Part shown: positions 1 through 61,752 of the stretch, one piece after another
Layout of the letters: every line of letters starts with the position of its first letter
Numbering within the stretch: position 1 is the stretch's first letter
DNA from: an uncultured Actinomycetes bacterium
GTDB taxonomy: Bacteria; Actinomycetota; Actinomycetes; Nanopelagicales; Nanopelagicaceae
DNA length: 61,752 nt
Assembly: GCA_903854185.1 (NCBI GenBank)
Contig: CAINVP010000022.1
Location: 1 to 61,752 of the forward strand
Reading direction: 5' to 3'
Program-made: the position numbers and the translations under genes
The notes under the pieces: model-generated
The model's input: the letters and a program-made list of their open reading frames with translations, nothing else
Told to the model about the DNA's origin: nothing
The model's database searches: none

Positions 1-606
1 CAAGCAGTGCTTCCTATTCGCGGAAAGATCCTCAATGTTGAGAAGGCACGCATCGATAGAGTCCTTCAAAATAATGAAGTCCAGGCGCTTATTACAGCGC
101 TAGGTACTGGTATTCATGACGAGTTCGATCTTGCGAAGTTGCGCTACCACAAGATTATTTTGATGGCAGATGCTGATGTCGACGGCCAACATATCCGTAC
201 CTTGCTCCTCACCCTTCTCTTCCGCTTTATGCGTCCACTTATTGAGAATGGTTTTATTTATATCGCACAGCCACCTCTCTATAAGTTGAAGTGGGGCGGT
301 AAAGAGCCAGTGCAATATGCCTTCTCTGATAAAGAGCGAGATGGATTTATTAAACTTGGAATTGAAGGCGGTAAGCGCCTTCCTAAGGATGACGGTATCC
401 AACGCTTCAAAGGCCTCGGTGAGATGCCCGCAAAAGAGCTTTGGGATACAACCATGGATCCAGCGCATCGCGTTCTTATCAAGGTAACACTTGATGATGC
501 CGCCGCTGCCGATGATCTCTTCTCAGTTCTTATGGGTGAAGATGTAGAACTCCGCCGTAGCTTTATTCAACGCAATGCTAAAGATGTTAGGTTCTTGGAT
601 ATCTGA
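1..606 (+). CDS. gyrB: DNA gyrase subunit B, C-terminal part (5' truncated by window)
   Basis: This is the end of the ATPase/TOPRIM subunit of DNA gyrase, which introduces negative supercoils together with GyrA. The reading frame is open to base 1, so only the last 201 residues are present. The TOPRIM acidic motif DADVDG, which binds Mg2+ at the cleavage site, lies at visible residues 57-62. The C-terminal RFKGLGEM segment typical of GyrB follows. The stop codon TGA shares its A with the ATG of gyrA, so the two subunits are translationally coupled. The N-terminal GHKL ATPase domain lies outside the window. Identity is certain from the domain and the neighbour. Confidence 0.97.
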
Positions 607-3158
607 TGAGCGATAACACAACAGAAGAGACTGGTCACGGCCAAGCCGATCGCCAGGAGACCATCGACCTACAAGTTGAGATGGCCCGTTCTTATCTCGA
701 CTACGCGATGTCGGTTATTGTCGGTCGCGCACTTCCTGATATTCGGGACGGCTTAAAGCCAGTACACCGCCGTGTTCTCTATGCGATGTATGACGCGGGT
801 TACCGTCCAGATAAGGGCTATTACAAATCTTCCCGCATCGTCGGTGATGTTATGGGTAATTACCATCCCCACGGTGATACCGCGATTTATGATGCAGTTG
901 TTCGTCTCGCGCAATTCTGGTCACTTCGCTTTCCGCTCATTGATGGAAATGGAAACTTTGGTTCACCAGGAAATGATCCGGCTGCTGCAATGCGTTATAC
1001 CGAGGCGCGGTTAGCTCCACTTGCCATGGAGATGATGCGTGATATCGATGAAGACACTGTGAACTTCATTGATAACTACGACGGCCGCTCCCAGGAGCCA
1101 ACAGTCTTACCAAGTCGCTTTCCAAATCTTTTAGTCAATGGCTCTGCTGGTATCGCTGTAGGTATGGCGACAAATATTCCACCACACAACCTCACGGAAG
1201 TTATTGCTGCAACAGCATGGGCGCTAGATAACCCAGAAGCGACACCTGCTGAGACCCTGGAAAAAGCAATGTCCTTTATTAAAGGGCCAGACTTTCCAAC
1301 TAAGGCACTTATAGTTGGCCGCGAAGGCATTGAAAATACTTATCGAACTGGTCGCGGCTCAGTTGTTATGCGCGCCGTCGTTGAAGTTGAAGAGATCAAC
1401 AAGCGCACCTGTCTTGTTGTTACTGAGCTGCCCTACCAAGTAAACCCAGATAATTTGGCTCTAAAAATTGCCGAGCTCGTTAAAGATGGCAAAATCAAGG
1501 GCATCGCTGATGTCCGCGATGAGGGTAATGAGCGCTTAGGTCAACGCCTCGTCATCGTTCTCCGTCAAGATGCCACACCCAAGGTCGTGCTTAATAACCT
1601 GTATAAACACACCCAACTTCAAGACTCGTTCGGTGCAAATATGTTGGCGCTCGTCGACGGTGTCCCGCGAACCCTCCGCCTAGATGAGTTCATTCGGTTC
1701 TATATCGAGCACCAAGTCGAAGTTATTGTCCGACGTACGAAGTTCCGCCTCGCCGAACGTGAGCGCCGCGCACATATTTTGAGGGGTTACCTCAAAGCAC
1801 TCGACGCCCTTGATGCGGTAATTGCCCTCATCCGAGCCAGCCGCACACCTGAAGAAGCACGCACCGGTCTGATGAAACTCTTGGATGTAGATGAGATTCA
1901 AGCTAATGCCATCCTAGATATGCAGTTGCGTCGTATCGCAGCCCTTGAACGCCAGAAAATTAACGACGAGTACGAAGGTCTGATGGCCGATATCGTTCTT
2001 CTCAATGAGATTCTTGCTAGCCCTACTAAGCAGCGCGAGATCATTAAAGAAGAGCTCACTGAGATTGCAGAGAAGCATGGAAATGATCGCCGCACTCAGA
2101 TCATTGCCAGCGATGGTGATTTCTCGGTTGAAGATTTAATTCCAAACCAAGATGTCGTAGTAACAATTACTCGCTCTGGTTACTCCAAGCGAACTAAGGC
2201 CGACCTCTATCGCGCCCAACGTCGTGGTGGTAAGGGTGTGAAAGGTGCAGCGCTGAAGCAAGACGATATCGTCGAACACTTCTTCACAGCATCAACTCAT
2301 GATTGGCTATTGTTCTTCACTAATAAGGGGCGCGTCTATCGCGCTAAGGTGCACGAACTTCCTGATGCTGGCCGAGATGCGCGTGGACAACATGTAGCAA
2401 ACCTCTTGGCCTTCAAGCCAGATGAGACGATTGCTCAAGTTATCGGGATAGAGAACTACCAATCTCACCCGAATCTTGTTATTGCCACTCGCTCTGGAAT
2501 GGTGAAGAAGAGTCCATTGACCGAATATGACTCGCCACGCACAGGCGGATTAATTGCAATTAATTTAAAAGAGAGTGATGAAGTTGTATCGGCAGCACTT
2601 GTAAGCGAAGATGATGAATTGATTCTTGTCTCCAAATTTGGAATGTCACTTCGCTTCAGTGCAGCTGAAGCTTCACTCCGCGCTATGGGTCGTTCCACTG
2701 CTGGTGTGATCGGAATGAAGTTCCGTGAAGGAGATTCACTTCTTACGATGGCGGCAATTCCAGCCGAATCAATCTCACAATATGTCTTCACCGCAACTGA
2801 TGGCGGATATGCAAAGCGCACCTCAATCGGTGAATATCGCCAACAAGGCCGTGGTGGCATTGGTGTGAAGGCGGCAAAGATCGATGAAGATTCCCGTGGC
2901 ATGCTCGTTGGCGCGATGATTGTCGAACCGACCGACGAGGTCCTTGCCATCACATCTGGAGGAGTAGTCATTAGAACCCCCATCGAGGAGATTCGAGAGA
3001 CAACCCGAGATACTTTGGGTGTTCGACTCGTTAACCTCGATGAGGGCACATCTGTAGTCTCAATCGCTCTCGTTCGTGACGTTCCAGCTGGAATTGAGGC
3101 GGTTGAGGCGGCAGATCCAGCATCGCCGATTTCGTCAACAGATGAGGTCAACTCGTAG
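606..3158 (+). CDS. gyrA: DNA gyrase subunit A
   Basis: This is the breakage-reunion subunit of DNA gyrase, 850 residues, normal family length. The catalytic tyrosine is Y131 in the AMRYTEARL motif. The quinolone-contact region reads [10 protein letters not shown] around residues 87-96, with Thr at the position of E. coli Ser83 and Asp at that of Asp87. The GyrA box QRRGGKG that marks true gyrase, not topoisomerase IV, is at 538-544 and opens the DNA-wrapping beta-pinwheel domain. The last 25 residues form an acidic tail. The start codon overlaps the gyrB stop. Two tRNA genes follow on the same strand, an arrangement common in Actinobacteria. Confidence 0.98.
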
Positions 3159-3167
3159 ATTTTGGGC

Positions 3168-3187
3168 TTACCCGTAAAGTCGGGTAA
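3168..3187. repeat. 7-bp inverted repeat after gyrA
   Basis: TTACCCG and CGGGTAA form a perfect 7-bp stem with a 6-base loop, ten bases after the gyrA stop. No T-run follows, so an intrinsic terminator is doubtful. It may act as an mRNA 3' end stabiliser or a processing site before the tRNA genes. Confidence 0.35.
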
Positions 3188-3236
3188 CCTTCCCACTTCA
3201 TCGTCCTGTTTTCGCAAGAACACCGGCCGCTGAGAT

Positions 3237-3311
3237 GGGCCTATAGCTCAGCCTGGTTAGAGCGCTTCCCTGATAAGGAAGAGGTCGGTGGTTCGAGTCC
3301 ACCTAGGCCCA
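3237..3311 (+). tRNA. tRNA-Ile (anticodon GAT)
   Basis: A cloverleaf can be drawn: acceptor stem GGGCCTA/TAGGCCC, anticodon stem-loop with loop CTGATAA giving anticodon GAT, and T-arm GGTTCGAGTCC. The discriminator base is A at 3311. CCA is not encoded (AC follows). It reads Ile codons ATC and ATT. It lies between gyrA and tRNA-Ala. Confidence 0.96.
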
Positions 3312-3384
3312 CGTTAGATTGCCAGTTCGTCTTGGTTGGTCAAAGTTATAGACGAACGGCTAGTATCTGACACCTCGTAACAAC

Positions 3385-3457
3385 GGGGACCTAGCTCAAT
3401 TGGTAGAGCACCGCCTTTGCAAGGCGGGGGTTAGGGGTTCGATTCCCCTGGTCTCCA
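3385..3457 (+). tRNA. tRNA-Ala (anticodon TGC)
   Basis: The acceptor stem GGGGACC/GGTCTCC contains one G-T pair. The anticodon loop TTTGCAA gives anticodon TGC, and the T-loop is GGTTCGATTCC. The discriminator is A and CCA is not encoded. It lies 73 bases after tRNA-Ile and is followed at once by a strong terminator, so both tRNAs probably share one transcript. Confidence 0.96.
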
Positions 3458-3463
3458 CTCAGA

Positions 3464-3491
3464 ACCCGTCGATAATATCGGCGGGTTTTTT
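3464..3491 (+). terminator. Intrinsic terminator of the tRNA-Ile/tRNA-Ala transcript
   Basis: ACCCGTCGAT and ATCGGCGGGT pair as a 10-bp stem (one T-G pair) around a 3-base loop, followed directly by a run of six T. This is the clearest Rho-independent terminator in the window. It sits 7 bases after tRNA-Ala. Confidence 0.85.
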
Positions 3492-3531
3492 ATTTCTCAT
3501 TACCGGTGAATAGGGATGGAGTGGGCAAGAG

Positions 3532-3987
3532 ATGAAGGAAGCGGCCGAAAAATATCGCCAAGCTACAGAAGAGCTCCTCACGCTTGCCCAATCAATTTCC
3601 ACAACGGGTCTCGACCGAAGAGATGAAGATGGCTGGTCACCGCGACAAGTGATTCACCATCTTGCCGACAGTGAGGCCCAGTCGTATGCGCGACTACGAC
3701 GATTGATAGCCGAGCCAGGGACAATGATTCAAGGCTACGATGAAAGTATCTGGGCTGAGAACAGCACACTTGGATATAAAAGTGAACCCATTGAGTCTGC
3801 TCTAGAAGTTTTCGCAGCTGTACGTAAAGCTTCCTATGAACTCATTCTTAGATTAACCACCACTGATCTTGAGCGATTCGGGGAGCACTCTGAATCCGGA
3901 AGGTATTCGATTAACGACTGGCTCACTAACTATATTAATCACCCAATCGATCACGCTAACCAAATGAGGAAGCAATTACGTGGCTAA
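3532..3987 (+). CDS. DinB-like superfamily protein
   Basis: This 151-residue protein has the four-helix pattern of the DinB/YfiT-like putative metalloenzyme superfamily. It has an N-terminal helix with WSPRQVIHHLADSE (about residues 37-50), where the His pair and Glu fit the first metal-ligand helix. A C-terminal segment, INHPIDHANQMRKQL, carries the later His residues. Members include thiol-dependent enzymes and proteins of unknown function; the substrate here cannot be told. A GGAG-type site lies about 10 bases before the ATG. The stop overlaps the start of a short YciI-like fragment. Confidence 0.75.
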   Translation: MKEAAEKYRQATEELLTLAQSISTTGLDRRDEDGWSPRQVIHHLADSEAQSYARLRRLIAEPGTMIQGYDESIWAENSTLGYKSEPIESALEVFAAVRKASYELILRLTTTDLERFGEHSESGRYSINDWLTNYINHPIDHANQMRKQLRG

Positions 3988-4096
3988 ACAATTTCTTATC
4001 TTTGTCATTGATAGTGCAACTGGTACCGCCGATGCGGGTGAAATGCTCGCTATTGATGCCTTTAATGAGAAGTTGATGGCGAATAACCACTACTAA
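3980..4096 (+). pseudogene. Truncated YciI-like (YCII/DGPF family) fragment
   Basis: A GTG at 3980, overlapping the end of the DinB-like gene by 8 bases, opens a 38-residue frame. It begins with a beta-strand like KQFLIFVIDSAT and continues with an EMLAIDAFNEKL helix. This resembles the first strand and helix of YciI-type ferredoxin-like proteins, which are usually about 90-120 residues. The frame stops at TAA just where the convergent gene ends, so the second half of the fold is missing. DinB-like and YciI-like genes are often neighbours, which supports a remnant. It might still be translated as a short peptide. Confidence 0.5.
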
Positions 4097-4653
4097 AAGT
4101 TGGTCGTCTTAACCAATCTACCGTCAGCCGCAAAGGTGGCCCACTCACCAGATTGTTCGCCATCTTTAAATGAGCCACTGCGCATAAGTGAGCCATCCAG
4201 CCGATAGAACTCCCACTTGCCGTGCGGGTTTGATCCTTTCATCTTGCCTTTTGCCTTCACGCCACCATTGTCGTAAAACTCGACGAAGAGACCATTCTTC
4301 TTCGGGTAACTCGCATTAATCTGCTTAATTCGAGTGAGCAATAACTTCTTCAAGAGTGGTTTTGGAAATGGCTTATCCAGATCAAAATGAATGGTTCCTT
4401 TAGAGAGAACCATCCCCTTCAACTCTTTCGCGTGAACCTCTGCAACTGAACCAGAGGAGGGAAAGAGACTGTTATGGTTCTTGAAACCCATAACATGGCA
4501 GAGATTCTCATCTCCGATCTTCAGCGTCGGCATACCCCAGGCGATATCTCTCCTCGCATGAGGAAAGAGCGACTCAACGCTCTCCAGTGTCACCAAGAGC
4601 GCCTTACGCTGGGCTGGTGGGAATGCTTTAAGCGCGGCAGTGAAGCTATCCAT
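4093..4653 (-). CDS. DUF1801-like domain fused to MORN/YwqK-type repeats
   Basis: The N-terminal 110 residues resemble the DUF1801 (YdhG/frataxin-like) fold: a helix rich in FPPAQRKALL, then AWGMPTLKIGDENL, then a segment rich in KGTIHFDLDKPFP. The last 60 residues hold repeats of the YwqK/MORN type: FYDNGGVKAKGKMKGSNPHG, then WEFYRLDGSLMRSGSFKDG, then WATFAADGRL. A longer frame begins at 4722, but I chose the ATG at 4653 for two reasons. The DUF1801 homology begins there, and a TAACCT box lies 7 bases upstream, matching the leaderless pattern of this genome. The gene converges with the truncated YciI fragment. Function is unknown. Confidence 0.7.
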   Translation of the reverse strand: MDSFTAALKAFPPAQRKALLVTLESVESLFPHARRDIAWGMPTLKIGDENLCHVMGFKNHNSLFPSSGSVAEVHAKELKGMVLSKGTIHFDLDKPFPKPLLKKLLLTRIKQINASYPKKNGLFVEFYDNGGVKAKGKMKGSNPHGKWEFYRLDGSLMRSGSFKDGEQSGEWATFAADGRLVKTTNF

Positions 4654-4660
4654 ATCGAAA

Positions 4661-4666
4661 AGGTTA
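4661..4666 (-). promoter_or_regulatory. -10 box for leaderless start at 4653
   Basis: TAACCT on the minus strand lies 7 bases before the ATG of the DUF1801-like gene. No -35 match was seen. Confidence 0.45.
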
Positions 4667-4760
4667 CCTCGCGCGGGTGAAAAATTGGTTCTCTTTGGCG
4701 CCCCTAGTACGCTTCCCCGCATAGTTAAACGAGAATTTAACCGAGAATTTAGGAGTCAAG

Positions 4761-5273
4761 ATGAGCACAGCAACACTTCATACAAACCAAGGCGATATCG
4801 TCATTGAGCTCTTCGCCGATCAGGCGCCAAAGACCGTGGCGAACTTTGTTGAGCTTGCACAAGGAAAGCGAGAGTGGGTTGATCCACGGACCGGCCAGAA
4901 GTCTTCAGCTAATCTTTATGATGGCACCGTCTTTCACCGCGTCATTGCCGACTTCATGATTCAAGGCGGAGATCCACTTGGTACTGGCACCGGCGGACCT
5001 GGTTATAAGTTTGCTGATGAGTTCCATGGCGAACTCTCTTTTGACCGCCCATACCTTCTTGCAATGGCTAACTCTGGCCCAGGAACTAATGGCTCACAAT
5101 TCTTCATTACTGTGGCACCAACTTCTTGGTTGACACGTAAGCACTCCATCTTTGGTGAAGTGAAGGATCCTGCTTCACAAGCAATCGTCGATAAGATTTC
5201 CAAGGTCAAGACCGGTGGCGGAGACCGACCAATTGAAGCGGTTGTAATCAACTCGGTAACAATCTCAGAGTAA
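4761..5273 (+). CDS. Cyclophilin-type peptidyl-prolyl cis-trans isomerase
   Basis: This catalyses cis-trans isomerisation of X-Pro bonds during protein folding. The 170 residues form a single cyclophilin domain with no signal peptide, so a cytoplasmic enzyme is expected. Family motifs are clear: FHRVIADFMIQGGDP (about residues 58-72, holding the active-site Arg and Phe), LAMANSGPGTNGSQFFIT (about 97-114), and a His in LTRKHSIFGEV. AGGAG lies 6 bases before the ATG. It is followed after 7 bases by the secreted exosortase-substrate candidate. Confidence 0.95.
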   Translation: MSTATLHTNQGDIVIELFADQAPKTVANFVELAQGKREWVDPRTGQKSSANLYDGTVFHRVIADFMIQGGDPLGTGTGGPGYKFADEFHGELSFDRPYLLAMANSGPGTNGSQFFITVAPTSWLTRKHSIFGEVKDPASQAIVDKISKVKTGGGDRPIEAVVINSVTISE

Positions 5274-5280
5274 CTAGCCT

Positions 5281-6315
5281 ATGTTGAAGAGTAGACCTTT
5301 ACTTCTTACTGCCATTTTTGCACTATCGCTATTTACATGCACTGCGCCAGCACATGCTGATGCGCCAGCAACAGTAAAGGTCTGCTCATCATCGCCTCAG
5401 ATATTTGGCATACTTGCTAATACTATAAATCCACCATGTAACGCCCCTGGCTTATTTAGCTCTACCTGGCATCTCTCCAATCAAGTGATTGATACATCAA
5501 CTCTCACAATGAATGTCTGTATGAGTAGTGATCCCACTGTGCGCTACTTCAATGTGCAGAGCACCTGTCGATATTGGCAGAAGGCATACACCTACTCACG
5601 CAAAGCTAACTCCTCAGTACCGCCAACTCTTGGCCTGATTACTCCAGGTATTACCACTACTGATATTGCGCTAAGTGATATCCATTGGAATAGTGATGCA
5701 CCGGTAAAATTATTTACAGTGAAGGCAATCAAAGCAGATAGTGCAACCAACACACCGCTTATTCAGAGCCTGCCTGCTGCGACAACTGCCAGTGGAGTCG
5801 AACTTCCACAAGTGTTACATGTGACTGGTTTGCTGCCTTCGACTCGATATACCTTTACAGTTTCTGCCACATCGGTTGATGGCACAACAAACGATTCTCC
5901 GCCATCTACGACCATTACGACACAGGATCCACTGCCAGCCGCGCCAGAGATCACCCTCTCTTCAGGCAGTGAAAACGTTTTTGCAACCACACCTCTTGTG
6001 GGATACACCATTACCAATAGCGGTGGTCCAATAGACCACTTCACAATCTCCCCTTCACTGCCGATTTTCATCGGCCTCTCTTTCGATCCGACAACTGGCC
6101 TCATTGCAGGAACACCAAATGGGGAGATACCGACAACGCCTTACTCCATCACCGCTGTTAATGCTGGTGGAACATCCACGGCCATTTTCACTCTGACAGT
6201 CACACCTATCATTGCTGGGCCGACTGCCACCACAGTTGGAACCCTCCTCCTCCTCACCTTCGCATGGGCGCTCTTTGTACTTATTCAACGTAGAAGATTT
6301 GCACGCTCGCGTTAA
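5281..6315 (+). CDS. Secreted FN3/Ig-like protein with C-terminal sorting-signal-like tail
   Basis: 344 residues. A signal peptide (about 1-26) is followed by a Cys-containing region, a fibronectin III-like domain (about 118-215, with LPSTRYTFTVSATS) and a putative Ig domain (about 222-308, with GLSFDPTTGLIAGTP). The C-terminus has three parts: a short Pro/Gly/Thr segment (about 308-318), a hydrophobic helix (about 319-335) and a basic end with RRRFARSR (337-344). That layout is typical of substrates of sortase, exosortase and archaeosortase systems. The stop overlaps the start of the exosortase-like gene by one base, pointing to an enzyme-substrate pair. No known recognition motif (PEP, PGF, LPXTG) is visible before the helix. 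Confidence 0.7.
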   Translation: MLKSRPLLLTAIFALSLFTCTAPAHADAPATVKVCSSSPQIFGILANTINPPCNAPGLFSSTWHLSNQVIDTSTLTMNVCMSSDPTVRYFNVQSTCRYWQKAYTYSRKANSSVPPTLGLITPGITTTDIALSDIHWNSDAPVKLFTVKAIKADSATNTPLIQSLPAATTASGVELPQVLHVTGLLPSTRYTFTVSATSVDGTTNDSPPSTTITTQDPLPAAPEITLSSGSENVFATTPLVGYTITNSGGPIDHFTISPSLPIFIGLSFDPTTGLIAGTPNGEIPTTPYSITAVNAGGTSTAIFTLTVTPIIAGPTATTVGTLLLLTFAWALFVLIQRRRFARSR

Positions 6316-6833
6316 TGAGATTAAGTCGAGCACAACGTTTAGCGGCGCTGCGTCTCGTCCTATCGGCAGTTGGTGTTCTCGCAGGCTTAACTCTGCCGAT
6401 GTTCTGGCTTCGTAACTTTCATGTCGATGCCATCTCTTCTCTCTTACACTCAACAGGTGTTGCTACACATCGCACGGGCCACTTCATTTTCACAGTCAAC
6501 TCAACTCCAATAGAAGTTACCAATGCCTGCACCTGTATTGAGGTCGCCTTCGCTGCGCTGCCCCTCATCTATCGATCGCAGTGGCGGGTTAAGTGGTCTC
6601 TTCCACTACTAGCAGTAGCGATTGCGCTCTTTGAAGCGCTCAATATCGCTCGTCTCTATCTCGGTCTCTTCCTCTATGCGTATGGTCTCTCATGGAACGT
6701 TACACATGTCATTCCTTCTGGCGTCTTTTATTTTCTTATTCTTTACCCGGTGCTGAGAGTTGGTGGTTGGGTTCGGAGAGACCCCGTGAAGTACATGGTT
6801 CTCTCCCTACCGGATTCCCCCAAAGGCACCTAG
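6315..6833 (+). CDS. Exosortase/archaeosortase-like membrane transpeptidase
   Basis: This 172-residue multi-pass membrane protein has the core layout of the exosortase/archaeosortase family, cysteine transpeptidases that cut and re-anchor proteins at the outer face of the membrane. The predicted triad is visible: Cys72 in NACTCIE (Cys74 is an alternative), Arg113 in LNIARLYLG, and His131 in THVIPSG. The N-terminal helix (about 12-32) and the external segment before Cys72 also fit. It is shorter than most exosortases and close to the minimal catalytic core. It overlaps the upstream secreted gene (TAATG) and precedes a rhomboid protease by 13 bases. The activity is inferred from the motifs only. 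Confidence 0.72.
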   Translation: MRLSRAQRLAALRLVLSAVGVLAGLTLPMFWLRNFHVDAISSLLHSTGVATHRTGHFIFTVNSTPIEVTNACTCIEVAFAALPLIYRSQWRVKWSLPLLAVAIALFEALNIARLYLGLFLYAYGLSWNVTHVIPSGVFYFLILYPVLRVGGWVRRDPVKYMVLSLPDSPKGT

Positions 6834-6834
6834 T

Positions 6835-6840
6835 TATACT
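6835..6840 (+). promoter_or_regulatory. -10 box for leaderless rhomboid mRNA
   Basis: TATACT ends 6 bases before the ATG at 6847, so transcription would begin at or next to the start codon. No -35 match was seen. Confidence 0.5.
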
Positions 6841-6846
6841 CCTGGC

Positions 6847-7440
6847 ATGGCTTACACAATGAGGAATCGTTCGATAACAGATTCGCTGATTATTGTTATT
6901 GCCGGCTTCTTTATTGCCGCTCAATATCTCTATCCACATTTAGAAGAGCATCTCTTCCTTATAAAGAGAGCTCTCTTATCAGATGGAGCTCCTCATGGGA
7001 CCGCTTTCAATGAATGGTGGCGCCTCTTTACTGTGGCGCTCACCCATGCCAGTTGGATTCATTTGGTGATGAATATGCTCTTCTTTCACCAAATCGGCAC
7101 AGTAGTTGAAGCCTATTTTGGAAGAGTTAAATATCTACTCCTCTTAACTCTCTCACTTCTTGGGGCATCACTACTCTCAAATTACTTCGCCCTCGATAAC
7201 GTTCCGGCCGTTGGTGCATCAGGAATGATCTACGGCCTCTTCGGCGCCTTTATCGTCATCAGCAAGCGAGTAGGCGCAGATCAACGCTCTATCTACATCA
7301 CCCTTGCGCTCAACCTGGCAATCAGCTTCGGCATCCCAGGTATCGATTGGCACGCCCACATCGGCGGCCTGATCTCTGGTGCGTTAGTTGCTTACCTGCT
7401 CTTGCTTAACGGACCGAAGCAGCGCTTGCGCAACATCTAG
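6847..7440 (+). CDS. Rhomboid family intramembrane serine protease
   Basis: This 197-residue membrane protein has the six-helix rhomboid core, which cuts transmembrane helices within the bilayer. The catalytic dyad is Ser125 in GASG (123-126) and His171 in AHIGG. His72 and Asn76 in WIHLVMNM form the expected oxyanion side. An N-terminal helix at about 12-30 precedes the WWRLFT motif. The gene follows an exosortase-like gene by 13 bases but has its own TATACT box. Its 3' end overlaps the convergent iron-sulfur protein gene by 57 bases. The substrate is unknown. Confidence 0.92.
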   Translation: MAYTMRNRSITDSLIIVIAGFFIAAQYLYPHLEEHLFLIKRALLSDGAPHGTAFNEWWRLFTVALTHASWIHLVMNMLFFHQIGTVVEAYFGRVKYLLLLTLSLLGASLLSNYFALDNVPAVGASGMIYGLFGAFIVISKRVGADQRSIYITLALNLAISFGIPGIDWHAHIGGLISGALVAYLLLLNGPKQRLRNI

Positions 7441-9348
7441 CACTTCAATCGAACTCTCTTTAGTGGTGACGCCATCACTAATCATGATGCGACAGAATGG
7501 GCAACCAACCGCAACCTCTTCAACGCCGGTTGCAATCGCCTCTTCCACGCGGTTCATATTGATACGAGTACCAAGCTTCTCTTCCATCCACATGCGCCCG
7601 CCACCGCCGCCACAACAGAATGAGCGATCCTTATTACGAGGCATCTCAGTGATCTGAATGCCAGTCGATTGTAAAAGTTCGCGAGGTGGCTGATAAATCT
7701 GATTATGGCGGCCAAGGTAGCAAGGGTCGTGATAGGTAAGGCTCTTCGTTGTCTTAGGCGGAACTGGCTTTAACCGCTTGGTCTTCACGAGCTCATTAAG
7801 CAGTTGAGTATGGTGCATCATCTCAAGTTCAAAACCTTGTTGACCATAATCACGACCAATTGTTGTGAAGCAATGAGGGCAGGTGACAACAACCTTCTTC
7901 ACACCACGAGAACCAAAGGTCTCCTTTAAAGTCTCAATATTCTCCGCAGCCAGCATCTGATACAGGAATTCATTACCGGCACGACGTGCTGGATCACCGG
8001 TACATGTCTCACGCTTTCCAAGCACGCCAAACTTCACACCTGACATATGGAGCAGTTCTGCAACCGCCTTCGTTGTCTTCTTCGCTTTCTCTTCAAAGGC
8101 GCCGGCACAACCTACCCAGAACAAGTACTCCACATCCTCTGGAATCTCGCCATCGATGATGGTGATGGGGAAATCAACTTCTCTGGTCCAAGCATCGCGG
8201 TCGCTACGTGGTGAACCCCACGGGTTACCAGCGGTCTCAAGGTTTCTAAATGTGCCATTGAGCTCTGATGGGAATTCCGACTCCACCAATACCTGGTAGC
8301 GGCGCATATTCATGATGTGATCAACATGTTCAATATCGACTGGGCACTCTTGGACACATGCGCCACAGGAGGTACAAGACCAAAGAATTTCAGATGTTAT
8401 AGCTGAACCAACAAGAGGCTCTTCCGATGTGATGTTAGTCAGCGCGTGATCGCGCATCGCCATTATGAGGAGTTTTGGTGAGAGCGGCTTCTCTGTATGC
8501 CAAGCGGGGCATTGTGATTGGCAACGGCCACACTCAGTGCATGAGGCCATATCGAGTAGGCCTTTCCAGCTGATATCACCAGCTTTTCCAACACCAAAGA
8601 GATCATCATCTGCTGGATCATCAAAGTTAACTGGTTTACCGTGTGAGAGCATTTCCGCAACTGGACCAAGTGAGTTGCGCTTATCTGGATAGCGCTTAAA
8701 GAAGATATTAAATGGTGCAAGGAAACGGTGCCATGCAATACCCATGGTGAGGTTCATTGCGATAACAATGAACCAGGCCATCGAGATAACAATCTTCGTC
8801 GTAGCAACAATCTGAATAGCTCGATCATTATGCAAGTTATGGAGAAGGGTTACACAGATGACGATTGCCAGAATTGTTGCTTCAACGTAGTACGCCTTCC
8901 ACGAATAGGAGCCATAGAACCGGTTCCGCTGTGGAGGCTTGCGAAGTCGTTGTACTTGACGATAAATAATAAGGAAGGCAATTCCTAGACCTGTCATCAA
9001 AGTGATGAAGTTGGTCCAAAGTTTGTAAACTGCCCAGCTTCCAATAACAGGAAGTTCAAAGTGTGGATGTACAACTTCACCGTACGCCTGCACGAGTGTT
9101 CCGAAGAGGGAGACGAATCCCAACATGACGAACCAGTGTGCAACACCGCTCGCGGTGAATCGATTCATCTTTGTGTGGCCAAGAATTTCTTGGATCGCCC
9201 GCGTAAGCCGCTTGCCCTTATTCTCAAAGCGAGTTGGGTCTGGTTGACCACTGCTGATGATGGAGTAGATCTCCCGGGCCTTCACTGTGATGAGGACGAG
9301 GGCAACGGCGGTGATGCCATATGCGATAGCGGCGAGCAAGAAAGTCAT
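7384..9348 (-). CDS. Membrane-bound 4Fe-4S / CCG-domain oxidoreductase (HdrD/GlpC-like)
   Basis: 654 residues. The N-terminal 230 residues hold about five transmembrane helices resembling a nitrate reductase gamma or HdrE-type cytochrome b unit. Two ferredoxin-type cluster motifs follow: CTECGRCQSQCP and CTSCGACVQECP. Two CCG (cysteine-rich) domains end the protein, seen as HCFTTIGRDYG/HDPCYLGRHN and CCGGGGGRMW. This architecture is common in Actinobacteria and is annotated as heterodisulfide reductase-related or as an electron-transfer Fe-S protein. It probably moves electrons between a soluble donor and the quinone pool; the partner is unknown. No flavin subunit is adjacent. A TAACCT box lies 6 bases before the ATG. 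The 3' end overlaps the rhomboid gene. Confidence 0.88.
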   Translation of the reverse strand: MTFLLAAIAYGITAVALVLITVKAREIYSIISSGQPDPTRFENKGKRLTRAIQEILGHTKMNRFTASGVAHWFVMLGFVSLFGTLVQAYGEVVHPHFELPVIGSWAVYKLWTNFITLMTGLGIAFLIIYRQVQRLRKPPQRNRFYGSYSWKAYYVEATILAIVICVTLLHNLHNDRAIQIVATTKIVISMAWFIVIAMNLTMGIAWHRFLAPFNIFFKRYPDKRNSLGPVAEMLSHGKPVNFDDPADDDLFGVGKAGDISWKGLLDMASCTECGRCQSQCPAWHTEKPLSPKLLIMAMRDHALTNITSEEPLVGSAITSEILWSCTSCGACVQECPVDIEHVDHIMNMRRYQVLVESEFPSELNGTFRNLETAGNPWGSPRSDRDAWTREVDFPITIIDGEIPEDVEYLFWVGCAGAFEEKAKKTTKAVAELLHMSGVKFGVLGKRETCTGDPARRAGNEFLYQMLAAENIETLKETFGSRGVKKVVVTCPHCFTTIGRDYGQQGFELEMMHHTQLLNELVKTKRLKPVPPKTTKSLTYHDPCYLGRHNQIYQPPRELLQSTGIQITEMPRNKDRSFCCGGGGGRMWMEEKLGTRINMNRVEEAIATGVEEVAVGCPFCRIMISDGVTTKESSIEVLDVAQALLRSVKQEQVSN

Positions 9349-9354
9349 GCGGCT

Positions 9355-9360
9355 AGGTTA
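9355..9360 (-). promoter_or_regulatory. -10 box for leaderless Fe-S oxidoreductase mRNA
   Basis: TAACCT on the minus strand ends 6 bases before the start codon at 9348. Confidence 0.45.
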
Positions 9361-9470
9361 GAGCGTGGCGGCCCAATTCGGGAGTATTCACGGGAGCGGC
9401 ATGAGGCCTGGAAAATCTTGGGGGAGGCGGGAATAAAGCCCCCTGGTCTTCGGTTGAATGAGTACTAGCA

Positions 9471-9491
9471 CTTGAGTCGAGTCGGCTCAAT
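9471..9491 (+). promoter_or_regulatory. HAIR-like HspR operator, upstream copy
   Basis: CTTGAGT, 7 bases, GCTCAAT. The left arm is a perfect match to the HspR-associated inverted repeat CTTGAGT-N7-ACTCAAG; the right arm differs at both ends. It lies just upstream of the dnaK -35 box. Confidence 0.7.
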
Positions 9492-9493
9492 CT

Positions 9494-9514
9494 TTTGACA
9501 CAACCCGACTCAAG
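9494..9514 (+). promoter_or_regulatory. HAIR-like HspR operator, downstream copy
   Basis: TTTGACA, 7 bases, ACTCAAG. The right arm is a perfect HAIR half-site; the left arm is degenerate. This copy covers the -35 box, so HspR binding should block RNA polymerase. Confidence 0.65.
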
Positions 9515-9523
9515 GGCAAGAAT
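9495..9523 (+). promoter_or_regulatory. dnaK operon promoter
   Basis: A consensus -35 TTGACA (9495-9500) is followed after 17 bases by AAGAAT (9518-9523), a fair -10. It overlaps the downstream HAIR box. A 5' UTR of about 48 bases with AAGGAG 8 bases before the dnaK ATG would result. Confidence 0.6.
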
Positions 9524-9577
9524 TCAGTCATAGCCCGACATAAAAAGGGCTGAACTACCCCGAAAAGGAGCACCACC

Positions 9578-11401
9578 ATGGCCAAGGCCGTAGGAATCGA
9601 TCTAGGAACTACCAATAGCTGCGTAAGCGTTCTCGAAGGCGGCGAACCAACAGTTATCGCCAATGCCGAGGGAGCTCGCACCACCCCATCCATCGTTGCA
9701 TTTGCGAAGAGTGGCGAGGTTCTCGTTGGAGAGGTCGCTAAGCGACAATCAGTAACAAATGTGGATCGCACCATCCGCTCGGTGAAGCGCCACATGGGCA
9801 CAAACTGGAATATCGATATTGATAATAAGAAGTACACCGCACAGGAGATCTCTGCGCGCATCTTGATGAAGTTGAAGCGCGATGCAGAGTCTTATCTCGG
9901 TGACACAGTCACAGAGGCTGTTATCACTGTTCCGGCGTACTTCAATGACGCACAACGTCAAGCAACAAAAGAGGCTGGCGAAATCGCAGGACTTAATGTG
10001 CTCCGTGTTGTTAACGAGCCAACAGCGGCTGCGCTCGCTTACGGCCTTGATAAAGGCGATAAAGAACAGACGATTCTTGTCTTCGACCTTGGCGGCGGAA
10101 CCTTCGACGTATCACTCCTAGAAATCGGAGATGGTGTTGTTGAGGTAAAGGCAACCAATGGCGATAACCACCTTGGTGGAGATGATTGGGATCAGGCGGT
10201 AGTTGATTACCTCATTAAGACCTTCCAATCACAACACGGCATTGATCTCTCGAAGGATAAGATGGCGTTGCAACGTATCCGTGAAGCTGCGGAGAAGGCA
10301 AAGATTGAACTCTCATCATCACAGCAGACTTCAATCAACCTTCCTTACATCACGGTTGATGCAGAGAAGAATCCATTGTTCTTAGATGAGACTCTCACAC
10401 GTGCAAAGTTCCAGGAGATGACAGCAGACCTGCTCGAGCGTTGCAAGAAGCCATTCCAATCCGTATTGAAAGATGCTGGAATTCCAGTTGCCGATATCGA
10501 CCATGTCGTTCTTGTCGGTGGCTCAACGCGTATGCCTGCTGTTGTAGATCTCGTTCGCGATCTCACCGGCGGCAAGGAGCCGAACAAGGGTGTAAATCCT
10601 GATGAGGTTGTCGCAGTTGGCGCAGCACTTCAAGCTGGTGTTCTTAAGGGTGAAGTGAAGGATGTTCTTCTCCTCGATGTCACACCACTCTCACTTGGAA
10701 TCGAAACCAAGGGTGGCGTCATGACAAAGTTGATCGAACGTAACACCACCATCCCAACAAAGCGCTCTGAAATTTTCACAACCGCTGATGACAATCAACC
10801 AGCTGTGCAGATTCAAGCTTTCCAAGGTGAGCGCGAAATGGCAGCGTATAACAAGCGATTAGGCATGTTCGAACTCACTGGCATTGCACCTGCACCACGT
10901 GGAATTCCACAGATTGAAGTGACCTTCGATATCGATGCAAATGGAATCGTCCATGTCTCTGCAAAGGATCTTGGAACCGGTAAAGAGCAGTCGATGACCA
11001 TCACAGGTGGCTCTGCGCTCTCTAAGGATGAGATTGATCGGATGATGAAGGATGCTGAGGCACACGCTGATGAAGATAAGCAGCGTCGTGAAGAAGCAGA
11101 GATCCGCAATACAGCTGACTCACTTGTCTATCAGACAGAGAAGTTCCTGAAGGATAATGAGGATAAGTTCACTGAGGGCGAGAACGCTGAGAAGAAGGCA
11201 GAGTTGCTCACCGCAATCGCTGATCTCAAGAGCGCCCTAGATGGTACAGATACTTCAAGCATTAAATCGGCAACCGATAAGGTAAATGAACTTTCACAGC
11301 AACTCGGCGCCGCACTGTATGCCGCAAATGCTGCTGCATCATCAGAGACCCCGACGGCTGATGATGGCGTTGAAGATGCCGAGATTGTGGAGAACGAGTA
11401 A
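9578..11401 (+). CDS. dnaK: Molecular chaperone DnaK (Hsp70)
   Basis: This ATP-dependent chaperone binds exposed hydrophobic segments of proteins; DnaJ stimulates its ATPase and GrpE exchanges its nucleotide. It has 607 residues, the usual actinobacterial length. The ATPase domain begins with [11 protein letters not shown] and contains VPAYFND and the phosphate-binding [12 protein letters not shown]. It continues through the [10 protein letters not shown] motif to the linker [16 protein letters not shown]. The substrate-binding domain and helical lid follow, ending in an acidic tail. It is the first gene of a dnaK-grpE-dnaJ-hspR operon. A HAIR-covered promoter lies upstream and AAGGAG is 8 bases before the ATG. 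Confidence 0.98.
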
Positions 11402-11407
11402 CTCACC

Positions 11408-11920
11408 ATGAGTGAATCAACGAATTACGAGAACTCTGCAGCGGGCTCTGAAGAAGAGCTCGCTGCGGAGATCAACGAGGCGCTCAGTGATGTGGCGCAG
11501 GAGATTGATCAGGTAGCGGTTCTCACCAATGATCTCCAGCGCTTACAGGCTGACTTCTCGAATTACCGAAAGCGAAACGACCGGGAGCGAAGTGCTGCGC
11601 ACGAACTCTCCGTTGCATCCGTCTTGGCAGAGCTCTTACCTCTCCTTGACGATATTGAACGCGCTGAAGCACATGGTGAACTCGTCGGTGGATTTAAATC
11701 TGTAGGCGATCGACTCATCAGTGTGACCGAGAAGCTTGGTCTTACGAAATATGCAGCAGAGGGTGTTCCATTCGATCCGCTTGTGCATGAAGCTCTCATG
11801 CATGAGACCTCACCTGATGTTACCGAGACAACGGTGACAAAAGTTCTGCAGCCTGGTTACTCATTTAAAGAGCGAGTCATTCGTCCAGCGCGCGTCGTCG
11901 TAAGCGACCCTGAGGCATAA
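11408..11920 (+). CDS. grpE: Nucleotide exchange factor GrpE
   Basis: This releases ADP from DnaK. The 170 residues begin with an acidic, poorly conserved tail. A long helix (about 40-75) contains LQRLQADFSNYRKRNDRE, the GrpE dimerisation signature. The C-terminal beta domain has EGVPFDPLVHEALM and a VLQPGYSFKERVIRPARV ending, matching the GrpE C-terminal motif. It starts 6 bases after dnaK and ends 3 bases before dnaJ, within the HspR-controlled operon. Confidence 0.96.
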   Translation: MSESTNYENSAAGSEEELAAEINEALSDVAQEIDQVAVLTNDLQRLQADFSNYRKRNDRERSAAHELSVASVLAELLPLLDDIERAEAHGELVGGFKSVGDRLISVTEKLGLTKYAAEGVPFDPLVHEALMHETSPDVTETTVTKVLQPGYSFKERVIRPARVVVSDPEA

Positions 11921-11923
11921 TTT

Positions 11924-12826
11924 ATGGCAGCCAAAGATTTATATGAGAAGGATTTGTATCAGATCCTTGGCGTCAAAAAGAGTGACGACGATGCTGCCAT
12001 CAAAAAGCAGTATCGCAAACTAGCAAGAGAGCTCCATCCAGATAAGACCAAAGGAGATAAGAAGCTCGAAGAGCGCTTCAAATCCGTCTCCGAAGCTTAC
12101 GAAGTCTTAAGTGATTCGAAGAAGCGTGCTGATTACGACCAGATGCGTGACCTATATAAATCAGGTGGCGTGCCATCAGGTGGCATGGGTGGCGGTTATG
12201 GCGGTGGCGGGGCTAATTTTCAAGATGTATTCCAAGGCCAAGATCTCTTCTCCACACTCTTTGGAGGTGGTGGAAGAGGTCCACGTCGTGGCGCAGATCT
12301 TCAGAGTGAAACCAATATCTCCTTCCGCGATTCAATTTTTGGGAAAGAGATCACTCTTCGAGGAGATAAAGGCCCAATCACAGCTCGCATTCCAGCGGGA
12401 ATCACCGATGGCGGAAAGATCAAATTAAAGGGCCGTGGCCAAGATGGTCCCGCCGGCCCTGGAGATCTCTTCGTTGTTGTACATGTAACGCCGCATCCAC
12501 TCTTCCAACGTGAAGAGGATCATTTGAAGATGGTCCTTCCAGTGACCTTCTCTGAAGCAGCGATTGGTGCTGATATCGCCGTGCCGACACTAGATGGCGA
12601 AGAGGTGAAGGTTCGCCTTGCTCCTGGCACTCCAAATGGAAAGATACTTCGATTGAAGGGTCGTGGAGTCGCACGTAATCATCACACGGGAGATCTCTTG
12701 GTGACTATCGCAGTGCAGATTCCACAACGACTTGATGCAAAGGCAAAGAAGGCGCTGGAAGATTTTGCTGAAGCCACAGCTTCTGAGAGTGTTCGGAGTG
12801 ATCTCGCACAGAAAGCGCGTGCGTAA
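11924..12826 (+). CDS. dnaJ: DnaJ-type co-chaperone without zinc-finger domain
   Basis: This stimulates the ATPase of DnaK and delivers clients. The J domain is at about 8-75 with the HPD motif at residues 38-40. A Gly-rich linker (about 90-130) and the two beta-barrel C-terminal domains follow (about 130-285). The protein is 300 residues long and has no CxxCxGxG repeats, so it is a type II (CbpA-like) J-protein, not a canonical DnaJ of about 380 residues. It still holds the dnaJ position in the dnaK-grpE-dnaJ-hspR operon. Its stop codon is immediately followed by the hspR ATG. Confidence 0.93.
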   Translation: MAAKDLYEKDLYQILGVKKSDDDAAIKKQYRKLARELHPDKTKGDKKLEERFKSVSEAYEVLSDSKKRADYDQMRDLYKSGGVPSGGMGGGYGGGGANFQDVFQGQDLFSTLFGGGGRGPRRGADLQSETNISFRDSIFGKEITLRGDKGPITARIPAGITDGGKIKLKGRGQDGPAGPGDLFVVVHVTPHPLFQREEDHLKMVLPVTFSEAAIGADIAVPTLDGEEVKVRLAPGTPNGKILRLKGRGVARNHHTGDLLVTIAVQIPQRLDAKAKKALEDFAEATASESVRSDLAQKARA

Positions 12827-13216
12827 ATGGTCGAGCAGAATGACAATTACCAACCATCTGAAGATGAGGCGGTCTATGTCATCTCTGTTGCAGCACAACT
12901 TTCAGGGATGCATCCTCAGACCTTACGTCAATACGATCGACTTGGTTTTGTAAGTCCGGGCCGAGCATCTGGCCGCGGTCGTCGCTACTCACTCCGCGAT
13001 ATCGCATCACTCCGCAATATTCAGCGCCTGGTCGGTGAGGGTGTAAACCTGGCTGGTATTGCGCGAATAATTGAACTTGAATCTGCGGTAGCAAATATGG
13101 CGATTGAGGTCGCAAAGTTACGTACCGAGGTCGATGCACTTATTGTTCAAAATCCCCCTAAAGCCCTTGTTTTACGGGATTCTCAAGAAGTTGTCGTATT
13201 AGAGAAAGATAAATAG
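12827..13216 (+). CDS. hspR: Heat-shock repressor HspR (MerR family)
   Basis: A 129-residue MerR-type DNA-binding protein. The winged helix-turn-helix spans about 18-85, including YVISVAAQLSGMHPQTLRQYDRLG and GRGRRYSLRDI, followed by a short dimerisation helix. It is the last gene of the chaperone operon. In Streptomyces and Mycobacterium, HspR binds HAIR sequences with DnaK as co-repressor. HAIR-like boxes at 9471-9514 sit on the promoter of this same operon, so a feedback loop is expected. The TAG stop is also part of the TAGGCT box before pyrE. Confidence 0.93.
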   Translation: MVEQNDNYQPSEDEAVYVISVAAQLSGMHPQTLRQYDRLGFVSPGRASGRGRRYSLRDIASLRNIQRLVGEGVNLAGIARIIELESAVANMAIEVAKLRTEVDALIVQNPPKALVLRDSQEVVVLEKDK

Positions 13217-13219
13217 GCT
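13214..13219 (+). promoter_or_regulatory. -10 box for leaderless pyrE mRNA
   Basis: TAGGCT ends 7 bases before the pyrE ATG, and its first three bases are the hspR stop codon. It would give pyrE its own transcript, free of heat-shock control. Confidence 0.5.
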
Positions 13220-13226
13220 TATATAC

Positions 13227-13760
13227 ATGAGTTCAAAGGATGCGCTAAAAGAAGAGATTCTCTCCAAAGCAGTTGTTCATGGAAAGGTAATCCTCTCCTC
13301 CGGTAAAGAGGCTGATTACTACGTTGATCTTCGTCGCGTCACACTCGATGCAGTAGCAGCACCACTGGTCGGAGAAGTAATGCTCGACTTAACAAAAGAT
13401 TTAGATTTCGACGCAGTTGGTGGCTTAACACTCGGCGCCGATCCCGTGGCAACTGCGATGATGCATGTGGCTGCTCAACAAGGTCGCACACTTGATTCGT
13501 TCGTCGTCCGCAAGGCAGAGAAGGCTCACGGTTTACAGCGCCGCATCGAAGGTCCAGATGTTAAGGGCCGTCGCGTTCTTGCCGTTGAGGATACATCCAC
13601 AACGGGTGGATCAGTAATGACAGCAGTAGAAGCTTTGAAAGAAGCGGGTGCAATTGTGGTTGCAGTCGCTGTTATCGTAGAACGTGGCGCAGCACCATTA
13701 ATCAAGGAGAACGGTCTTGAATACCGCGCCGCCTATCAGTTAAGCGATCTCGGTCTCTAA
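13227..13760 (+). CDS. pyrE: Orotate phosphoribosyltransferase
   Basis: This converts orotate and PRPP to orotidine 5'-monophosphate, the fifth step of pyrimidine synthesis. The 177 residues include SSGKEADYYVDLRRVTLD near the N-terminus, the LTLGADPVATAM segment, and the PRPP-binding motif VLAVEDTSTTGGS at about 115-127. The GKEADYYVDLR segment and the loop KAEKAHG are typical of PyrE. It follows hspR by 10 bases with its own TANNNT box. The stop abuts the end of the convergent DedA gene with no gap. Confidence 0.95.
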   Translation: MSSKDALKEEILSKAVVHGKVILSSGKEADYYVDLRRVTLDAVAAPLVGEVMLDLTKDLDFDAVGGLTLGADPVATAMMHVAAQQGRTLDSFVVRKAEKAHGLQRRIEGPDVKGRRVLAVEDTSTTGGSVMTAVEALKEAGAIVVAVAVIVERGAAPLIKENGLEYRAAYQLSDLGL

Positions 13761-14411
13761 TTACGAGAGATGTTTACGAGATCTCCACTCTTTAAAGATC
13801 TCCAGCGCTAACGGAATAATTGTTACGCCTGCGATCGTCAGAATGATATAGGTCAGATATTTACTGATCGTGTCAGCAAAGGTATTTCCAATAACATAAC
13901 CACCCCAGATAAAGCTCTGAGTCCAAACGATGGATCCGATGAAGTTCCACTTTGTGAACTCACCCAGTGGTACTCGAACCATTCCTGCGAGTGGATTGAT
14001 GAGACCACGAACGACCGGAATAAAACGTCCAAGAATGATTGCCTTACCGACTCCGTACTTCACCATATAACGTTCGGCAGAGCGGATCTTCTCGGCATTG
14101 AAGAATCTAGATTTCTCACGGCTGAAGAGTTTGGTTCCGTATCGCCCGCCAAACCAGTGGCCAAATTGTGATCCCAGAAATCCGAAGATGGGTGAACCAA
14201 TGGCGACGACGACGATTGAGATGTGGTGGCCGCTACTTCCATTTTGACCATGTACTCCCACGCCTGCGGCAAAGAGCCCGGCGGTGATCAGCAAGGTATC
14301 ACCCGGTAGGCCGATAACCAGCGGGAGCCCAGTCTCTAGAGCCAGGATGGCGAAGACAATGGCCAGGGCGTAGTTGGAGTTGAGAATCGAGGCTACATTT
14401 ACAAAGCTCAT
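13761..14411 (-). CDS. DedA family membrane protein
   Basis: A 216-residue membrane protein of the DedA/VTT (SNARE-associated) family, implicated in lipid flipping and envelope homeostasis. Family marks include ETGLPLVIGLPGDTLLITAG near residues 27-46, GSQFGHWFGGRYG, and the FIPVVRGLINPLAGMVRVPLGEF motif, which contains the conserved Arg and Gly residues. About five hydrophobic segments are seen. A TAGGCT box ends 8 bases before the ATG. It converges with pyrE with zero spacing. The substrate cannot be deduced. Confidence 0.9.
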   Translation of the reverse strand: MSFVNVASILNSNYALAIVFAILALETGLPLVIGLPGDTLLITAGLFAAGVGVHGQNGSSGHHISIVVVAIGSPIFGFLGSQFGHWFGGRYGTKLFSREKSRFFNAEKIRSAERYMVKYGVGKAIILGRFIPVVRGLINPLAGMVRVPLGEFTKWNFIGSIVWTQSFIWGGYVIGNTFADTISKYLTYIILTIAGVTIIPLALEIFKEWRSRKHLS

Positions 14412-14419
14412 AGTGGTTG

Positions 14420-14425
14420 AGCCTA
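14420..14425 (-). promoter_or_regulatory. -10 box for leaderless DedA mRNA
   Basis: TAGGCT on the minus strand ends 8 bases before the start codon at 14411. It is the same hexamer as the one before pyrE. Confidence 0.45.
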
Positions 14426-14462
14426 TCGGGGTGGGGTCGTGAGCGTAAGCGCAGGGGTGACC

Positions 14463-14491
14463 TTGCGCTAATAGGTATGTATATGTGTAAT
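14463..14491 (+). promoter_or_regulatory. Candidate promoter of the pyrophosphatase gene
   Basis: TTGCGC (14463-14468), 17 bases, TGTAAT (14486-14491) gives a plausible promoter with a 5' UTR of about 65 bases ending in a GAGGAG ribosome site. An imperfect hairpin (14448-14469, arms AGCGCA and TGCGCT) overlaps the -35 box and could be an operator. Confidence 0.4.
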
Positions 14492-14562
14492 CTTTCGCAG
14501 TCAGAAACCTTTAACCCAGTACAGCTAATAAAAGGTACCGCTAACTCATTGAGGAGTTCTTA

Positions 14563-16830
14563 GTGTCAACTGTTGAAGTTATTGGTTCCAATCTGGTCTA
14601 CGTCTATGTAGTCCTTGGAATCTCCCTCGTAGCACTTGCAATCGCTTGGGGCCTTCGCGCCCAGGTACTCGCTGCCCCAGAAGGCACTGAGAAGATGAAA
14701 GAGATCGCGCGCGCAGTTCAAGAAGGCGCAGCCGCATATCTCAATCGCCAATTTAAGACTCTCTCCTACTTTGTAGGAATCGTCTTTCTTCTACTCTTCG
14801 CACTCCCAGGAAACCTCGATATCCGTATCGGCCGCTCAATCTTCTTCCTCGTCGGAGCAGCATTTAGCGCACTCGTCGGATACAACGGTATGTGGCTCGC
14901 GGTCCGGGCAAATGTGCGCGTAGCTGAAGCAGCTCGTCAAAACTCTGCACCGAACGCCGTGAAAATCGCATTCCGTACAGGTGGCGTTGTCGGTATGACA
15001 ACTGTCGGTCTCGGACTTGCTGGAGCTTCACTCGTTGTTGCAATCTACCGCCAAGATGCCCCATCCGTCCTTGAAGGTTTCGGCTTCGGTGCGGCAATGC
15101 TCGCGATGTTTATGCGCGTAGGTGGCGGTATCTTCACTAAGGCAGCAGATGTCGGGGCTGACCTCGTCGGTAAAGTTGAACAAGGAATTCCAGAAGATGA
15201 CCCACGCAACGCAGCAACAATTGCAGATAACGTCGGCGATAACGTCGGTGACTGTGCTGGTATGGCTGCAGATCTCTTCGAGTCCTATGCGGTAACACTT
15301 GTTGCTGCTCTTATTCTTGGTAAGGCTGGATTCGGTAACGCCGGTCTGATTTACCCATTGATCGTTCCAGCAATCGGAATTCTCACTGCAATTATCGGAA
15401 TCTTCATCACTAAGTTGCGTTCAACTGACAAGTCAGCAATGCAGGCAATCAACCGCTCATTCTTTATGTCGGCGATTATCTCTGCAGTTCTCGTTGGTTT
15501 TGCTACCTGGACCTACCTCAAGGGTTCAATCAAGCAACTCGATGGCCTTGATCAGAGTTCAAGTGCATTTGCTGAACTCGCGAAGAGCGGTGTCAACCCG
15601 CGGGTTCTCGCATTTGGCGCAGTTCTTATTGGTATCGCACTCGCTACTTCAATCCAGCTTCTCACAGGTTTCTTTACTGAAATTGGCAAGCGTCCAGTAA
15701 ATGATGTTGCCGCATCATCTAAGACCGGCGCCGCAACAGTGATTTTGGCTGGTATCTCCGTTGGTTTTGAGTCTGCTGTCTACTCAGCACTTCTCATTGC
15801 TGCCGGCGTATTTGGCGCATTTCTTCTTGGACATGGCTCCATCATCCTCAGCCTCTTTGCAGTAGCACTTGCTGGAACTGGGTTACTTACCACCGTCGGC
15901 GTTATCGTCGCCATGGACACCTTCGGACCTATCTCCGATAACGCACAAGGCATCGCTGAGATGTCTGGTGATGTTAAGGGTGAGGGCGCACAGATCCTTA
16001 CTCAGCTTGATGCAGTTGGTAACACAACAAAGGCGATTACTAAAGGTATCGCGATTGCAACAGCTGTACTTGCAGCAACTGCTCTGTTCGGCGCATTTAC
16101 TGATGCAATCAAGAATGCAGTAATCGAAACCGGCAAGGCAGTCACTGATATTCAATTCAGTGGTGTTCTCGATGTAGCAAATCCACGTAACCTCGTCGGT
16201 CTAATTATCGGTGCAGCAGTTGTATTCATGTTCTCAGGTCTTGCTATCAACGCGGTATCGCGTGCAGCTGGCGCGGTTGTTCATGAAGTACGTGAGCAGT
16301 TCCGCCTTCACCCAGGAATCATGAATGGAACCGAGAAGCCAGAGTACGGTCGCGTAGTAGATATCTGTACACGCGACTCACTCCGTGAACTCGTTACCCC
16401 AGGGTTACTTGCAGTCATGGCTCCTATTGCAGTTGGCTTCGGTCTTGGCGTTGGTGCACTTGGTGCATACCTCGCTGGTGCAATTGGAACCGGAACTCTT
16501 ATGGCGGTATTCCTCGCTAACTCAGGCGGCGCATGGGATAACGCGAAGAAGATGCTTGAAGATGGTCACCATGGTGGCAAGGGATCGGAAGCACATAAGG
16601 CAACAGTTGTTGGCGATACCGTTGGTGATCCATTTAAGGACACTGCAGGTCCTGCTATCAACCCATTGATTAAGGTCATGAACCTTGTTGGTCTCTTGAT
16701 TACCCCAGCAATCGTTAGCCTCACACTCAATGGCCACTCAGCAGTGAACAAGATCATTACATTGATCGCACTCGTGGTAATTGTCGGAGCAATGCTCCGT
16801 TCCCGCCGCGGTTCAACTGCTATCGCTTAA
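14563..16830 (+). CDS. hppA: Membrane-bound proton-pumping pyrophosphatase (K+-independent type)
   Basis: This integral membrane enzyme couples hydrolysis of pyrophosphate to proton export. The 755 residues form about 16 helices. The substrate site DVGADLVGKVEQGIPEDDPR (about residues 195-215) is followed by NVGDNVGDCAGMAADLFESY; the later acidic motif DTVGDPFKDTAGPAINPLIK is near residue 690. Position 490 in GNTTKA is Lys; in this family Lys there marks K+-independent H+-PPases, whereas K+-dependent forms have Ala. The start is GTG with GAGGAG 7 bases upstream. The pump can energise the membrane from biosynthetic pyrophosphate. Confidence 0.96.
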   Translation: MSTVEVIGSNLVYVYVVLGISLVALAIAWGLRAQVLAAPEGTEKMKEIARAVQEGAAAYLNRQFKTLSYFVGIVFLLLFALPGNLDIRIGRSIFFLVGAAFSALVGYNGMWLAVRANVRVAEAARQNSAPNAVKIAFRTGGVVGMTTVGLGLAGASLVVAIYRQDAPSVLEGFGFGAAMLAMFMRVGGGIFTKAADVGADLVGKVEQGIPEDDPRNAATIADNVGDNVGDCAGMAADLFESYAVTLVAALILGKAGFGNAGLIYPLIVPAIGILTAIIGIFITKLRSTDKSAMQAINRSFFMSAIISAVLVGFATWTYLKGSIKQLDGLDQSSSAFAELAKSGVNPRVLAFGAVLIGIALATSIQLLTGFFTEIGKRPVNDVAASSKTGAATVILAGISVGFESAVYSALLIAAGVFGAFLLGHGSIILSLFAVALAGTGLLTTVGVIVAMDTFGPISDNAQGIAEMSGDVKGEGAQILTQLDAVGNTTKAITKGIAIATAVLAATALFGAFTDAIKNAVIETGKAVTDIQFSGVLDVANPRNLVGLIIGAAVVFMFSGLAINAVSRAAGAVVHEVREQFRLHPGIMNGTEKPEYGRVVDICTRDSLRELVTPGLLAVMAPIAVGFGLGVGALGAYLAGAIGTGTLMAVFLANSGGAWDNAKKMLEDGHHGGKGSEAHKATVVGDTVGDPFKDTAGPAINPLIKVMNLVGLLITPAIVSLTLNGHSAVNKIITLIALVVIVGAMLRSRRGSTAIA

Positions 16831-16848
16831 AGGAGTACCTTCCCCGGT

Positions 16849-19617
16849 ATGGGTATCAAATTAGTTATCGTCGAGTCACCCGCCAAAGCACGCAAGATTG
16901 GCGGGTTCCTCGGTGACGGTTATGTTGTTGAAGCGTCGGTAGGTCACATCCGTGACCTACCGCAACGCGCTGCTGATATCCCTGCTGAATACAAGAAAGT
17001 CGCCTGGGCTAAAGAGGGCGTAAATATTGAAGAAGACTTCGCCCCGCTCTATGTCATTAACCCCGATAAAAAGGCGAAGGTGAAAGAGCTCAAAGAGTTA
17101 ATGAAAGATGCAGATGAGATTCTGCTGGCAACAGATGAGGACCGTGAAGGTGAGGCGATCGCCTGGCACCTGATTGAGGTACTTCGCCCTAAAGTTCCTA
17201 TCCGCCGGATGGTCTTCCATGAAATTACCAAGGAGGCGATTCAGAAGGCGGCGCAGGAGACTCGCGATTTAGATTATCAACTCGTTGATGCGCAGGAGAC
17301 TCGTCGCGTATTGGACCGACTCTATGGCTATCGCCTCTCACCAGTCCTCTGGAAGAAGGTAATGCCACGTATCTCGGCTGGACGGGTGCAATCTGTCGCT
17401 ACCCGATTGATTGTGGAGCGCGAACGCGAACGCATGGCCTTTATCTCTTCTTCATGGTGGGATCTAGCAGCAAAGTGTGAACCAGGATTTAACGCCCGCT
17501 TGCTTACACTTGATGAGAAGCGTGTGGCGACAACAAATGACTTCGATGACACTGGCGCGATTAAAGAGAAATCTGCCCAGAACATTCTGCTTCTTGATGA
17601 GGCAGGCGCGAACGAACTTACTCACTCATTACAAGGCCAGAGCCTCGTTGTTAAATCAACAGAGGAGTCACCTCGTACTGAACGACCTAAGGCACCATTC
17701 ACCACATCAACAATGCAACAAGATGCCGGAAGTCGTCTTGGTTGGGGCGCTCAGATCACGATGCGCGTCGCACAGCGTTTGTACGAAAATGGTTACATTA
17801 CTTATATGCGTACCGACTCGGTAACGCTCTCCGCCTCTGCGATCGATGCAGCGCGTAAGAGTGTACGTGGCCTGTACGGTGCTGAATATTTGCCAGCCTC
17901 ACCACGTTTTTACGAAGGTAAGTCAAAGAACGCTCAGGAAGCGCACGAAGCTATTCGCCCGGCAGGAGATATATTTAAGACTCCAGGTGAACTTGCACCA
18001 GAACTCTCGCGCGATGAATTTGCGCTCTACGATTTGATTTGGAAGCGAACCATTGCATCTCAGATGGCGGACGCTAAGAAGATGCAGATGCGCGTTGATT
18101 TTGATGTAATAACCAAGAGCGGCCAAGCAGCAGTATTTCGCGCTAATGGCAGCGTTATTACCTTCCCAGGCTTCCTTGCCGCATATGAAGATATTGTCGA
18201 TGTGGATGATGCAAAGAGTGATGATGACTCTGCCGATAAGCGCCTGCCTCCGATGGCTGTTGGCGACAGCATCAAGGTAAATGAGTACACATGTGAAGGT
18301 CATGAGACTAAGCCACCAGCACGCTACACCGAGCCAACTTTGGTAAAGAAGTTGGAAGAGTTAGGTATTGGTCGCCCTTCAACCTTTGCATCCATCATGT
18401 CGACTATTCAAGATCGAGGTTATGTTGTAAAGCGCGGCCGTGCACTCGTTCCTACCTTCTTAGCATTCTCTGTTACTGGTCTGCTCGAGCAACACTTCAG
18501 TAAGTTGGTGGATTATGAATTCACCGCTTCCATGGAGGCAGACCTCGATCGCATCGCTAACGGAGAAGAAGATCGCGTTGCCTGGTTAACGAAGTTCTTC
18601 TACGGTGAGGGCGATCAACCCGGTCTTCAACATCTCGCCGATGATCTCGGTGCAATTGATGCTCAACAGATCAACACCATGAAGATGGGTCAAGATATTG
18701 AGATTCGTGTGGGTCGGTTCGGCGCCTACATTCAGCAGGGTCAGGGCGATGAGCGAAAGTTTGCAAATATTCCTGAGAATATCGCACCAGATGAGTTAAC
18801 ACTTGCTCTAGCACTAGAACTCTTGGCAAAGCCTTCCGGTGAGCGTGCTCTAGGGATTGATCCAACAACACAATTAGAATTGATTGCGAAGTCTGGTCGC
18901 TTTGGTCCATACGTTACAGAAATCTTGCCAGAGCCAGAGATGGTCGTCGATAAGAAGACCGGTGAACTGAAGAAGCCGCGTAAGAAGAAGGATGCGCCAA
19001 AGGCGAAGACTGCATCCTTACTTTCTTATATGTCACTCGACACCATCACGATGGATGATGCGTTGAAGTTATTCTCACTGCCTCGCACCCTCGGTGAATA
19101 TGAGGGCGCTGTTATTACTGTGCAGAATGGTCGGTATGGTCCATACCTCACCCATGGCAGTGATTCTCGAACGCTCACCTCAGAAGATCAGCTCTTCTCC
19201 ATCTCACTAGATGAGGCGATTGAGATTTATAAGCAGCCAAAGGTACGTAGGCGTGGCGTTGCCAAGCCACCGTTGAAGGAGCTCGGCAAAGATCCTGCCA
19301 GCGGTAAAGATGTCATCATGAAGGATGGCCGCTTTGGCATGTATGTCACCGATGGCGAGACAAATGCGACCTTACGCCGAGGCGATACCTTGGAATTTAT
19401 GACGCTGGAGCGTGGGTTAGAACTCCTCGCTGGCCGTCGAGCCTGGGAAGCAGAGAACGGTGGGGCGACCCGCGTAAAGAAGAGCGCCAAGGCAGGAAAG
19501 CGGGCCTCGAAGAAGGCTGCCCCCACCCTCACAAGTAAAGTCGTGAAGGCAACCGGCACTGCGAAGAAGAAAAAGATGGCTACCGGCACCGGTTCGGCCA
19601 AAACCGCCTCCAGTTAG
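16849..19617 (+). CDS. topA: DNA topoisomerase I (type IA)
   Basis: This relaxes negative supercoils through a single-strand break. 922 residues. The TOPRIM domain starts at the N-terminus (KLVIVESPAKARKI), with the acidic motif ATDEDREGEAIAWHL at about 95-108. The catalytic tyrosine is Y319 in GYITYMRTDS. The C-terminal region contains repeated beta-type topoisomerase units (GRFGAYIQ, GRFGPYVT, NGRYGPYLTHG, DGRFGMYVTDG). It ends in a Lys/Ala-rich basic tail in place of zinc fingers, as is usual in Actinobacteria. AAGGAG lies about 12 bases before the ATG. The TAG stop is reused in the TAGACT box of the next gene. Confidence 0.97.
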   Translation: MGIKLVIVESPAKARKIGGFLGDGYVVEASVGHIRDLPQRAADIPAEYKKVAWAKEGVNIEEDFAPLYVINPDKKAKVKELKELMKDADEILLATDEDREGEAIAWHLIEVLRPKVPIRRMVFHEITKEAIQKAAQETRDLDYQLVDAQETRRVLDRLYGYRLSPVLWKKVMPRISAGRVQSVATRLIVERERERMAFISSSWWDLAAKCEPGFNARLLTLDEKRVATTNDFDDTGAIKEKSAQNILLLDEAGANELTHSLQGQSLVVKSTEESPRTERPKAPFTTSTMQQDAGSRLGWGAQITMRVAQRLYENGYITYMRTDSVTLSASAIDAARKSVRGLYGAEYLPASPRFYEGKSKNAQEAHEAIRPAGDIFKTPGELAPELSRDEFALYDLIWKRTIASQMADAKKMQMRVDFDVITKSGQAAVFRANGSVITFPGFLAAYEDIVDVDDAKSDDDSADKRLPPMAVGDSIKVNEYTCEGHETKPPARYTEPTLVKKLEELGIGRPSTFASIMSTIQDRGYVVKRGRALVPTFLAFSVTGLLEQHFSKLVDYEFTASMEADLDRIANGEEDRVAWLTKFFYGEGDQPGLQHLADDLGAIDAQQINTMKMGQDIEIRVGRFGAYIQQGQGDERKFANIPENIAPDELTLALALELLAKPSGERALGIDPTTQLELIAKSGRFGPYVTEILPEPEMVVDKKTGELKKPRKKKDAPKAKTASLLSYMSLDTITMDDALKLFSLPRTLGEYEGAVITVQNGRYGPYLTHGSDSRTLTSEDQLFSISLDEAIEIYKQPKVRRRGVAKPPLKELGKDPASGKDVIMKDGRFGMYVTDGETNATLRRGDTLEFMTLERGLELLAGRRAWEAENGGATRVKKSAKAGKRASKKAAPTLTSKVVKATGTAKKKKMATGTGSAKTASS

Positions 19618-19620
19618 ACT
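19615..19620 (+). promoter_or_regulatory. -10 box for leaderless MFS-Tmk mRNA
   Basis: TAGACT ends 7 bases before the ATG at 19628 and begins with the topA stop codon. Confidence 0.45.
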
Positions 19621-19627
19621 CACTCCT

Positions 19628-21649
19628 ATGTCGACCCCGCTGCCATACCCGAGCGCCCCTGCCCAGGCAGATACCCGGAGCGTTCTATCGTATCCAGCAT
19701 TTCGACGGCTCTGGAACTCTATGGCCTTCTCCTCCTTTGGCGATTGGCTTGGCCTACTAGCCACAACTGCGCTCGCTCAACAGTTAGCTGGCGGCAACTA
19801 CTCCAAGGCAAATTTCGCGATCGCTGGCGTCTTCATCGTTCGACTTCTACCCGCAGTCCTTCTTGGTCCAATTGCCGGCGTCTTTGCCGACCGCTTCGAC
19901 CGCCGCAGGTTGATGATTCTCTGCGACATCCTCCGCTTCTTTCTCTATCTTTCCATTCCACTTGTGGGAAATTACTTCTGGCTCTACACAGCTACCGTCC
20001 TCGTTGAAGCGGTCACTCTCTTCTGGTCGCCTGCGAAAGAGGCATCAGTTCCGAATCTGATTCCAAAGAATAAATTGGAATCTGCAAATCAAGTGACGCT
20101 TCTAGCAAGTTATGGCACGGCACCGATTGCGGCGATTGTCTTCTCGCTCCTCGCACTCGTGGCTGGACCACTTTCGAAGGCCTTCTCAGAGCGTTATGCA
20201 TCAACAGCAAATATTGCGCTCTATATCGATGCGCTCTCATTCCTCTATACCGCTTGGGTTGTCTTTGGTATTAAGGGTCTCCCTAAGGGACCGGCAGTTG
20301 GCGCCAAAGGCGAGAACATTGGTAAATCTCTTCTCGGTGGCTTCTCCTTTGTCCGTAAATCACAAGTCATCAATGGGCTGGTTATTGGAATGCTCGGCGC
20401 CTTCTTCGCAGCCGGAGCGGTCATTGGACTTGCGAGAACATTTGTCGGTGACCTTAAAGCCGGAGATGCCGCTTATGGTGTTCTCTTCGGCTCCGTCTTT
20501 ACTGGTCTCGCTCTTGGAATTTCACTTGGGCCAAAGATCTTCTCTCAATTCTCCCGTCGACGTATCTTTGGCGCCTCATTAACTATCTCATCAATATTTC
20601 TCATCTTGCTCTCTACTATTACTAATCTGGTTCTCGCACTTATAGTCACTATTATTTTGGGAGCCTTTGCTGGATTAAGTTGGGTTACTGGATTTACCAT
20701 GCTCGGTCTCGAGGTTGAAGATGAGATGCGTGGTCGAGTATTTGCCTTCGTCCAATCTCTAATTCGCATCAGCTTGGTACTCGTTTTAGCTATTGCACCA
20801 GTAGTTGCAGCAGCTATCGGTAGACACTCATTCCAGTACAGCAGCTATACCGTTACCTACAACGGTGCTGCCTTTACGCTCTTATTAGCAGGTGTAATAG
20901 GCACTGCTGTTGGCGTAATTAGCTATCACCGGATGAAGGATCGCCCATCAATCTCACTCTGGTCAGATATTCGTAACGCCTTCCGTGGTGAACTCGGTGG
21001 TATCACTGGGGCAACACATGCCGGAATCTTTATCTCCTTCGAAGGTGGCGAGGGTTCTGGAAAATCAACCCAGACAAAGTTGCTCGGTGAATATTTGGAA
21101 TCAATCGGTGAGACCGTTGTACTCACTCGCGAACCAGGTGGTAGCCCGATTGGAGTTCAACTTCGACAGATTCTGCTCGCGAATGAGACCGGTGTTATTA
21201 GCCCTCGTGCAGAAGCGTTGATGTATGCCGCAGATCGTGCACATCATGTCTTCGCTGTTATTCGTCCAGCGCTAGATCGTGGTGAAATTGTTATTACTGA
21301 TCGCTACCTCGACTCATCCATTGCATATCAAGGAGCTGGCCGAGTGCTCCAGCCATCGGAGGTCGCACGTATCTCCCGCTGGGCAACAGAGAGCCTTACC
21401 CCGACACTCACCTTTATTATGGATATTCCTGCTGAGATTGGCCTTGGTCGCCTCGAATCACAGGATCGTTTGGAATCAGAGCCGTTAGCATTTCATGAAA
21501 GAGTCCGTCGGGAATTTCTAAATCTGGCGAATATTGATCCAGAACGCTATGCCGTTATTGATGCAACGCAGAGCGTTGATGCGATTCACGCCCAGATTAA
21601 AGAGCGGGTAAACCACCTTCCGTTACTTAAAATTAATAAGAAGAATTAG
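19628..21649 (+). CDS. tmk: MFS transporter fused to thymidylate kinase
   Basis: One frame of 673 residues encodes two proteins. Residues about 15-440 are a 12-helix major facilitator, with ADRFDRRRLM in the first cytoplasmic loop. Residues about 466-670 are a complete dTMP kinase: P-loop FEGGEGSGKST (472-481 for the core), TREPGGSPIG, and ITDRYLDSSIAYQGAGR, the DR-x-Y motif of Tmk. Tmk makes dTDP from dTMP and is essential. The next gene, holB, is the usual partner of tmk. Such MFS-Tmk fusions are known from Actinobacteria. No stop or frameshift separates the halves, and the linker is short. The transported substrate is unknown. Confidence 0.92.
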   Translation: MSTPLPYPSAPAQADTRSVLSYPAFRRLWNSMAFSSFGDWLGLLATTALAQQLAGGNYSKANFAIAGVFIVRLLPAVLLGPIAGVFADRFDRRRLMILCDILRFFLYLSIPLVGNYFWLYTATVLVEAVTLFWSPAKEASVPNLIPKNKLESANQVTLLASYGTAPIAAIVFSLLALVAGPLSKAFSERYASTANIALYIDALSFLYTAWVVFGIKGLPKGPAVGAKGENIGKSLLGGFSFVRKSQVINGLVIGMLGAFFAAGAVIGLARTFVGDLKAGDAAYGVLFGSVFTGLALGISLGPKIFSQFSRRRIFGASLTISSIFLILLSTITNLVLALIVTIILGAFAGLSWVTGFTMLGLEVEDEMRGRVFAFVQSLIRISLVLVLAIAPVVAAAIGRHSFQYSSYTVTYNGAAFTLLLAGVIGTAVGVISYHRMKDRPSISLWSDIRNAFRGELGGITGATHAGIFISFEGGEGSGKSTQTKLLGEYLESIGETVVLTREPGGSPIGVQLRQILLANETGVISPRAEALMYAADRAHHVFAVIRPALDRGEIVITDRYLDSSIAYQGAGRVLQPSEVARISRWATESLTPTLTFIMDIPAEIGLGRLESQDRLESEPLAFHERVRREFLNLANIDPERYAVIDATQSVDAIHAQIKERVNHLPLLKINKKN

Positions 21650-21651
21650 CC

Positions 21652-22797
21652 ATGAGTATCTTCGACTCTCTCATTGATCAAGATGAGACAGTTGCAACTC
21701 TCCGTGCAGCTGTAGCCGCTGCGCGTAACGATGAAGATGAATCACAAGATATGACGCATGCCTGGCTCTTCACTGGGCCTCCTGGATCAGGTCGAAGCAA
21801 TGCCGCACTCGCCTTCGCTGCCGCACTTGTATGTGAGCAGGGTGGTTGTGGCGAATGCGTCGATTGTAGAACCGCGCAGAATGGCTCGCATGCGGATGTT
21901 GAATTACTCCGCACCGAAGGCCTCTCCATCAAGATTGATGAAGTCCGAGAGTTGCTTACACGAGCATCATGGTCAGCATCCGTTGCTAAATTCCGAATTA
22001 TCATCATGGAAGATGCCGATCGCCTCACGGAATCAGCGGCAAATGCCCTTCTTAAAGCGATTGAAGAGCCCTCTGGCCGCACCATCTGGCTCCTCTGTGC
22101 ACCTACATTGAGCGATGTACTGCCAACAATCAGATCGCGTACCCGCAATCTCCTGCTTCGTACCCCATCAGTCTCAGCAGTAAGCGCACTCCTTCAACGT
22201 GAAGGCGCCTCATCGAATCAAGCGGAGTTCGCCGCTCGCGCGTCTCAAGGACATATTGGTCGGGCTCGATACCTGGTGAACAGTGAAACCGCCCGCAATC
22301 TTCGAAACGATGCTGTGAAGTTAGCAGTCACAATCTCGGATATCGCGAGCGCCTTTAACGCCGCCGGAAAACTTGTTGATGCGGCAAAGGAGCAGGCGAC
22401 AGTTGATGCTGAAGAGAAGAACGAGAGAGAGCTAAAGGCGCTAAAAGAGGCGTGGGGTCAACAGGGTAGCAAGTTAACTGCAGGTGGCAGTAAGGCCGTC
22501 AAAGAGTTGGAGAAGGAACAGAAGTCGAGACAGACTCGCATGGTCCGCGACTACTTAGATCGCGCCCTCCTTGATATCGCTACCTTCTATCGAGATGTAC
22601 TCCTTGTTCAAAGCGGATCCGTCGATGAGATTATTAATATCGATATGGTTGATTGGATTAATAAATATGCAGAGCACACGACTGCCGAATCAACGTTAAA
22701 GCGGTTAGAGGCAATTCTTAAGGCGCGCACGAACCTGGGATATAACTCGGCGCCTCTGCTTACCCTTGAGGCAATGATGGTCTCACTCGCGCCATGA
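21652..22797 (+). CDS. holB: DNA polymerase III delta' subunit
   Basis: This is part of the clamp loader that places the beta clamp on DNA. 381 residues. The AAA+ N-terminal domain has a changed Walker A, GPPGSGRS, with Arg where catalytic subunits have Lys, as expected for delta'. A zinc module with cysteines in CEQGGCGECVDC follows, then DVELLRTEGLSIKIDEVREL and MEDADRLTESAANALLKAIEEP. A charged, partly coiled region lies at about 240-290. It begins 2 bases after the MFS-Tmk stop and overlaps the next gene by 4 bases (ATGA). Confidence 0.93.
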   Translation: MSIFDSLIDQDETVATLRAAVAAARNDEDESQDMTHAWLFTGPPGSGRSNAALAFAAALVCEQGGCGECVDCRTAQNGSHADVELLRTEGLSIKIDEVRELLTRASWSASVAKFRIIIMEDADRLTESAANALLKAIEEPSGRTIWLLCAPTLSDVLPTIRSRTRNLLLRTPSVSAVSALLQREGASSNQAEFAARASQGHIGRARYLVNSETARNLRNDAVKLAVTISDIASAFNAAGKLVDAAKEQATVDAEEKNERELKALKEAWGQQGSKLTAGGSKAVKELEKEQKSRQTRMVRDYLDRALLDIATFYRDVLLVQSGSVDEIINIDMVDWINKYAEHTTAESTLKRLEAILKARTNLGYNSAPLLTLEAMMVSLAP

Positions 22798-24266
22798 TGA
22801 ACCCTCGTTTCGTAAAGAGAGTAGCAGTGGGAATTATCTTCTCTTTCCTGCTCTTCTTCCTTGTTTCGGCAAAATCACATGCAGCAACAACGCTTATGAG
22901 CTATCGGAATCAAAAAATCTCATGGAATAACTGTTCTGATGGATTTCAATGTGGAACTTTCCGCGTTCCGGTTGACTACTCTCACATCACAGCAGATCAC
23001 TTCACGCTTCGGGTGATTCGCCGTCCCACTTCAAACACACTGCGCATCGGTACCCTCATTGTGAATCCGGGCGGCCCAGGCGCATCAGCGATGGAGTATG
23101 CGGCGGCAGCGACCTCGATTGTCTCTAAAGCCATCTATGAGAAGTTCGATATTTTGGGCTTTGATGAGCGTGGAGTTGGCCAATCTGAGCCCATCCGCTG
23201 CCTCACAGATAGAGAAGAAGATGCAATGCTCGGCGGCGATGGAACTGTAAATTCTACTTCCCAACTCGCAGCAGTTATCGCTTCCGCTAAATCCTTCGCC
23301 GCTTCGTGTGCCAAAGCGGCAGGTTCACGCCTTGGTCATTACTCCACATTGGAATCAGCAAAAGATATGGAGTTGCTCCGAATTATTCTCGGCGAAAAGT
23401 CGCTCTACTTCTTGGGAAAGAGTTACGGAACCTACCTAGGAACAATTTATGCTGCGCTCTATCCGAAGAGTGTTGGCCGGATGGTCCTCGATGGCGCGAT
23501 GGATCCGCAAGAGTCAGTTCGTAATCAGGCGCTCTATCAAGCTAAGGGTTTTGAGATTGCGCTAGATGCCTATCTCAAAGCGAATCGGGATTTTACAAAG
23601 CAGACCATCGATAATTTCCTAGCAAAGCTACGGAAGCGACCAATGGCTGCCGGCAAAGGTCGATTCTTAACTGAAAGTTTTGCCATCACTGGAATTGCGA
23701 GTGCGCTTTATGACAACAGCACCGGTTGGCCAGATCTCGCCACCGCCCTTAATGAGGTAATTAAACGGAATAATCCTTCACCGCTCTTGGCGCTCTCTGA
23801 TAATTATTACCAGCGAGATAGCAACGGAAGATATACCAACAATCAGAACGATATCGCGGAGATAATCTCCTGCCTAGATTTTGTAGATAATAGAAGCGCT
23901 GAGACGATGTATGCCGACCGTGCTAATTTCGCAAAGGTAGCTCCGACCTTTGGTCCATATCTGGCCTTCAGTTCACTCGTCTGTGAATATTGGAGAGCGA
24001 AACCCCAGGTACTTTCCAACTACTCAGCTCTGGCTAGCTCCCCGCCAGTTCTGATTATCGGTGTTACCCGTGACCCAGCTACCCCCTACAGATGGGCAGA
24101 GAGCCTGCACGCCGACTTCTCCCGATCCACCCTATTGACCTATGACGGCGATGGGCATACCGGGCATAACCGTGGGAATGCGTGTATCGACTCGACCGTT
24201 GACGCATATCTCCTTACGGGCGCGCTGCCCAAGGGCGGAAGTGGTAAAAAGAAGTGCTCGGCATAG
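22794..24266 (+). CDS. Secreted alpha/beta hydrolase (tripeptidyl aminopeptidase-like)
   Basis: 490 residues with a signal peptide (about 1-30). The fold is that of the Streptomyces SlpD/E and Tap exported aminopeptidases, which remove N-terminal peptides outside the cell. The oxyanion loop is VNPGGPGASA. The nucleophile Ser210 sits in GKSYGTYLG; the acid and base are likely Asp in GVTRDPATP and His in DGDGHTGH. The C-terminal segment around ACIDSTVDAYLLTGALP matches the TAP-like C-terminal domain. The ATG overlaps the holB stop. A role in peptide scavenging is an inference. Confidence 0.88.
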   Translation: MMNPRFVKRVAVGIIFSFLLFFLVSAKSHAATTLMSYRNQKISWNNCSDGFQCGTFRVPVDYSHITADHFTLRVIRRPTSNTLRIGTLIVNPGGPGASAMEYAAAATSIVSKAIYEKFDILGFDERGVGQSEPIRCLTDREEDAMLGGDGTVNSTSQLAAVIASAKSFAASCAKAAGSRLGHYSTLESAKDMELLRIILGEKSLYFLGKSYGTYLGTIYAALYPKSVGRMVLDGAMDPQESVRNQALYQAKGFEIALDAYLKANRDFTKQTIDNFLAKLRKRPMAAGKGRFLTESFAITGIASALYDNSTGWPDLATALNEVIKRNNPSPLLALSDNYYQRDSNGRYTNNQNDIAEIISCLDFVDNRSAETMYADRANFAKVAPTFGPYLAFSSLVCEYWRAKPQVLSNYSALASSPPVLIIGVTRDPATPYRWAESLHADFSRSTLLTYDGDGHTGHNRGNACIDSTVDAYLLTGALPKGGSGKKKCSA

Positions 24267-24268
24267 GG

Positions 24269-24274
24269 CATTAT
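24269..24274 (+). promoter_or_regulatory. Possible -10 box for leaderless start at 24281
   Basis: CATTAT ends 6 bases before the ATG of the VOC-like gene. It matches the spacing seen elsewhere, with a weaker hexamer. Confidence 0.35.
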
Positions 24275-24280
24275 TCCCCC

Positions 24281-24925
24281 ATGCGTTTAGATCACGTCTC
24301 CTATGTCGCTAGCCACGATCAGATCTCTGATGTAGTTCAGAGAATCGGATCGCAGATTGGCACAGCGTTTCAAGATGGTGGAATCCACCCACGTTTCGGC
24401 ACTCGTAACTTCACAGCGCCACTTCTTAACGGCCAATACATCGAAGTTGTCTGCCCACTCGATCACCCAGCGGCGGAATCAACTCCATGGGGCAAAGCAG
24501 TAACAAAGAAGGCTAACGAGGGCGGCGGCTGGCTGACTTGGGTCTTCGCAACTGATGACATCACTCCTATTGCAACAAAGTTTGATCGCCCAGCGGTCGA
24601 TGGACATCGCAAGCGTCCAGATGGAACCGAGCTAGAGTGGAAGCAGATCGGCGTAAAAGAGATTACTGATTCGCCAGATTTACCATTCTTTATTCAATGG
24701 CTCACACCATCACATCCGTCGCAAGATGGAAAAGCAGCAGCAAAGATTGAGAAGATTGAGATTTCGACAAATGATGAGCTCGGTCACTCCTGGTTTAAGG
24801 AAGAGATTGATTCAGCACTTACCGGAGTTGAAACTGAGTATGTAGATCCAGCAACAAATGATGGCGAGAGCGGAATCGTTGCCGTCTCATTCGTTGTTAA
24901 TGGCGGTCTTGTTAACATCAGTTAA
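24281..24925 (+). CDS. Glyoxalase-like (VOC fold) protein
   Basis: 214 residues from the chosen start. MRLDHVSYVAS at the N-terminus places a His early, as in glyoxalase/VOC proteins, and the family-like pattern continues with FGTRNFTAPLLNGQYIEVV. A second module follows from about residue 120 (PFFIQWLTPSHPS). It looks like the Glyoxalase_3-type single-chain proteins of Actinobacteria, whose substrates are unknown. The longer frame from 24254 would add nine residues overlapping the upstream gene, and is less likely because the homology begins at MRLDHV. A tRNA gene follows 20 bases later. Confidence 0.75.
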   Translation: MRLDHVSYVASHDQISDVVQRIGSQIGTAFQDGGIHPRFGTRNFTAPLLNGQYIEVVCPLDHPAAESTPWGKAVTKKANEGGGWLTWVFATDDITPIATKFDRPAVDGHRKRPDGTELEWKQIGVKEITDSPDLPFFIQWLTPSHPSQDGKAAAKIEKIEISTNDELGHSWFKEEIDSALTGVETEYVDPATNDGESGIVAVSFVVNGGLVNIS

Positions 24926-24945
24926 TGATGCAACACGACCATCTC

Positions 24946-25020
24946 GCCTCAGTGGCTCAGTGGTAGAGCAGCCCACTCGTAATGGGCAGGTCGCCGGTTC
25001 AATCCCGGCCTGAGGCTCCA
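24946..25020 (+). tRNA. tRNA-Thr (anticodon CGT)
   Basis: The acceptor stem is GCCTCAG/CTGAGGC, and the anticodon loop CTCGTAA is closed by CCCA/TGGG. The T-arm contains GGTTCAATCC, the discriminator is T, and an encoded CCA is at 25018-25020. It reads ACG. Confidence 0.95.
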
Positions 25021-25043
25021 GTGAAAGTGAGAGGAGAATGGCA

Positions 25044-26063
25044 ATGAGTTCTGAGAAGTCAGCGCTGATCACCGGTATCTCTGGCCAAGATGGAATGCAT
25101 CTCGCCAAGTTACTCCTCGAGAAGAATTACACCGTCTATGGAATGGTCAATGGACAACGTAATGACCAGTCAGACCATGTCCTTGCAGAGTTTCCTGATG
25201 TTCAGCTCCTTCGCGGCGATCTCGCTGATTCCAGTAGCCTCGCATCGATTCTTCATCAGACTAAGCCGGATGAGATTTACAACCTTGCTGCAATCTCATT
25301 TGTTGGCCTCTCATTTCAACAACCAGAGTTAACAGCAAACATCACTGGCCTCGGCGCCCTACGTCTCCTTGAAGCGGCGCGACTTACCGGAGTCTCGGAG
25401 ACGACCAAGATTTACCAGGCATCAAGTTCTGAGATGTTTGGTCGCGTGCGCCAGACGCCACAGACGGAAGAGACGCCCTTTCACCCGCGCTCGCCATATG
25501 GCGTTGCCAAGACCTTTGCACATTACGCATCTGTAAATTATCGCGAGGCATACGACATGTTCGTAGCTTGTGGAATTCTCTTCAATCACGAAGGTGAGCG
25601 ACGTGGACATGAATTTGTTACTCGAAAAATCACTCGCGCAGCCGCTCGCATCCGCCTCGGTCTCGATAAGCAGTTGTTATTAGGCGATCTCACACCACAG
25701 CGTGACTGGGGTTATGCCGGGGATTACGTTGAAGCAATGTGGTTGATGTTGCAACAGGAGAGAGCAGAAGATTTCGTCATTGCAACAGGTGAGACGCACT
25801 CTGTTCGAGAATTTCTTGAACTCGCATTTGCACATGCCGGACTGGCAGGTCGCGAGCTGGAATATGTGAAGCAAGATGAGCGCTTTATGCGTCCGAGCGA
25901 AGTTGATCTCTTAGTCGGCGATTCCACCAAAGCGAAGACGATTCTTGGTTGGGAAGCAAAGACTAAATTCCCTGAACTTGTGAAATTGATGGTGGCAAAC
26001 GATCTTCGTGTTGAGGCTAAGGCTGCAGGTATTGAATTACCTGATGCTCCCGCTCTTCACTGA
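25044..26063 (+). CDS. gmd: GDP-mannose 4,6-dehydratase
   Basis: This converts GDP-D-mannose to GDP-4-keto-6-deoxymannose, the precursor of GDP-rhamnose, GDP-fucose and related sugars. About 339 residues of the extended SDR type: NADP-binding TGISGQDGMHLAKLL at the N-terminus, ASSSEMFG near 120, the YGVAK catalytic Tyr/Lys near 150, and FNHEGERRGHEFVTRKI after it. AGGAG is 7 bases before the chosen ATG; an ATG 6 bases earlier is too close to that site. No GDP-keto sugar reductase is adjacent. The 3' end overlaps a convergent glycosyltransferase by 27 bases, and the two may serve one surface glycan. Confidence 0.93.
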   Translation: MSSEKSALITGISGQDGMHLAKLLLEKNYTVYGMVNGQRNDQSDHVLAEFPDVQLLRGDLADSSSLASILHQTKPDEIYNLAAISFVGLSFQQPELTANITGLGALRLLEAARLTGVSETTKIYQASSSEMFGRVRQTPQTEETPFHPRSPYGVAKTFAHYASVNYREAYDMFVACGILFNHEGERRGHEFVTRKITRAAARIRLGLDKQLLLGDLTPQRDWGYAGDYVEAMWLMLQQERAEDFVIATGETHSVREFLELAFAHAGLAGRELEYVKQDERFMRPSEVDLLVGDSTKAKTILGWEAKTKFPELVKLMVANDLRVEAKAAGIELPDAPALH

Positions 26064-27056
26064 CTTTACAATCTCCGCTGCATATTCTTCAAAAGTAGGA
26101 AAGACTTTCGGTTCGCGCTTGACAAAATTAATGGTCATGGCGCTCTTCCAGATATCTATATCACCTAGTGGCAATAGCTCTTCCTCTGGGTGAAGCTCAC
26201 GGTGCACAGCAATATCACTCAGTAAAACGGGGAGACCAAACTGCTCTGCCTCACATGCAGGGATATTAAATCCTTCAGAGAGTGAGGGCGATAAGAATGC
26301 ATGTGCCGATGAGTACAACTTCTTCAACGCACCATCGCAGATATATTCCAAGTAGGAGATGCCAGGAGTAGTGCGAAGATTGTGGAGCGTCTCCTCACTC
26401 TTCCAGCCAGGGCGGCCAACGACCGCAATCCGAAACTGCGGGTATTTTCGAACGAGTGAGATGAGGAATGGATAATTCTTCCGTGGTTCCACTGTTCCGA
26501 CAGAGAGAAAGAACTTACTTGAGAAGTCAAAGGTGCAGCCGTGGCAGGTCCCACATTCGAGCGCACTCTTCAACGGCGGGATATAACAGTGAACAACCCC
26601 GAGAGATCTCGCTGCCGGGTAGAGGCGAAGGAGTTCAGACTCGCTCGTCTCTGAATCACAGAGAAAGTAGGCGCCGTTACGAACCAGGTTTCGTAACGAG
26701 TGAGCGAAGAGTTTTACTGACCGATCTGTAAACCACTCTGGATTGGTCAGTGGAAAGAGATCATGAAGTCGAACAACAATGGTGCCACGACCAGTGAACG
26801 GCAGAACCTGTGGGAGCAGGAGCACCGATCCGCTCGGCGTGCGCAGTCGCCACGATCTTCCAGTCACATAGGTGAAGGCCATTGCAAGCTTTCGAGATAT
26901 CCGCTGTTTCACCGCTGGTTCTAGCTGAGAATGGCCATCGCGCCAGGTGAGGGCGATGACCTCATCGGATTGCTTGAGTGCAGCGAAGAGACTTATTGCC
27001 TCCCGGCCTATGCCGCCATGTCCAACACCTAGTAGGCCGGTCTCAAATGCAATCAC
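26037..27056 (-). CDS. Glycosyltransferase, family 4 type
   Basis: 339 residues with a GT-B fold. The N-terminal domain has a Gly-rich LGVGHGGIGREAI loop. The C-terminal domain has VGTVEPRKNYPFLI and the nucleotide-sugar binding stretch LSPSLSEGFNIPACEAEQFGLPVL, with the E-x7-E pattern of GT4 enzymes. A cluster of cysteines, CGTCHGC, near residue 160 is unusual and could bind a metal. The start is GTG. It probably adds a sugar to a surface polysaccharide, possibly from the GDP-sugar made by the neighbouring dehydratase. Donor and acceptor are unknown. Confidence 0.87.
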   Translation of the reverse strand: MIAFETGLLGVGHGGIGREAISLFAALKQSDEVIALTWRDGHSQLEPAVKQRISRKLAMAFTYVTGRSWRLRTPSGSVLLLPQVLPFTGRGTIVVRLHDLFPLTNPEWFTDRSVKLFAHSLRNLVRNGAYFLCDSETSESELLRLYPAARSLGVVHCYIPPLKSALECGTCHGCTFDFSSKFFLSVGTVEPRKNYPFLISLVRKYPQFRIAVVGRPGWKSEETLHNLRTTPGISYLEYICDGALKKLYSSAHAFLSPSLSEGFNIPACEAEQFGLPVLLSDIAVHRELHPEEELLPLGDIDIWKSAMTINFVKREPKVFPTFEEYAAEIVKSVKSGSIR

Positions 27057-27084
27057 AACGCATTTTATTACTGTAAAGGCTCGC

Positions 27085-27090
27085 TACGCT
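27085..27090 (+). promoter_or_regulatory. -10 box for leaderless murT mRNA
   Basis: TACGCT ends 7 bases before the ATG at 27098. Confidence 0.45.
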
Positions 27091-27097
27091 TCACCTT

Positions 27098-28225
27098 ATG
27101 AGTTCTATCCGCCTGCGATTCGCCCTCATAGTGGCGAGTACAGCTGGAATTATCTCCCGCACACTTCTTCGGCGCCCTGGTGAAACCCTTCCGGGCCGGC
27201 TTCTCCTGCTCATCGCTCCTGACGCTTTGAAGCAGTTAAGTAAGAATCGGCGCATCATCTTGGTCTCCGGAACTAATGGAAAGACATCCACTACCCGAGA
27301 GATTGCCACCCTCTTACGCCCACTTGGACGGATTGCGACCTCGCCATCTGGTTCGAACCTCACTCGAGGGTCTGCAACGGCGATGATGAAGCGCAGTGCG
27401 CTCGCTGTGCTGGAGGTTGATGAACTACATCTGCCGGAAGTCGTAGCGGCGACGAATCCTGAGTATGTCCTCTTGCTCAACCTGACTCGTGATCAACTTC
27501 ATCGCATGCATGAAGTAAAGCGGGTCGCCGATCGTTGGCGGAGTATGGTGGAGAGTGCGCCGACTACTGAGTTCATTGGAGATATTGATGACCCGTTCAT
27601 CAATTATGTGCTGCAGGGTGCTCATAAGCTCACCACTATCTCGTTTGGCGGCCGAGCTCACCAAGATGGCGCAGTCTGTCCGCAATGTGGCAGATATATG
27701 GAATGGAGCGCCGGTAATTATTCATCAGATTGTGGTCTAACTAATTCTGGCGCAGATATCACTCTTTCTGCTGGAAACGCCTCATATCGAAATTCAGAAT
27801 TAGCACGCGTTGTGGCGAAGAAATTTGGTATCGATGATGTGCCAAGTACCGATTTGCATCTTATGGAGCGCCGAGTGAGCAAAAAATTTGGCGCAGTTAA
27901 TGCCTCATTCCGCTTAACAAAGAACCCTGCCTCATGGAGTGAGGCACTTGCAGGTCTTCGGAGCAATCGGATAACACTTATTTTGAACGCTCGCGAGGTA
28001 GATGGCATTGATACTTCGTGGATTTGGGATATCTCCTTTGCAGCTCTTGCTGGTAAAGAAGTTGTAGTTACTGGCGAACGCGGAATTGATCTTGCTTACC
28101 GTCTCCATGTGGAGGGCGTAAAAGCAGTGTTAGTCACTACCTTTGATGAGGCCATCGCTTACTTCGCTGAGGGCGAGATTGAAGTTTTGGCAGCCTATAC
28201 CGCCTTCCACGGGTTGGTGATGTGA
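27098..28225 (+). CDS. murT: Lipid II isoglutaminyl synthase subunit MurT
   Basis: With GatD this amidates the D-glutamate of lipid II, an essential step in many Gram-positive cell walls. 375 residues of Mur-ligase type: ATP-binding SGTNGKTST (Lys62), then a zinc-ribbon insertion near 190-212, then a C-terminal DUF1727 domain. The zinc ribbon shows CPQC and later SSDCG, so only three of the four expected cysteines are visible. It overlaps gatD (TGATG), the standard gene pair. A TACGCT box lies 7 bases before the start. Confidence 0.95.
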   Translation: MSSIRLRFALIVASTAGIISRTLLRRPGETLPGRLLLLIAPDALKQLSKNRRIILVSGTNGKTSTTREIATLLRPLGRIATSPSGSNLTRGSATAMMKRSALAVLEVDELHLPEVVAATNPEYVLLLNLTRDQLHRMHEVKRVADRWRSMVESAPTTEFIGDIDDPFINYVLQGAHKLTTISFGGRAHQDGAVCPQCGRYMEWSAGNYSSDCGLTNSGADITLSAGNASYRNSELARVVAKKFGIDDVPSTDLHLMERRVSKKFGAVNASFRLTKNPASWSEALAGLRSNRITLILNAREVDGIDTSWIWDISFAALAGKEVVVTGERGIDLAYRLHVEGVKAVLVTTFDEAIAYFAEGEIEVLAAYTAFHGLVM

Positions 28226-28923
28226 TGCCAAAGAGTGAACTCTCTATCGTGCGAGTGCACAATGAACTTTTAGGCACTTATGGCGATCGTGGAAATTCCG
28301 ATGTACTTGCGTTTCGTGCTCAAGCTCGAGGTATTAGCGCCGATGTCGTTGATATTTCTTATCGAGATGCGCTCCCTACGACAGGTGACATCTATCTATT
28401 AGGTGGCGCAGAGGATGCAGCACAAGTTCTCAGCACCGATGCCCTTAATCGAAGCCTCTTCGCTGCAACTATTGAAAATGGCGCAGTGCTTCTAGCAATC
28501 TGTGCCGGCTTTCAAATTATTGGCACGAGTTATTACGCACAAGGCAATCGGGTTGATGGCATCGGCCTACTTGATATGGAGACTCTTCCAGGTGATCGAC
28601 GTTATGTTGGCGATATCAAGATTCACTCGCCGTGGTGCGAGAGTGATATCACTGGCTTTGAAAATCATGGTGGAAAGACAATTCTCGGCAGAGATATCTC
28701 GCCATTCGGTGAGGTAATCACCGGTTTTGGAAATGGTGAGAGCGGCGTAGATGGAGCAGTTGTAGGAAATATCTTTGGCACATATCTACATGGACCTATC
28801 CTTGCCAGAAATCCAGAGTTTGCGGATCTACTTTTGGCACGTGCTGTCGGTAAGGCCTTGGAGCCATTCGATGATGAACTTGCAAAGCGCTATGCATCCG
28901 AACGAAGGAAAGCGGTTCGGTAA
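28225..28923 (+). CDS. gatD: Lipid II isoglutaminyl synthase glutamine amidotransferase GatD
   Basis: This releases ammonia from glutamine for MurT. About 232 residues with a class I glutamine amidotransferase fold of the CobB/CobQ kind. The nucleophile Cys93 lies in LAICAGFQIIG, and the catalytic His is in GTYLHGPILARNP. Near the N-terminus LLGTYGDRGN is typical of GatD. A GTG three bases earlier could also serve as start. The stop is followed directly by the GTG of the LysE gene, so these three genes probably form one operon. Confidence 0.94.
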   Translation: MPKSELSIVRVHNELLGTYGDRGNSDVLAFRAQARGISADVVDISYRDALPTTGDIYLLGGAEDAAQVLSTDALNRSLFAATIENGAVLLAICAGFQIIGTSYYAQGNRVDGIGLLDMETLPGDRRYVGDIKIHSPWCESDITGFENHGGKTILGRDISPFGEVITGFGNGESGVDGAVVGNIFGTYLHGPILARNPEFADLLLARAVGKALEPFDDELAKRYASERRKAVR

Positions 28924-29550
28924 GTGCTCGCCACAATTCCTGCCTTTGCACTCACTGCACTCATCTTGGCGATGGTTCCCGGACAAGGTGTTGCGATGGT
29001 ACTTCGCCAATCATTGGTTGGGGGGCGAAGCGCCGCGTTCTACTCAGTAATGGGAAATTCAGTTGGTCTGATTATCTGGGGAACACTCTCAGCTGTTGGA
29101 TTATCAGCAGTCTTTGCTCAATCTCCCTTCGCCTTTAACCTTCTGAAGTGGGCCGGAGTTATCTTCTTATCCGCACTTGCCTTACAGACGCTCTGGCAAT
29201 TGCGAAAGGAATTTGGAAAGTTTGATGTCACAAGTGGGGCTAAGCGGGATTTCTTTCCGGCTTTTAGGTTAGGCCTCATTACAAATTTAACGAATGTTAA
29301 AGCTGCAGTCTTTGCTGTGGCCTTCATTCCACAATTTGTGCCGAAGGGCTTCTCACTTGGCTGGGGAATCCTCCTACTGGCATCTGTTCAGGCCTCGGTA
29401 TCTACGTCGTGGTACAGCACGCTAATCATGGCGGTAGATAAATCTTCACTCTTCTTAGCTCGCCCAGTTGTGCGTAGAACCCTGACAGCTATCAGTGCGA
29501 TCGGAATTATTGCTCTTGCACTAGGTCTCGCCTTCACCTCTCCGCGTTAA
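28924..29550 (+). CDS. LysE/RhtB family exporter
   Basis: 208 residues, about six transmembrane helices. The N-terminal motif MVPGQGVAMVLRQSLVGGRSAAF matches the LysE/RhtB amino-acid exporter signature, and ITNLTNVKAAVFAVAFIPQFV in the middle matches its conserved NPK-like region. It exports an amino acid or a related small molecule; the substrate cannot be told. The GTG start abuts the gatD stop. Confidence 0.87.
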   Translation: MLATIPAFALTALILAMVPGQGVAMVLRQSLVGGRSAAFYSVMGNSVGLIIWGTLSAVGLSAVFAQSPFAFNLLKWAGVIFLSALALQTLWQLRKEFGKFDVTSGAKRDFFPAFRLGLITNLTNVKAAVFAVAFIPQFVPKGFSLGWGILLLASVQASVSTSWYSTLIMAVDKSSLFLARPVVRRTLTAISAIGIIALALGLAFTSPR

Positions 29551-29731
29551 AGCTGGTAAATCGCCGAAGAAAGGTGAGTTACACTTAAGCAGTTGCAACC
29601 GCAACATCCCCATTTAGAAGAGTGCTTTGAATAAATACTCTTCTCACGCGAGTCTTCGCTAGCCCACTGTGGCCAGTAGTGATTTTTATAATCAACTTCG
29701 AGACGCGCTTGATGTCTCGATTGGTAGAACT

Positions 29732-31627
29732 ATGTCATTTAAGAGCCTAGGCGTTCACCCTGCCCTCATTGATGCACTCGCATCTGAAGGTAAGACCGCT
29801 CCATTTCCTATCCAGAAGGCAACACTGCCTGAAGCAATCGGTGGTCGCGATGTACTTGGTCGCGGTCAGACCGGTTCAGGTAAGACCCTCGCATTCGGAC
29901 TAGCAATGATGACCCGCCTTGCTGGCCGTCAAGCACATCCACATCGCCCACTTGGACTCATCCTCGCGCCAACTCGTGAGCTTGCAGTTCAGATCAGCGA
30001 AGTAGTTGCACCACTTGCACGCACCGTTCAATTGAACTCACAAGTTATCGCCGGTGGAATGCCATATGCCCGCCAGATTCAAGCGTTGAAGCGCGGCGTT
30101 CCGATCGTTGTTGCAACCCCAGGTCGCCTGATGGATCTCCTCGATAAGCGCCACATTGAACTTGAAGATGTTGAAATCACAGTTCTCGATGAGGCAGATC
30201 AGATGGCCGATATGGGCTTCCTGCCTTCAGTGAAAGAGATTCTTGAGCAGACCAAGCCAAATGGCCAACGTCTACTCTTCTCAGCAACACTTGATCGCGA
30301 TGTTGACTCACTAGTAAAGCGCTTCTTGAAGAATCCAGTAACTCACTCACTTGAAAATGAGAAGTCAACCGAAGGAAACATGGAGCACCATGTACTCATC
30401 ATGGATCAAGCTCATAAAGATGTTATTGCAACCCAGATTGCTGCGCGTGAAGGCAGAACAATCTTCTTCGTAAAGACAAAGCATGGTGCAGATAAGCTTG
30501 CAGAGAAGATGTTGCATGCTGGTGTTCCAGTCGGCGTACTTCACGGCGGAAAGTCACAAGCACAACGCACACGCGTTCTTGCTGCCTTCAAAGACGGACG
30601 CACTAATGCACTCGTCGCAACCGACGTTGCCGCACGTGGAATCCACGTTGATGGCGTCTCACTTGTTGTGCATGTTGATGCACCACAAGATCATAAGGAT
30701 TACTTGCACCGAGCTGGTCGTACTGCACGTGCAGGTGCGCGAGGAACTGTTGTCACTCTCTCTACCTCAAAGCAGAAGAAGGGCATCCACGGTCTTGTAT
30801 CGCGTGCTGCAATCAAACTAAAAGAGGCCTACATCCGTCCAAATGATGAAGAGCTGAACCGCATCACTGGCGCACAAGAGCCATCCGGTATTCCAATCCA
30901 AGCTGAGGCAGAACCAGCATCTCGTTCACGCGGTGGAGATCGCGGCGGAGATAGAGGTCGTCGTCCGGGTCGTTCCGGTGGTGATCGTCCATCACGCCCT
31001 TACCGTGGCGATCGCGAAGAGCGCAGTGAGCGCCCAGCACGTTCCGAACGCCCCGCATATGTAAAGAGTGATCGCCCTGATCGTGCAGATCGCCCAGAGC
31101 GCCCATCACGTCCCGCACGGGAAGAGTGGATTAAGAAGCCGGCTTCGCGTAGCGAGCGTCCGGATTTCCCTAAGCGTGAGGCAGCGCCTACCCGCGACCG
31201 TAACTCCGCTCCTGCTCGAGGTGGACGCCCAGTCCGCGAAGAGCGCAGCGAGCGTCCAAGCTTTTCTAAGAGCGATCGCCCAGTCCGTGGTGCTCGCACT
31301 GAGCGTCCGGCACGCGATGAGCGCTCCAGCTTTTCAAAGAGTGAGCGTCCAGCACGTGCTGCTCGTGAAGAGCGTCCAGTAAGAGGTGAACGTCCCACAA
31401 AGTTCGATAAAACTAAGTTCGACAAGTCAAAGTTTGATGGACCAAGCAAGAAGAAGGCGGCAGCTAAGCCATTTAGATCAAATAAGTTTGATCCAATGGT
31501 AGAGAAGCCATCGGATGGTTTTAGAGCAAAGGCAGCAGCGAAGAAGACTGCAAAGAAGAGCGCTCCAAGTAAGCCTGCTTCTAAGAAGAAGGTAGCTGGA
31601 AGTAAGCCACGTACTAAGAAGCGTTAA
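29732..31627 (+). CDS. DEAD-box RNA helicase with Arg-rich tail
   Basis: This unwinds RNA using ATP, probably in ribosome assembly or mRNA decay. From the chosen ATG it has about 631 residues. Motifs in order: Q motif with FPIQ, GQTGSGKT, PTRELA, DEAD, SAT, and the HRAGRTARAG motif VI near residue 335. The last 260 residues are a low-complexity tail of RPxRxER and SFSKSxRP repeats, then a Lys/Ala-rich end. A longer frame from a GTG at 29669 adds 21 residues; I prefer 29732 because family homology starts at MSFKSLGV. The upstream 180 bases hold no gene and may include a 5' UTR. Confidence 0.92.
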   Translation: MSFKSLGVHPALIDALASEGKTAPFPIQKATLPEAIGGRDVLGRGQTGSGKTLAFGLAMMTRLAGRQAHPHRPLGLILAPTRELAVQISEVVAPLARTVQLNSQVIAGGMPYARQIQALKRGVPIVVATPGRLMDLLDKRHIELEDVEITVLDEADQMADMGFLPSVKEILEQTKPNGQRLLFSATLDRDVDSLVKRFLKNPVTHSLENEKSTEGNMEHHVLIMDQAHKDVIATQIAAREGRTIFFVKTKHGADKLAEKMLHAGVPVGVLHGGKSQAQRTRVLAAFKDGRTNALVATDVAARGIHVDGVSLVVHVDAPQDHKDYLHRAGRTARAGARGTVVTLSTSKQKKGIHGLVSRAAIKLKEAYIRPNDEELNRITGAQEPSGIPIQAEAEPASRSRGGDRGGDRGRRPGRSGGDRPSRPYRGDREERSERPARSERPAYVKSDRPDRADRPERPSRPAREEWIKKPASRSERPDFPKREAAPTRDRNSAPARGGRPVREERSERPSFSKSDRPVRGARTERPARDERSSFSKSERPARAAREERPVRGERPTKFDKTKFDKSKFDGPSKKKAAAKPFRSNKFDPMVEKPSDGFRAKAAAKKTAKKSAPSKPASKKKVAGSKPRTKKR

Positions 31628-32196
31628 AGAGTTATCGAGTAATCGAATAAGGAGTGCATGTTCTCAGCGTGATGGCTGATAACAAGCACTCCTTTTCGCT
31701 TTGCAATATCACGCAGAAGTGAGAGCAGCGCCGATTCAAAGTGTGAATCTTGCGCACTAAATGGCTCATCGAGCAGATAGAAATCACTCTCTTGTATCAG
31801 CGCAAGTGCAACACTTACTCGCTGCTGTTGACCTAGTGATAGTTCAGTGACCTTTGACGCTAACAGCGGTGTTAACTCCAGCCGTTCAATAATTTCAGCG
31901 CGCAGATGTGATCTGATTTTCACGATCGCGAGTATCTCTTCGACTGTAAATGCTAAATCAAAGGATCGCTTCTGTGGCGCAACTGAACGGAGCTCATGAG
32001 GTCGCTTCTGATCTGAATAGGCAATAGCGCCACTCGTCGGTTGGAGAACGCCAGCCAATAACTTTAAGAGCGTTGTCTTGCCACGGCCGTTCGCGCCGGT
32101 AAGTAAGGTCATCCCAGGTGATTGAATCTCAAGAGAGAGGCGATCAATAACCGGTGTGCCTTGATAGGAGAAGGAGAGATTTTCTACCTTAATCAT
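31624..32196 (-). CDS. hmuV: ABC transporter ATPase (heme/siderophore type)
   Basis: 190 residues, short for this family (usually about 250). Walker A GANGRGKTT, signature LSLGQQQRV and Walker B YLLDEPFSAQD are all present, so it should be active. It powers the FecCD-type permease encoded just upstream and overlapped by 8 bases. The symbol is given from context: the binding protein of the same operon looks like HmuT. The 3' end overlaps the helicase gene by 4 bases. Confidence 0.85.
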   Translation of the reverse strand: MIKVENLSFSYQGTPVIDRLSLEIQSPGMTLLTGANGRGKTTLLKLLAGVLQPTSGAIAYSDQKRPHELRSVAPQKRSFDLAFTVEEILAIVKIRSHLRAEIIERLELTPLLASKVTELSLGQQQRVSVALALIQESDFYLLDEPFSAQDSHFESALLSLLRDIAKRKGVLVISHHAENMHSLFDYSITL

Positions 32197-33172
32197 TGCC
32201 CACCCACTGTGCTCTGCTGGTGCGGATTAAAATAATAAGTATCGGAGCTCCAAGTAGCGATGTCACTAGACCGAGGGGAATCTCGTGCGGTTGGAAGAGT
32301 GTGCGGGCAAGAAAGTCAGCAAAGAGCAGAAGTGTTGCACCGATGAGCGCACTCAACGAGAAGAGCTGGCGATGAGCCGGTCCAACTAATAGCCGCACGA
32401 TATGTGGAACGAGTAGTCCAAGGAAGGCAATCGAGCCGACTGCGCTGACCGAGGCTCCGACGAGAAAGGCCATCGCGATGATTGCAAAGAGGCGTACTCG
32501 CTTGGGATTAACGCCGAGATACATCGCAGAACTCTCACCCAGACTGTAAGCATCTAGGCGGCGAGAGACGAAGAAGGCGGTGATGATGCCAACTTCGACA
32601 AATGGTGCGACGAGCGAGAGGGTGTGGCCATTCAACAAGGTAAGTGAGCCAAAATTCCAGAAGGCAAGTGATTGAACGCCGGGCTTCGGCGAGATAGAGA
32701 TCAGAACACCTGCGAGCGCGGTAAATATCGATGAAATTGCGATTCCAGTGAGCAGAAAGCCGAAGCCTCGGTTAGGTGAGAGCCATTGAACGAGTAGCGC
32801 AGCACAGAGTGCGATTCCAATCGCCGCCATTACATTTGTTCGAGTTCCGTAGGTTGCTGCGCCAGTGGAGATGACAGCGATACTTCCGAGTGTGGCGCCA
32901 CTGGAGAGACCAATCAGAGTCGGTTCGGCCAGCGGGTTACGAAAGATTGCCTGTGCGAGCGCGCCGGCGATTCCTAACGCTGCACCAATGATGACTGCAC
33001 CGAGCGCACGGGGAAGGCGAATCTGCCAGACCGTCATTCCATCCACAGAGTTATGATCTGATAACAACGACCAGAGCGATGAGTGAATATGAATAATTCC
33101 TGTTGTGAGCGAGAGGTAGAAGAGAACCACAAGAAGGAGTGAGCTTCCAAGATAGATGCCAGCGCGCTTCAT
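32189..33172 (-). CDS. hmuU: FecCD-family permease of heme-type ABC importer
   Basis: 327 residues with about nine to ten transmembrane helices. The FecCD marks are visible: LPRALGAVIIGAALGIAGALAQ near 55-75, FRNPLAEPTLIGLSSGA after it, and FLGLLVPHIVRLLVGP near 250. It forms the channel for heme or ferric siderophore, used with the ATPase downstream and the lipoprotein upstream. Start and stop overlap its neighbours by 4 and 8 bases, so the three genes form one tightly coupled operon. Confidence 0.9.
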   Translation of the reverse strand: MKRAGIYLGSSLLLVVLFYLSLTTGIIHIHSSLWSLLSDHNSVDGMTVWQIRLPRALGAVIIGAALGIAGALAQAIFRNPLAEPTLIGLSSGATLGSIAVISTGAATYGTRTNVMAAIGIALCAALLVQWLSPNRGFGFLLTGIAISSIFTALAGVLISISPKPGVQSLAFWNFGSLTLLNGHTLSLVAPFVEVGIITAFFVSRRLDAYSLGESSAMYLGVNPKRVRLFAIIAMAFLVGASVSAVGSIAFLGLLVPHIVRLLVGPAHRQLFSLSALIGATLLLFADFLARTLFQPHEIPLGLVTSLLGAPILIILIRTSRAQWVGND

Positions 33173-34065
33173 GCTGCCACCTTCACAATGTTCTTACGCA
33201 GCGCTTCGATGAGCCCTGGTGTGCGTGGCCCGAAGGCGAGCAAGAGTGAGTCATCAACAGTTACAACTCTGCTCTCTTTGCCAGCGCGCGTCTGAGCGAT
33301 ACCAGGAAGTGATGCGAAGCCACTCAGACCGCCAACGGATTGGAGGCCTTTACTCATAAGCAGGATGACATCGGGATTTAATTTCACTAACTCTTCCGCA
33401 GTCATCGCGCTAAATGGTCGAGATAGATTCTCCGACCCAATATCGCGCAGCCCCATGGTTCTCAGTAGCGAATCAGCACCGCTGCCCTTGCCGCCAATCA
33501 GATAGATGGAGGCAGTTCCACGTAGGTAGAGAAAGAGAACTTTAATATCTCGTTTTGGATAACTTATTGTGGTGATGAGCCGTTCTAGAGCGGCTGTTGC
33601 CCGAGGCAGACCAAGGAGTGCACCGATTGCTCGCTCTTTTGTGAGAACGCCAGCGACATCAAAGGAGTCTTTAATAGTGGCGATGCGCACTCCCGATTTC
33701 TCAAGAGTGGCGATTGCAGTTGCAGGCGAGGAATTTGCATCGATAATGATGAGATCAGGTCGTTGACTCAATACTAATTCTGGTGAGATCGAGTGGCCTG
33801 GGTTATCAATGGGAATTGAAACAAGAGCGGGAAGGGTCGATGCGACATCGCGTCCGACTAGGTTCTTCGCGTATCCAAGTGCTGCGACTACCTCAGCGCT
33901 GCCATTGGCAAGGGCGACGATGCGAGAGTAGGTTGGAACCTCACCACTTGAAATGATTGGCAGTGTGATTGTTGCCTCAGAGATATCTAACACTGTGCTC
34001 TTCTGTGTCTGGCAACCAGTGAGAAAAAGCATTGAGATCAACACGAATACGCTCAACTTTCTCAC
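33169..34065 (-). CDS. hmuT: Hemin-type ABC transporter substrate-binding lipoprotein
   Basis: 298 residues. A lipoprotein signal with LTGC places the lipidated Cys at about residue 18. The body is a class III (BtuF/FepB-like) binding protein with two lobes. FLYLRGTASIYLIGGKGSGADSLL near 190 resembles actinobacterial HmuT heme-binding proteins, where a conserved Tyr coordinates heme. The start is GTG with a GAGAG site about 10 bases upstream. It is the first gene of the importer operon. Heme is the likeliest ligand, but a siderophore is not excluded. Two secreted proteins are transcribed divergently 96 bases away. Confidence 0.85.
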   Translation of the reverse strand: MRKLSVFVLISMLFLTGCQTQKSTVLDISEATITLPIISSGEVPTYSRIVALANGSAEVVAALGYAKNLVGRDVASTLPALVSIPIDNPGHSISPELVLSQRPDLIIIDANSSPATAIATLEKSGVRIATIKDSFDVAGVLTKERAIGALLGLPRATAALERLITTISYPKRDIKVLFLYLRGTASIYLIGGKGSGADSLLRTMGLRDIGSENLSRPFSAMTAEELVKLNPDVILLMSKGLQSVGGLSGFASLPGIAQTRAGKESRVVTVDDSLLLAFGPRTPGLIEALRKNIVKVAA

Positions 34066-34148
34066 TCGCGAATTCTCTCACTCCCACAACACCGCCGTTC
34101 CCGACTGATGAGAAGTAACTGTCGGTGAAAGTGGTGAATACTCTCGCT

Positions 34149-34154
34149 TAGATT
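34149..34154 (+). promoter_or_regulatory. -10 box for leaderless start at 34161
   Basis: TAGATT ends 6 bases before the ATG of the first secreted protein. The 95-base gap to hmuT holds both divergent promoters. I saw no clear iron-regulator palindrome in it. Confidence 0.45.
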
Positions 34155-34160
34155 TAGCCC

Positions 34161-34640
34161 ATGTTTACCAGGGTGAAGGTTATTGGCGCAGTTGCACTCG
34201 CCATCTCACTTGTAGCAACCCCTGTCCTTGCCGTCACTGGTTCTCAAGGTGAATCCCTCACCGTCTCGCAATCGAAAGCCATTAAGAGCGGCTCAACGAT
34301 TATCGTTACCGGTCGGCATTACGACGAGACGATTGGCATCTACGTAGCCTTCTGCAAAGTTGTGCCGAAAGGTCAGTTGCCAACACCATGCGGAGGCGGT
34401 GCGGATAAATCTGGCGCAGCAGGTGCGTCACAGTGGATTAGCTCAAACCCGCCACCTTATGGAGCCGGTCTGGCAAAGCCATTTCTTCCTGGTGGAAGAT
34501 TTAAGGTCGCCGTAAAAGTGGCATCAAAAATTGGAACGATTGATTGCAAGCGGGTGAAGTGTGCAATCTATACCCGTGCCGACCACACGCGCGGTGAGGA
34601 TCGCTCCTTCGATTTATATATTCCGATTACCTTTAAATAA
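34161..34640 (+). CDS. Secreted Cys-pair domain protein, divergent from heme importer
   Basis: 159 residues with a signal peptide (about 1-25). The mature part is a single beta-rich domain: ITGRHYDE-like start, GIYVAFCKV, a Gly/Pro loop with a Cys (TPCGGG), SQWISSNPP, then IDCKRVKCAIYTRADHTRGEDRS and a final YIPITF strand. The pair DC...C near the end and the AxYTRADHTR motif recall secreted proteins found beside actinobacterial heme-uptake genes, but I cannot name a family with certainty. It has a leaderless-type box and is followed 25 bases later by a second protein with the same domain plan. A heme-binding role is inferred from location only. Confidence 0.6.
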   Translation: MFTRVKVIGAVALAISLVATPVLAVTGSQGESLTVSQSKAIKSGSTIIVTGRHYDETIGIYVAFCKVVPKGQLPTPCGGGADKSGAAGASQWISSNPPPYGAGLAKPFLPGGRFKVAVKVASKIGTIDCKRVKCAIYTRADHTRGEDRSFDLYIPITFK

Positions 34641-34665
34641 CGCAAACTAAGAGATGAGAGAGTAA

Positions 34666-35673
34666 ATGAAGAGACTCCTAGCACTAACCGTTGCAGCAAC
34701 TGCCTTCGTTGGCGTCGCGCCAGTTCATGCGGTGGACTCACCGTTGATGTTCACCGAATCCACTGGTGCTCCTATTTCGGGGACACCTACATATAAGGCT
34801 GGCGATACCGCATACTTTGTCATTGCTCATTTTCCAGCAGCTCCGGCGGAGGGTGTCTACATCTTCCAAGCAGTTCAGCCAGCAGCTGGCGCAAAGCCAA
34901 CGACTGAGAACCAGAGTGGCGCAATCTGGGTCTCTACCCAAGCTGGTGCCTCATTTGCTCCTACCTCGATCCTCTCTCTCAAAATTGATAATGGAAATAA
35001 GTGGGGAGCCGATTGCGCTCATCAGCAATGTGGCATCTGGGTCGAAGGTGCACACGGCACAACTTCTGCTGCACAACAGTTCGTGCCATTTACTTTTGCA
35101 GCCGGTGCAACACCAGCACCATCTGCCAGCCCAACACCTACCGCCGCCGCCCTTCCTAAGGATGTTGCTGCTGTAACAATCAACGGTATGGCGACTTCTG
35201 CAAATGGCTTAGGAACAATTCATTATCGTGAGGTACTCACATTCGCCGCGACTTCACCAGCAGGTGCAGTTATCTCGTATAAGTCGTACACACCAACGCT
35301 CTGCCCAGTAACAGCTACAGGTGAAGTAACTGCCCTCAAGGGTGACGGGCAGTGCGATATCGCAGTGGTCTCCGCCGCAACTGCAACTACCTCAGCTTCA
35401 GAGTCACACTTCCCATTCCAAGTAGTGGCTGGCGCCCAGAGCCTCACTGGAAATAAGTCGGTAGCAAAGGTAAAGAAATTCTTAGGGCTAGTAACCGAGA
35501 CAAATTTCGGCGAGAAGGTTACTTATAAGAACACAACTCCAAAGATCTGCGGATTAAAGGCATCGGCAATCGTTGGACTCAAGGCAGGTTCATGTGTTCT
35601 GACTGCGACCGCTATGGGAAGTAGCAATTACCCAGCGTTGAATACGAAGGTAGTTATTAAAATCAGTAAATAA
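34666..35673 (+). CDS. Secreted multi-domain protein with Cys-pair and Ig-like domains
   Basis: 335 residues, signal peptide about 1-22. Residues about 25-147 repeat the plan of the upstream protein: SGAIWVST, a long strand, ADCAHQQCGIW, and a closing VPFTF. A Pro/Ala/Thr-rich linker (about 148-165) leads to two BIG2-like repeats containing one Cys pair each (LCPVTATGEV...CDIAV and ICGLKASAIVG...CVLTA). No membrane anchor or sorting tail is visible, so it is probably released or wall-bound through the Ig-like part. A GAGAGAG site precedes the ATG. With its neighbour it may act outside the cell in heme capture; this is inference. Confidence 0.6.
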   Translation: MKRLLALTVAATAFVGVAPVHAVDSPLMFTESTGAPISGTPTYKAGDTAYFVIAHFPAAPAEGVYIFQAVQPAAGAKPTTENQSGAIWVSTQAGASFAPTSILSLKIDNGNKWGADCAHQQCGIWVEGAHGTTSAAQQFVPFTFAAGATPAPSASPTPTAAALPKDVAAVTINGMATSANGLGTIHYREVLTFAATSPAGAVISYKSYTPTLCPVTATGEVTALKGDGQCDIAVVSAATATTSASESHFPFQVVAGAQSLTGNKSVAKVKKFLGLVTETNFGEKVTYKNTTPKICGLKASAIVGLKAGSCVLTATAMGSSNYPALNTKVVIKISK

Positions 35674-35685
35674 AGTACTAAGAGA

Positions 35686-36267
35686 TTAAGCGAGAGCTCG
35701 GAGTCCAGCGGTTGCAAAACGTACTGCTGCCTGGATTTCGAGCTCTGCTTCATTTCCAGCATCAATTCGAATACTTGCAGCATCAGTCACAGCCTGCAAC
35801 ATCGCACTTGCTGAGGATAAATCTTTAATACCGGTCTCACTCAACGCCTGACGAAGTGGCGCCATGAGGCGTCGGTGGCCCTGAGAAATCTCTTCCTTAC
35901 GATCTTCTGGCGTGGAGATAGTGTTGAGCGACTTCACCAACATATGCCGGCCATCTGCAACATAACGAAGACCTTCTGCAATCCATCTTTCAATCTTCTC
36001 GTAGGGATCATCAACATCCTTGATGGCATCGCTTAACCGGTGGGCATAAGTACCAAGTTCTTCAATGACGAGATCGGCAACGAGATCAGCAGAGCTAGCA
36101 AAGTATTCATAGATTGAGGTGCGGGCGAGCCCGGCCTTCGCCGCTACAGCGGAGACGGTAACTGCCTGCGCTCCTTGCGTCAGCGCCAACTCCATTGCAG
36201 CGCTAATCAATTGGCCACGGCGAAGTTCGCGGTGTTCACCAATCGAAGCGGCGGAGATCTTTGGCAT
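35686..36267 (-). CDS. TetR family transcriptional regulator
   Basis: 193 residues from the chosen start. The N-terminal helix-turn-helix is clear: LISAAMELALTQGAQAVTVSAVAAKAGLARTSIYEYFAS, split at about 20-58. The C-terminal ligand domain is not diagnostic. The frame extends to 36336, but the ATG at 36267 follows the upstream gene's stop by 7 bases and begins right before the DNA-binding domain, so it is preferred. It is the last gene of an LCP-DMT-TetR operon, and probably controls that operon or the transporter's substrate response. Confidence 0.85.
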   Translation of the reverse strand: MPKISAASIGEHRELRRGQLISAAMELALTQGAQAVTVSAVAAKAGLARTSIYEYFASSADLVADLVIEELGTYAHRLSDAIKDVDDPYEKIERWIAEGLRYVADGRHMLVKSLNTISTPEDRKEEISQGHRRLMAPLRQALSETGIKDLSSASAMLQAVTDAASIRIDAGNEAELEIQAAVRFATAGLRALA

Positions 36268-36274
36268 GGCTAAA

Positions 36275-37210
36275 TTATGCCCCTTTACCGAGGCGACGAG
36301 AACCGTCGAAGAACCGGCTGATTGCGATAGAGCCAAGAGTTATCGCCGTTCCGAAGATGAGATTTGCGCTCACTGTCGTATGAGCGGCAGGGGCGAGCCA
36401 ATCGAGCAGGAGCGCGCCGGTTAGCTGTCCGGTCACACTAAAGAGGACAAAATTGAGAACACCGAGTGACTTAACGACATGTGCCGAAGTGGCGATGAAG
36501 ATAAGTCCGATGGTGCCACCGGTGTAGACCCAGAAGTTATGTGGCATTGGACCGATGCTTCCACCATTAGCAAGATTTACCGAGAGCGCTATCAATAGAA
36601 CAATCGTTCCCATGAGAAAGTTGAGAAAGGCAGTTGCTAGTGGTCGTCGAGTAACTACATTGACTCGTGCATTGAGCGCCTGTTGAAAGGCAACGACGAT
36701 ACCAACGATGACTGCAAAGAGAACCGGGAGCGCTTTAAAATTCCCGTTCGCTAACTTTGGGTAGACCGCAATGGTTACGGCGAAGAGGGTCATCACTGCG
36801 GCGAAGACGCGCGGAATAGTGATCTGCTTCTTGCCGCTTGGGCTAATACCCAACTTATCTACGACGAGGGAGGCCACAGTCTGGCCACCGACAGTTGCAA
36901 TGGTGAAGATGGCAACACCGATAATGGGTACCGCGCCACTTTGGGTTGCGACAAAGAAACCACCGCCCATGCCACCGACTAGCTCCCACCAACCGAGTTT
37001 GCGGGTGCGGTAGCCCTTATAAAGGGCTTTAAGTCCCTCACGCTCCTCTTTAAAGGCGAAGCAGAGAAACCAGAGCACGAGCCAGCCCGAGAGAAAGGAG
37101 ATAACGGCAGCAGCAATTCCGTTATGAATATCTTTCGAGAGTTGACCATTCAAGCGAGATTGAAGAGCGGTGAGCGCCCCGACGACGAGGGCAAGTAGAC
37201 CGTTAAGCAT
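36275..37210 (-). CDS. DMT-type transporter, YdcZ/DUF606 family
   Basis: 311 residues forming ten hydrophobic helices in two similar halves, each starting with a pattern like LVVGALTALQSRLNGQL and VGIVVAFQQALNARVNV. This duplicated DUF606 (YdcZ) organisation belongs to the drug/metabolite transporter superfamily. The substrate is unknown. The gene lies 3 bases after the LCP gene and 7 bases before the TetR gene, all on the same strand. Confidence 0.88.
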   Translation of the reverse strand: MLNGLLALVVGALTALQSRLNGQLSKDIHNGIAAAVISFLSGWLVLWFLCFAFKEEREGLKALYKGYRTRKLGWWELVGGMGGGFFVATQSGAVPIIGVAIFTIATVGGQTVASLVVDKLGISPSGKKQITIPRVFAAVMTLFAVTIAVYPKLANGNFKALPVLFAVIVGIVVAFQQALNARVNVVTRRPLATAFLNFLMGTIVLLIALSVNLANGGSIGPMPHNFWVYTGGTIGLIFIATSAHVVKSLGVLNFVLFSVTGQLTGALLLDWLAPAAHTTVSANLIFGTAITLGSIAISRFFDGSRRLGKGA

Positions 37211-37213
37211 CTC

Positions 37214-38365
37214 TTAATTCACGCAAGGAATGGTGCCACCGTCAACGCTCTTACCGTTAGCAAGGTGGGCATAATTAAATTTAGTTGGCTTTGCAGATGG
37301 TGTCGCACTTGGCGTTCCCTTAGCAGTGGATTTAATAACAGGCGCTGGATAGAAGAGATCATGCACAAACTTCTGAATCGTAGGAAGGTCAACAATATTT
37401 ACACTTTGGCGATTACGCATCGCATATCCCTCGATCGGCAGAGTATTGAATTTAATCTTTCCGCCGGTGAGCGCCTTCGCTTGTGGCAAGAAGCCGAGCA
37501 CATCAAAGCCTGCGTCGATAACGACATCTTTCTTAGCAACACCCATCAACGCATTTAACTTGGCGAGATCTCCGAAGATTCCTTGACTTCTAAACTTAGT
37601 AATAACGCCAGTAATGAATGCTTGCTGGCGATGTGTACGGTCGAGATCACCATTTGGCAATCCATGACGCTGGCGAACGAATTTCAACGCATCTACGCCA
37701 GAGATTGTCTGTAGTCCGGCAGGAAATACTGCTCCAGAATATTGGCGATCATTTACCGCGCGATTGAGACAGACTTGAATTCCACCGAGAGCAGTTGCAA
37801 GATCGTAGAACCCGACTAAGTTCACTTCAGCGAAGTGATCAATGGGCACATTGAATAAAGAGGTAACGGTCGCAATCGTTGCGGTACGACCCGCCTCGCG
37901 GCTCTGTGCCTCAAGGGTTGCGCCACGGATACCCTGCTTGTACAGCTCGCTCTCCTTCATATATTTCGCGTAGCCGTAGGCCTCTTTAATCTTCTTCATT
38001 CCCTGGCCTGGGACATTGACATAATCATCGCGCGGAATCGAGACGGCAACTGCGCTCTTTCCGTCAGCAGGTATATGAATGAGAATCAAAGTGTTGGTGT
38101 TATATCCACCAATCGAACTACTCGATCCAACGTGCATCAAATCCAAAAGTTTGCGAGGGAGGTTATTCCCGTTGTTGTCGCGCCGAGAATCAAGACCGAT
38201 GAGGAGAATATTGGTATCGCCATGTACTGACTTCTTTGTGCCTTGGAGAGCACTTGAACGTAGGAAGGCACCGCCGGTGAAACGAACTCCAGCAAAGAGA
38301 ACGGCAGAGAGAAATACTGTGGCTATGGAGAGGATTGCTAAAGTCTTCGATGTTCTACCGCGCAT
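37214..38365 (-). CDS. LytR-CpsA-Psr (LCP) family cell-wall ligase
   Basis: 383 residues. One N-terminal transmembrane helix (about 10-30) is followed by the extracellular LCP domain: TNILLIGLDSRRDN, then VAVSIPRDDYVNVPG with the conserved Arg and Asp, then VNLVGFYDLATALGGIQVCLN and LKFVRQRHGLPNGDLDRTHRQQ. LCP enzymes transfer polyprenyl-linked glycans (arabinogalactan, teichoic acid or capsule) to peptidoglycan. The C-terminal 60 residues are a Thr/Ser/Pro/Lys-rich linker ending in a short Cys-containing segment. The TATCAT box 7 bases before the ATG suggests a leaderless mRNA. It is the first gene of an operon with a DMT transporter and a TetR regulator. Confidence 0.92.
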   Translation of the reverse strand: MRGRTSKTLAILSIATVFLSAVLFAGVRFTGGAFLRSSALQGTKKSVHGDTNILLIGLDSRRDNNGNNLPRKLLDLMHVGSSSSIGGYNTNTLILIHIPADGKSAVAVSIPRDDYVNVPGQGMKKIKEAYGYAKYMKESELYKQGIRGATLEAQSREAGRTATIATVTSLFNVPIDHFAEVNLVGFYDLATALGGIQVCLNRAVNDRQYSGAVFPAGLQTISGVDALKFVRQRHGLPNGDLDRTHRQQAFITGVITKFRSQGIFGDLAKLNALMGVAKKDVVIDAGFDVLGFLPQAKALTGGKIKFNTLPIEGYAMRNRQSVNIVDLPTIQKFVHDLFYPAPVIKSTAKGTPSATPSAKPTKFNYAHLANGKSVDGGTIPCVN

Positions 38366-38372
38366 TTGGTAA

Positions 38373-38378
38373 ATGATA
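38373..38378 (-). promoter_or_regulatory. -10 box for leaderless LCP operon mRNA
   Basis: TATCAT on the minus strand ends 7 bases before the start codon at 38365. It lies in a 46-base divergent promoter region. Confidence 0.45.
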
Positions 38379-38399
38379 CCGCCCCTGCCCCATCTCGAT

Positions 38400-38405
38400 T
38401 AAACT
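38400..38405 (+). promoter_or_regulatory. -10 box for leaderless start at 38412
   Basis: TAAACT ends 6 bases before the ATG. It is divergent from the LCP operon promoter. Confidence 0.45.
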
Positions 38406-38411
38406 CATAAC

Positions 38412-38792
38412 ATGAGCAGAGTGAATGAATTCAACACGCGCCTAGCTAAGAAAATCACCTCGGGCGTGGCCACTATGTGGTGTGCCTATATCTTTGCTGC
38501 CATCGCCCTTATCTCCCTGCCACAAGCGCTGGCCAGTAGAAACGCCATCACGATCGTCTCCTGGATCGCCCAGACCTTTCTTCAACTTGTATTGCTCTCC
38601 ATCATTATGGTGGGTCAGAACGCATCCTCAGCAAATGTTGAGCAGAAGATCACCGAGACACATACTGCGAGCCTGGGTGAGTTTGAACTTGCCAAGGAGG
38701 CTCGGACGATTGCGCATCAAGAGCTCGCCGAGTTGAAAGAGCTTGCAAAAGATATTCATAAAATCATCTCGGATATTGAGGGTACTAAGTAA
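38412..38792 (+). CDS. Small two-helix membrane protein with coiled-coil tail
   Basis: 126 residues. Two hydrophobic helices (about 20-40 and 48-70) are joined by a short loop, followed by a charged helical tail (about 75-126) rich in Glu, Ala, Lys and Leu, likely a coiled coil. The layout and the ending ISWIAQTFLQLVLLSIIMVGQN-type helix recall small DUF1003-like membrane proteins. Function is unknown. It stops 6 bases before the MFS gene and shares its strand. Confidence 0.7.
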   Translation: MSRVNEFNTRLAKKITSGVATMWCAYIFAAIALISLPQALASRNAITIVSWIAQTFLQLVLLSIIMVGQNASSANVEQKITETHTASLGEFELAKEARTIAHQELAELKELAKDIHKIISDIEGTK

Positions 38793-38798
38793 CTCCCG

Positions 38799-40019
38799 AT
38801 GTCCTCACTTCGCACCCTGTTCTCCCGCCGATACTTCCCTCGCTATGTTGCTGCCCGATTTATCTCTAATTTTGGTAATGGAATGGGAACTATCGCTCTC
38901 ACCTTTGGAATTCTCCATCTCAAAGGCGGAAGTGCAAGTCAGGTAGGAATCGTTCTTGGCTCATCCATGATTGCATTTTTGGTCATGAGTCCACTTGGTG
39001 GCGTAATTGCAGATCGTTACGGTCGCATCCGAGTTGCCGCGCTGACAGATATTACTGGTGGCGCAGTGCTTCTCCTTCAGGCCTATTACTTCAGCACTGG
39101 GCGAGTCCCTCTTCAACTGATGATTGTTGTAAATATTATCTTTGGTATCGCTTGGGCGCTCTTCTGGCCAGCACTTACCGGCGTCATTCCATCTATTATT
39201 AAAGAAGAAGAGTTGCAGCGTGGAAATTCAGTAGTTCAATTCGCCTCGAATCTGGCAATTATTAGCGGCACAGCAATTGGTGGCGTCATCATCGCCGCGT
39301 TGGGAAGTACAACTGCGCTAGTTATTGATGCGCTCTCCTTTATTGTCAATGGCGTAATGATTGCAACTTTTCGCCACCTCACTCCCCGCCCTACCGGTGA
39401 GATCCAATCAGTCTTTGACGACTTAATTCATGGCTGGAAAGTCTTCCTCTCATTTCGTTGGATTGTTGTCATCGTAGGTGCCTTCTCATTTATCGTCATG
39501 TGTTGGGCTGGAGCAGAGAATGTTTTAGGTCCACTCATCGCGAAAGATAAATTTCATGGCGCATCATCATGGGCCTTTGTGCTCTCGTGGGAATCGGTTG
39601 GATTTCTTGTTGGCTCTTTGATTGCAATGAAATATCACCCGAAATATCCGATGAGATTTCTGATGTTTGGCACCTTCTCGATTGTTCTCTATATCGGCTC
39701 ACTCGTTGGGCCACTCTCTATTGCCGCGATATCTTTCTGCGCCTTTCTTTGGGGAGTCTCACTCGATCTCTGGGGTGCCATCTGGGGCTCAGCGCTACAG
39801 CAGATGGTCCCGAAGGATTCACTCTCTCGCGTCTCCGCCTTTGATGGCATGGGCTCACTTCTCTTTCGCCCGCTCGGGCTGATGTTGGCCGCTCCGTTGA
39901 GCGAATGGGTTGGAGTGCCCGCTGCGCTCAAAATTTTTGCCGCTATCGCCTTTCTCGTCACCCTGGCGCCGCTCTTTGTGCGAGATGTCTGGATGATGCA
40001 ACTCTCAGAAAACTCTTAG
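38799..40019 (+). CDS. Major facilitator superfamily transporter
   Basis: 406 residues with twelve predicted helices. The first cytoplasmic loop has GGVIADRYGRIRVA, the MFS motif A. The protein resembles the MFS_3/enterobactin-exporter-like group (NFGNGMGTIALTFGILHLKGGSASQVGIVLG at the N-terminus, split by the first helix). The substrate is unknown; a drug or metabolite exporter is likely. It follows the small membrane protein by 6 bases. The 77-base gap after it holds the HtrA leader. Confidence 0.88.
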   Translation: MSSLRTLFSRRYFPRYVAARFISNFGNGMGTIALTFGILHLKGGSASQVGIVLGSSMIAFLVMSPLGGVIADRYGRIRVAALTDITGGAVLLLQAYYFSTGRVPLQLMIVVNIIFGIAWALFWPALTGVIPSIIKEEELQRGNSVVQFASNLAIISGTAIGGVIIAALGSTTALVIDALSFIVNGVMIATFRHLTPRPTGEIQSVFDDLIHGWKVFLSFRWIVVIVGAFSFIVMCWAGAENVLGPLIAKDKFHGASSWAFVLSWESVGFLVGSLIAMKYHPKYPMRFLMFGTFSIVLYIGSLVGPLSIAAISFCAFLWGVSLDLWGAIWGSALQQMVPKDSLSRVSAFDGMGSLLFRPLGLMLAAPLSEWVGVPAALKIFAAIAFLVTLAPLFVRDVWMMQLSENS

Positions 40020-40096
40020 GAGACGTTAGCCCGCTTCCAAGCCAGATACCGTTCAATAAGCACCTGAAGTAGATACCCCGATGAAAGGTTAAATGA

Positions 40097-41227
40097 ATGA
40101 AGATGACGACCACCTTTGCAAAGGTCACCCTAGGCTTTGTTGCCGGAGCGATGACCGTCGGCGGGATCGCAACAGCAGCTGTGACTCTCACCTCCACTTC
40201 GACCGTGGTCTGTTCCGATAATCGAACTGGCGCTCTATACCAGAGTAAGAATGGCGCCTGTGCCTCTACTCGCACCGCACTCAATATCACCAGCGGTCAG
40301 GGCTCAATTAAAACGATCGTCGCAAAAGTTTCACCAGCTGTTGTAACGGTAGAAGTAACAACTCCTTCCGGTGGTGATACTGGCTCTGGCTCTATCATCC
40401 AGACAACATCTACTTACTCTTACATTCTTACCAACAACCATGTGATCGATGCGGCGATGAATGGTGGCGGAACAGTTTCCGTGGAACTCAATAACGGCGA
40501 CTCACTGGACGCAACTATCGTCGGTCGCGATGTTAATTACGACTTGGCAGTTATTAAGGTGGATAAGGGGAATCTTCCGACAATTGCTATCGGCGATTCA
40601 ACGGCGATAGCTATCGGTGATCCGGTCATCGCTTTTGGTTCACCTCTTGGGCTTGCTGGCACCGTTACAACAGGAATCGTCTCCTCACTCAATCGCCCCG
40701 TCACAACCCAACAGACGGGTGGCGTGAACTCTTACGTCGATGCGATTCAGACCGATGCCGCAATTAATCCCGGAAACTCAGGCGGACCGCTGACCGATGC
40801 TTCAGGAAATATCGTTGGAGTTAACTCTGCGATTGCTTCTACCGCTACCGGAAGTTCGGGTCAGGCCGGAAATATTGGACTTGGCTTTGCTATTCCAATC
40901 AATGAGGCGAAGCGCGTCTATACCGAGATTATTACCAATCCAAACCATCAAGCCGCCCGGCCATTCTTAGGCGTCGCCTTTGATAACAACTACACCGGTA
41001 AGGGCGCGAAGGTGCTCTCACTTGTTGCTGGCGAGGCGGCGGAGAAGGCTGGTATTCCAGTCGGAGCGGTGATTACAACTATCGATGGCGTTCGCATTCC
41101 GGATGCAGAGACGGCAATCGTGCGGATCCGCTCCCATGCACCTGGTGAGAGCGTCAAGATTCTTGCCACACTCGCTGATGGTTCAACGAAGAGCTTTACC
41201 GTTGTGCTGGGTAGCACCTACAACTAA
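40097..41227 (+). CDS. Membrane-anchored HtrA/DegP-type serine protease
   Basis: 376 residues. An N-terminal hydrophobic helix (about 8-32) anchors or exports the protein. The trypsin-like domain has the full triad: His115 in LTNNHVID, Asp149 in NYDLAVIK, Ser228 in NPGNSGGPL. One PDZ domain follows at about 285-370. It degrades or refolds damaged proteins outside the membrane. A GAAAGG site about 8 bases before the ATG fits. The stop overlaps the convergent tryptophan dioxygenase gene by 4 bases. Confidence 0.93.
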   Translation: MKMTTTFAKVTLGFVAGAMTVGGIATAAVTLTSTSTVVCSDNRTGALYQSKNGACASTRTALNITSGQGSIKTIVAKVSPAVVTVEVTTPSGGDTGSGSIIQTTSTYSYILTNNHVIDAAMNGGGTVSVELNNGDSLDATIVGRDVNYDLAVIKVDKGNLPTIAIGDSTAIAIGDPVIAFGSPLGLAGTVTTGIVSSLNRPVTTQQTGGVNSYVDAIQTDAAINPGNSGGPLTDASGNIVGVNSAIASTATGSSGQAGNIGLGFAIPINEAKRVYTEIITNPNHQAARPFLGVAFDNNYTGKGAKVLSLVAGEAAEKAGIPVGAVITTIDGVRIPDAETAIVRIRSHAPGESVKILATLADGSTKSFTVVLGSTYN

Positions 41228-42015
41228 AAGCTATCGCGGATCTTCCAGAGCTCTGGAAAGACGGGACGGAATAACGTGGAGGCGAGATAATCCACTCCGC
41301 TTGATCCACCTGTTCCACTCTTATGTCCAATAGTGCGTTCCACCATCTTCACGTGGCGATAACGCCATTCCTGTAACCCCTCATCGATATCCATGAGGCG
41401 TTCAAAGAGGATAGAGATCAACGCATCTTTGCGGTGGATATCAAGGAGCAGGGTCCGTACTTCTTCACTAGGTTGATAGTGCTGCGAGAAGTCACGGTCG
41501 ATGTACTCAGCAGGAACGGCATAACCAGCGATCGCGATATGTTTCAGGACGCAATCCCAGACCGACCGATTATTGATATGAACCTGAATCTTCTCTTGGT
41601 CTGCTGGGGCTAGATGGCTCCACATCTTCGTATCACGCCGTCCAAGGAGCGCCTCTACCTGTCGGAATTGTGCCGATTGGAATCCTGAAGATGCCGCGAG
41701 ATACTCTCTAAATGAGTTGAACTGCAGTGGAGTCATTGTCTCTAAAATATCAATCTGACTTACGCAGACCTTAAAGATGGTACGGATACGTCCAAGAACT
41801 GCCAGGGCGCGATGGATCTCACCGCTCTCTAACGCACGTTGGGCTTCAGTAAATTCATGAATGATCTGTTTGAACCAGAGTTCATATGTCTGATGGATAA
41901 TAATGAAGAGCATCTCATCATGTTCAGGGCCAGTACTTAATGGGCGCTGCAGTTGAAGGAGTTCATCAACTGCCAGATATGAGGTGTAGGTAAGTGCTGA
42001 CTCGAACTCACTCAT
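41224..42015 (-). CDS. kynA: Tryptophan 2,3-dioxygenase
   Basis: This heme enzyme opens the indole ring of L-tryptophan to give N-formylkynurenine. 263 residues, normal for bacterial forms. Family marks include TYTSYLAVDELLQLQ, HDEMLFIIIHQTYELWFKQ near 35-53 (with the active-site His and Tyr), and FNSFREYLAASSGFQSAQFRQVE. The segment RHVKMVERTIGHKSGTGGSSGVDYL near the C-terminus carries the heme-ligand His and the Gly-rich loop. It overlaps the kynureninase stop by 4 bases, so both are made from one mRNA. Confidence 0.95.
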   Translation of the reverse strand: MSEFESALTYTSYLAVDELLQLQRPLSTGPEHDEMLFIIIHQTYELWFKQIIHEFTEAQRALESGEIHRALAVLGRIRTIFKVCVSQIDILETMTPLQFNSFREYLAASSGFQSAQFRQVEALLGRRDTKMWSHLAPADQEKIQVHINNRSVWDCVLKHIAIAGYAVPAEYIDRDFSQHYQPSEEVRTLLLDIHRKDALISILFERLMDIDEGLQEWRYRHVKMVERTIGHKSGTGGSSGVDYLASTLFRPVFPELWKIRDSF

Positions 42016-43286
42016 GAGACACGGAGAGTATTCACGTGAATCTCCTCGTACCTCTTTGTCGCCACGAGGTCGCGCAGACGTTGGAAACCATCCCAGACTT
42101 CTACATAACTGGTGGCAAGTGGACTAATTGCAACGCGAATGGAGTTGGGCATCCGATAATCTGGAACGACATTAATAAGTTCGCGCATCGCAACCGAGAT
42201 TCGCTTCGCCTCTGGATGTACGAGAGAGATATGGCCACCGCGCTCCTTCGGATTGCGGGGAGTATTGAGCGTGAAGCCGAGCGGTGCTAGCCACTCATCA
42301 AAGAGGGCGATCATCATCTCAGTTCCCAGTGCACACTTCTCAGCAATCTTTTCGATGGTCGCTTCCTCAATCATCTCAAAGGAGCTCTTCACGCACCGAA
42401 GGCCCATAATGGGCGGACTTGCAATCTGGAAGCCACGAATATCAGCGCTCTTCTCAAAGATTGCACCCATCTCAAATTGATTTGCTTGGGCAAACCACCC
42501 TTGAATCGGTACGCGCAATTCAGCTTGTACTCGCTTACTCACATAGAGCCAGGCGGGAGCGCCTGGTCCGGCATTTCCATATTTATATGTGCAACCAACA
42601 GCAAGATCAACTCCGCTTGCATCGAGATTCATCTCAATAGAGCCGACCGCATGACTGGCATCCCAGACAACATAAGCGCCGTATTTACGGCAGAGATCTG
42701 TGATTGCTTTAATCTCATTGCGCGCACCAGAGCGGTACTGGATGACTTCTAGGGTCACAACTGCGACATCGTCCGAGAGATACTTCTCGAGAATCTCAGG
42801 TGTGATGCGCTCACAATCAGCGCTACCAGGAGTCTCATTATCAATGGTGATGAGTTTCAAGCCGTGTTGCTCTGCCAGACCCTGCAAGATAAATCTATCG
42901 GTTGGAAAATTCGCCGCATCGATAATCATTGTTTTACGGTCAGGGTTTGCTCGGAGAGCTGCCCCGATAAGTTGGTAGAAGTTGATTGATGTTGAATCGC
43001 AGGCCAGGACCTGTCCAGGGCCAGCGCCGAGAGTGGCGCGGCCAATCAGGTCGCCAATCGGTTGAGCCTCGTCAATCCAGTGGCTCCAACCCTCGACCAT
43101 CTCTGGTCCCCATTCATTGACCAGGTAATCATTGATTGCCTTGATGGTGCGATGTGGCAGCCGGCCAAGTGAGTTTCCATCTAGGTAACAGAGTTCTGGG
43201 TTAGTGATAACAAACTCCTCGCGATACTTCGCGAGCGGGTCTTGAGCATCGAGTTCGAGGGCGTAGGAACGATCGGTGATAGCCAT
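42012..43286 (-). CDS. kynU: Kynureninase
   Basis: This PLP enzyme splits kynurenine to anthranilate and alanine. 424 residues of the aminotransferase class V fold. Motifs: CYLDGNSLGRLP, SWHWIDEA-type region, VVWDASHAVGSIEMNLDASGVD, and the PLP Lys in CTYKYGNAGPGAPAWLYVS. It is first in a two-gene operon with tryptophan dioxygenase. A formamidase, needed between the two reactions, is not seen in the window. A TAGAGT box ends 6 bases before the ATG. Confidence 0.95.
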   Translation of the reverse strand: MAITDRSYALELDAQDPLAKYREEFVITNPELCYLDGNSLGRLPHRTIKAINDYLVNEWGPEMVEGWSHWIDEAQPIGDLIGRATLGAGPGQVLACDSTSINFYQLIGAALRANPDRKTMIIDAANFPTDRFILQGLAEQHGLKLITIDNETPGSADCERITPEILEKYLSDDVAVVTLEVIQYRSGARNEIKAITDLCRKYGAYVVWDASHAVGSIEMNLDASGVDLAVGCTYKYGNAGPGAPAWLYVSKRVQAELRVPIQGWFAQANQFEMGAIFEKSADIRGFQIASPPIMGLRCVKSSFEMIEEATIEKIAEKCALGTEMMIALFDEWLAPLGFTLNTPRNPKERGGHISLVHPEAKRISVAMRELINVVPDYRMPNSIRVAISPLATSYVEVWDGFQRLRDLVATKRYEEIHVNTLRVS

Positions 43287-43292
43287 TTACCT

Positions 43293-43298
43293 ACTCTA
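43293..43298 (-). promoter_or_regulatory. -10 box for leaderless kynU-kynA mRNA
   Basis: TAGAGT on the minus strand ends 6 bases before the kynU ATG. Confidence 0.45.
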
Positions 43299-43310
43299 AC
43301 CTGAATGAAA

Positions 43311-43316
43311 TAGAGT
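43311..43316 (+). promoter_or_regulatory. -10 box for leaderless ABC-F mRNA
   Basis: TAGAGT ends 6 bases before the GTG at 43323. The same hexamer serves the divergent kynU gene 13 bases away. Confidence 0.45.
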
Positions 43317-43322
43317 TCGGAA

Positions 43323-45104
43323 GTGGCGACTCGCAATCTTATAAACCTAGAAGCAGGCCATAAAGCTTTTGATATTCGCCCCCTCCTTGCCGGCGTCAGC
43401 CTCGGAGTTAATGAGGGTGAACGGATTGGAATTGTCGGCCGAAATGGTGGCGGCAAGAGCACACTTCTCAAAGTTCTCGCTGGCGAAGAGCCACTAGATT
43501 CAGGTCGCGTTGCACACTCAGGCGAACTTCGATTTGGCACGTTAACTCAGAATGACACAGCTCCTGCAAACGCCACGGTTCGAGAAGTTGTTCTCGGTGA
43601 TCTTGATGAACATGAGTGGGCCGGAAATAGAAGAATCCGTGAAATTCTTCTCGGGCTCTTCGGCGGATTTAATGAAGAACTCTTTGCGCGTAAGTTTCAC
43701 TCACTCTCGGGTGGAGAGCGCCGCCGAGTAAATTTGGCAAAGTTACTCATCTCCGATCTCAACTTAATCTTTCTTGATGAGCCTACGAACCATCTCGATG
43801 TTGAGGGTGTTGCCTGGCTCGCCGGATATCTGAAAGAGCGGCGCGATTTAGCGATTCTGGTCATTACCCATGATCGTTGGTTCCTCGATGAAGTTGCGGA
43901 ACAGACGTGGGAGGTTGTCGATGGCGAGGTGCTCGCCTATGACGGGGGCTACTCCGCCTTTGTTCTCTCCAAGGCCGAGCGTGCGCGCCAAGAGAAGGTC
44001 GAGGCGACGAAGCGGAATATGTTGATCCGCAAAGAGCTCGCCTGGTTACGCCGAGGTGCACCAGCAAGAACCTCAAAGCCAAAGTTCCGGATTGATGCCG
44101 CAAATACCCTGATTGAAAATGAACCACCAATCCGTAATGCCACACAGCTTCTGAACTTTGCACAGAATCGACTCGGTAAGACGGTCTATGAGTTGCATCA
44201 AGCAGATATTGAGATTGCCGGTAAGAAGCTACTCCAGGATATTTATTGGAATGTTGGCCCAGGCGATCGCATTGGAATTGTCGGTGTGAATGGCGCAGGA
44301 AAGACAACGCTTATTCGTACCCTATTGGAAGAGATTCCAGTTGCTGGCGGAAAGCTGGTCACAGGCGTCACTGTTAAGCCTGCTTATCTATCACAGCATT
44401 TAGAGGAGTTAGATCCAACGTGGCGCGTCCTTGAGGCAGTTGAGAAGGTTGCTACCCGAGTGGAGTTAGGTGATGGCACCGAGCTCTCTGCCTCACAACT
44501 CTGTGAAAAATTAGGTTTCTCACCTGATGCACAGTGGACTCCAGTGGGCGATCTCTCTGGTGGCGAACGACGTCGCTTGCAACTGACACGGTTGCTGATG
44601 GATAGCCCCAATGTATTAGTCCTGGATGAACCGACGAACGACTTCGATGTCGAGACGCTGACATCGCTAGAAGATCTGCTCGATAGCTTTGGTGGATCGC
44701 TGCTGGTCATCTCGCACGATAGATACTTCCTAGAGCGAGTCTGCGATCGCTTTGTAGGTCTACTCGGAGATAAGACGCTCCGAGATCTTCCGGGTGGAAT
44801 TGAAGAGTATCTCGCCCTTCGGTTTGCACAAGAGGGCCAAGAGATTAACTCCAAGCCAGCAGCGAAACAATCGAATAGTGTGCAGTCGCGCGAAGCGAGG
44901 AAGGAATTACAAAAAGTGGAACGCCAGATGGCGAAGTTGCAAGAGAAGAAGCGGGAACTTGAATCAGTACAAGCAAGTGCTGGCAGCGATCATGAGCAGT
45001 TGATGGTCTTCATGCACGAGCTCACCATTGTAAGTAACGAACTTGAAGCGCTAGAAGAGCGTTGGCTAGAGCTATCCGAACTTACGGACGGCCTCAGCAA
45101 CTAA
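43323..45104 (+). CDS. ABC-F family ATPase (Uup-like)
   Basis: 593 residues with two ATPase domains and no membrane part. Walker A motifs GRNGGGKST and GVNGAGKTT, signatures LSGGERRRV and LSGGERRRL, and Walker B LIFLDEPTNHLD and VLVLDEPTNDFD are all present. The C-terminal region (about 515-590) is a Lys/Glu-rich coiled coil of the Uup type. ABC-F proteins act on ribosomes or DNA branch structures; the Uup-like tail suggests the latter group, without certainty. The start is GTG with a leaderless-type box. The 3' end overlaps the malic enzyme gene by 33 bases. Confidence 0.9.
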   Translation: MATRNLINLEAGHKAFDIRPLLAGVSLGVNEGERIGIVGRNGGGKSTLLKVLAGEEPLDSGRVAHSGELRFGTLTQNDTAPANATVREVVLGDLDEHEWAGNRRIREILLGLFGGFNEELFARKFHSLSGGERRRVNLAKLLISDLNLIFLDEPTNHLDVEGVAWLAGYLKERRDLAILVITHDRWFLDEVAEQTWEVVDGEVLAYDGGYSAFVLSKAERARQEKVEATKRNMLIRKELAWLRRGAPARTSKPKFRIDAANTLIENEPPIRNATQLLNFAQNRLGKTVYELHQADIEIAGKKLLQDIYWNVGPGDRIGIVGVNGAGKTTLIRTLLEEIPVAGGKLVTGVTVKPAYLSQHLEELDPTWRVLEAVEKVATRVELGDGTELSASQLCEKLGFSPDAQWTPVGDLSGGERRRLQLTRLLMDSPNVLVLDEPTNDFDVETLTSLEDLLDSFGGSLLVISHDRYFLERVCDRFVGLLGDKTLRDLPGGIEEYLALRFAQEGQEINSKPAAKQSNSVQSREARKELQKVERQMAKLQEKKRELESVQASAGSDHEQLMVFMHELTIVSNELEALEERWLELSELTDGLSN

Positions 45105-46391
45105 CGTCACAACGCGTGGATCAAAGACGCTCGGAATAATAAAGTTTGCATTGAGCTGCTCTGGCGATACACAGTTCGAAATAGCCTCTGATGCCGCCAC
45201 CAACATCGCATCGGTAATCTTGGTAATGCGCCCATCTAATAGTCCGCGGAAGATGCCTGGAAAAGCTAGGACGTTGTTAATCTGATTTGGCTGATCACTT
45301 CTTCCTGTTGCTACAACTGCGGCATATTTACGGGCAATATTTGGATCAATCTCTGGGTCAGGATTTGCAAGGGCGAAGACGATTGAGCCCTTAGCCATGG
45401 AAGCGACCGCCGCCTCACTCAATACATTTCCGGCACTCACACCAATAAAGATATCGGCACCGACCATTGCATCTGTCAACGTCTTCGGGGCGCCCGGATC
45501 AACCGCTCCATCCTTGTCATAAACCAGAATGTTTGTTGCGCCAGCTACGCGCAAGAGATTAGCGACGGCGGTACCGGCAGCACCTGCACCACTCATCACA
45601 ATTCTGCTGGTTGATAACTCTTTTCCGACCCACTTCAAGGCATTACGAAGTGCTGCCAACACGACGATTGCGGTGCCATGTTGATCATCGTGAAAGACTG
45701 GAATATCTAGGAGTTCACGTAACCGCGCCTCAATCTCAAAGCAGCGTGGCGCAGAGATATCTTCGAGGTTGATGCCACCGTAGACCGGCGCAATAATTTG
45801 CACGGTACGGACAATCTCATCGACATCCTGGGTATCAAGGCAGACCGGCCAAGCATCGACATCAGCAAAGCGCTTAAAGAGCGCCGCTTTTCCCTCCATG
45901 ACAGGCAGCGCCGCTTCTGGACCGATATTTCCAAGTCCTAATACTGCGCTGCCATCAGTTACTACTGCAACGGTATTTCGCTTAATTGTAAGTCGGCGCG
46001 CATCTGATTTATCTGCCGCAATTGCCTGACTAATGCGAGCAACACCTGGGGTATAGGCACGCGATAGATCATCCCGAGTCTTCAATGGCACTTTCGGTGT
46101 TACTTCAATCTTTCCACCGAGATGGAGTAGGAAGGTGCGGTCAGAGACTTTGCGAACCGTTAAATTCTTATTCTCCGAGATCTTCGCGGTAATGCGTTCT
46201 GCATGGTCGGAATCAACGGCATCACAGGTAACATCGATAACAATCTTGTCGAGTGATGATTCAACTACATCGAGTGCGGTGATACTTGCGCCCGCTGAGG
46301 TAATCGCATTTGTAACCTCTGCGACCGGCTGTGATGCAGGGGGGCCATCAACGCGGATGGTGATGGCATAGCCCGGACTAGTAGCGCTCAT
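45072..46391 (-). CDS. NAD(P)-dependent malic enzyme with N-terminal ACT-like domain
   Basis: This oxidatively decarboxylates malate to pyruvate. 439 residues. The first 75 residues form an ACT-like regulatory domain (YAITIRVDGPPAS, then VVESSLDKIVIDVTC). The malic core follows: LSRAYTPGVARISQAI, TDGSAVLGLGNIGPEAALPVMEGKA (split), and the metal-site motif VFHDDQHGTAIVVLAALRNAL, then the NAD-binding GAGAAGTAVANLLRVAG. It starts where the upp gene ends (1-base overlap), so both share a transcript. Coenzyme preference cannot be told. Confidence 0.94.
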   Translation of the reverse strand: MSATSPGYAITIRVDGPPASQPVAEVTNAITSAGASITALDVVESSLDKIVIDVTCDAVDSDHAERITAKISENKNLTVRKVSDRTFLLHLGGKIEVTPKVPLKTRDDLSRAYTPGVARISQAIAADKSDARRLTIKRNTVAVVTDGSAVLGLGNIGPEAALPVMEGKAALFKRFADVDAWPVCLDTQDVDEIVRTVQIIAPVYGGINLEDISAPRCFEIEARLRELLDIPVFHDDQHGTAIVVLAALRNALKWVGKELSTSRIVMSGAGAAGTAVANLLRVAGATNILVYDKDGAVDPGAPKTLTDAMVGADIFIGVSAGNVLSEAAVASMAKGSIVFALANPDPEIDPNIARKYAAVVATGRSDQPNQINNVLAFPGIFRGLLDGRITKITDAMLVAASEAISNCVSPEQLNANFIIPSVFDPRVVTLVAEAVRKFG

Positions 46392-47029
46392 TACACAACT
46401 CCATACAAGCGATCGCCGGCATCTCCCAGGCCTGGGACGATATATCCCTTTTCGTTTAACTTAGTATCGAGTGAGCCGGTAACTAGGTTGATGTTGTAGC
46501 CCTTGCCTTCGAACGCTTCTTCAACTGCCTTTATTCCCTCAGGTGCTGAGAGAATTGTGATTGCCGTGACTTCGGTTGCGCCCCGATCAAAGAGATATTG
46601 CATCGCAGCGATTAGCGTGCCGCCAGTTGCGAGCATGGGATCTAGAACGTAGCACTGGCGACCTTGGAGATCTTCAGGCAGACGATTGGCATATGTTGAA
46701 GCTTGGAGGGTCTTCTCGTCGCGCACCATTCCAAGGAAGCCAACTTCGGCGGTAGGTATCAGCTTCACCATTCCCTCCAACATCCCAAGGCCGGCGCGCA
46801 GAATCGGAACAACGACGGGGCGGGGTTTTGCGAGCGCGAGGCCCTCAGCGTTAGCAACGGGAGTCTTCACAGTTACTGGAATCGTTTTTACATCACGCGT
46901 CGCTTCGTAGGCGAGCAGAGTGACAATCTCCTCGACCAACTGGCGAAAGGTTGGTGATTTTGTATTCTCATCACGGAGCACGGTGAGTTTGTGAGTGATG
47001 AGCGGATGGTTCGCGACGTGAATTTTCAC
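46391..47029 (-). CDS. upp: Uracil phosphoribosyltransferase
   Basis: This salvages uracil with PRPP to make UMP. 212 residues, normal length. Motifs: [18 protein letters not shown] near 70-88, the PRPP loop [12 protein letters not shown] near 130, and the uracil-binding [15 protein letters not shown] at the C-terminus. The start is GTG with a TAAGGT box 7 bases upstream. It leads a two-gene operon with malic enzyme. Confidence 0.96.
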
Positions 47030-47036
47030 AACCCCT

Positions 47037-47042
47037 ACCTTA
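47037..47042 (-). promoter_or_regulatory. -10 box for leaderless upp mRNA
   Basis: TAAGGT on the minus strand ends 7 bases before the GTG at 47029. Confidence 0.45.
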
Positions 47043-47092
47043 GTTCACCATTACAGGCTTGTCGCGTGCCGGTTTAGGTGTCACTATGGGGC

Positions 47093-47575
47093 ATGGCTAC
47101 CAACGAGAACTCAGCCGATATCGGGATTATTGCGTGGCATGAAGATGGTCGTTGGAACGTTGCCGAACTTGCTGATCCGAGCGATATCGGTGAGGTAATC
47201 GAGCGACTTAAAGCACAGAATACAAATGGCGGCGCAATTGCACTCATTGCAGTTGAGGATGAGTTCTTTGTGATCGCGCGATCACTCGGTCAACATCAGC
47301 AACTTATGGTGAGCGATATTACATATGCGCTCGAATATGACTTGGTCGCAGATATCGTCGACATTCTGGATCTGCCATTCCCAGAAGAGAGTGATGACTC
47401 TCAACCTGGTGGCGATATTGATTTACTCACTGACCTTGGTATGAATTCCATGGAGTTAGAAGCGCTCACAGGTGATCCCGAGCTCTACCCGGATGAACAG
47501 ATTCTTGCTATCGCCGCACGACTTGGATTTGGCGAACTCGCCGAATCACTCATTGAGGATGGCGATGGCGATTGA
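47093..47575 (+). CDS. tRNA adenosine deaminase-associated protein
   Basis: 160 residues, acidic. It matches the actinobacterial family always found directly before tadA, with IGIIAWHEDGRWNVAELA near the N-terminus and a region rich in DLVADIVDILDLPFPEE in the middle. Its biochemical role is unknown; a partner or regulator of TadA is assumed from gene order. A GTG at 47078 would add five residues, but the ATG at 47093 is more likely. It overlaps the start of tadA by 11 bases. Confidence 0.82.
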   Translation: MATNENSADIGIIAWHEDGRWNVAELADPSDIGEVIERLKAQNTNGGAIALIAVEDEFFVIARSLGQHQQLMVSDITYALEYDLVADIVDILDLPFPEESDDSQPGGDIDLLTDLGMNSMELEALTGDPELYPDEQILAIAARLGFGELAESLIEDGDGD

Positions 47576-48020
47576 TTACGAGGGTGCAATGCGTGAAGCG
47601 ATTGCGATTGCAGTAGAGGCAAAGAAGTCTGGTGATGTACCAGTTGGCGCAGTTGTATTAAATGAATCCGGTGAAGTAATCGGAGTTGGACATAATTTAC
47701 GGGAAGCAGATCGTGATCCCACAGCCCATGCTGAGATTGTGGCGATACGAGAAGCGGCAGAAAATCTAGGTAACTGGCGGTTAGATCACTGCACAATTGT
47801 GGTGACGCTTGAGCCATGTGGGATGTGCGCCGGAGCTATTGCCCAATCACGCATCTCTCGCGTTGTTTTTGGCGCTTGGGATGAGAAGGCCGGGGCGGTC
47901 GGATCGGTATGGGATTTACTCCGAGATCCACGTGCGCCATTTACTGTTGAAGTGATTTCAGGTGTACTCGCCGCTGAGTGTGCCGAACTCTTGACTGATT
48001 TCTTCGAGAGTTTTCGTTAA
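47565..48020 (+). CDS. tadA: tRNA adenosine(34) deaminase
   Basis: This changes A34 to inosine in tRNA-Arg(ACG), allowing reading of CGU/C/A. 151 residues. The zinc and catalytic motif is His55-Ala-Glu57 (TAHAEIVAI), with Cys85 and Cys88 in EPCGMC. The ATG at 47565 has GAGG six bases upstream; an ATG 6 bases earlier touches that site. It lies in the standard pair with the TadA-associated protein. A tRNA-Ser gene follows 26 bases later. Confidence 0.94.
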   Translation: MAIDYEGAMREAIAIAVEAKKSGDVPVGAVVLNESGEVIGVGHNLREADRDPTAHAEIVAIREAAENLGNWRLDHCTIVVTLEPCGMCAGAIAQSRISRVVFGAWDEKAGAVGSVWDLLRDPRAPFTVEVISGVLAAECAELLTDFFESFR

Positions 48021-48046
48021 TTCCGCTCTGCGGTATCGTCACCCTC

Positions 48047-48136
48047 GGTGGCGTGTCTGAGCGGCCTAAAGAGCACGCCTCGAAAGCGTGTGTGGGGGAA
48101 ACTTCACCGTGGGTTCAAATCCCACCGCCACCGCCA
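48047..48136 (+). tRNA. tRNA-Ser (anticodon CGA)
   Basis: This class II tRNA has a long variable arm. The acceptor stem is GGTGGCG/CGCCACC, and the anticodon stem CACGC/GCGTG closes loop CTCGAAA, giving anticodon CGA. The T-arm contains GGTTCAAATCC. The discriminator is G and CCA is encoded at 48134-48136. It reads TCG. Confidence 0.94.
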
Positions 48137-48152
48137 CTTACTAGGCTGAGAG

Positions 48153-50495
48153 TTAGAGAACGATCTCGTAACTTGGATTGAGAATCGTCAGTACGCCATC
48201 GGTCTCGCCCACCATGCCCTCGGCACAGATTGTTGAGCCGACATCAAGTCCGATAACTTCGCGCCGACCTAAGAATTGCAGCGTAATCCCGCCACTCTTA
48301 TCCCAGACCTCAATATCAACGCGTGGTGCGCCACCAGATGGCGCGGTACGAATTGATGCAACGGTTCCGCGTACATGTGCACGCTTACGCCAGACCGCGC
48401 TGCCGATTGGAATGATCAACTCTTCATAATGCTTTATCTCTTCGGTATCACCGATTGGTGTCGGAACAGGCGCCGCAGGTGTTTTCTTAACCGGTTTTAC
48501 CTCCGCTTTAACAGCAGGTGCGACGAGATGAGATTTTCCGGAGATGATGCTCTCGACATCGAATGGAACGATGGTCGCTACTACACGAGCAAGTTCTGAG
48601 ATTGGGCGAGCAATATCTTCTGCGGTCTGGTCATGCAGGAGTCGACCAAGGAATTTGGAGTATGAACGACGCGGCAAGAGAAGTGTGAGCTCTACATCAG
48701 GTGATGCGGTTACTCGGGTTGCATATTCAAGCGCAGCATTGGGAAGTCGACGATCTGGGCAATCGATGAATTCAAGTGGAACATCACTTAGCGCCGCATT
48801 TTTTGCCCACGCCTCTTTGATGCCATCAGCACGTTGATCATCGATAACAAAGTGCACAGCTGTTAATTTGCGCGGCTTCAGACTTCGCGCATAACGCACG
48901 CTTCCGACAGTTGCAATATCAACTGAGTCGACTAGCACTGCGACATCATGTCGAGTAATTGATGTTGCGCGAGAATCATGTTCCCGAACACTCAGTGCTG
49001 CCTGTTCACGTCGATACTGTCGGTTCAATCTATGTAGTGCGGCGGTTGCAATCGGAGTAATTGCAAGAATTACCCATGCGCCCTCAGTAAATTTAACGAC
49101 GGCAAAGATAATGATGATTGCAGTAGATACGACGCCCGATACCCAGTTGACGATCGCCTTATAAACCCAACCCTTGCCCTTATTTGTGAGAGCTCGACGG
49201 CCCATGCCAAAGCCAACGAGTGCAAAGCCGGTAAATACACCGAGTGCATAGAAGGCGACGAGGTGATTGACGGAACCGCCAGTGATAATGACAAGAAAGA
49301 CCGCACCTGTTGCAAGTGCGATGATGCCATTAGAGAAGGCCAGGCGGTGTCCGCGTTTAGATAACTGACGAGGCAAGAAGCCATCATTTGCAACGAAATT
49401 CACTAGATATGGGAAGCCGCTAAATGCAGTATTTGCACCGGTTATCAGAATCAACATCGTCGCGCCCTGCACGAAGTAGAAGCCGATATTGCCAAATGTC
49501 CCCGTCCCCAGTGTTGCATGTGCAATCTGCGAGATAACAGTTGGTGTACCGGTCTCAAATGGTGTCGCATAAGTACGATGTGCGAAGTAAGAGACGCCAA
49601 AGACCAGCGAACCCAGAATCGTGGACATGATGACGAGCGTCTTACGTGCATTCACACCTTCTGGTGTGCGAAAGAGTGAGACGCCATCAGAGATTGCTTC
49701 CAGCCCGGTAAGGGAAGAGCCGCCGTTAGCAAAGGCGCGGAGCAGAATAAAGATCGCGGCAAAGTTGAGTAACCCCTTTGCATGGCCGATTGCGACCGCG
49801 CCATGCAATCCATGTGGATCAAAGTGTGGAAGGGTGCCATTAATGAGTCGATAGATACCAGAGGTAAAGACCAAGACCAAGCTAAGAATAAAGATGTACG
49901 TTGGAAGCGCGAAAGCTGCACCAGCCTCTTTTACACCGCGGAGGTTTCCGTAAGTGAGCAGTGCGATAACGGCCAGCGTCATCCAGACCTTCCACGGCTG
50001 CAACCCATTAAAGGTTGAGATGATGGCATCGATACCGGCCGAGGATTGAATCGCCACCGTCACGATGTAATCGAGCATCAGTGCGACTGCTGCAATTTGA
50101 GAGAAGACAGGTCCCAAATTATCGCGCGAGACGACATAGGCACCGCCGGATTTTGTATAGACCTGTACAACTTCACGATAAGAGAAGGTGACGATAACGA
50201 GTACCGCGAGAACGATTGCTGTCATCGGCATCAAAATATTAAATGCTGCAAGCCCAAATGCCGGTAGCAGAGCCAGCAGAATCTGCTCGCTGCCATAGGC
50301 CGATGAAGAGATGCAATCGGAGGAGAGAATGCCGAGGGCAAAGGTCTTACTTAAGCGTTGATGCGAGAGCGAGTGACGGTTCAGCGGATTACCAAGGAGC
50401 GCCTTCTTCACCTTGTACGAGAAGGGATCCTTCAACTGCGCATGTTCACCTAAAACTTGTGGTGCGGGCGCGTTATCGCTCCATGTCTGTGGCAC
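48153..50495 (-). CDS. KimA-like APC/KUP potassium permease fused to an OB-fold domain
   Basis: 780 residues. The first 480 resemble KimA (YdaO), a high-affinity K+ importer: SSDCISSSAYGSEQILLAL, YTKSGGAYVVSRDNLGP, LRAFANGGSSLTGLEAIS and LVNFVANDGFLPRQLSKRGHRL, with about twelve helices. A cytoplasmic domain (about 500-650) follows, then a Pro/Lys linker. The end is an OB-fold-like domain (about 700-780, RAHVRGTVASIRTA to LTILNPSYEI). In many Actinobacteria a separate OB-fold protein lies in the K+ uptake locus; here it is joined to the permease. Start GTG with AGAGGA 6 bases upstream. No c-di-AMP riboswitch was seen. Confidence 0.85.
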   Translation of the reverse strand: MPQTWSDNAPAPQVLGEHAQLKDPFSYKVKKALLGNPLNRHSLSHQRLSKTFALGILSSDCISSSAYGSEQILLALLPAFGLAAFNILMPMTAIVLAVLVIVTFSYREVVQVYTKSGGAYVVSRDNLGPVFSQIAAVALMLDYIVTVAIQSSAGIDAIISTFNGLQPWKVWMTLAVIALLTYGNLRGVKEAGAAFALPTYIFILSLVLVFTSGIYRLINGTLPHFDPHGLHGAVAIGHAKGLLNFAAIFILLRAFANGGSSLTGLEAISDGVSLFRTPEGVNARKTLVIMSTILGSLVFGVSYFAHRTYATPFETGTPTVISQIAHATLGTGTFGNIGFYFVQGATMLILITGANTAFSGFPYLVNFVANDGFLPRQLSKRGHRLAFSNGIIALATGAVFLVIITGGSVNHLVAFYALGVFTGFALVGFGMGRRALTNKGKGWVYKAIVNWVSGVVSTAIIIIFAVVKFTEGAWVILAITPIATAALHRLNRQYRREQAALSVREHDSRATSITRHDVAVLVDSVDIATVGSVRYARSLKPRKLTAVHFVIDDQRADGIKEAWAKNAALSDVPLEFIDCPDRRLPNAALEYATRVTASPDVELTLLLPRRSYSKFLGRLLHDQTAEDIARPISELARVVATIVPFDVESIISGKSHLVAPAVKAEVKPVKKTPAAPVPTPIGDTEEIKHYEELIIPIGSAVWRKRAHVRGTVASIRTAPSGGAPRVDIEVWDKSGGITLQFLGRREVIGLDVGSTICAEGMVGETDGVLTILNPSYEIVL

Positions 50496-50565
50496 GTGGG
50501 TTCCTCTTCACCGAAACTGCTTGATAGTCCTTCTGAGGGGCTCATTTTAACTACCTACGCGGGCG

Positions 50566-50571
50566 TATGCT
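50566..50571 (+). promoter_or_regulatory. -10 box for leaderless start at 50579
   Basis: TATGCT ends 7 bases before the ATG at 50579. Confidence 0.45.
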
Positions 50572-50578
50572 TAGGCTC

Positions 50579-52003
50579 ATGGAGTTTAAAACCGACCTTT
50601 ATATAGATGGCGCATGGGTAAAAGGCGATGGAGTGCTCGATGTGCATGATCCCAGCACCGGCGCAGTAATTACCCAGGTGGCAACAGCAGGCGAACGCGA
50701 GTGCGATGCTGCCGTTGAGGCCGCCCACCGCGCCTTCCCATCATGGTCAAAGACAGCGCCCCGCGTCCGCGCTGAAATTCTCCGCAAGGCCTTTGAGCTC
50801 GTCGTCGCCGAGGCAGACCACCTAGCAACGCTCATCTCGATGGAGAATGGCAAGGTCTTTACCGATGCTAAGGGTGAAGTCCTCTACGCAGCAGAGTTCT
50901 TCCGCTGGTTCTCAGAAGAGGCGGTCCGCACACCGGGTGATTTCAGAAAGTCACCAAGTGGGGATAAGCGGATACTTGTGACGCATCAACCAATCGGCGT
51001 CTCACTCCTTATTACTCCGTGGAACTTCCCAGCTGCAATGGCAACTCGAAAGATCGGTCCGGCACTCGCTGCTGGTTGCACCATGATTCTGAAGCCAGCA
51101 GGAGAGACACCTCTGACTGCGCTCGCTCTCATGGATATTTTGGAGCGCGCTGGTGTTCCTAAGGGCGTAGTGAATTTTGTTCTGCCGTCGAAGACTGGTC
51201 CAATGATTTCTAGGATGCTGCACGATCCACGTGTTCGCAATCTCTCATTCACTGGTTCAACTGAAGTAGGCAGAATTTTGTTGAAGGAGGCCGCAGATAG
51301 CGTCATCCGGACATCGATGGAGCTCGGAGGTAATGCGCCATTTGTTGTTCTTGATGATGCCGATGTAGATGCTGCAGTAGCCGGTGCGATGTTGGCAAAG
51401 ATGCGCAATGGTGGTGCGGCATGTACTGCAGCGAATCGCTTCTACGTTGCGGCATCGATTGCGGAAGAGTTCACTACAAAGTTCAGCGCGGCGATGGCAG
51501 CGCTGAGGATGGCACCAGGTCTAACTGATGGTGCACAACTTGGCGCGAGCGTCTCTCTTAAAGAGCGCAACAAAATTGCTGAACTTGTTGATGCGGCAGT
51601 GAAGAGCGGTGGAACAGTACGTACAGGTGGTGCAACCCCCGATGGTGAAGGCGCCTTCTACCCAGCTACCGTCATCGCTGTTGATGCTAATAATCCGATT
51701 TTGGGCCACGAAGTCTTTGGTCCAGTCGCACCTATCGTTACCTTCACAACAGATGAGGAAGCGATCTCACTTGCTAACGCATCAGAGTATGGGCTTATTA
51801 GCTACGTCTACTCCCGCGATCTTGCGCGCGCGATTCGTACCGCAGAGGCGATTGAATCGGGAATGGTGGCGATCAATAAAGGCGTTATCTCAGATCCAGC
51901 AGCGCCATTTGGTGGCGTCAAGCAGAGTGGTCTTGGTCGCGAAGGTGGCTTCGATGGTATTCACGAATTCCTTGAAACTAAATATATCGGCGTAGAGATT
52001 TAA
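50579..52003 (+). CDS. gabD: Succinate-semialdehyde dehydrogenase (NAD(P)+)
   Basis: This oxidises succinic semialdehyde, or a close aldehyde, to the acid. 474 residues, ALDH superfamily. Motifs: WNFPAAMATRKIGPALAAGCTMILKPA, split around 145-175; the active-site Glu in MELGGNAPFVVLDDAD; the nucleophilic Cys in NGGAACTAANRFYV, a GabD-like context; and EVFGPVAPIV later. No GABA aminotransferase is nearby, so the aldehyde source is unclear. I chose the second ATG because it begins the usual N-terminus and has a TATGCT box 7 bases upstream; ATG 50567 would overlap that box. The 3' end overlaps a convergent ATP-grasp gene by 26 bases. Confidence 0.88.
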   Translation: MEFKTDLYIDGAWVKGDGVLDVHDPSTGAVITQVATAGERECDAAVEAAHRAFPSWSKTAPRVRAEILRKAFELVVAEADHLATLISMENGKVFTDAKGEVLYAAEFFRWFSEEAVRTPGDFRKSPSGDKRILVTHQPIGVSLLITPWNFPAAMATRKIGPALAAGCTMILKPAGETPLTALALMDILERAGVPKGVVNFVLPSKTGPMISRMLHDPRVRNLSFTGSTEVGRILLKEAADSVIRTSMELGGNAPFVVLDDADVDAAVAGAMLAKMRNGGAACTAANRFYVAASIAEEFTTKFSAAMAALRMAPGLTDGAQLGASVSLKERNKIAELVDAAVKSGGTVRTGGATPDGEGAFYPATVIAVDANNPILGHEVFGPVAPIVTFTTDEEAISLANASEYGLISYVYSRDLARAIRTAEAIESGMVAINKGVISDPAAPFGGVKQSGLGREGGFDGIHEFLETKYIGVEI

Positions 52004-53126
52004 GAAACGGCTTGATGCGCTCGGGAAGAAATTTCAGAGCGATAGGAGCTGCAACTGCAAAGAATCTGCCCTCACCCGCGAGGAAATCGCTGCTACAACG
52101 ATATCGAAGCAGCGTCCGCATAAAGGTTCTGCCATCTCTCTTATTTGCCGAGGCAGTTAATAGCCGGCTGAAGTGAATCACGGTCTTACCACCACGAGAC
52201 AACTTCGGTGTTGCGATTTCACCACTCCACGAGGGCGCTAAGAGCGCCGCTACGTCGATACCAAAGTATGGAAAGAGCCTTGCCCAATGGCTTGCCCGTA
52301 GATCACATTCAAAGATGTAATGCACCTTCTCGTCGGGTGAGTAGAAGAAAGAACAGTTTGCAAAGCCATGTGCTCCGGTTGCCTCACCTAGCGTTTGAAG
52401 TTGTTCTACGAAGTCCAGCGCTAGTGGTGCTCCGTAGTGGCGAACCGTCGATGGCGCAAAGGGCGTGATTGTCTCTTGATTATCGCAATACATCCAGGCA
52501 GCTAGCCGACCGTTATTAAAGAGCGCCTCAACACCGATTACTGGAAATTCAACGAATTCTTGGATCACACCAGGAGCGAGATCATGAAGGCCGTCGGTTG
52601 AAGAGAGCGGTATATCTAATCGAAGTACGGATACTCCTCCACCACCTGCATCTGCTTTCGCGATAGCCGGAAGTGGAAATCTCTGCGACAACTCAATCAA
52701 CTCATCTGGGCTTCGATAAATCTCAGTGAGCGGAGTGCGTAGGCCGAGTTGATGTATGGCGCGAGTAAAGCCCACTTTAGAGGCCATCATCGAGAGACCT
52801 ATATCGGTTGAGATTGGAAGAATGACTTCCTTCTCTAACGTCGAGAGCGAACTCTGCACCACCTCACTGAGATGATCATCAGAAGAGAATGAGATGAAAT
52901 CTGAGGAGAAGAGCAAGTCTTGATAATTTGCTAAAACTGTTGCAATGAAATTTTGGTTTTTCTCAATGATATGCAACTTCTCAAGGCCGGCTACGCGAGT
53001 AAGCGATGAGCCTGGTGTTGTGAGTGCTGAACATTCCCATCCCTTACTGATGAGTTCGCGAGCGATGGCAGAGATGTGAATTCCCTTTTCGCAGATAAAG
53101 ACTGCTCGTTGTGGCTGGGTATCCAT
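51978..53126 (-). CDS. ATP-grasp fold ligase of unknown substrate
   Basis: 382 residues from the chosen start. ATP-grasp marks are visible: LPAIAKADAGGGGVSVLRL (grasp Lys and Gly loop) near 155-175, PGVIQEFVEFPVIGVEALF near 190-208, and the metal-binding HYIFECDLRASHWARLFPYFG near 275. The last stretch is unlike carboxylase or D-Ala ligase enzymes. ATP-grasp enzymes join a carboxylate to an amine or thiol through an acyl phosphate. The substrate is not deducible, and no biosynthetic neighbour is present. The frame extends to 53147, but a TAGACT box 7 bases before ATG 53126 supports the later start. Confidence 0.75.
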   Translation of the reverse strand: MDTQPQRAVFICEKGIHISAIARELISKGWECSALTTPGSSLTRVAGLEKLHIIEKNQNFIATVLANYQDLLFSSDFISFSSDDHLSEVVQSSLSTLEKEVILPISTDIGLSMMASKVGFTRAIHQLGLRTPLTEIYRSPDELIELSQRFPLPAIAKADAGGGGVSVLRLDIPLSSTDGLHDLAPGVIQEFVEFPVIGVEALFNNGRLAAWMYCDNQETITPFAPSTVRHYGAPLALDFVEQLQTLGEATGAHGFANCSFFYSPDEKVHYIFECDLRASHWARLFPYFGIDVAALLAPSWSGEIATPKLSRGGKTVIHFSRLLTASANKRDGRTFMRTLLRYRCSSDFLAGEGRFFAVAAPIALKFLPERIKPFLKSLRRYI

Positions 53127-53133
53127 GAGGGAG

Positions 53134-53139
53134 AGTCTA
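53134..53139 (-). promoter_or_regulatory. -10 box for leaderless ATP-grasp mRNA
   Basis: TAGACT on the minus strand ends 7 bases before the start codon at 53126. Confidence 0.45.
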
Positions 53140-53238
53140 AGTCGCAAGAAATAGCAGTGTGCACTGCGTGTGACCCTTGACCCCCTTCGCTCGAGTCAGG
53201 ACTATTGACCCATAACCGTTCTACGAGAGGTATTAGAT

Positions 53239-54261
53239 ATGAGTAAATTTATTAAGAAGAATGAGAGAGCCCTTCTAGGTGCTTCACTCTTCTCGCTCGC
53301 CCCGTATGCCTTCTACTTTGGAAAGATGTCGGACTGGGCGACCTTCAGCTCTGCAATCACGCAGATTCGCACCTATGCCTTCTATTGGATGCCGATTGCA
53401 GCGTATCTACTCCTATTCTTCGCCTACTTTGTAAAGCGTGCGGCGAAGTGGCATGACTACTTCATTGTCACTGCCTGGCTCTTCTTCGTAGGTGGCATCG
53501 TCAACTTGGTTAACGCCTGGCATATGACCGGTCGCGCCGCGCAGACAATCCTGCGCAATGTTTTTATTCAGATCAGTGGAAATTGGCCAGTGGGCATCTT
53601 TATGTCGCTCTCGCTCATCCTCTTGACCGGCCTTGCTCTAAACGCGGTCTCCACGGTTGCTGAAGATTTGGAAGAGATCTGGTCTGATTTCATCAAGAGC
53701 CTCAAGAACCCACTTGTCCTTCTTATGGGTGCAACCAGTCTGATCCTGGTTGGTTCACTTATGTTTTGGCAGATTCATCGCACGCGCGAACTTGCTACCA
53801 CCGCTGCTGGCATGGGTTACAAGGGTGGCGCGTACTCCATCTGGATTTATGGAACTTTAGTTCTCATCATCTACACCTTGATGGTACTTACCGGAATCAC
53901 CTTCTTCTTTGCCACAGTTGATAACTGGTGGAGAGAGTTCATGCGCTTCTCACGTCAACTCCGTGACTTCCGTTTGAAGAAATATATTTATCGCACCCTC
54001 TCTGGCTACATTTACACAGTCACATATCTCGGCGTTGTTGCCTTTGCTGCGGTTGCAGTTCCGGCATACACGATGGCTGGCTTTGAAATCTCCCGCAGTG
54101 GTGATTCAAGTGGAGTACATCTGCTTCACTGGCTCTTTATTCCAGGTGCACTTCTTCTTGGTTGGATTGTGACTTATGTGGTGCTTCTTGCAGTTCGCAT
54201 CGTGGTTGAGACCACTGTTGCCCTCGTTCATGTTGCACAGAACACTTCAAAGTTGCGATAA
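53239..54261 (+). CDS. Polytopic membrane protein of unknown function
   Basis: 340 residues with about seven or eight hydrophobic helices (roughly 12-30, 48-66, 76-95, 115-135, 157-178, 205-225, 262-285 and 303-328), separated by short basic or acidic loops. I recognise no family. Aromatic residues are frequent in the helices. GAGAGGT lies 7 bases before the ATG. It precedes the maltodextrin operon but is separated from it by two hairpins and about 190 bases, so co-transcription is doubtful. Confidence 0.75.
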   Translation: MSKFIKKNERALLGASLFSLAPYAFYFGKMSDWATFSSAITQIRTYAFYWMPIAAYLLLFFAYFVKRAAKWHDYFIVTAWLFFVGGIVNLVNAWHMTGRAAQTILRNVFIQISGNWPVGIFMSLSLILLTGLALNAVSTVAEDLEEIWSDFIKSLKNPLVLLMGATSLILVGSLMFWQIHRTRELATTAAGMGYKGGAYSIWIYGTLVLIIYTLMVLTGITFFFATVDNWWREFMRFSRQLRDFRLKKYIYRTLSGYIYTVTYLGVVAFAAVAVPAYTMAGFEISRSGDSSGVHLLHWLFIPGALLLGWIVTYVVLLAVRIVVETTVALVHVAQNTSKLR

Positions 54262-54266
54262 CTCGT

Positions 54267-54289
54267 AAATAGGGGCGAAAGCCCCATTT
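54267..54289 (+). terminator. Hairpin after the membrane protein gene
   Basis: AAAT-A-GGGGC and GCCCC-ATTT pair around a GAAA tetraloop, starting 6 bases after the stop at 54261. No long T-run follows, so termination may be weak. It is stable enough to mark an mRNA 3' end. Confidence 0.55.
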
Positions 54290-54311
54290 ATAAAGGAATT
54301 GTTACGAAAGA

Positions 54312-54352
54312 AAGGCCTATTAAGCGCTCTTCGGAGTCGCTTAATAGGCCTT
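54312..54352 (+). terminator. Very stable 15-bp hairpin with TTCG loop
   Basis: AAGGCCTATTAAGCG and CGCTTAATAGGCCTT are perfect reverse complements (15 bp). The interior adds CTC-TTCG-GAG with one bulged T. The ends are A-rich on the left and T/C on the right, so it may terminate transcription from either side. It lies between the membrane protein gene and the binding-protein gene and separates the two units. Confidence 0.6.
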
Positions 54353-54453
54353 CTGTATAGCAAAATGGAGTTACTCGCTCGATCCCTTACACCGCCAGCA
54401 ATGGTGAAGTAAGAGTGTGAGAGCTTTCCAAAACCACTCCATGGAGGACATAG

Positions 54454-55701
54454 ATGAAGAAGAAGAGCTTAGTTGGCGCACTCGCCAGCGCAGCACTCGT
54501 TGCATCTGCTGTACTTGTTCCAAGTGCACACGCTGCAACAAAGACAATCATCGTCTGGGCTGATGACCAACGCGGTCCAGCACTTAAGAAGATTATCGAT
54601 GGCAATACAACAATTGCTAAGGGTTATGTAATCAAGGTTTCAACATACGCAAACTACGATGCACTAGATGGTGCATGGCAGAAGGCAACCGCTGCTAGCG
54701 GCCCAGATATCATGTTCAATCCAGTCGGCGACGGCGTTCGTTACGGTAAGAGCGGAAAGGTTCTCCCACTCTTCCTTTCATCACATGCTAAGGGTGTCTT
54801 CTCGAAGACAGCTCTCAAGTACGGTCAGTACCAGGGCAAGCAATACGCTCTTCCACTAGATCTCGATACAACTTCTATGTACTGGAACACAAAGTTCGGT
54901 CCAGTCCCAACAACATTCGCTGAGCTCGCTGCAGATTTCCAGAAGGCTAAGACAGCTGGAACAGCAACAGTCGGTTTCTGTGCTGGCGACGGCACATGGG
55001 GCGCACTTCCATTCCTCACCGCTCTTGGCGGCGGCGCATGGGGCGTTAAGGCTAACGGCACACCAGATATCACAAAGAACAACTTTGCTAACAAGGCACT
55101 TGCTACAAACATCAACAAGTACGCACTTGGTTCAGATGGAAAGAGCAACGGTCTCTTCGCATGGGATGGTTGGGATGGCTGCGGTCAGGCTTGGCTAGCT
55201 GGCAAGGCACTTGCAATCAACACCGGTTCATGGCGTCTAAGCGCAACAAAGGATGCAAAGATTTCATACAGCATCCAGCCAACACCAACAATTGATGGCA
55301 CCGGCCTAACACACCAGTGGACAGGTTTCGGCGGAGCTTGGATCTCAACATTTGCTGATGATCACCAGGTTTCAGTCGGTGCTCGTAAGGTAATTTCTTA
55401 CCTTGCATCAGAAGAAGGCGCACTTGCATACGCAAAGGCAACAGGTCGTCCATCACCAAACACAGCTATCACAAGCTCACTCTCTTCAGATGTACAGGGA
55501 TTTGCTAACGCTGGTGCGAAGAACGGTTACGTTCAGGTTGATGCTCTCCTCGGAGACTCAACAGGTGGTTCAAACTGGTACGACGTACTTGATGCAACAT
55601 TCAAGGACATCTTCAACAACGGTAAGGATGCACAGACAACACTTAACAAGGGCGCAAAGATCCTTGCTGGTGACTGGGCAGCAGGAATCACAAAGCTTTA
55701 A
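54454..55701 (+). CDS. Maltose/maltodextrin ABC transporter substrate-binding protein
   Basis: 415 residues of the MalE-like class of extracellular sugar-binding proteins. The signal peptide (about 1-28) ends in SAHAA, a type I cleavage site; there is no lipobox Cys, unlike most Gram-positive binding proteins. The body has IIVWADDQRGPALKKI at the start, GKQYALPLDLDTTSMYWNT near 130 and later DALL. Codon use is strongly restricted (many ACA, GCA, CTC, AAG), which suggests high expression. GGAGG lies 7 bases before the ATG, inside a CTCCATGGAG palindrome (54437-54446). A hairpin separates it from the permease genes. Maltodextrin is inferred from the linked alpha-amylase gene. Confidence 0.88.
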   Translation: MKKKSLVGALASAALVASAVLVPSAHAATKTIIVWADDQRGPALKKIIDGNTTIAKGYVIKVSTYANYDALDGAWQKATAASGPDIMFNPVGDGVRYGKSGKVLPLFLSSHAKGVFSKTALKYGQYQGKQYALPLDLDTTSMYWNTKFGPVPTTFAELAADFQKAKTAGTATVGFCAGDGTWGALPFLTALGGGAWGVKANGTPDITKNNFANKALATNINKYALGSDGKSNGLFAWDGWDGCGQAWLAGKALAINTGSWRLSATKDAKISYSIQPTPTIDGTGLTHQWTGFGGAWISTFADDHQVSVGARKVISYLASEEGALAYAKATGRPSPNTAITSSLSSDVQGFANAGAKNGYVQVDALLGDSTGGSNWYDVLDATFKDIFNNGKDAQTTLNKGAKILAGDWAAGITKL

Positions 55702-55735
55702 TTCCTTAAAGCTGCGTGACAACTAGTTAGTCACT

Positions 55736-55780
55736 CTGGGGTTGGGTTAGAATTCGAAAGAATTCCTAGCCCAGCCCCAG
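55736..55780 (+). terminator. Hairpin between binding-protein and permease genes
   Basis: CTGGGGTTGGGTTAGAATTC and GAATTCCTAGCCCAGCCCCAG pair over about 20 bases (two G-T pairs, one bulge) around a GAAA loop, followed by ATGCTTTTCT. It probably stops most transcripts after the binding-protein gene or protects its 3' end, giving more binding protein than permease. Confidence 0.7.
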
Positions 55781-55859
55781 ATGCTTTTCTAGAGGATTTA
55801 ACTGGTTAACTAGTAAATTGCTAATGGCGCGTTGGTAAAGGCAGAGATAGAGGTGGCAG

Positions 55860-57401
55860 GTGCATAAGCTCTTCGGTTCGAATTTCGGACTAGCAGTGAA
55901 GTTGCTCTTCCTCTCCTCTTTTACCGCCCTCTTTACCTGGATGGCATACCTCGCAATTCTTAAGAGCGAATGGGCGATCGCGGTTGTACTCATTGCAATC
56001 ATCCTCTCAGCAAATTACATCTATATGTCGAAGAAGCCGGTCGCAGGTAAATTCTTACTTCCCGGCGTTGTCTTCCTTATTCTCTTCATGATTGTTCCGG
56101 TTATCTACACAACGTATATGTCAGGCTTTATCTATAAGGCCGGAAATATCATTACAAAGCAAGAAGCTATCCATCAGATTCTTACCAATACCGGTATGCA
56201 ACCGGATGAGAACAACACCACCTATGACATGGTGCTCGGCATCGTTGGCACGCAGTACACCGCAATCTTTACTGATCAGACCTCACACCAGGTCTACCTA
56301 GGGCAGAACGGTGTGGCAAAACCACTAACTACAGGCCAGTACCATCTCAGCGCCGATGGCATCGCCGACTCAGTTCCCGGATTTAAGCCATACAGCGATG
56401 CTCAACTCGCTACCGCAGATCAACAGATTGCAGATACGAAAGATTCACTCGGGAATAACAGATACATTCTCGCGCAGGACGCCCAGACCGCAGCGCTCTT
56501 TATTCAGACGTTGACCTATAACGCGAAGACAAACTCCCTCCTGAATCCGGTCGATGGCACTGTCTACGTTGATGGCGGTAAGGGTTACTTCGTTAATAAG
56601 GTCGATAGCACTCAACGAATCTTGCCGGGCTGGCGCCAACCAACCTGGTTAAGTAACTACACATCTATCTTCACCAACGCAAAGTTACGTGATCCATTTA
56701 TTAAGGTCTTCTTATGGACCTTCGCCTTCGCCTTTATCACCGTCATCATGATGTTTGGTTTCGGTCTCATCCTCGCAATCGCCCTAGATAAGAAGATTCG
56801 ATTCCGTAACTTCTATCGGGCGTTATTGATTCTGCCTTACGCAATGCCATCTTTCATGTCGATTTTGATTTGGGCGGGAATGCTCAATCGAGATTATGGC
56901 TCCGTTAATACCCTGCTCGGGCACCATATCGATTGGCTCGGCCAAGTCTGGTTAGCGCGCGCAGCGGTCCTGATTGTTAACTTGTGGCTAGGTTTCCCAT
57001 ACTTCTATCTCATCTCAACAGGTGCGATTCAGGCGCTACCGGGTGATCTCGAAGAAGCGGCTGCCATCGATGGCGCATCTGGTCCACAGATCTTCTGGCG
57101 CATTAAGTTGCCACTAGTTCTTCAGATTCTCTCGCCGATGTTGATTGCATCATTTGCCTTTAACTTCAATAACTTTAACTTGGTCTACTTGCTTACTCGT
57201 GGTGGACCGACAAATGTTCTAGGCGGTGAGACTGCGGGCGGAACGGATCTGCTCATTACATATGCCTATAAGACGGCCTTTGCGACCAATGACCAGAATT
57301 ATGGCCTCGCCTCCGCTATCTCAGTTGTTGTCTTTGTGATTGTCGGTGCAATCTCTATGTGGAGCTTGCGTCGTTCCAAGGTATTGGAGGATATGAGATG
57401 A
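55860..57401 (+). CDS. Maltodextrin ABC permease, MalF-like with large external insertion
   Basis: 513 residues, far longer than the usual 290-330 of Gram-positive MalF-like permeases. Three helices (about 10-30, 37-53, 62-84) are followed by a soluble region of about 180 residues (about 88-270) with many Gln, Asn and Thr, comparable in size and place to the P2 loop of E. coli MalF. The transport core follows, with the EAA loop EEAAAIDGASGPQIFWRIKLP near 397-417. The start is GTG with a GAGGTGG site. It overlaps the second permease by 4 bases (ATGA). Confidence 0.88.
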   Translation: MHKLFGSNFGLAVKLLFLSSFTALFTWMAYLAILKSEWAIAVVLIAIILSANYIYMSKKPVAGKFLLPGVVFLILFMIVPVIYTTYMSGFIYKAGNIITKQEAIHQILTNTGMQPDENNTTYDMVLGIVGTQYTAIFTDQTSHQVYLGQNGVAKPLTTGQYHLSADGIADSVPGFKPYSDAQLATADQQIADTKDSLGNNRYILAQDAQTAALFIQTLTYNAKTNSLLNPVDGTVYVDGGKGYFVNKVDSTQRILPGWRQPTWLSNYTSIFTNAKLRDPFIKVFLWTFAFAFITVIMMFGFGLILAIALDKKIRFRNFYRALLILPYAMPSFMSILIWAGMLNRDYGSVNTLLGHHIDWLGQVWLARAAVLIVNLWLGFPYFYLISTGAIQALPGDLEEAAAIDGASGPQIFWRIKLPLVLQILSPMLIASFAFNFNNFNLVYLLTRGGPTNVLGGETAGGTDLLITYAYKTAFATNDQNYGLASAISVVVFVIVGAISMWSLRRSKVLEDMR

Positions 57402-58261
57402 GCCGCCACGTAGCGAAGCGAAATCCATCAAGTGCATGGCGACATATCTTCATCATCTTCATGATTGTCTTTGCACTCTTCCCGATCTACACCGTTCTCC
57501 TCAGCTCGGTTAACGGCTCAGGCGCCCTTGCAACCGCCTCTCTCTGGCCAAAGCACATCGTCTTCAAGAATTACACCAAGCTATTTAATGATGCATCGAT
57601 TCCATATCTTCGTTGGGTAATCAACTCCATCGTTCTGGCAACGACCAATGCCATCATCTCAGTCCTCATTGGAATCTTCGCCTCATATGCCTTCTCGCGG
57701 TTGAAGTTCAAGGGCCGCAAGGCGAGCCTTCGCCTCTTGCTCTTGATTCAGGTATTCCCTAACTTCTTGGCACTTGCAGCCATCTACGTCATCATGGAGC
57801 GGATTTATCACGTCTACCCACATATCGGTATCGGAACGACGTGGGGACTACTCCTTGTCTATCTCGGTGGTTCGATGGGCGCTAACGCCTGGCTCTTGAA
57901 GGGCTTCTTGGACTCCATTCCGATGGAGCTCGATGAGGCGGCGAAGATTGATGGCGCATCACCGTCACAGATCTTCTGGTTGATCTTCATGCCACTTACC
58001 AAGCCAATCATTGTGGTCACGATGCTCTTGACCTTCATCGGAACATTTAATGAGTTCGTCCTTGCAAGTATCTTCTTGCAAGAGGTGAAGGCGCGCACTG
58101 TCGCGGTCGGCCTGGAATCATTCGTGGGATCGAATTTTGGTGCTAACTGGGGTGCATTCGCCGCCGGTTCAGTCGTTGCCGCTGTTCCGCTGGTCACGCT
58201 CTTCCTAAGCCTGCAGCGCTACATCGTTGGCGGAGTCGCAGCCGGCTCCGTAAAGGGATGA
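57398..58261 (+). CDS. Maltodextrin ABC permease, MalG-like
   Basis: 287 residues with six transmembrane helices. The EAA loop DEAAKIDGASPSQIFWLIFMP near 185-205 contacts the ATPase. The N-terminus starts with a short basic segment and then IFIIFMIVFALFPIYTVLLSS. The ATG overlaps the MalF-like stop (ATGA) and the stop overlaps the amylase start (ATGA), so all three are translated together. No ATPase gene is present in the cluster; a shared MsiK-type ATPase elsewhere is expected. Confidence 0.9.
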   Translation: MSRHVAKRNPSSAWRHIFIIFMIVFALFPIYTVLLSSVNGSGALATASLWPKHIVFKNYTKLFNDASIPYLRWVINSIVLATTNAIISVLIGIFASYAFSRLKFKGRKASLRLLLLIQVFPNFLALAAIYVIMERIYHVYPHIGIGTTWGLLLVYLGGSMGANAWLLKGFLDSIPMELDEAAKIDGASPSQIFWLIFMPLTKPIIVVTMLLTFIGTFNEFVLASIFLQEVKARTVAVGLESFVGSNFGANWGAFAAGSVVAAVPLVTLFLSLQRYIVGGVAAGSVKG

Positions 58262-60201
58262 TTAATCGCCGTAACATCATTGCGCCAACAGCAGTTGCCC
58301 TGTTGTTGGCCACCCTTACAGGTGTGCATGCCTCCACTCCACCTGCGAGCAGCGCGCCAGAATCAATCTACTTCGTTGTCCTTGATCGCTTCAATAATGG
58401 CTCAACTGCAAATGACCAAGGTGGTTTAACCGGTGACCAATCAGTTACTGGTTATAACAACACTGATAACGGATATTTCCACGGCGGCGATATCGTCGGC
58501 CTGGATCAGAAGTTGGAGTACATCAAGTCGATGGGCTTCACATCCATCTGGGTAACCCCGGTCGTAACTCAGAAGACAGTGCAAGGAAATAGCGCGGCGT
58601 ATCACGGCTACTGGGGCCTTGATTTCACAAAGATCGATCCACACTTTGGAACGTCTGAAGAATTTAGCAAGATGATTAACGATGCCCACGCGATGGGTAT
58701 GAAAGTGATTTTAGATATCGTTGTGAACCACACCGCTGATGTGATTCAGTACGACGCATCCGGTAAGGCCGTTATTCCAAGCAACGCGCCCGCAAAGAGC
58801 CCTGCCTGGCTAAATGACCTCTCGAATTACCATAATGTAGGAAATCTCAACAATGGAAAGTCCACCCTCTTGAGTGGTGACTTTTATGGACTTGATGACA
58901 TCAAGACCGAGAACGCAGTGGTCCAGAAAGGCTGGACGGCGCTCTGGTCTGATTGGATTACAAAGTACAAGTTAGATGGCTTCCGCATCGATACTGCGCA
59001 ATACGTTGATGCCGGATTCTGGAATTACTTCCTGCCAAAGATTCAGAGCGCCGCTAAAAGCGCGGGCATCTCAACTTTTGAAGTCTTCGGTGAGATTGCA
59101 GAGACGGATCCGACATTTATCTCCACATTTACAACCGAGCAGAGCTTCCCATCAGCTTTGGACTTTCCACTTCGCCAAGGCCTGATTAACTTCGTGACCT
59201 CAAATAGCAAGGCGCAAGATCTTGCAGAAGTCTTCAATGGCGACGATTACTACACGACCGCAACTAATAGCGCCTATAACTTGCGAACATTTATCTCCAA
59301 TCATGACGCCGGCCGAATCGGATATTTACTGCAATCGCGCGCCTCATGGGCTGGGACTGAATCAATCCAGAAGCGTGATCTCTTGGCGCAGGAGATGTTG
59401 TTACTGCTCCGTGGCGTTCCAGTCATCTATTACGGAGATGAAGTTGGCATGGCCGGTGCCGGTGGGGATAAAGATGCCCGCCAGGATATGTTCCCAACAT
59501 CGGTCGCCAATTGGCAGAGTGAGAGTCGTATCGCGTCTGACCCAATTGGCAACGGTTCAAGTTTTGGGCTTACTAGCCCCATAAAGAGCGAGATAACAGA
59601 TCTTCAGGCGCTTCGAGCAAAGTACCCAGATCTATCAACCGGTGCGCAGCAAGTTCTCTATGCGCAAGGCAATGTTATTGCGCTCTCCAAGTATGGCCAC
59701 GGCAATGAATTCATTGAGCTCTTTAACTCTGGTGAAGCTGAGACGACTGTTCAACTCAACCATGTAAACACAACCTGGGAGAGTTTGTATGGGCCAGGGA
59801 CGTTTACCTCCGCCGGGAATTCGTTGACACTTAACGTTCCTGCGCTCTCATCTATTGTCATTCGCAACGCTGGGAAATTCAAGGATGCGGTGGCAAAGCC
59901 AGTTGTAACGTTAAAACAGCCGGTGGTCGCAAATGCAGTAGCTTGGATTCCACTTGAGGCGACAGCGACAGGTGATATCAATCAGGTTGCGTTCTACACC
60001 TCAACCGATAAGAAGAAGTGGATACTGCAAGGTACTTCTCTGCATCGTACGGTCGAGACAGATAACACCGCAGCGGGTCTCTACCGGATCTTTCTCCACC
60101 CTACGTTAATCAAGGCAAAGAAGATTTATGTGAAGGCCGTTCTGAAGAGCGCCACTGGAGCAAGCTCGACGAGTAAAGTTCTATCAGTCAATCTGAGATA
60201 G
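58258..60201 (+). CDS. Secreted alpha-amylase family glycoside hydrolase (GH13)
   Basis: 647 residues with a signal peptide (about 1-25). The GH13 barrel spans about 35-470. Catalytic residues: nucleophile Asp245 in GFRIDTAQ, acid/base Glu279 in EVFGEIAE, and Asp350 in SNHDAGR. DIVVNHTAD is the first conserved region. A beta-sandwich C domain follows, then an Ig-like module (about 555-647). It has no membrane or sorting tail, so it is released. It cuts starch or glycogen outside the cell, and the linked ABC system imports the products. Overlaps the upstream permease gene by 4 bases. Confidence 0.93.
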   Translation: MINRRNIIAPTAVALLLATLTGVHASTPPASSAPESIYFVVLDRFNNGSTANDQGGLTGDQSVTGYNNTDNGYFHGGDIVGLDQKLEYIKSMGFTSIWVTPVVTQKTVQGNSAAYHGYWGLDFTKIDPHFGTSEEFSKMINDAHAMGMKVILDIVVNHTADVIQYDASGKAVIPSNAPAKSPAWLNDLSNYHNVGNLNNGKSTLLSGDFYGLDDIKTENAVVQKGWTALWSDWITKYKLDGFRIDTAQYVDAGFWNYFLPKIQSAAKSAGISTFEVFGEIAETDPTFISTFTTEQSFPSALDFPLRQGLINFVTSNSKAQDLAEVFNGDDYYTTATNSAYNLRTFISNHDAGRIGYLLQSRASWAGTESIQKRDLLAQEMLLLLRGVPVIYYGDEVGMAGAGGDKDARQDMFPTSVANWQSESRIASDPIGNGSSFGLTSPIKSEITDLQALRAKYPDLSTGAQQVLYAQGNVIALSKYGHGNEFIELFNSGEAETTVQLNHVNTTWESLYGPGTFTSAGNSLTLNVPALSSIVIRNAGKFKDAVAKPVVTLKQPVVANAVAWIPLEATATGDINQVAFYTSTDKKKWILQGTSLHRTVETDNTAAGLYRIFLHPTLIKAKKIYVKAVLKSATGASSTSKVLSVNLR

Positions 60202-60211
60202 GAGCCGGTGA

Positions 60212-61069
60212 ATGTCCAAGCCCGCCTTTCTCATATTGGCTCATGAGGATCAACCACTTTTAGAGCTCCTCACGGGCCAACTGCTCCAATTCGGAACGGT
60301 CTATATTCATCTTGATACCAAATCATCAATCCCGGAGAGCTTCTTAGAGAACCGTCCGAACCTCCATATCTATAAGGAGTTCTCGATCCGTTGGGGTCAC
60401 TGGTCGATGGTTGAGGCCACAATGTTCTTGGCGGATAAGGCAGTTGCTGATGGCGCAACATATCTAAGTTACCTCAGTGGAAATACTCTCCCAGTTTGCT
60501 CGAAAGAGGAGTTCCAGGAGTTCTTAGACGAAGAGGGCGATTACTTCGAGGCGAATCCGATTACCGATGAAGAATTTGCAAACCGGAACAGAGCATTTCA
60601 ACGCCGTTTCACCCATCGTTATATCGCCTTCAAATCGCGCCGCAACTTTGCAGGTCGCCTGCAACGGCGCCTTATGCGTGAGGCCTTTGCGCTCACACCT
60701 AAGTTAAATTACAAAAAGTCCCTGGGTGACATGACTCTCTGCCACGGTATTGGCTTCTGGTCGGTAAAAGCCACGACTTACACCCGAGCAATTATCGAGG
60801 CCCATGGAAGACCAAGCCTCATGAAGTATTTCAAAGCCACAGAGATCAGTGATGAAAGTTTCTTTCAGACCGCGTTTCGATTCATTACAGCGCCTAAGGC
60901 AAATACAGCACGCACGTACGTTGATTGGATTGGATCGGGAACGCCAGCCTTCATCACAAAGGACCACTTGAAGGCGATACAAGATAGCGATTACATATTC
61001 GCTCGCAAATTCCGAAGCGGAGATGGTGAGCTGCTAAGCGTTTTCCAAGAAAATTGGTCTCAGGACTAA
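60212..61069 (+). CDS. GT14-like glycosyltransferase (core-2/I-branching type)
   Basis: 285 residues. The start FLILAHEDQPLLELLTGQL, then VYIHLDTKSS, IRWGHWSMVEATMFLADKAV and YLSYLSGNTLPVCSKEEF match the Branch domain of beta-1,6-N-acetylglucosaminyltransferases (GT14), which bacteria also use for surface polysaccharides. A conserved DESFFQTAF lies near the C-terminus. AGGAG is 7 bases before the ATG. It follows the amylase gene by 10 bases but is probably unrelated in function. Donor and acceptor are unknown. Confidence 0.82.
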   Translation: MSKPAFLILAHEDQPLLELLTGQLLQFGTVYIHLDTKSSIPESFLENRPNLHIYKEFSIRWGHWSMVEATMFLADKAVADGATYLSYLSGNTLPVCSKEEFQEFLDEEGDYFEANPITDEEFANRNRAFQRRFTHRYIAFKSRRNFAGRLQRRLMREAFALTPKLNYKKSLGDMTLCHGIGFWSVKATTYTRAIIEAHGRPSLMKYFKATEISDESFFQTAFRFITAPKANTARTYVDWIGSGTPAFITKDHLKAIQDSDYIFARKFRSGDGELLSVFQENWSQD

Positions 61070-61070
61070 G

Positions 61071-61400
61071 CTACGAAATTTGTCGAAGGAAACTGTTGTC
61101 ACGCTCATCATTTGCTAAATACAGCATCAGCGCCTGACTTACGTACTCACTATCTCCGTCTACAATGCCAGTATTTACAAGAACTTCTTTGGAATCCTTA
61201 TAAGTAATATTGCTTACTAAGCGTTGCTTTCGAAACTTCCATGGTCGGTGCAGGCGGTATTCGATGGTTTTTTCAGAAAGTTCAATTGTCATCTTATGGT
61301 TATGCAGTAGAAAATCTACTTCACCTTGGAGGCGAATATGATTTTCACTCAGAATTCGAGAAAGTTCATAATCAAGTGATTGATTCTCCTTCTCATCCAT
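61071..61400 (-). CDS. Hypothetical protein (no recognised family)
   Basis: 109 residues, no signal peptide or membrane helix. It is rich in charged residues and its base composition is lower in GC than its neighbours. A beta-rich middle (EVDFLLHNHKMTIELSEKTI, then EYRLHRPWKFRKQRL) is followed by a helix ending near the stop. The best promoter of the region lies just upstream, TTGAAA-16-TATCCT, ending 6 bases before the ATG, which supports a real gene. It may be a recent acquisition. Confidence 0.55.
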   Translation of the reverse strand: MDEKENQSLDYELSRILSENHIRLQGEVDFLLHNHKMTIELSEKTIEYRLHRPWKFRKQRLVSNITYKDSKEVLVNTGIVDGDSEYVSQALMLYLANDERDNSFLRQIS

Positions 61401-61406
61401 AGAACT

Positions 61407-61434
61407 AGGATAATCGATTCTTCTTGACTTTCAA
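61407..61434 (-). promoter_or_regulatory. Promoter of the hypothetical gene at 61400
   Basis: On the minus strand TTGAAA (61429-61434) and TATCCT (61407-61412) are 16 bases apart. The -10 box ends 6 bases before the ATG. This is the only leaderless-type promoter in the window with a recognisable -35 box. Confidence 0.55.
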
Positions 61435-61487
61435 TCAGATTAAGTTCCACAACTGAGTTGGACAGACTCTTCGGATTTCACCTCACG

Positions 61488-61510
61488 AGTTCGATAAATA
61501 TTTACGAACT
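61488..61510 (-). repeat. AT-rich inverted repeat at the end of the PGPGW gene
   Basis: AGTTCG, then the palindrome TAAATATTTA, then CGAACT, with one extra A. It reaches two bases into the stop codon of the minus-strand membrane protein gene. It may mark its mRNA end; no T-run follows. Confidence 0.35.
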
Positions 61511-61752
61511 ACTTGCGGCGACGAACCTTATTCATGGCACGCGATGCGTGGCGCTTAGTCTTGTTAAGGAGAATTTCTGCCCAAGTGAATTCCGTTGCCA
61601 AGATCGCTAAACCGGCAATGATCAACGGGATGCCTGGACCAGGCAACACAAGGAAGATCAGGCCAAGTACAACAAGCGTCGATCCAACCGTAGCTGCAAT
61701 CACCCAACGAATGGGATGCGGCAGACTCTTCCAATACTTCTGAACCCAGTGG
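61509..61752 (-). CDS. PGPGW-type membrane protein (5' truncated by window)
   Basis: The frame is open to the window edge, giving 80 residues of the C-terminal part. It contains KSLPHPIRWVIAATVGSTL, then a hydrophobic helix with VLPGPGIPLIIAGLAIL, the PGPGW-family signature region, then a basic tail ending in KVRRRK. An internal GTG at 61703 is probably not the true start because the upstream residues HWVQKYWKSLP continue the family pattern. Such small membrane proteins are common in Actinobacteria; the function is unknown. Confidence 0.75.
   Translation of the reverse strand, partial: HWVQKYWKSLPHPIRWVIAATVGSTLVVLGLIFLVLPGPGIPLIIAGLAILATEFTWAEILLNKTKRHASRAMNKVRRRK

Follow-up and report, generated by a model that had tools for sequence, protein, structure and literature searches.

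Introduction

Exosortases of the EpsH/XrtA family carry a Cys/Arg/His triad. Among the archaeosortases, mutagenesis has shown that Cys173 and Arg214 of ArtA are critical (PMC9263693), and the encoding of an enzyme together with a dedicated target is a known pattern among protein-sorting systems of this general kind (PMC3237569). Here we analyse a window of 61,752 nucleotides from the genome of a freshwater actinobacterium of the Nanopelagicaceae, in which a small exosortase-like enzyme is encoded directly downstream of a secreted protein with a sorted-protein type of tail. We consider it very likely that the two constitute a dedicated exosortase/archaeosortase-type sorting system, consisting of one enzyme and one substrate, that reads a Gly-Pro signal. 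This explanation draws on homology, on the catalytic triad and its spacing, on the pairing of the two genes, on the Gly-Pro tails, on the finding of a single strong tail match per genome and on the insertion of the pair at its locus; we infer that the substrate is cleaved, where the cut falls, what the acceptor is and what the surface protein does.

Results

The substrate gene (5281..6315, forward strand) encodes a surface protein of 344 residues that is exported, is FN3/Ig-like and ends in a tripartite tail, as judged from the ORF, a Pfam fn3 match and an orthologue. It is followed on the same strand by the gene for the mini-exosortase (6315..6833; 172 residues), the predicted dedicated sorting enzyme, which was identified through a match to TIGR04178 and through hhalign. 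The two ORFs share one base (TAATG), and the overlap and coordinates given in the preliminary description of this stretch are correct. The substrate begins with a Sec signal peptide (residues 1-26, ...PAHA/DAP; 5281..5358, forward strand) that was predicted by eye, and the N-terminus is hydrophobic in all five homologues. Next comes a region with four cysteines (C35, C53, C80 and C96; 5368..5610, forward strand) in which a 2-Cys motif occurs twice; alignment and ectodomain BLAST indicate that this region is also present in two of the pairs from a second genus. It precedes a fibronectin type III domain (residues 134-211; 5680..5913, forward strand; Pfam PF00041, 27 bits) and a putative Ig (He_PIG-like) domain (residues ~222-310; 5944..6210, forward strand), the latter suggested by He_PIG in the orthologue and by matches to Ig-type repeats of the genus. 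The orthologue, from a sister genome (G030), is about 59-60% identical.

The tail of the substrate (IIAGPTATTVGTLLLLTFAWALFVLIQRRRFARSR) has the three-part form that had been recognized beforehand, and consists of an AGPT signal (residues 312-315; 6214..6225, forward strand), whose G313 and P314 are invariant in alignments of the five homologues, a C-terminal transmembrane helix (residues ~319-335; 6235..6285, forward strand) with a Kyte-Doolittle mean of 2.48 over 17 residues, and the basic end RRRFARSR (6289..6312, forward strand), evident in the sequence. Two proteins at other loci in the same genomes, L059 (G000:C48) and L060 (G030:C66), share ~27% identity with the N-terminal 200 residues of the substrate and are without the GP tail, so that the tail acts as a suffix that a protein may or may not carry. 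All other matches to the substrate within the genus reflected FN3/Ig-domain or N-terminal similarity, and the tail was absent wherever the ends of these proteins could be seen. We also note that a trypsin/HtrA-like protease encoded at 40097-41227 of the window has an N-terminal 2-Cys motif (VCSDNRTGALYQSKNGAC) that resembles the N-terminal repeats of the substrate.

The enzyme has C72, the predicted nucleophile (6528..6530, forward strand), in the motif CT[SC]I[DE], R113 (6651..6653, forward strand) in the motif NxxRLxLG, and H131 (6705..6707, forward strand) in the motif H-x-[IV]-PSG. These are the residues named in the preliminary description, and each is invariant in the five homologues, the Arg lying 41 residues past the Cys and the His 18 residues past the Arg in 5/5; both triad and spacing are thus unchanged in an alignment in which identity between lineages is 24-40%. 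Enzyme length across the family is about 156-177 residues. An exosortase-like identity had been proposed from the pattern of these residues, and a match to exosortase models was indeed obtained: the window enzyme matches NCBIfam TIGR04178 weakly (22.4 bits, E 1e-4; curated cut-off 23), the orthologue in G030 exceeds the cut-off (26.3 bits against 23), and all five homologues match the model (best E 2.5e-5). Moreover, when a profile of the five enzymes was aligned by hhalign with a profile of eight other actinobacterial exosortases, the P value was 1.3e-6 and the Cys, N..R and His positions were in register. Searched against Pfam, the window enzyme gave no match, and it fell under the NCBIfam subfamily cut-offs for XrtY (22.9 bits against 160), ArtH (20 against 200), ArtD (17.8 against 125) and XrtX (15.7 against 170). 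An AlphaFold2 model of the enzyme from five sequences was of middling confidence (pLDDT 72, pTM 0.64), and comparison with solved structures, either by sequence or by the fold of this model, returned no match. The enzyme is very probably a member of the exosortase/archaeosortase superfamily, outside the named subfamilies with which it was compared.

The enzyme is present in only two of the 32 genomes of the genus, those of the host and of G030 (the MAG Jr-25may17-29), and in 5/296 genomes of the family, which fall in two genera; the three more distant homologues are all in the second genus. A search of contigs with the window enzyme alone found no relatives, and a search with profile A1 found the sister MAG only. 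A class-wide search of 395 genomes with a two-sequence profile yielded no further relative of the enzyme, and the cassette was not found in the phages, plasmids or viral contigs searched.

The segments that precede the helix in the five tails are AGPT, AGPT, IGPT, AGPG and AGPG, and an alignment of the tails has among its invariant positions the G-P that directly precedes the helix and a basic residue close to the terminus. The five substrates did not match the NCBIfam sorting-signal models (PEP-CTERM, PGF-CTERM and others) at E values up to 10, in a search whose HMMER filters could discard very short weak matches. Both results support the earlier suggestion that the recognition type may be new, and the common Gly-Pro mark suggests a new recognition signal within a known kind of sorting system.

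The tail is a genuine feature, and its architecture has a low background. ORFs were tested for an architecture consisting of a signal-peptide-like start, a single C-terminal helix and a basic end; in a background sample of ~261 kb of the host genome (214 gene proxies, ~18% of a genome that is 86% complete, the window included) the architecture was found in 3/214, namely the substrate and two ORFs resembling short pieces of polytopic membrane proteins, and among 162 gene proxies at related loci it was found in just the three predicted substrates. A profile of the tails gave one strong match (E < 1e-15) per genome, solely in the five genomes that encode the enzyme; because these five tails are also the ones that made up the profile, its matches show that similar tails are absent elsewhere and are no independent test. 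The next best match in the remaining 291 genomes had an E value of 7e-4, and the weak matches (E 7e-4 and above), where inspected, were out-of-context or membrane ORFs that were rejected as GP tails. That each of the five genomes has a single strong match, a count limited by genome incompleteness, agrees with the pattern of one enzyme and one substrate that had been described for this locus, and the mini-exosortase probably cuts solely the C-terminal tail of the neighbouring protein. An alternative is that the enzyme serves several proteins in trans and that its neighbour is one target among them. Exosortases often have many targets (PMC3237569), and the architecture test covered ~18% of a genome that is itself 86% complete; nevertheless, the tail profile singles out one protein in each genome, and in dedicated systems, such as rhombosortase, the genes for enzyme and target typically lie side by side (PMC3237569); we regard this alternative as unlikely.

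Wherever the enzyme is encoded (five genomes), it is directly preceded, on the same strand, by the gene for an exported protein that finishes in a helix and a basic end. The expectation that an FN3/Ig protein with such a tail always precedes the enzyme therefore held for the tail (5/5) but not for the ectodomain, which is of the FN3/Ig type in 4/5 and different in the fifth. Given an architecture background of ~1% and agreement in about three lineages, the pairing is unlikely to be due to chance; we note that this is a small set, of five homologues and perhaps three lineages. The pair in G582 is the most telling as regards the signal: the enzyme there shares 40% identity with its counterparts in G535 and G530, while the ectodomain of its partner has no meaningful BLAST similarity to the partners in those two genomes and the GP tail is retained, as would be expected if the enzyme reads the tail and not the rest of the protein. 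A rival view takes the tail for a common type of membrane anchor and the adjacent gene product for a membrane protein with another function, in which case the adjacency would be coincidental or structural. The weak family match of the window copy leaves some room for such a reading, as does the fact that protease function is a prediction, but the invariance of the triad and its spacing at low identity, the pairing in 5/5 against a background near 1%, and the replacement of the G582 ectodomain with conservation of its GP tail all speak against it and make it quite improbable.

The substrate and enzyme genes lie between ppiA (4761-5273), which is 5' of the substrate gene, and a rhomboid gene (6847-7440), which is 3' of the mini-exosortase gene. 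The pair is missing from 24 sister genomes, where ppiA directly adjoins the rhomboid gene, and thus the pair represents an insertion in the host, a cassette whose full extent is 5274..6846 (forward strand). The rhomboid gene itself is probably not part of the cassette. It is conceivable that the rhomboid protease processes the tail of the substrate, since its gene adjoins the cassette and its product matches the rhombosortase model (E 1e-14, 54.7 against a cut-off of 84), but the gene sits beside ppiA in the 24 sister genomes and is not next to the pair in the second genus. The synteny in the sister genomes led us to reject the rhomboid as the processing enzyme, a role for which we hold its chances to be very small. 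Elsewhere in the window, a single ORF (19628-21649) appears, on a by-eye reading, to fuse an MFS-type transporter to a thymidylate kinase.

The order ppiA-substrate-enzyme is common to the host and to G030, whose contig stops within the enzyme gene, so that the downstream flank is not visible. The ppiA fragment is 95% identical between the two, whereas the enzymes and substrates are 64% and 60% identical, respectively, with dN/dS values of ~0.21 and ~0.14 (dS near saturation); the enzyme and substrate genes are thus fast-changing yet under purifying selection between the sister copies. In the second genus, according to by-eye annotation, a glycosyltransferase-like gene lies ahead of two of the pairs, and a polysaccharide-pyruvyl-transferase-like gene comes after the third. 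With pairs at differing genomic settings, the enzyme and substrate appear to travel or persist as a unit. That the cassette is an artefact of assembly or binning is scarcely credible: the source assembly is fragmented and incomplete, but the sister MAG has the same gene order with a cassette far more diverged than its ppiA, and the GC content of the cassette resembles that of the neighbouring genes.

Discussion

We propose that the two genes encode a dedicated sorting system that would work as follows. The substrate would be exported via Sec, and its C-terminal helix would hold it in the membrane, leaving the basic end on the cytoplasmic side. The neighbouring mini-exosortase could then recognize the substrate by the Gly-Pro segment immediately before the helix and, if it acts as archaeosortases and exosortases do, C72, helped by R113 and H131, would cut near this segment. 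The new C-terminus would probably be transferred to a lipid or envelope acceptor, and the FN3/Ig part would be left on the cell surface.

What is new here is the subfamily, the small size of the enzyme, the GP signal and the occurrence in a freshwater lineage. We think it likely that the family represents a new exosortase subfamily with a Gly-Pro signal that occurs sporadically in one streamlined freshwater actinobacterial family, and that it persists or spreads as a two-gene cassette in which the displayed part is exchangeable and the tail is kept. Our literature search found no paper linking exosortases with Nanopelagicales, and the literature searched mentions no exosortase system for these small-genome freshwater actinobacteria. 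A minimal, self-contained pair, comprising an enzyme of ~156-177 residues and one substrate, allows direct testing of exosortase specificity, and the fact that an ectodomain was exchanged in nature while the tail was kept indicates where the recognition element lies: in G-P, helix and basic end. The Gram-positive host also raises the question of the acceptor to which exosortases join their substrates.

The mini-exosortase family shows weak sequence matches to exosortases X and Y and archaeosortases D, E and H of NCBIfam, but the window enzyme, with 16-23 bits against cut-offs of 125-200, is not a member of the named subfamilies. Closer at hand, the actinobacterial exosortases in G095, G247, G238 and G071 likewise have nearby the gene for an exported protein whose tail is tripartite; these enzymes are distant, however, and their tails carry an x-Ala-Pro type of segment (e.g. 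QAPLFG, LVAPGA) rather than Gly-Pro. Near the exosortase at one such locus, L121 (G238:C40), positions 8094-10595 encode three consecutive similar proteins with tails of the form VAPAVALG...RRR, possibly a small multi-target array. At another locus, L096 (G206:C116), the ORF at 1114-1818 encodes a distant actinobacterial exosortase whose frame starts with LPYTG, a helix and RR, resembling an LPXTG sortase signal.

Rhombosortase/GlyGly-CTERM pairs offer the same arrangement of a single enzyme and a single target side by side (PMC3237569), although rhombosortase is an unrelated serine protease. With the exosortase EpsH/XrtA and PEP-CTERM, the system described here has in common a tripartite tail and a match to the superfamily signature TIGR04178, just under the cut-off in the window copy, but PEP-CTERM systems are found in Gram-negative bacteria, usually have many targets and employ a larger enzyme, for which eight helices are predicted (PMC3237569). 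The ArtA/PGF-CTERM system of Haloferax volcanii is alike in that the catalytic Cys and Arg are 41 residues apart and in that the tail is made up of a signal, then a helix, then a basic stretch (PMC9263693). It differs in its third residue, which is Arg253 in ArtA and a His in the mini-exosortase, in its signal, which is PGF instead of GP, and in that ArtA has further substrates.
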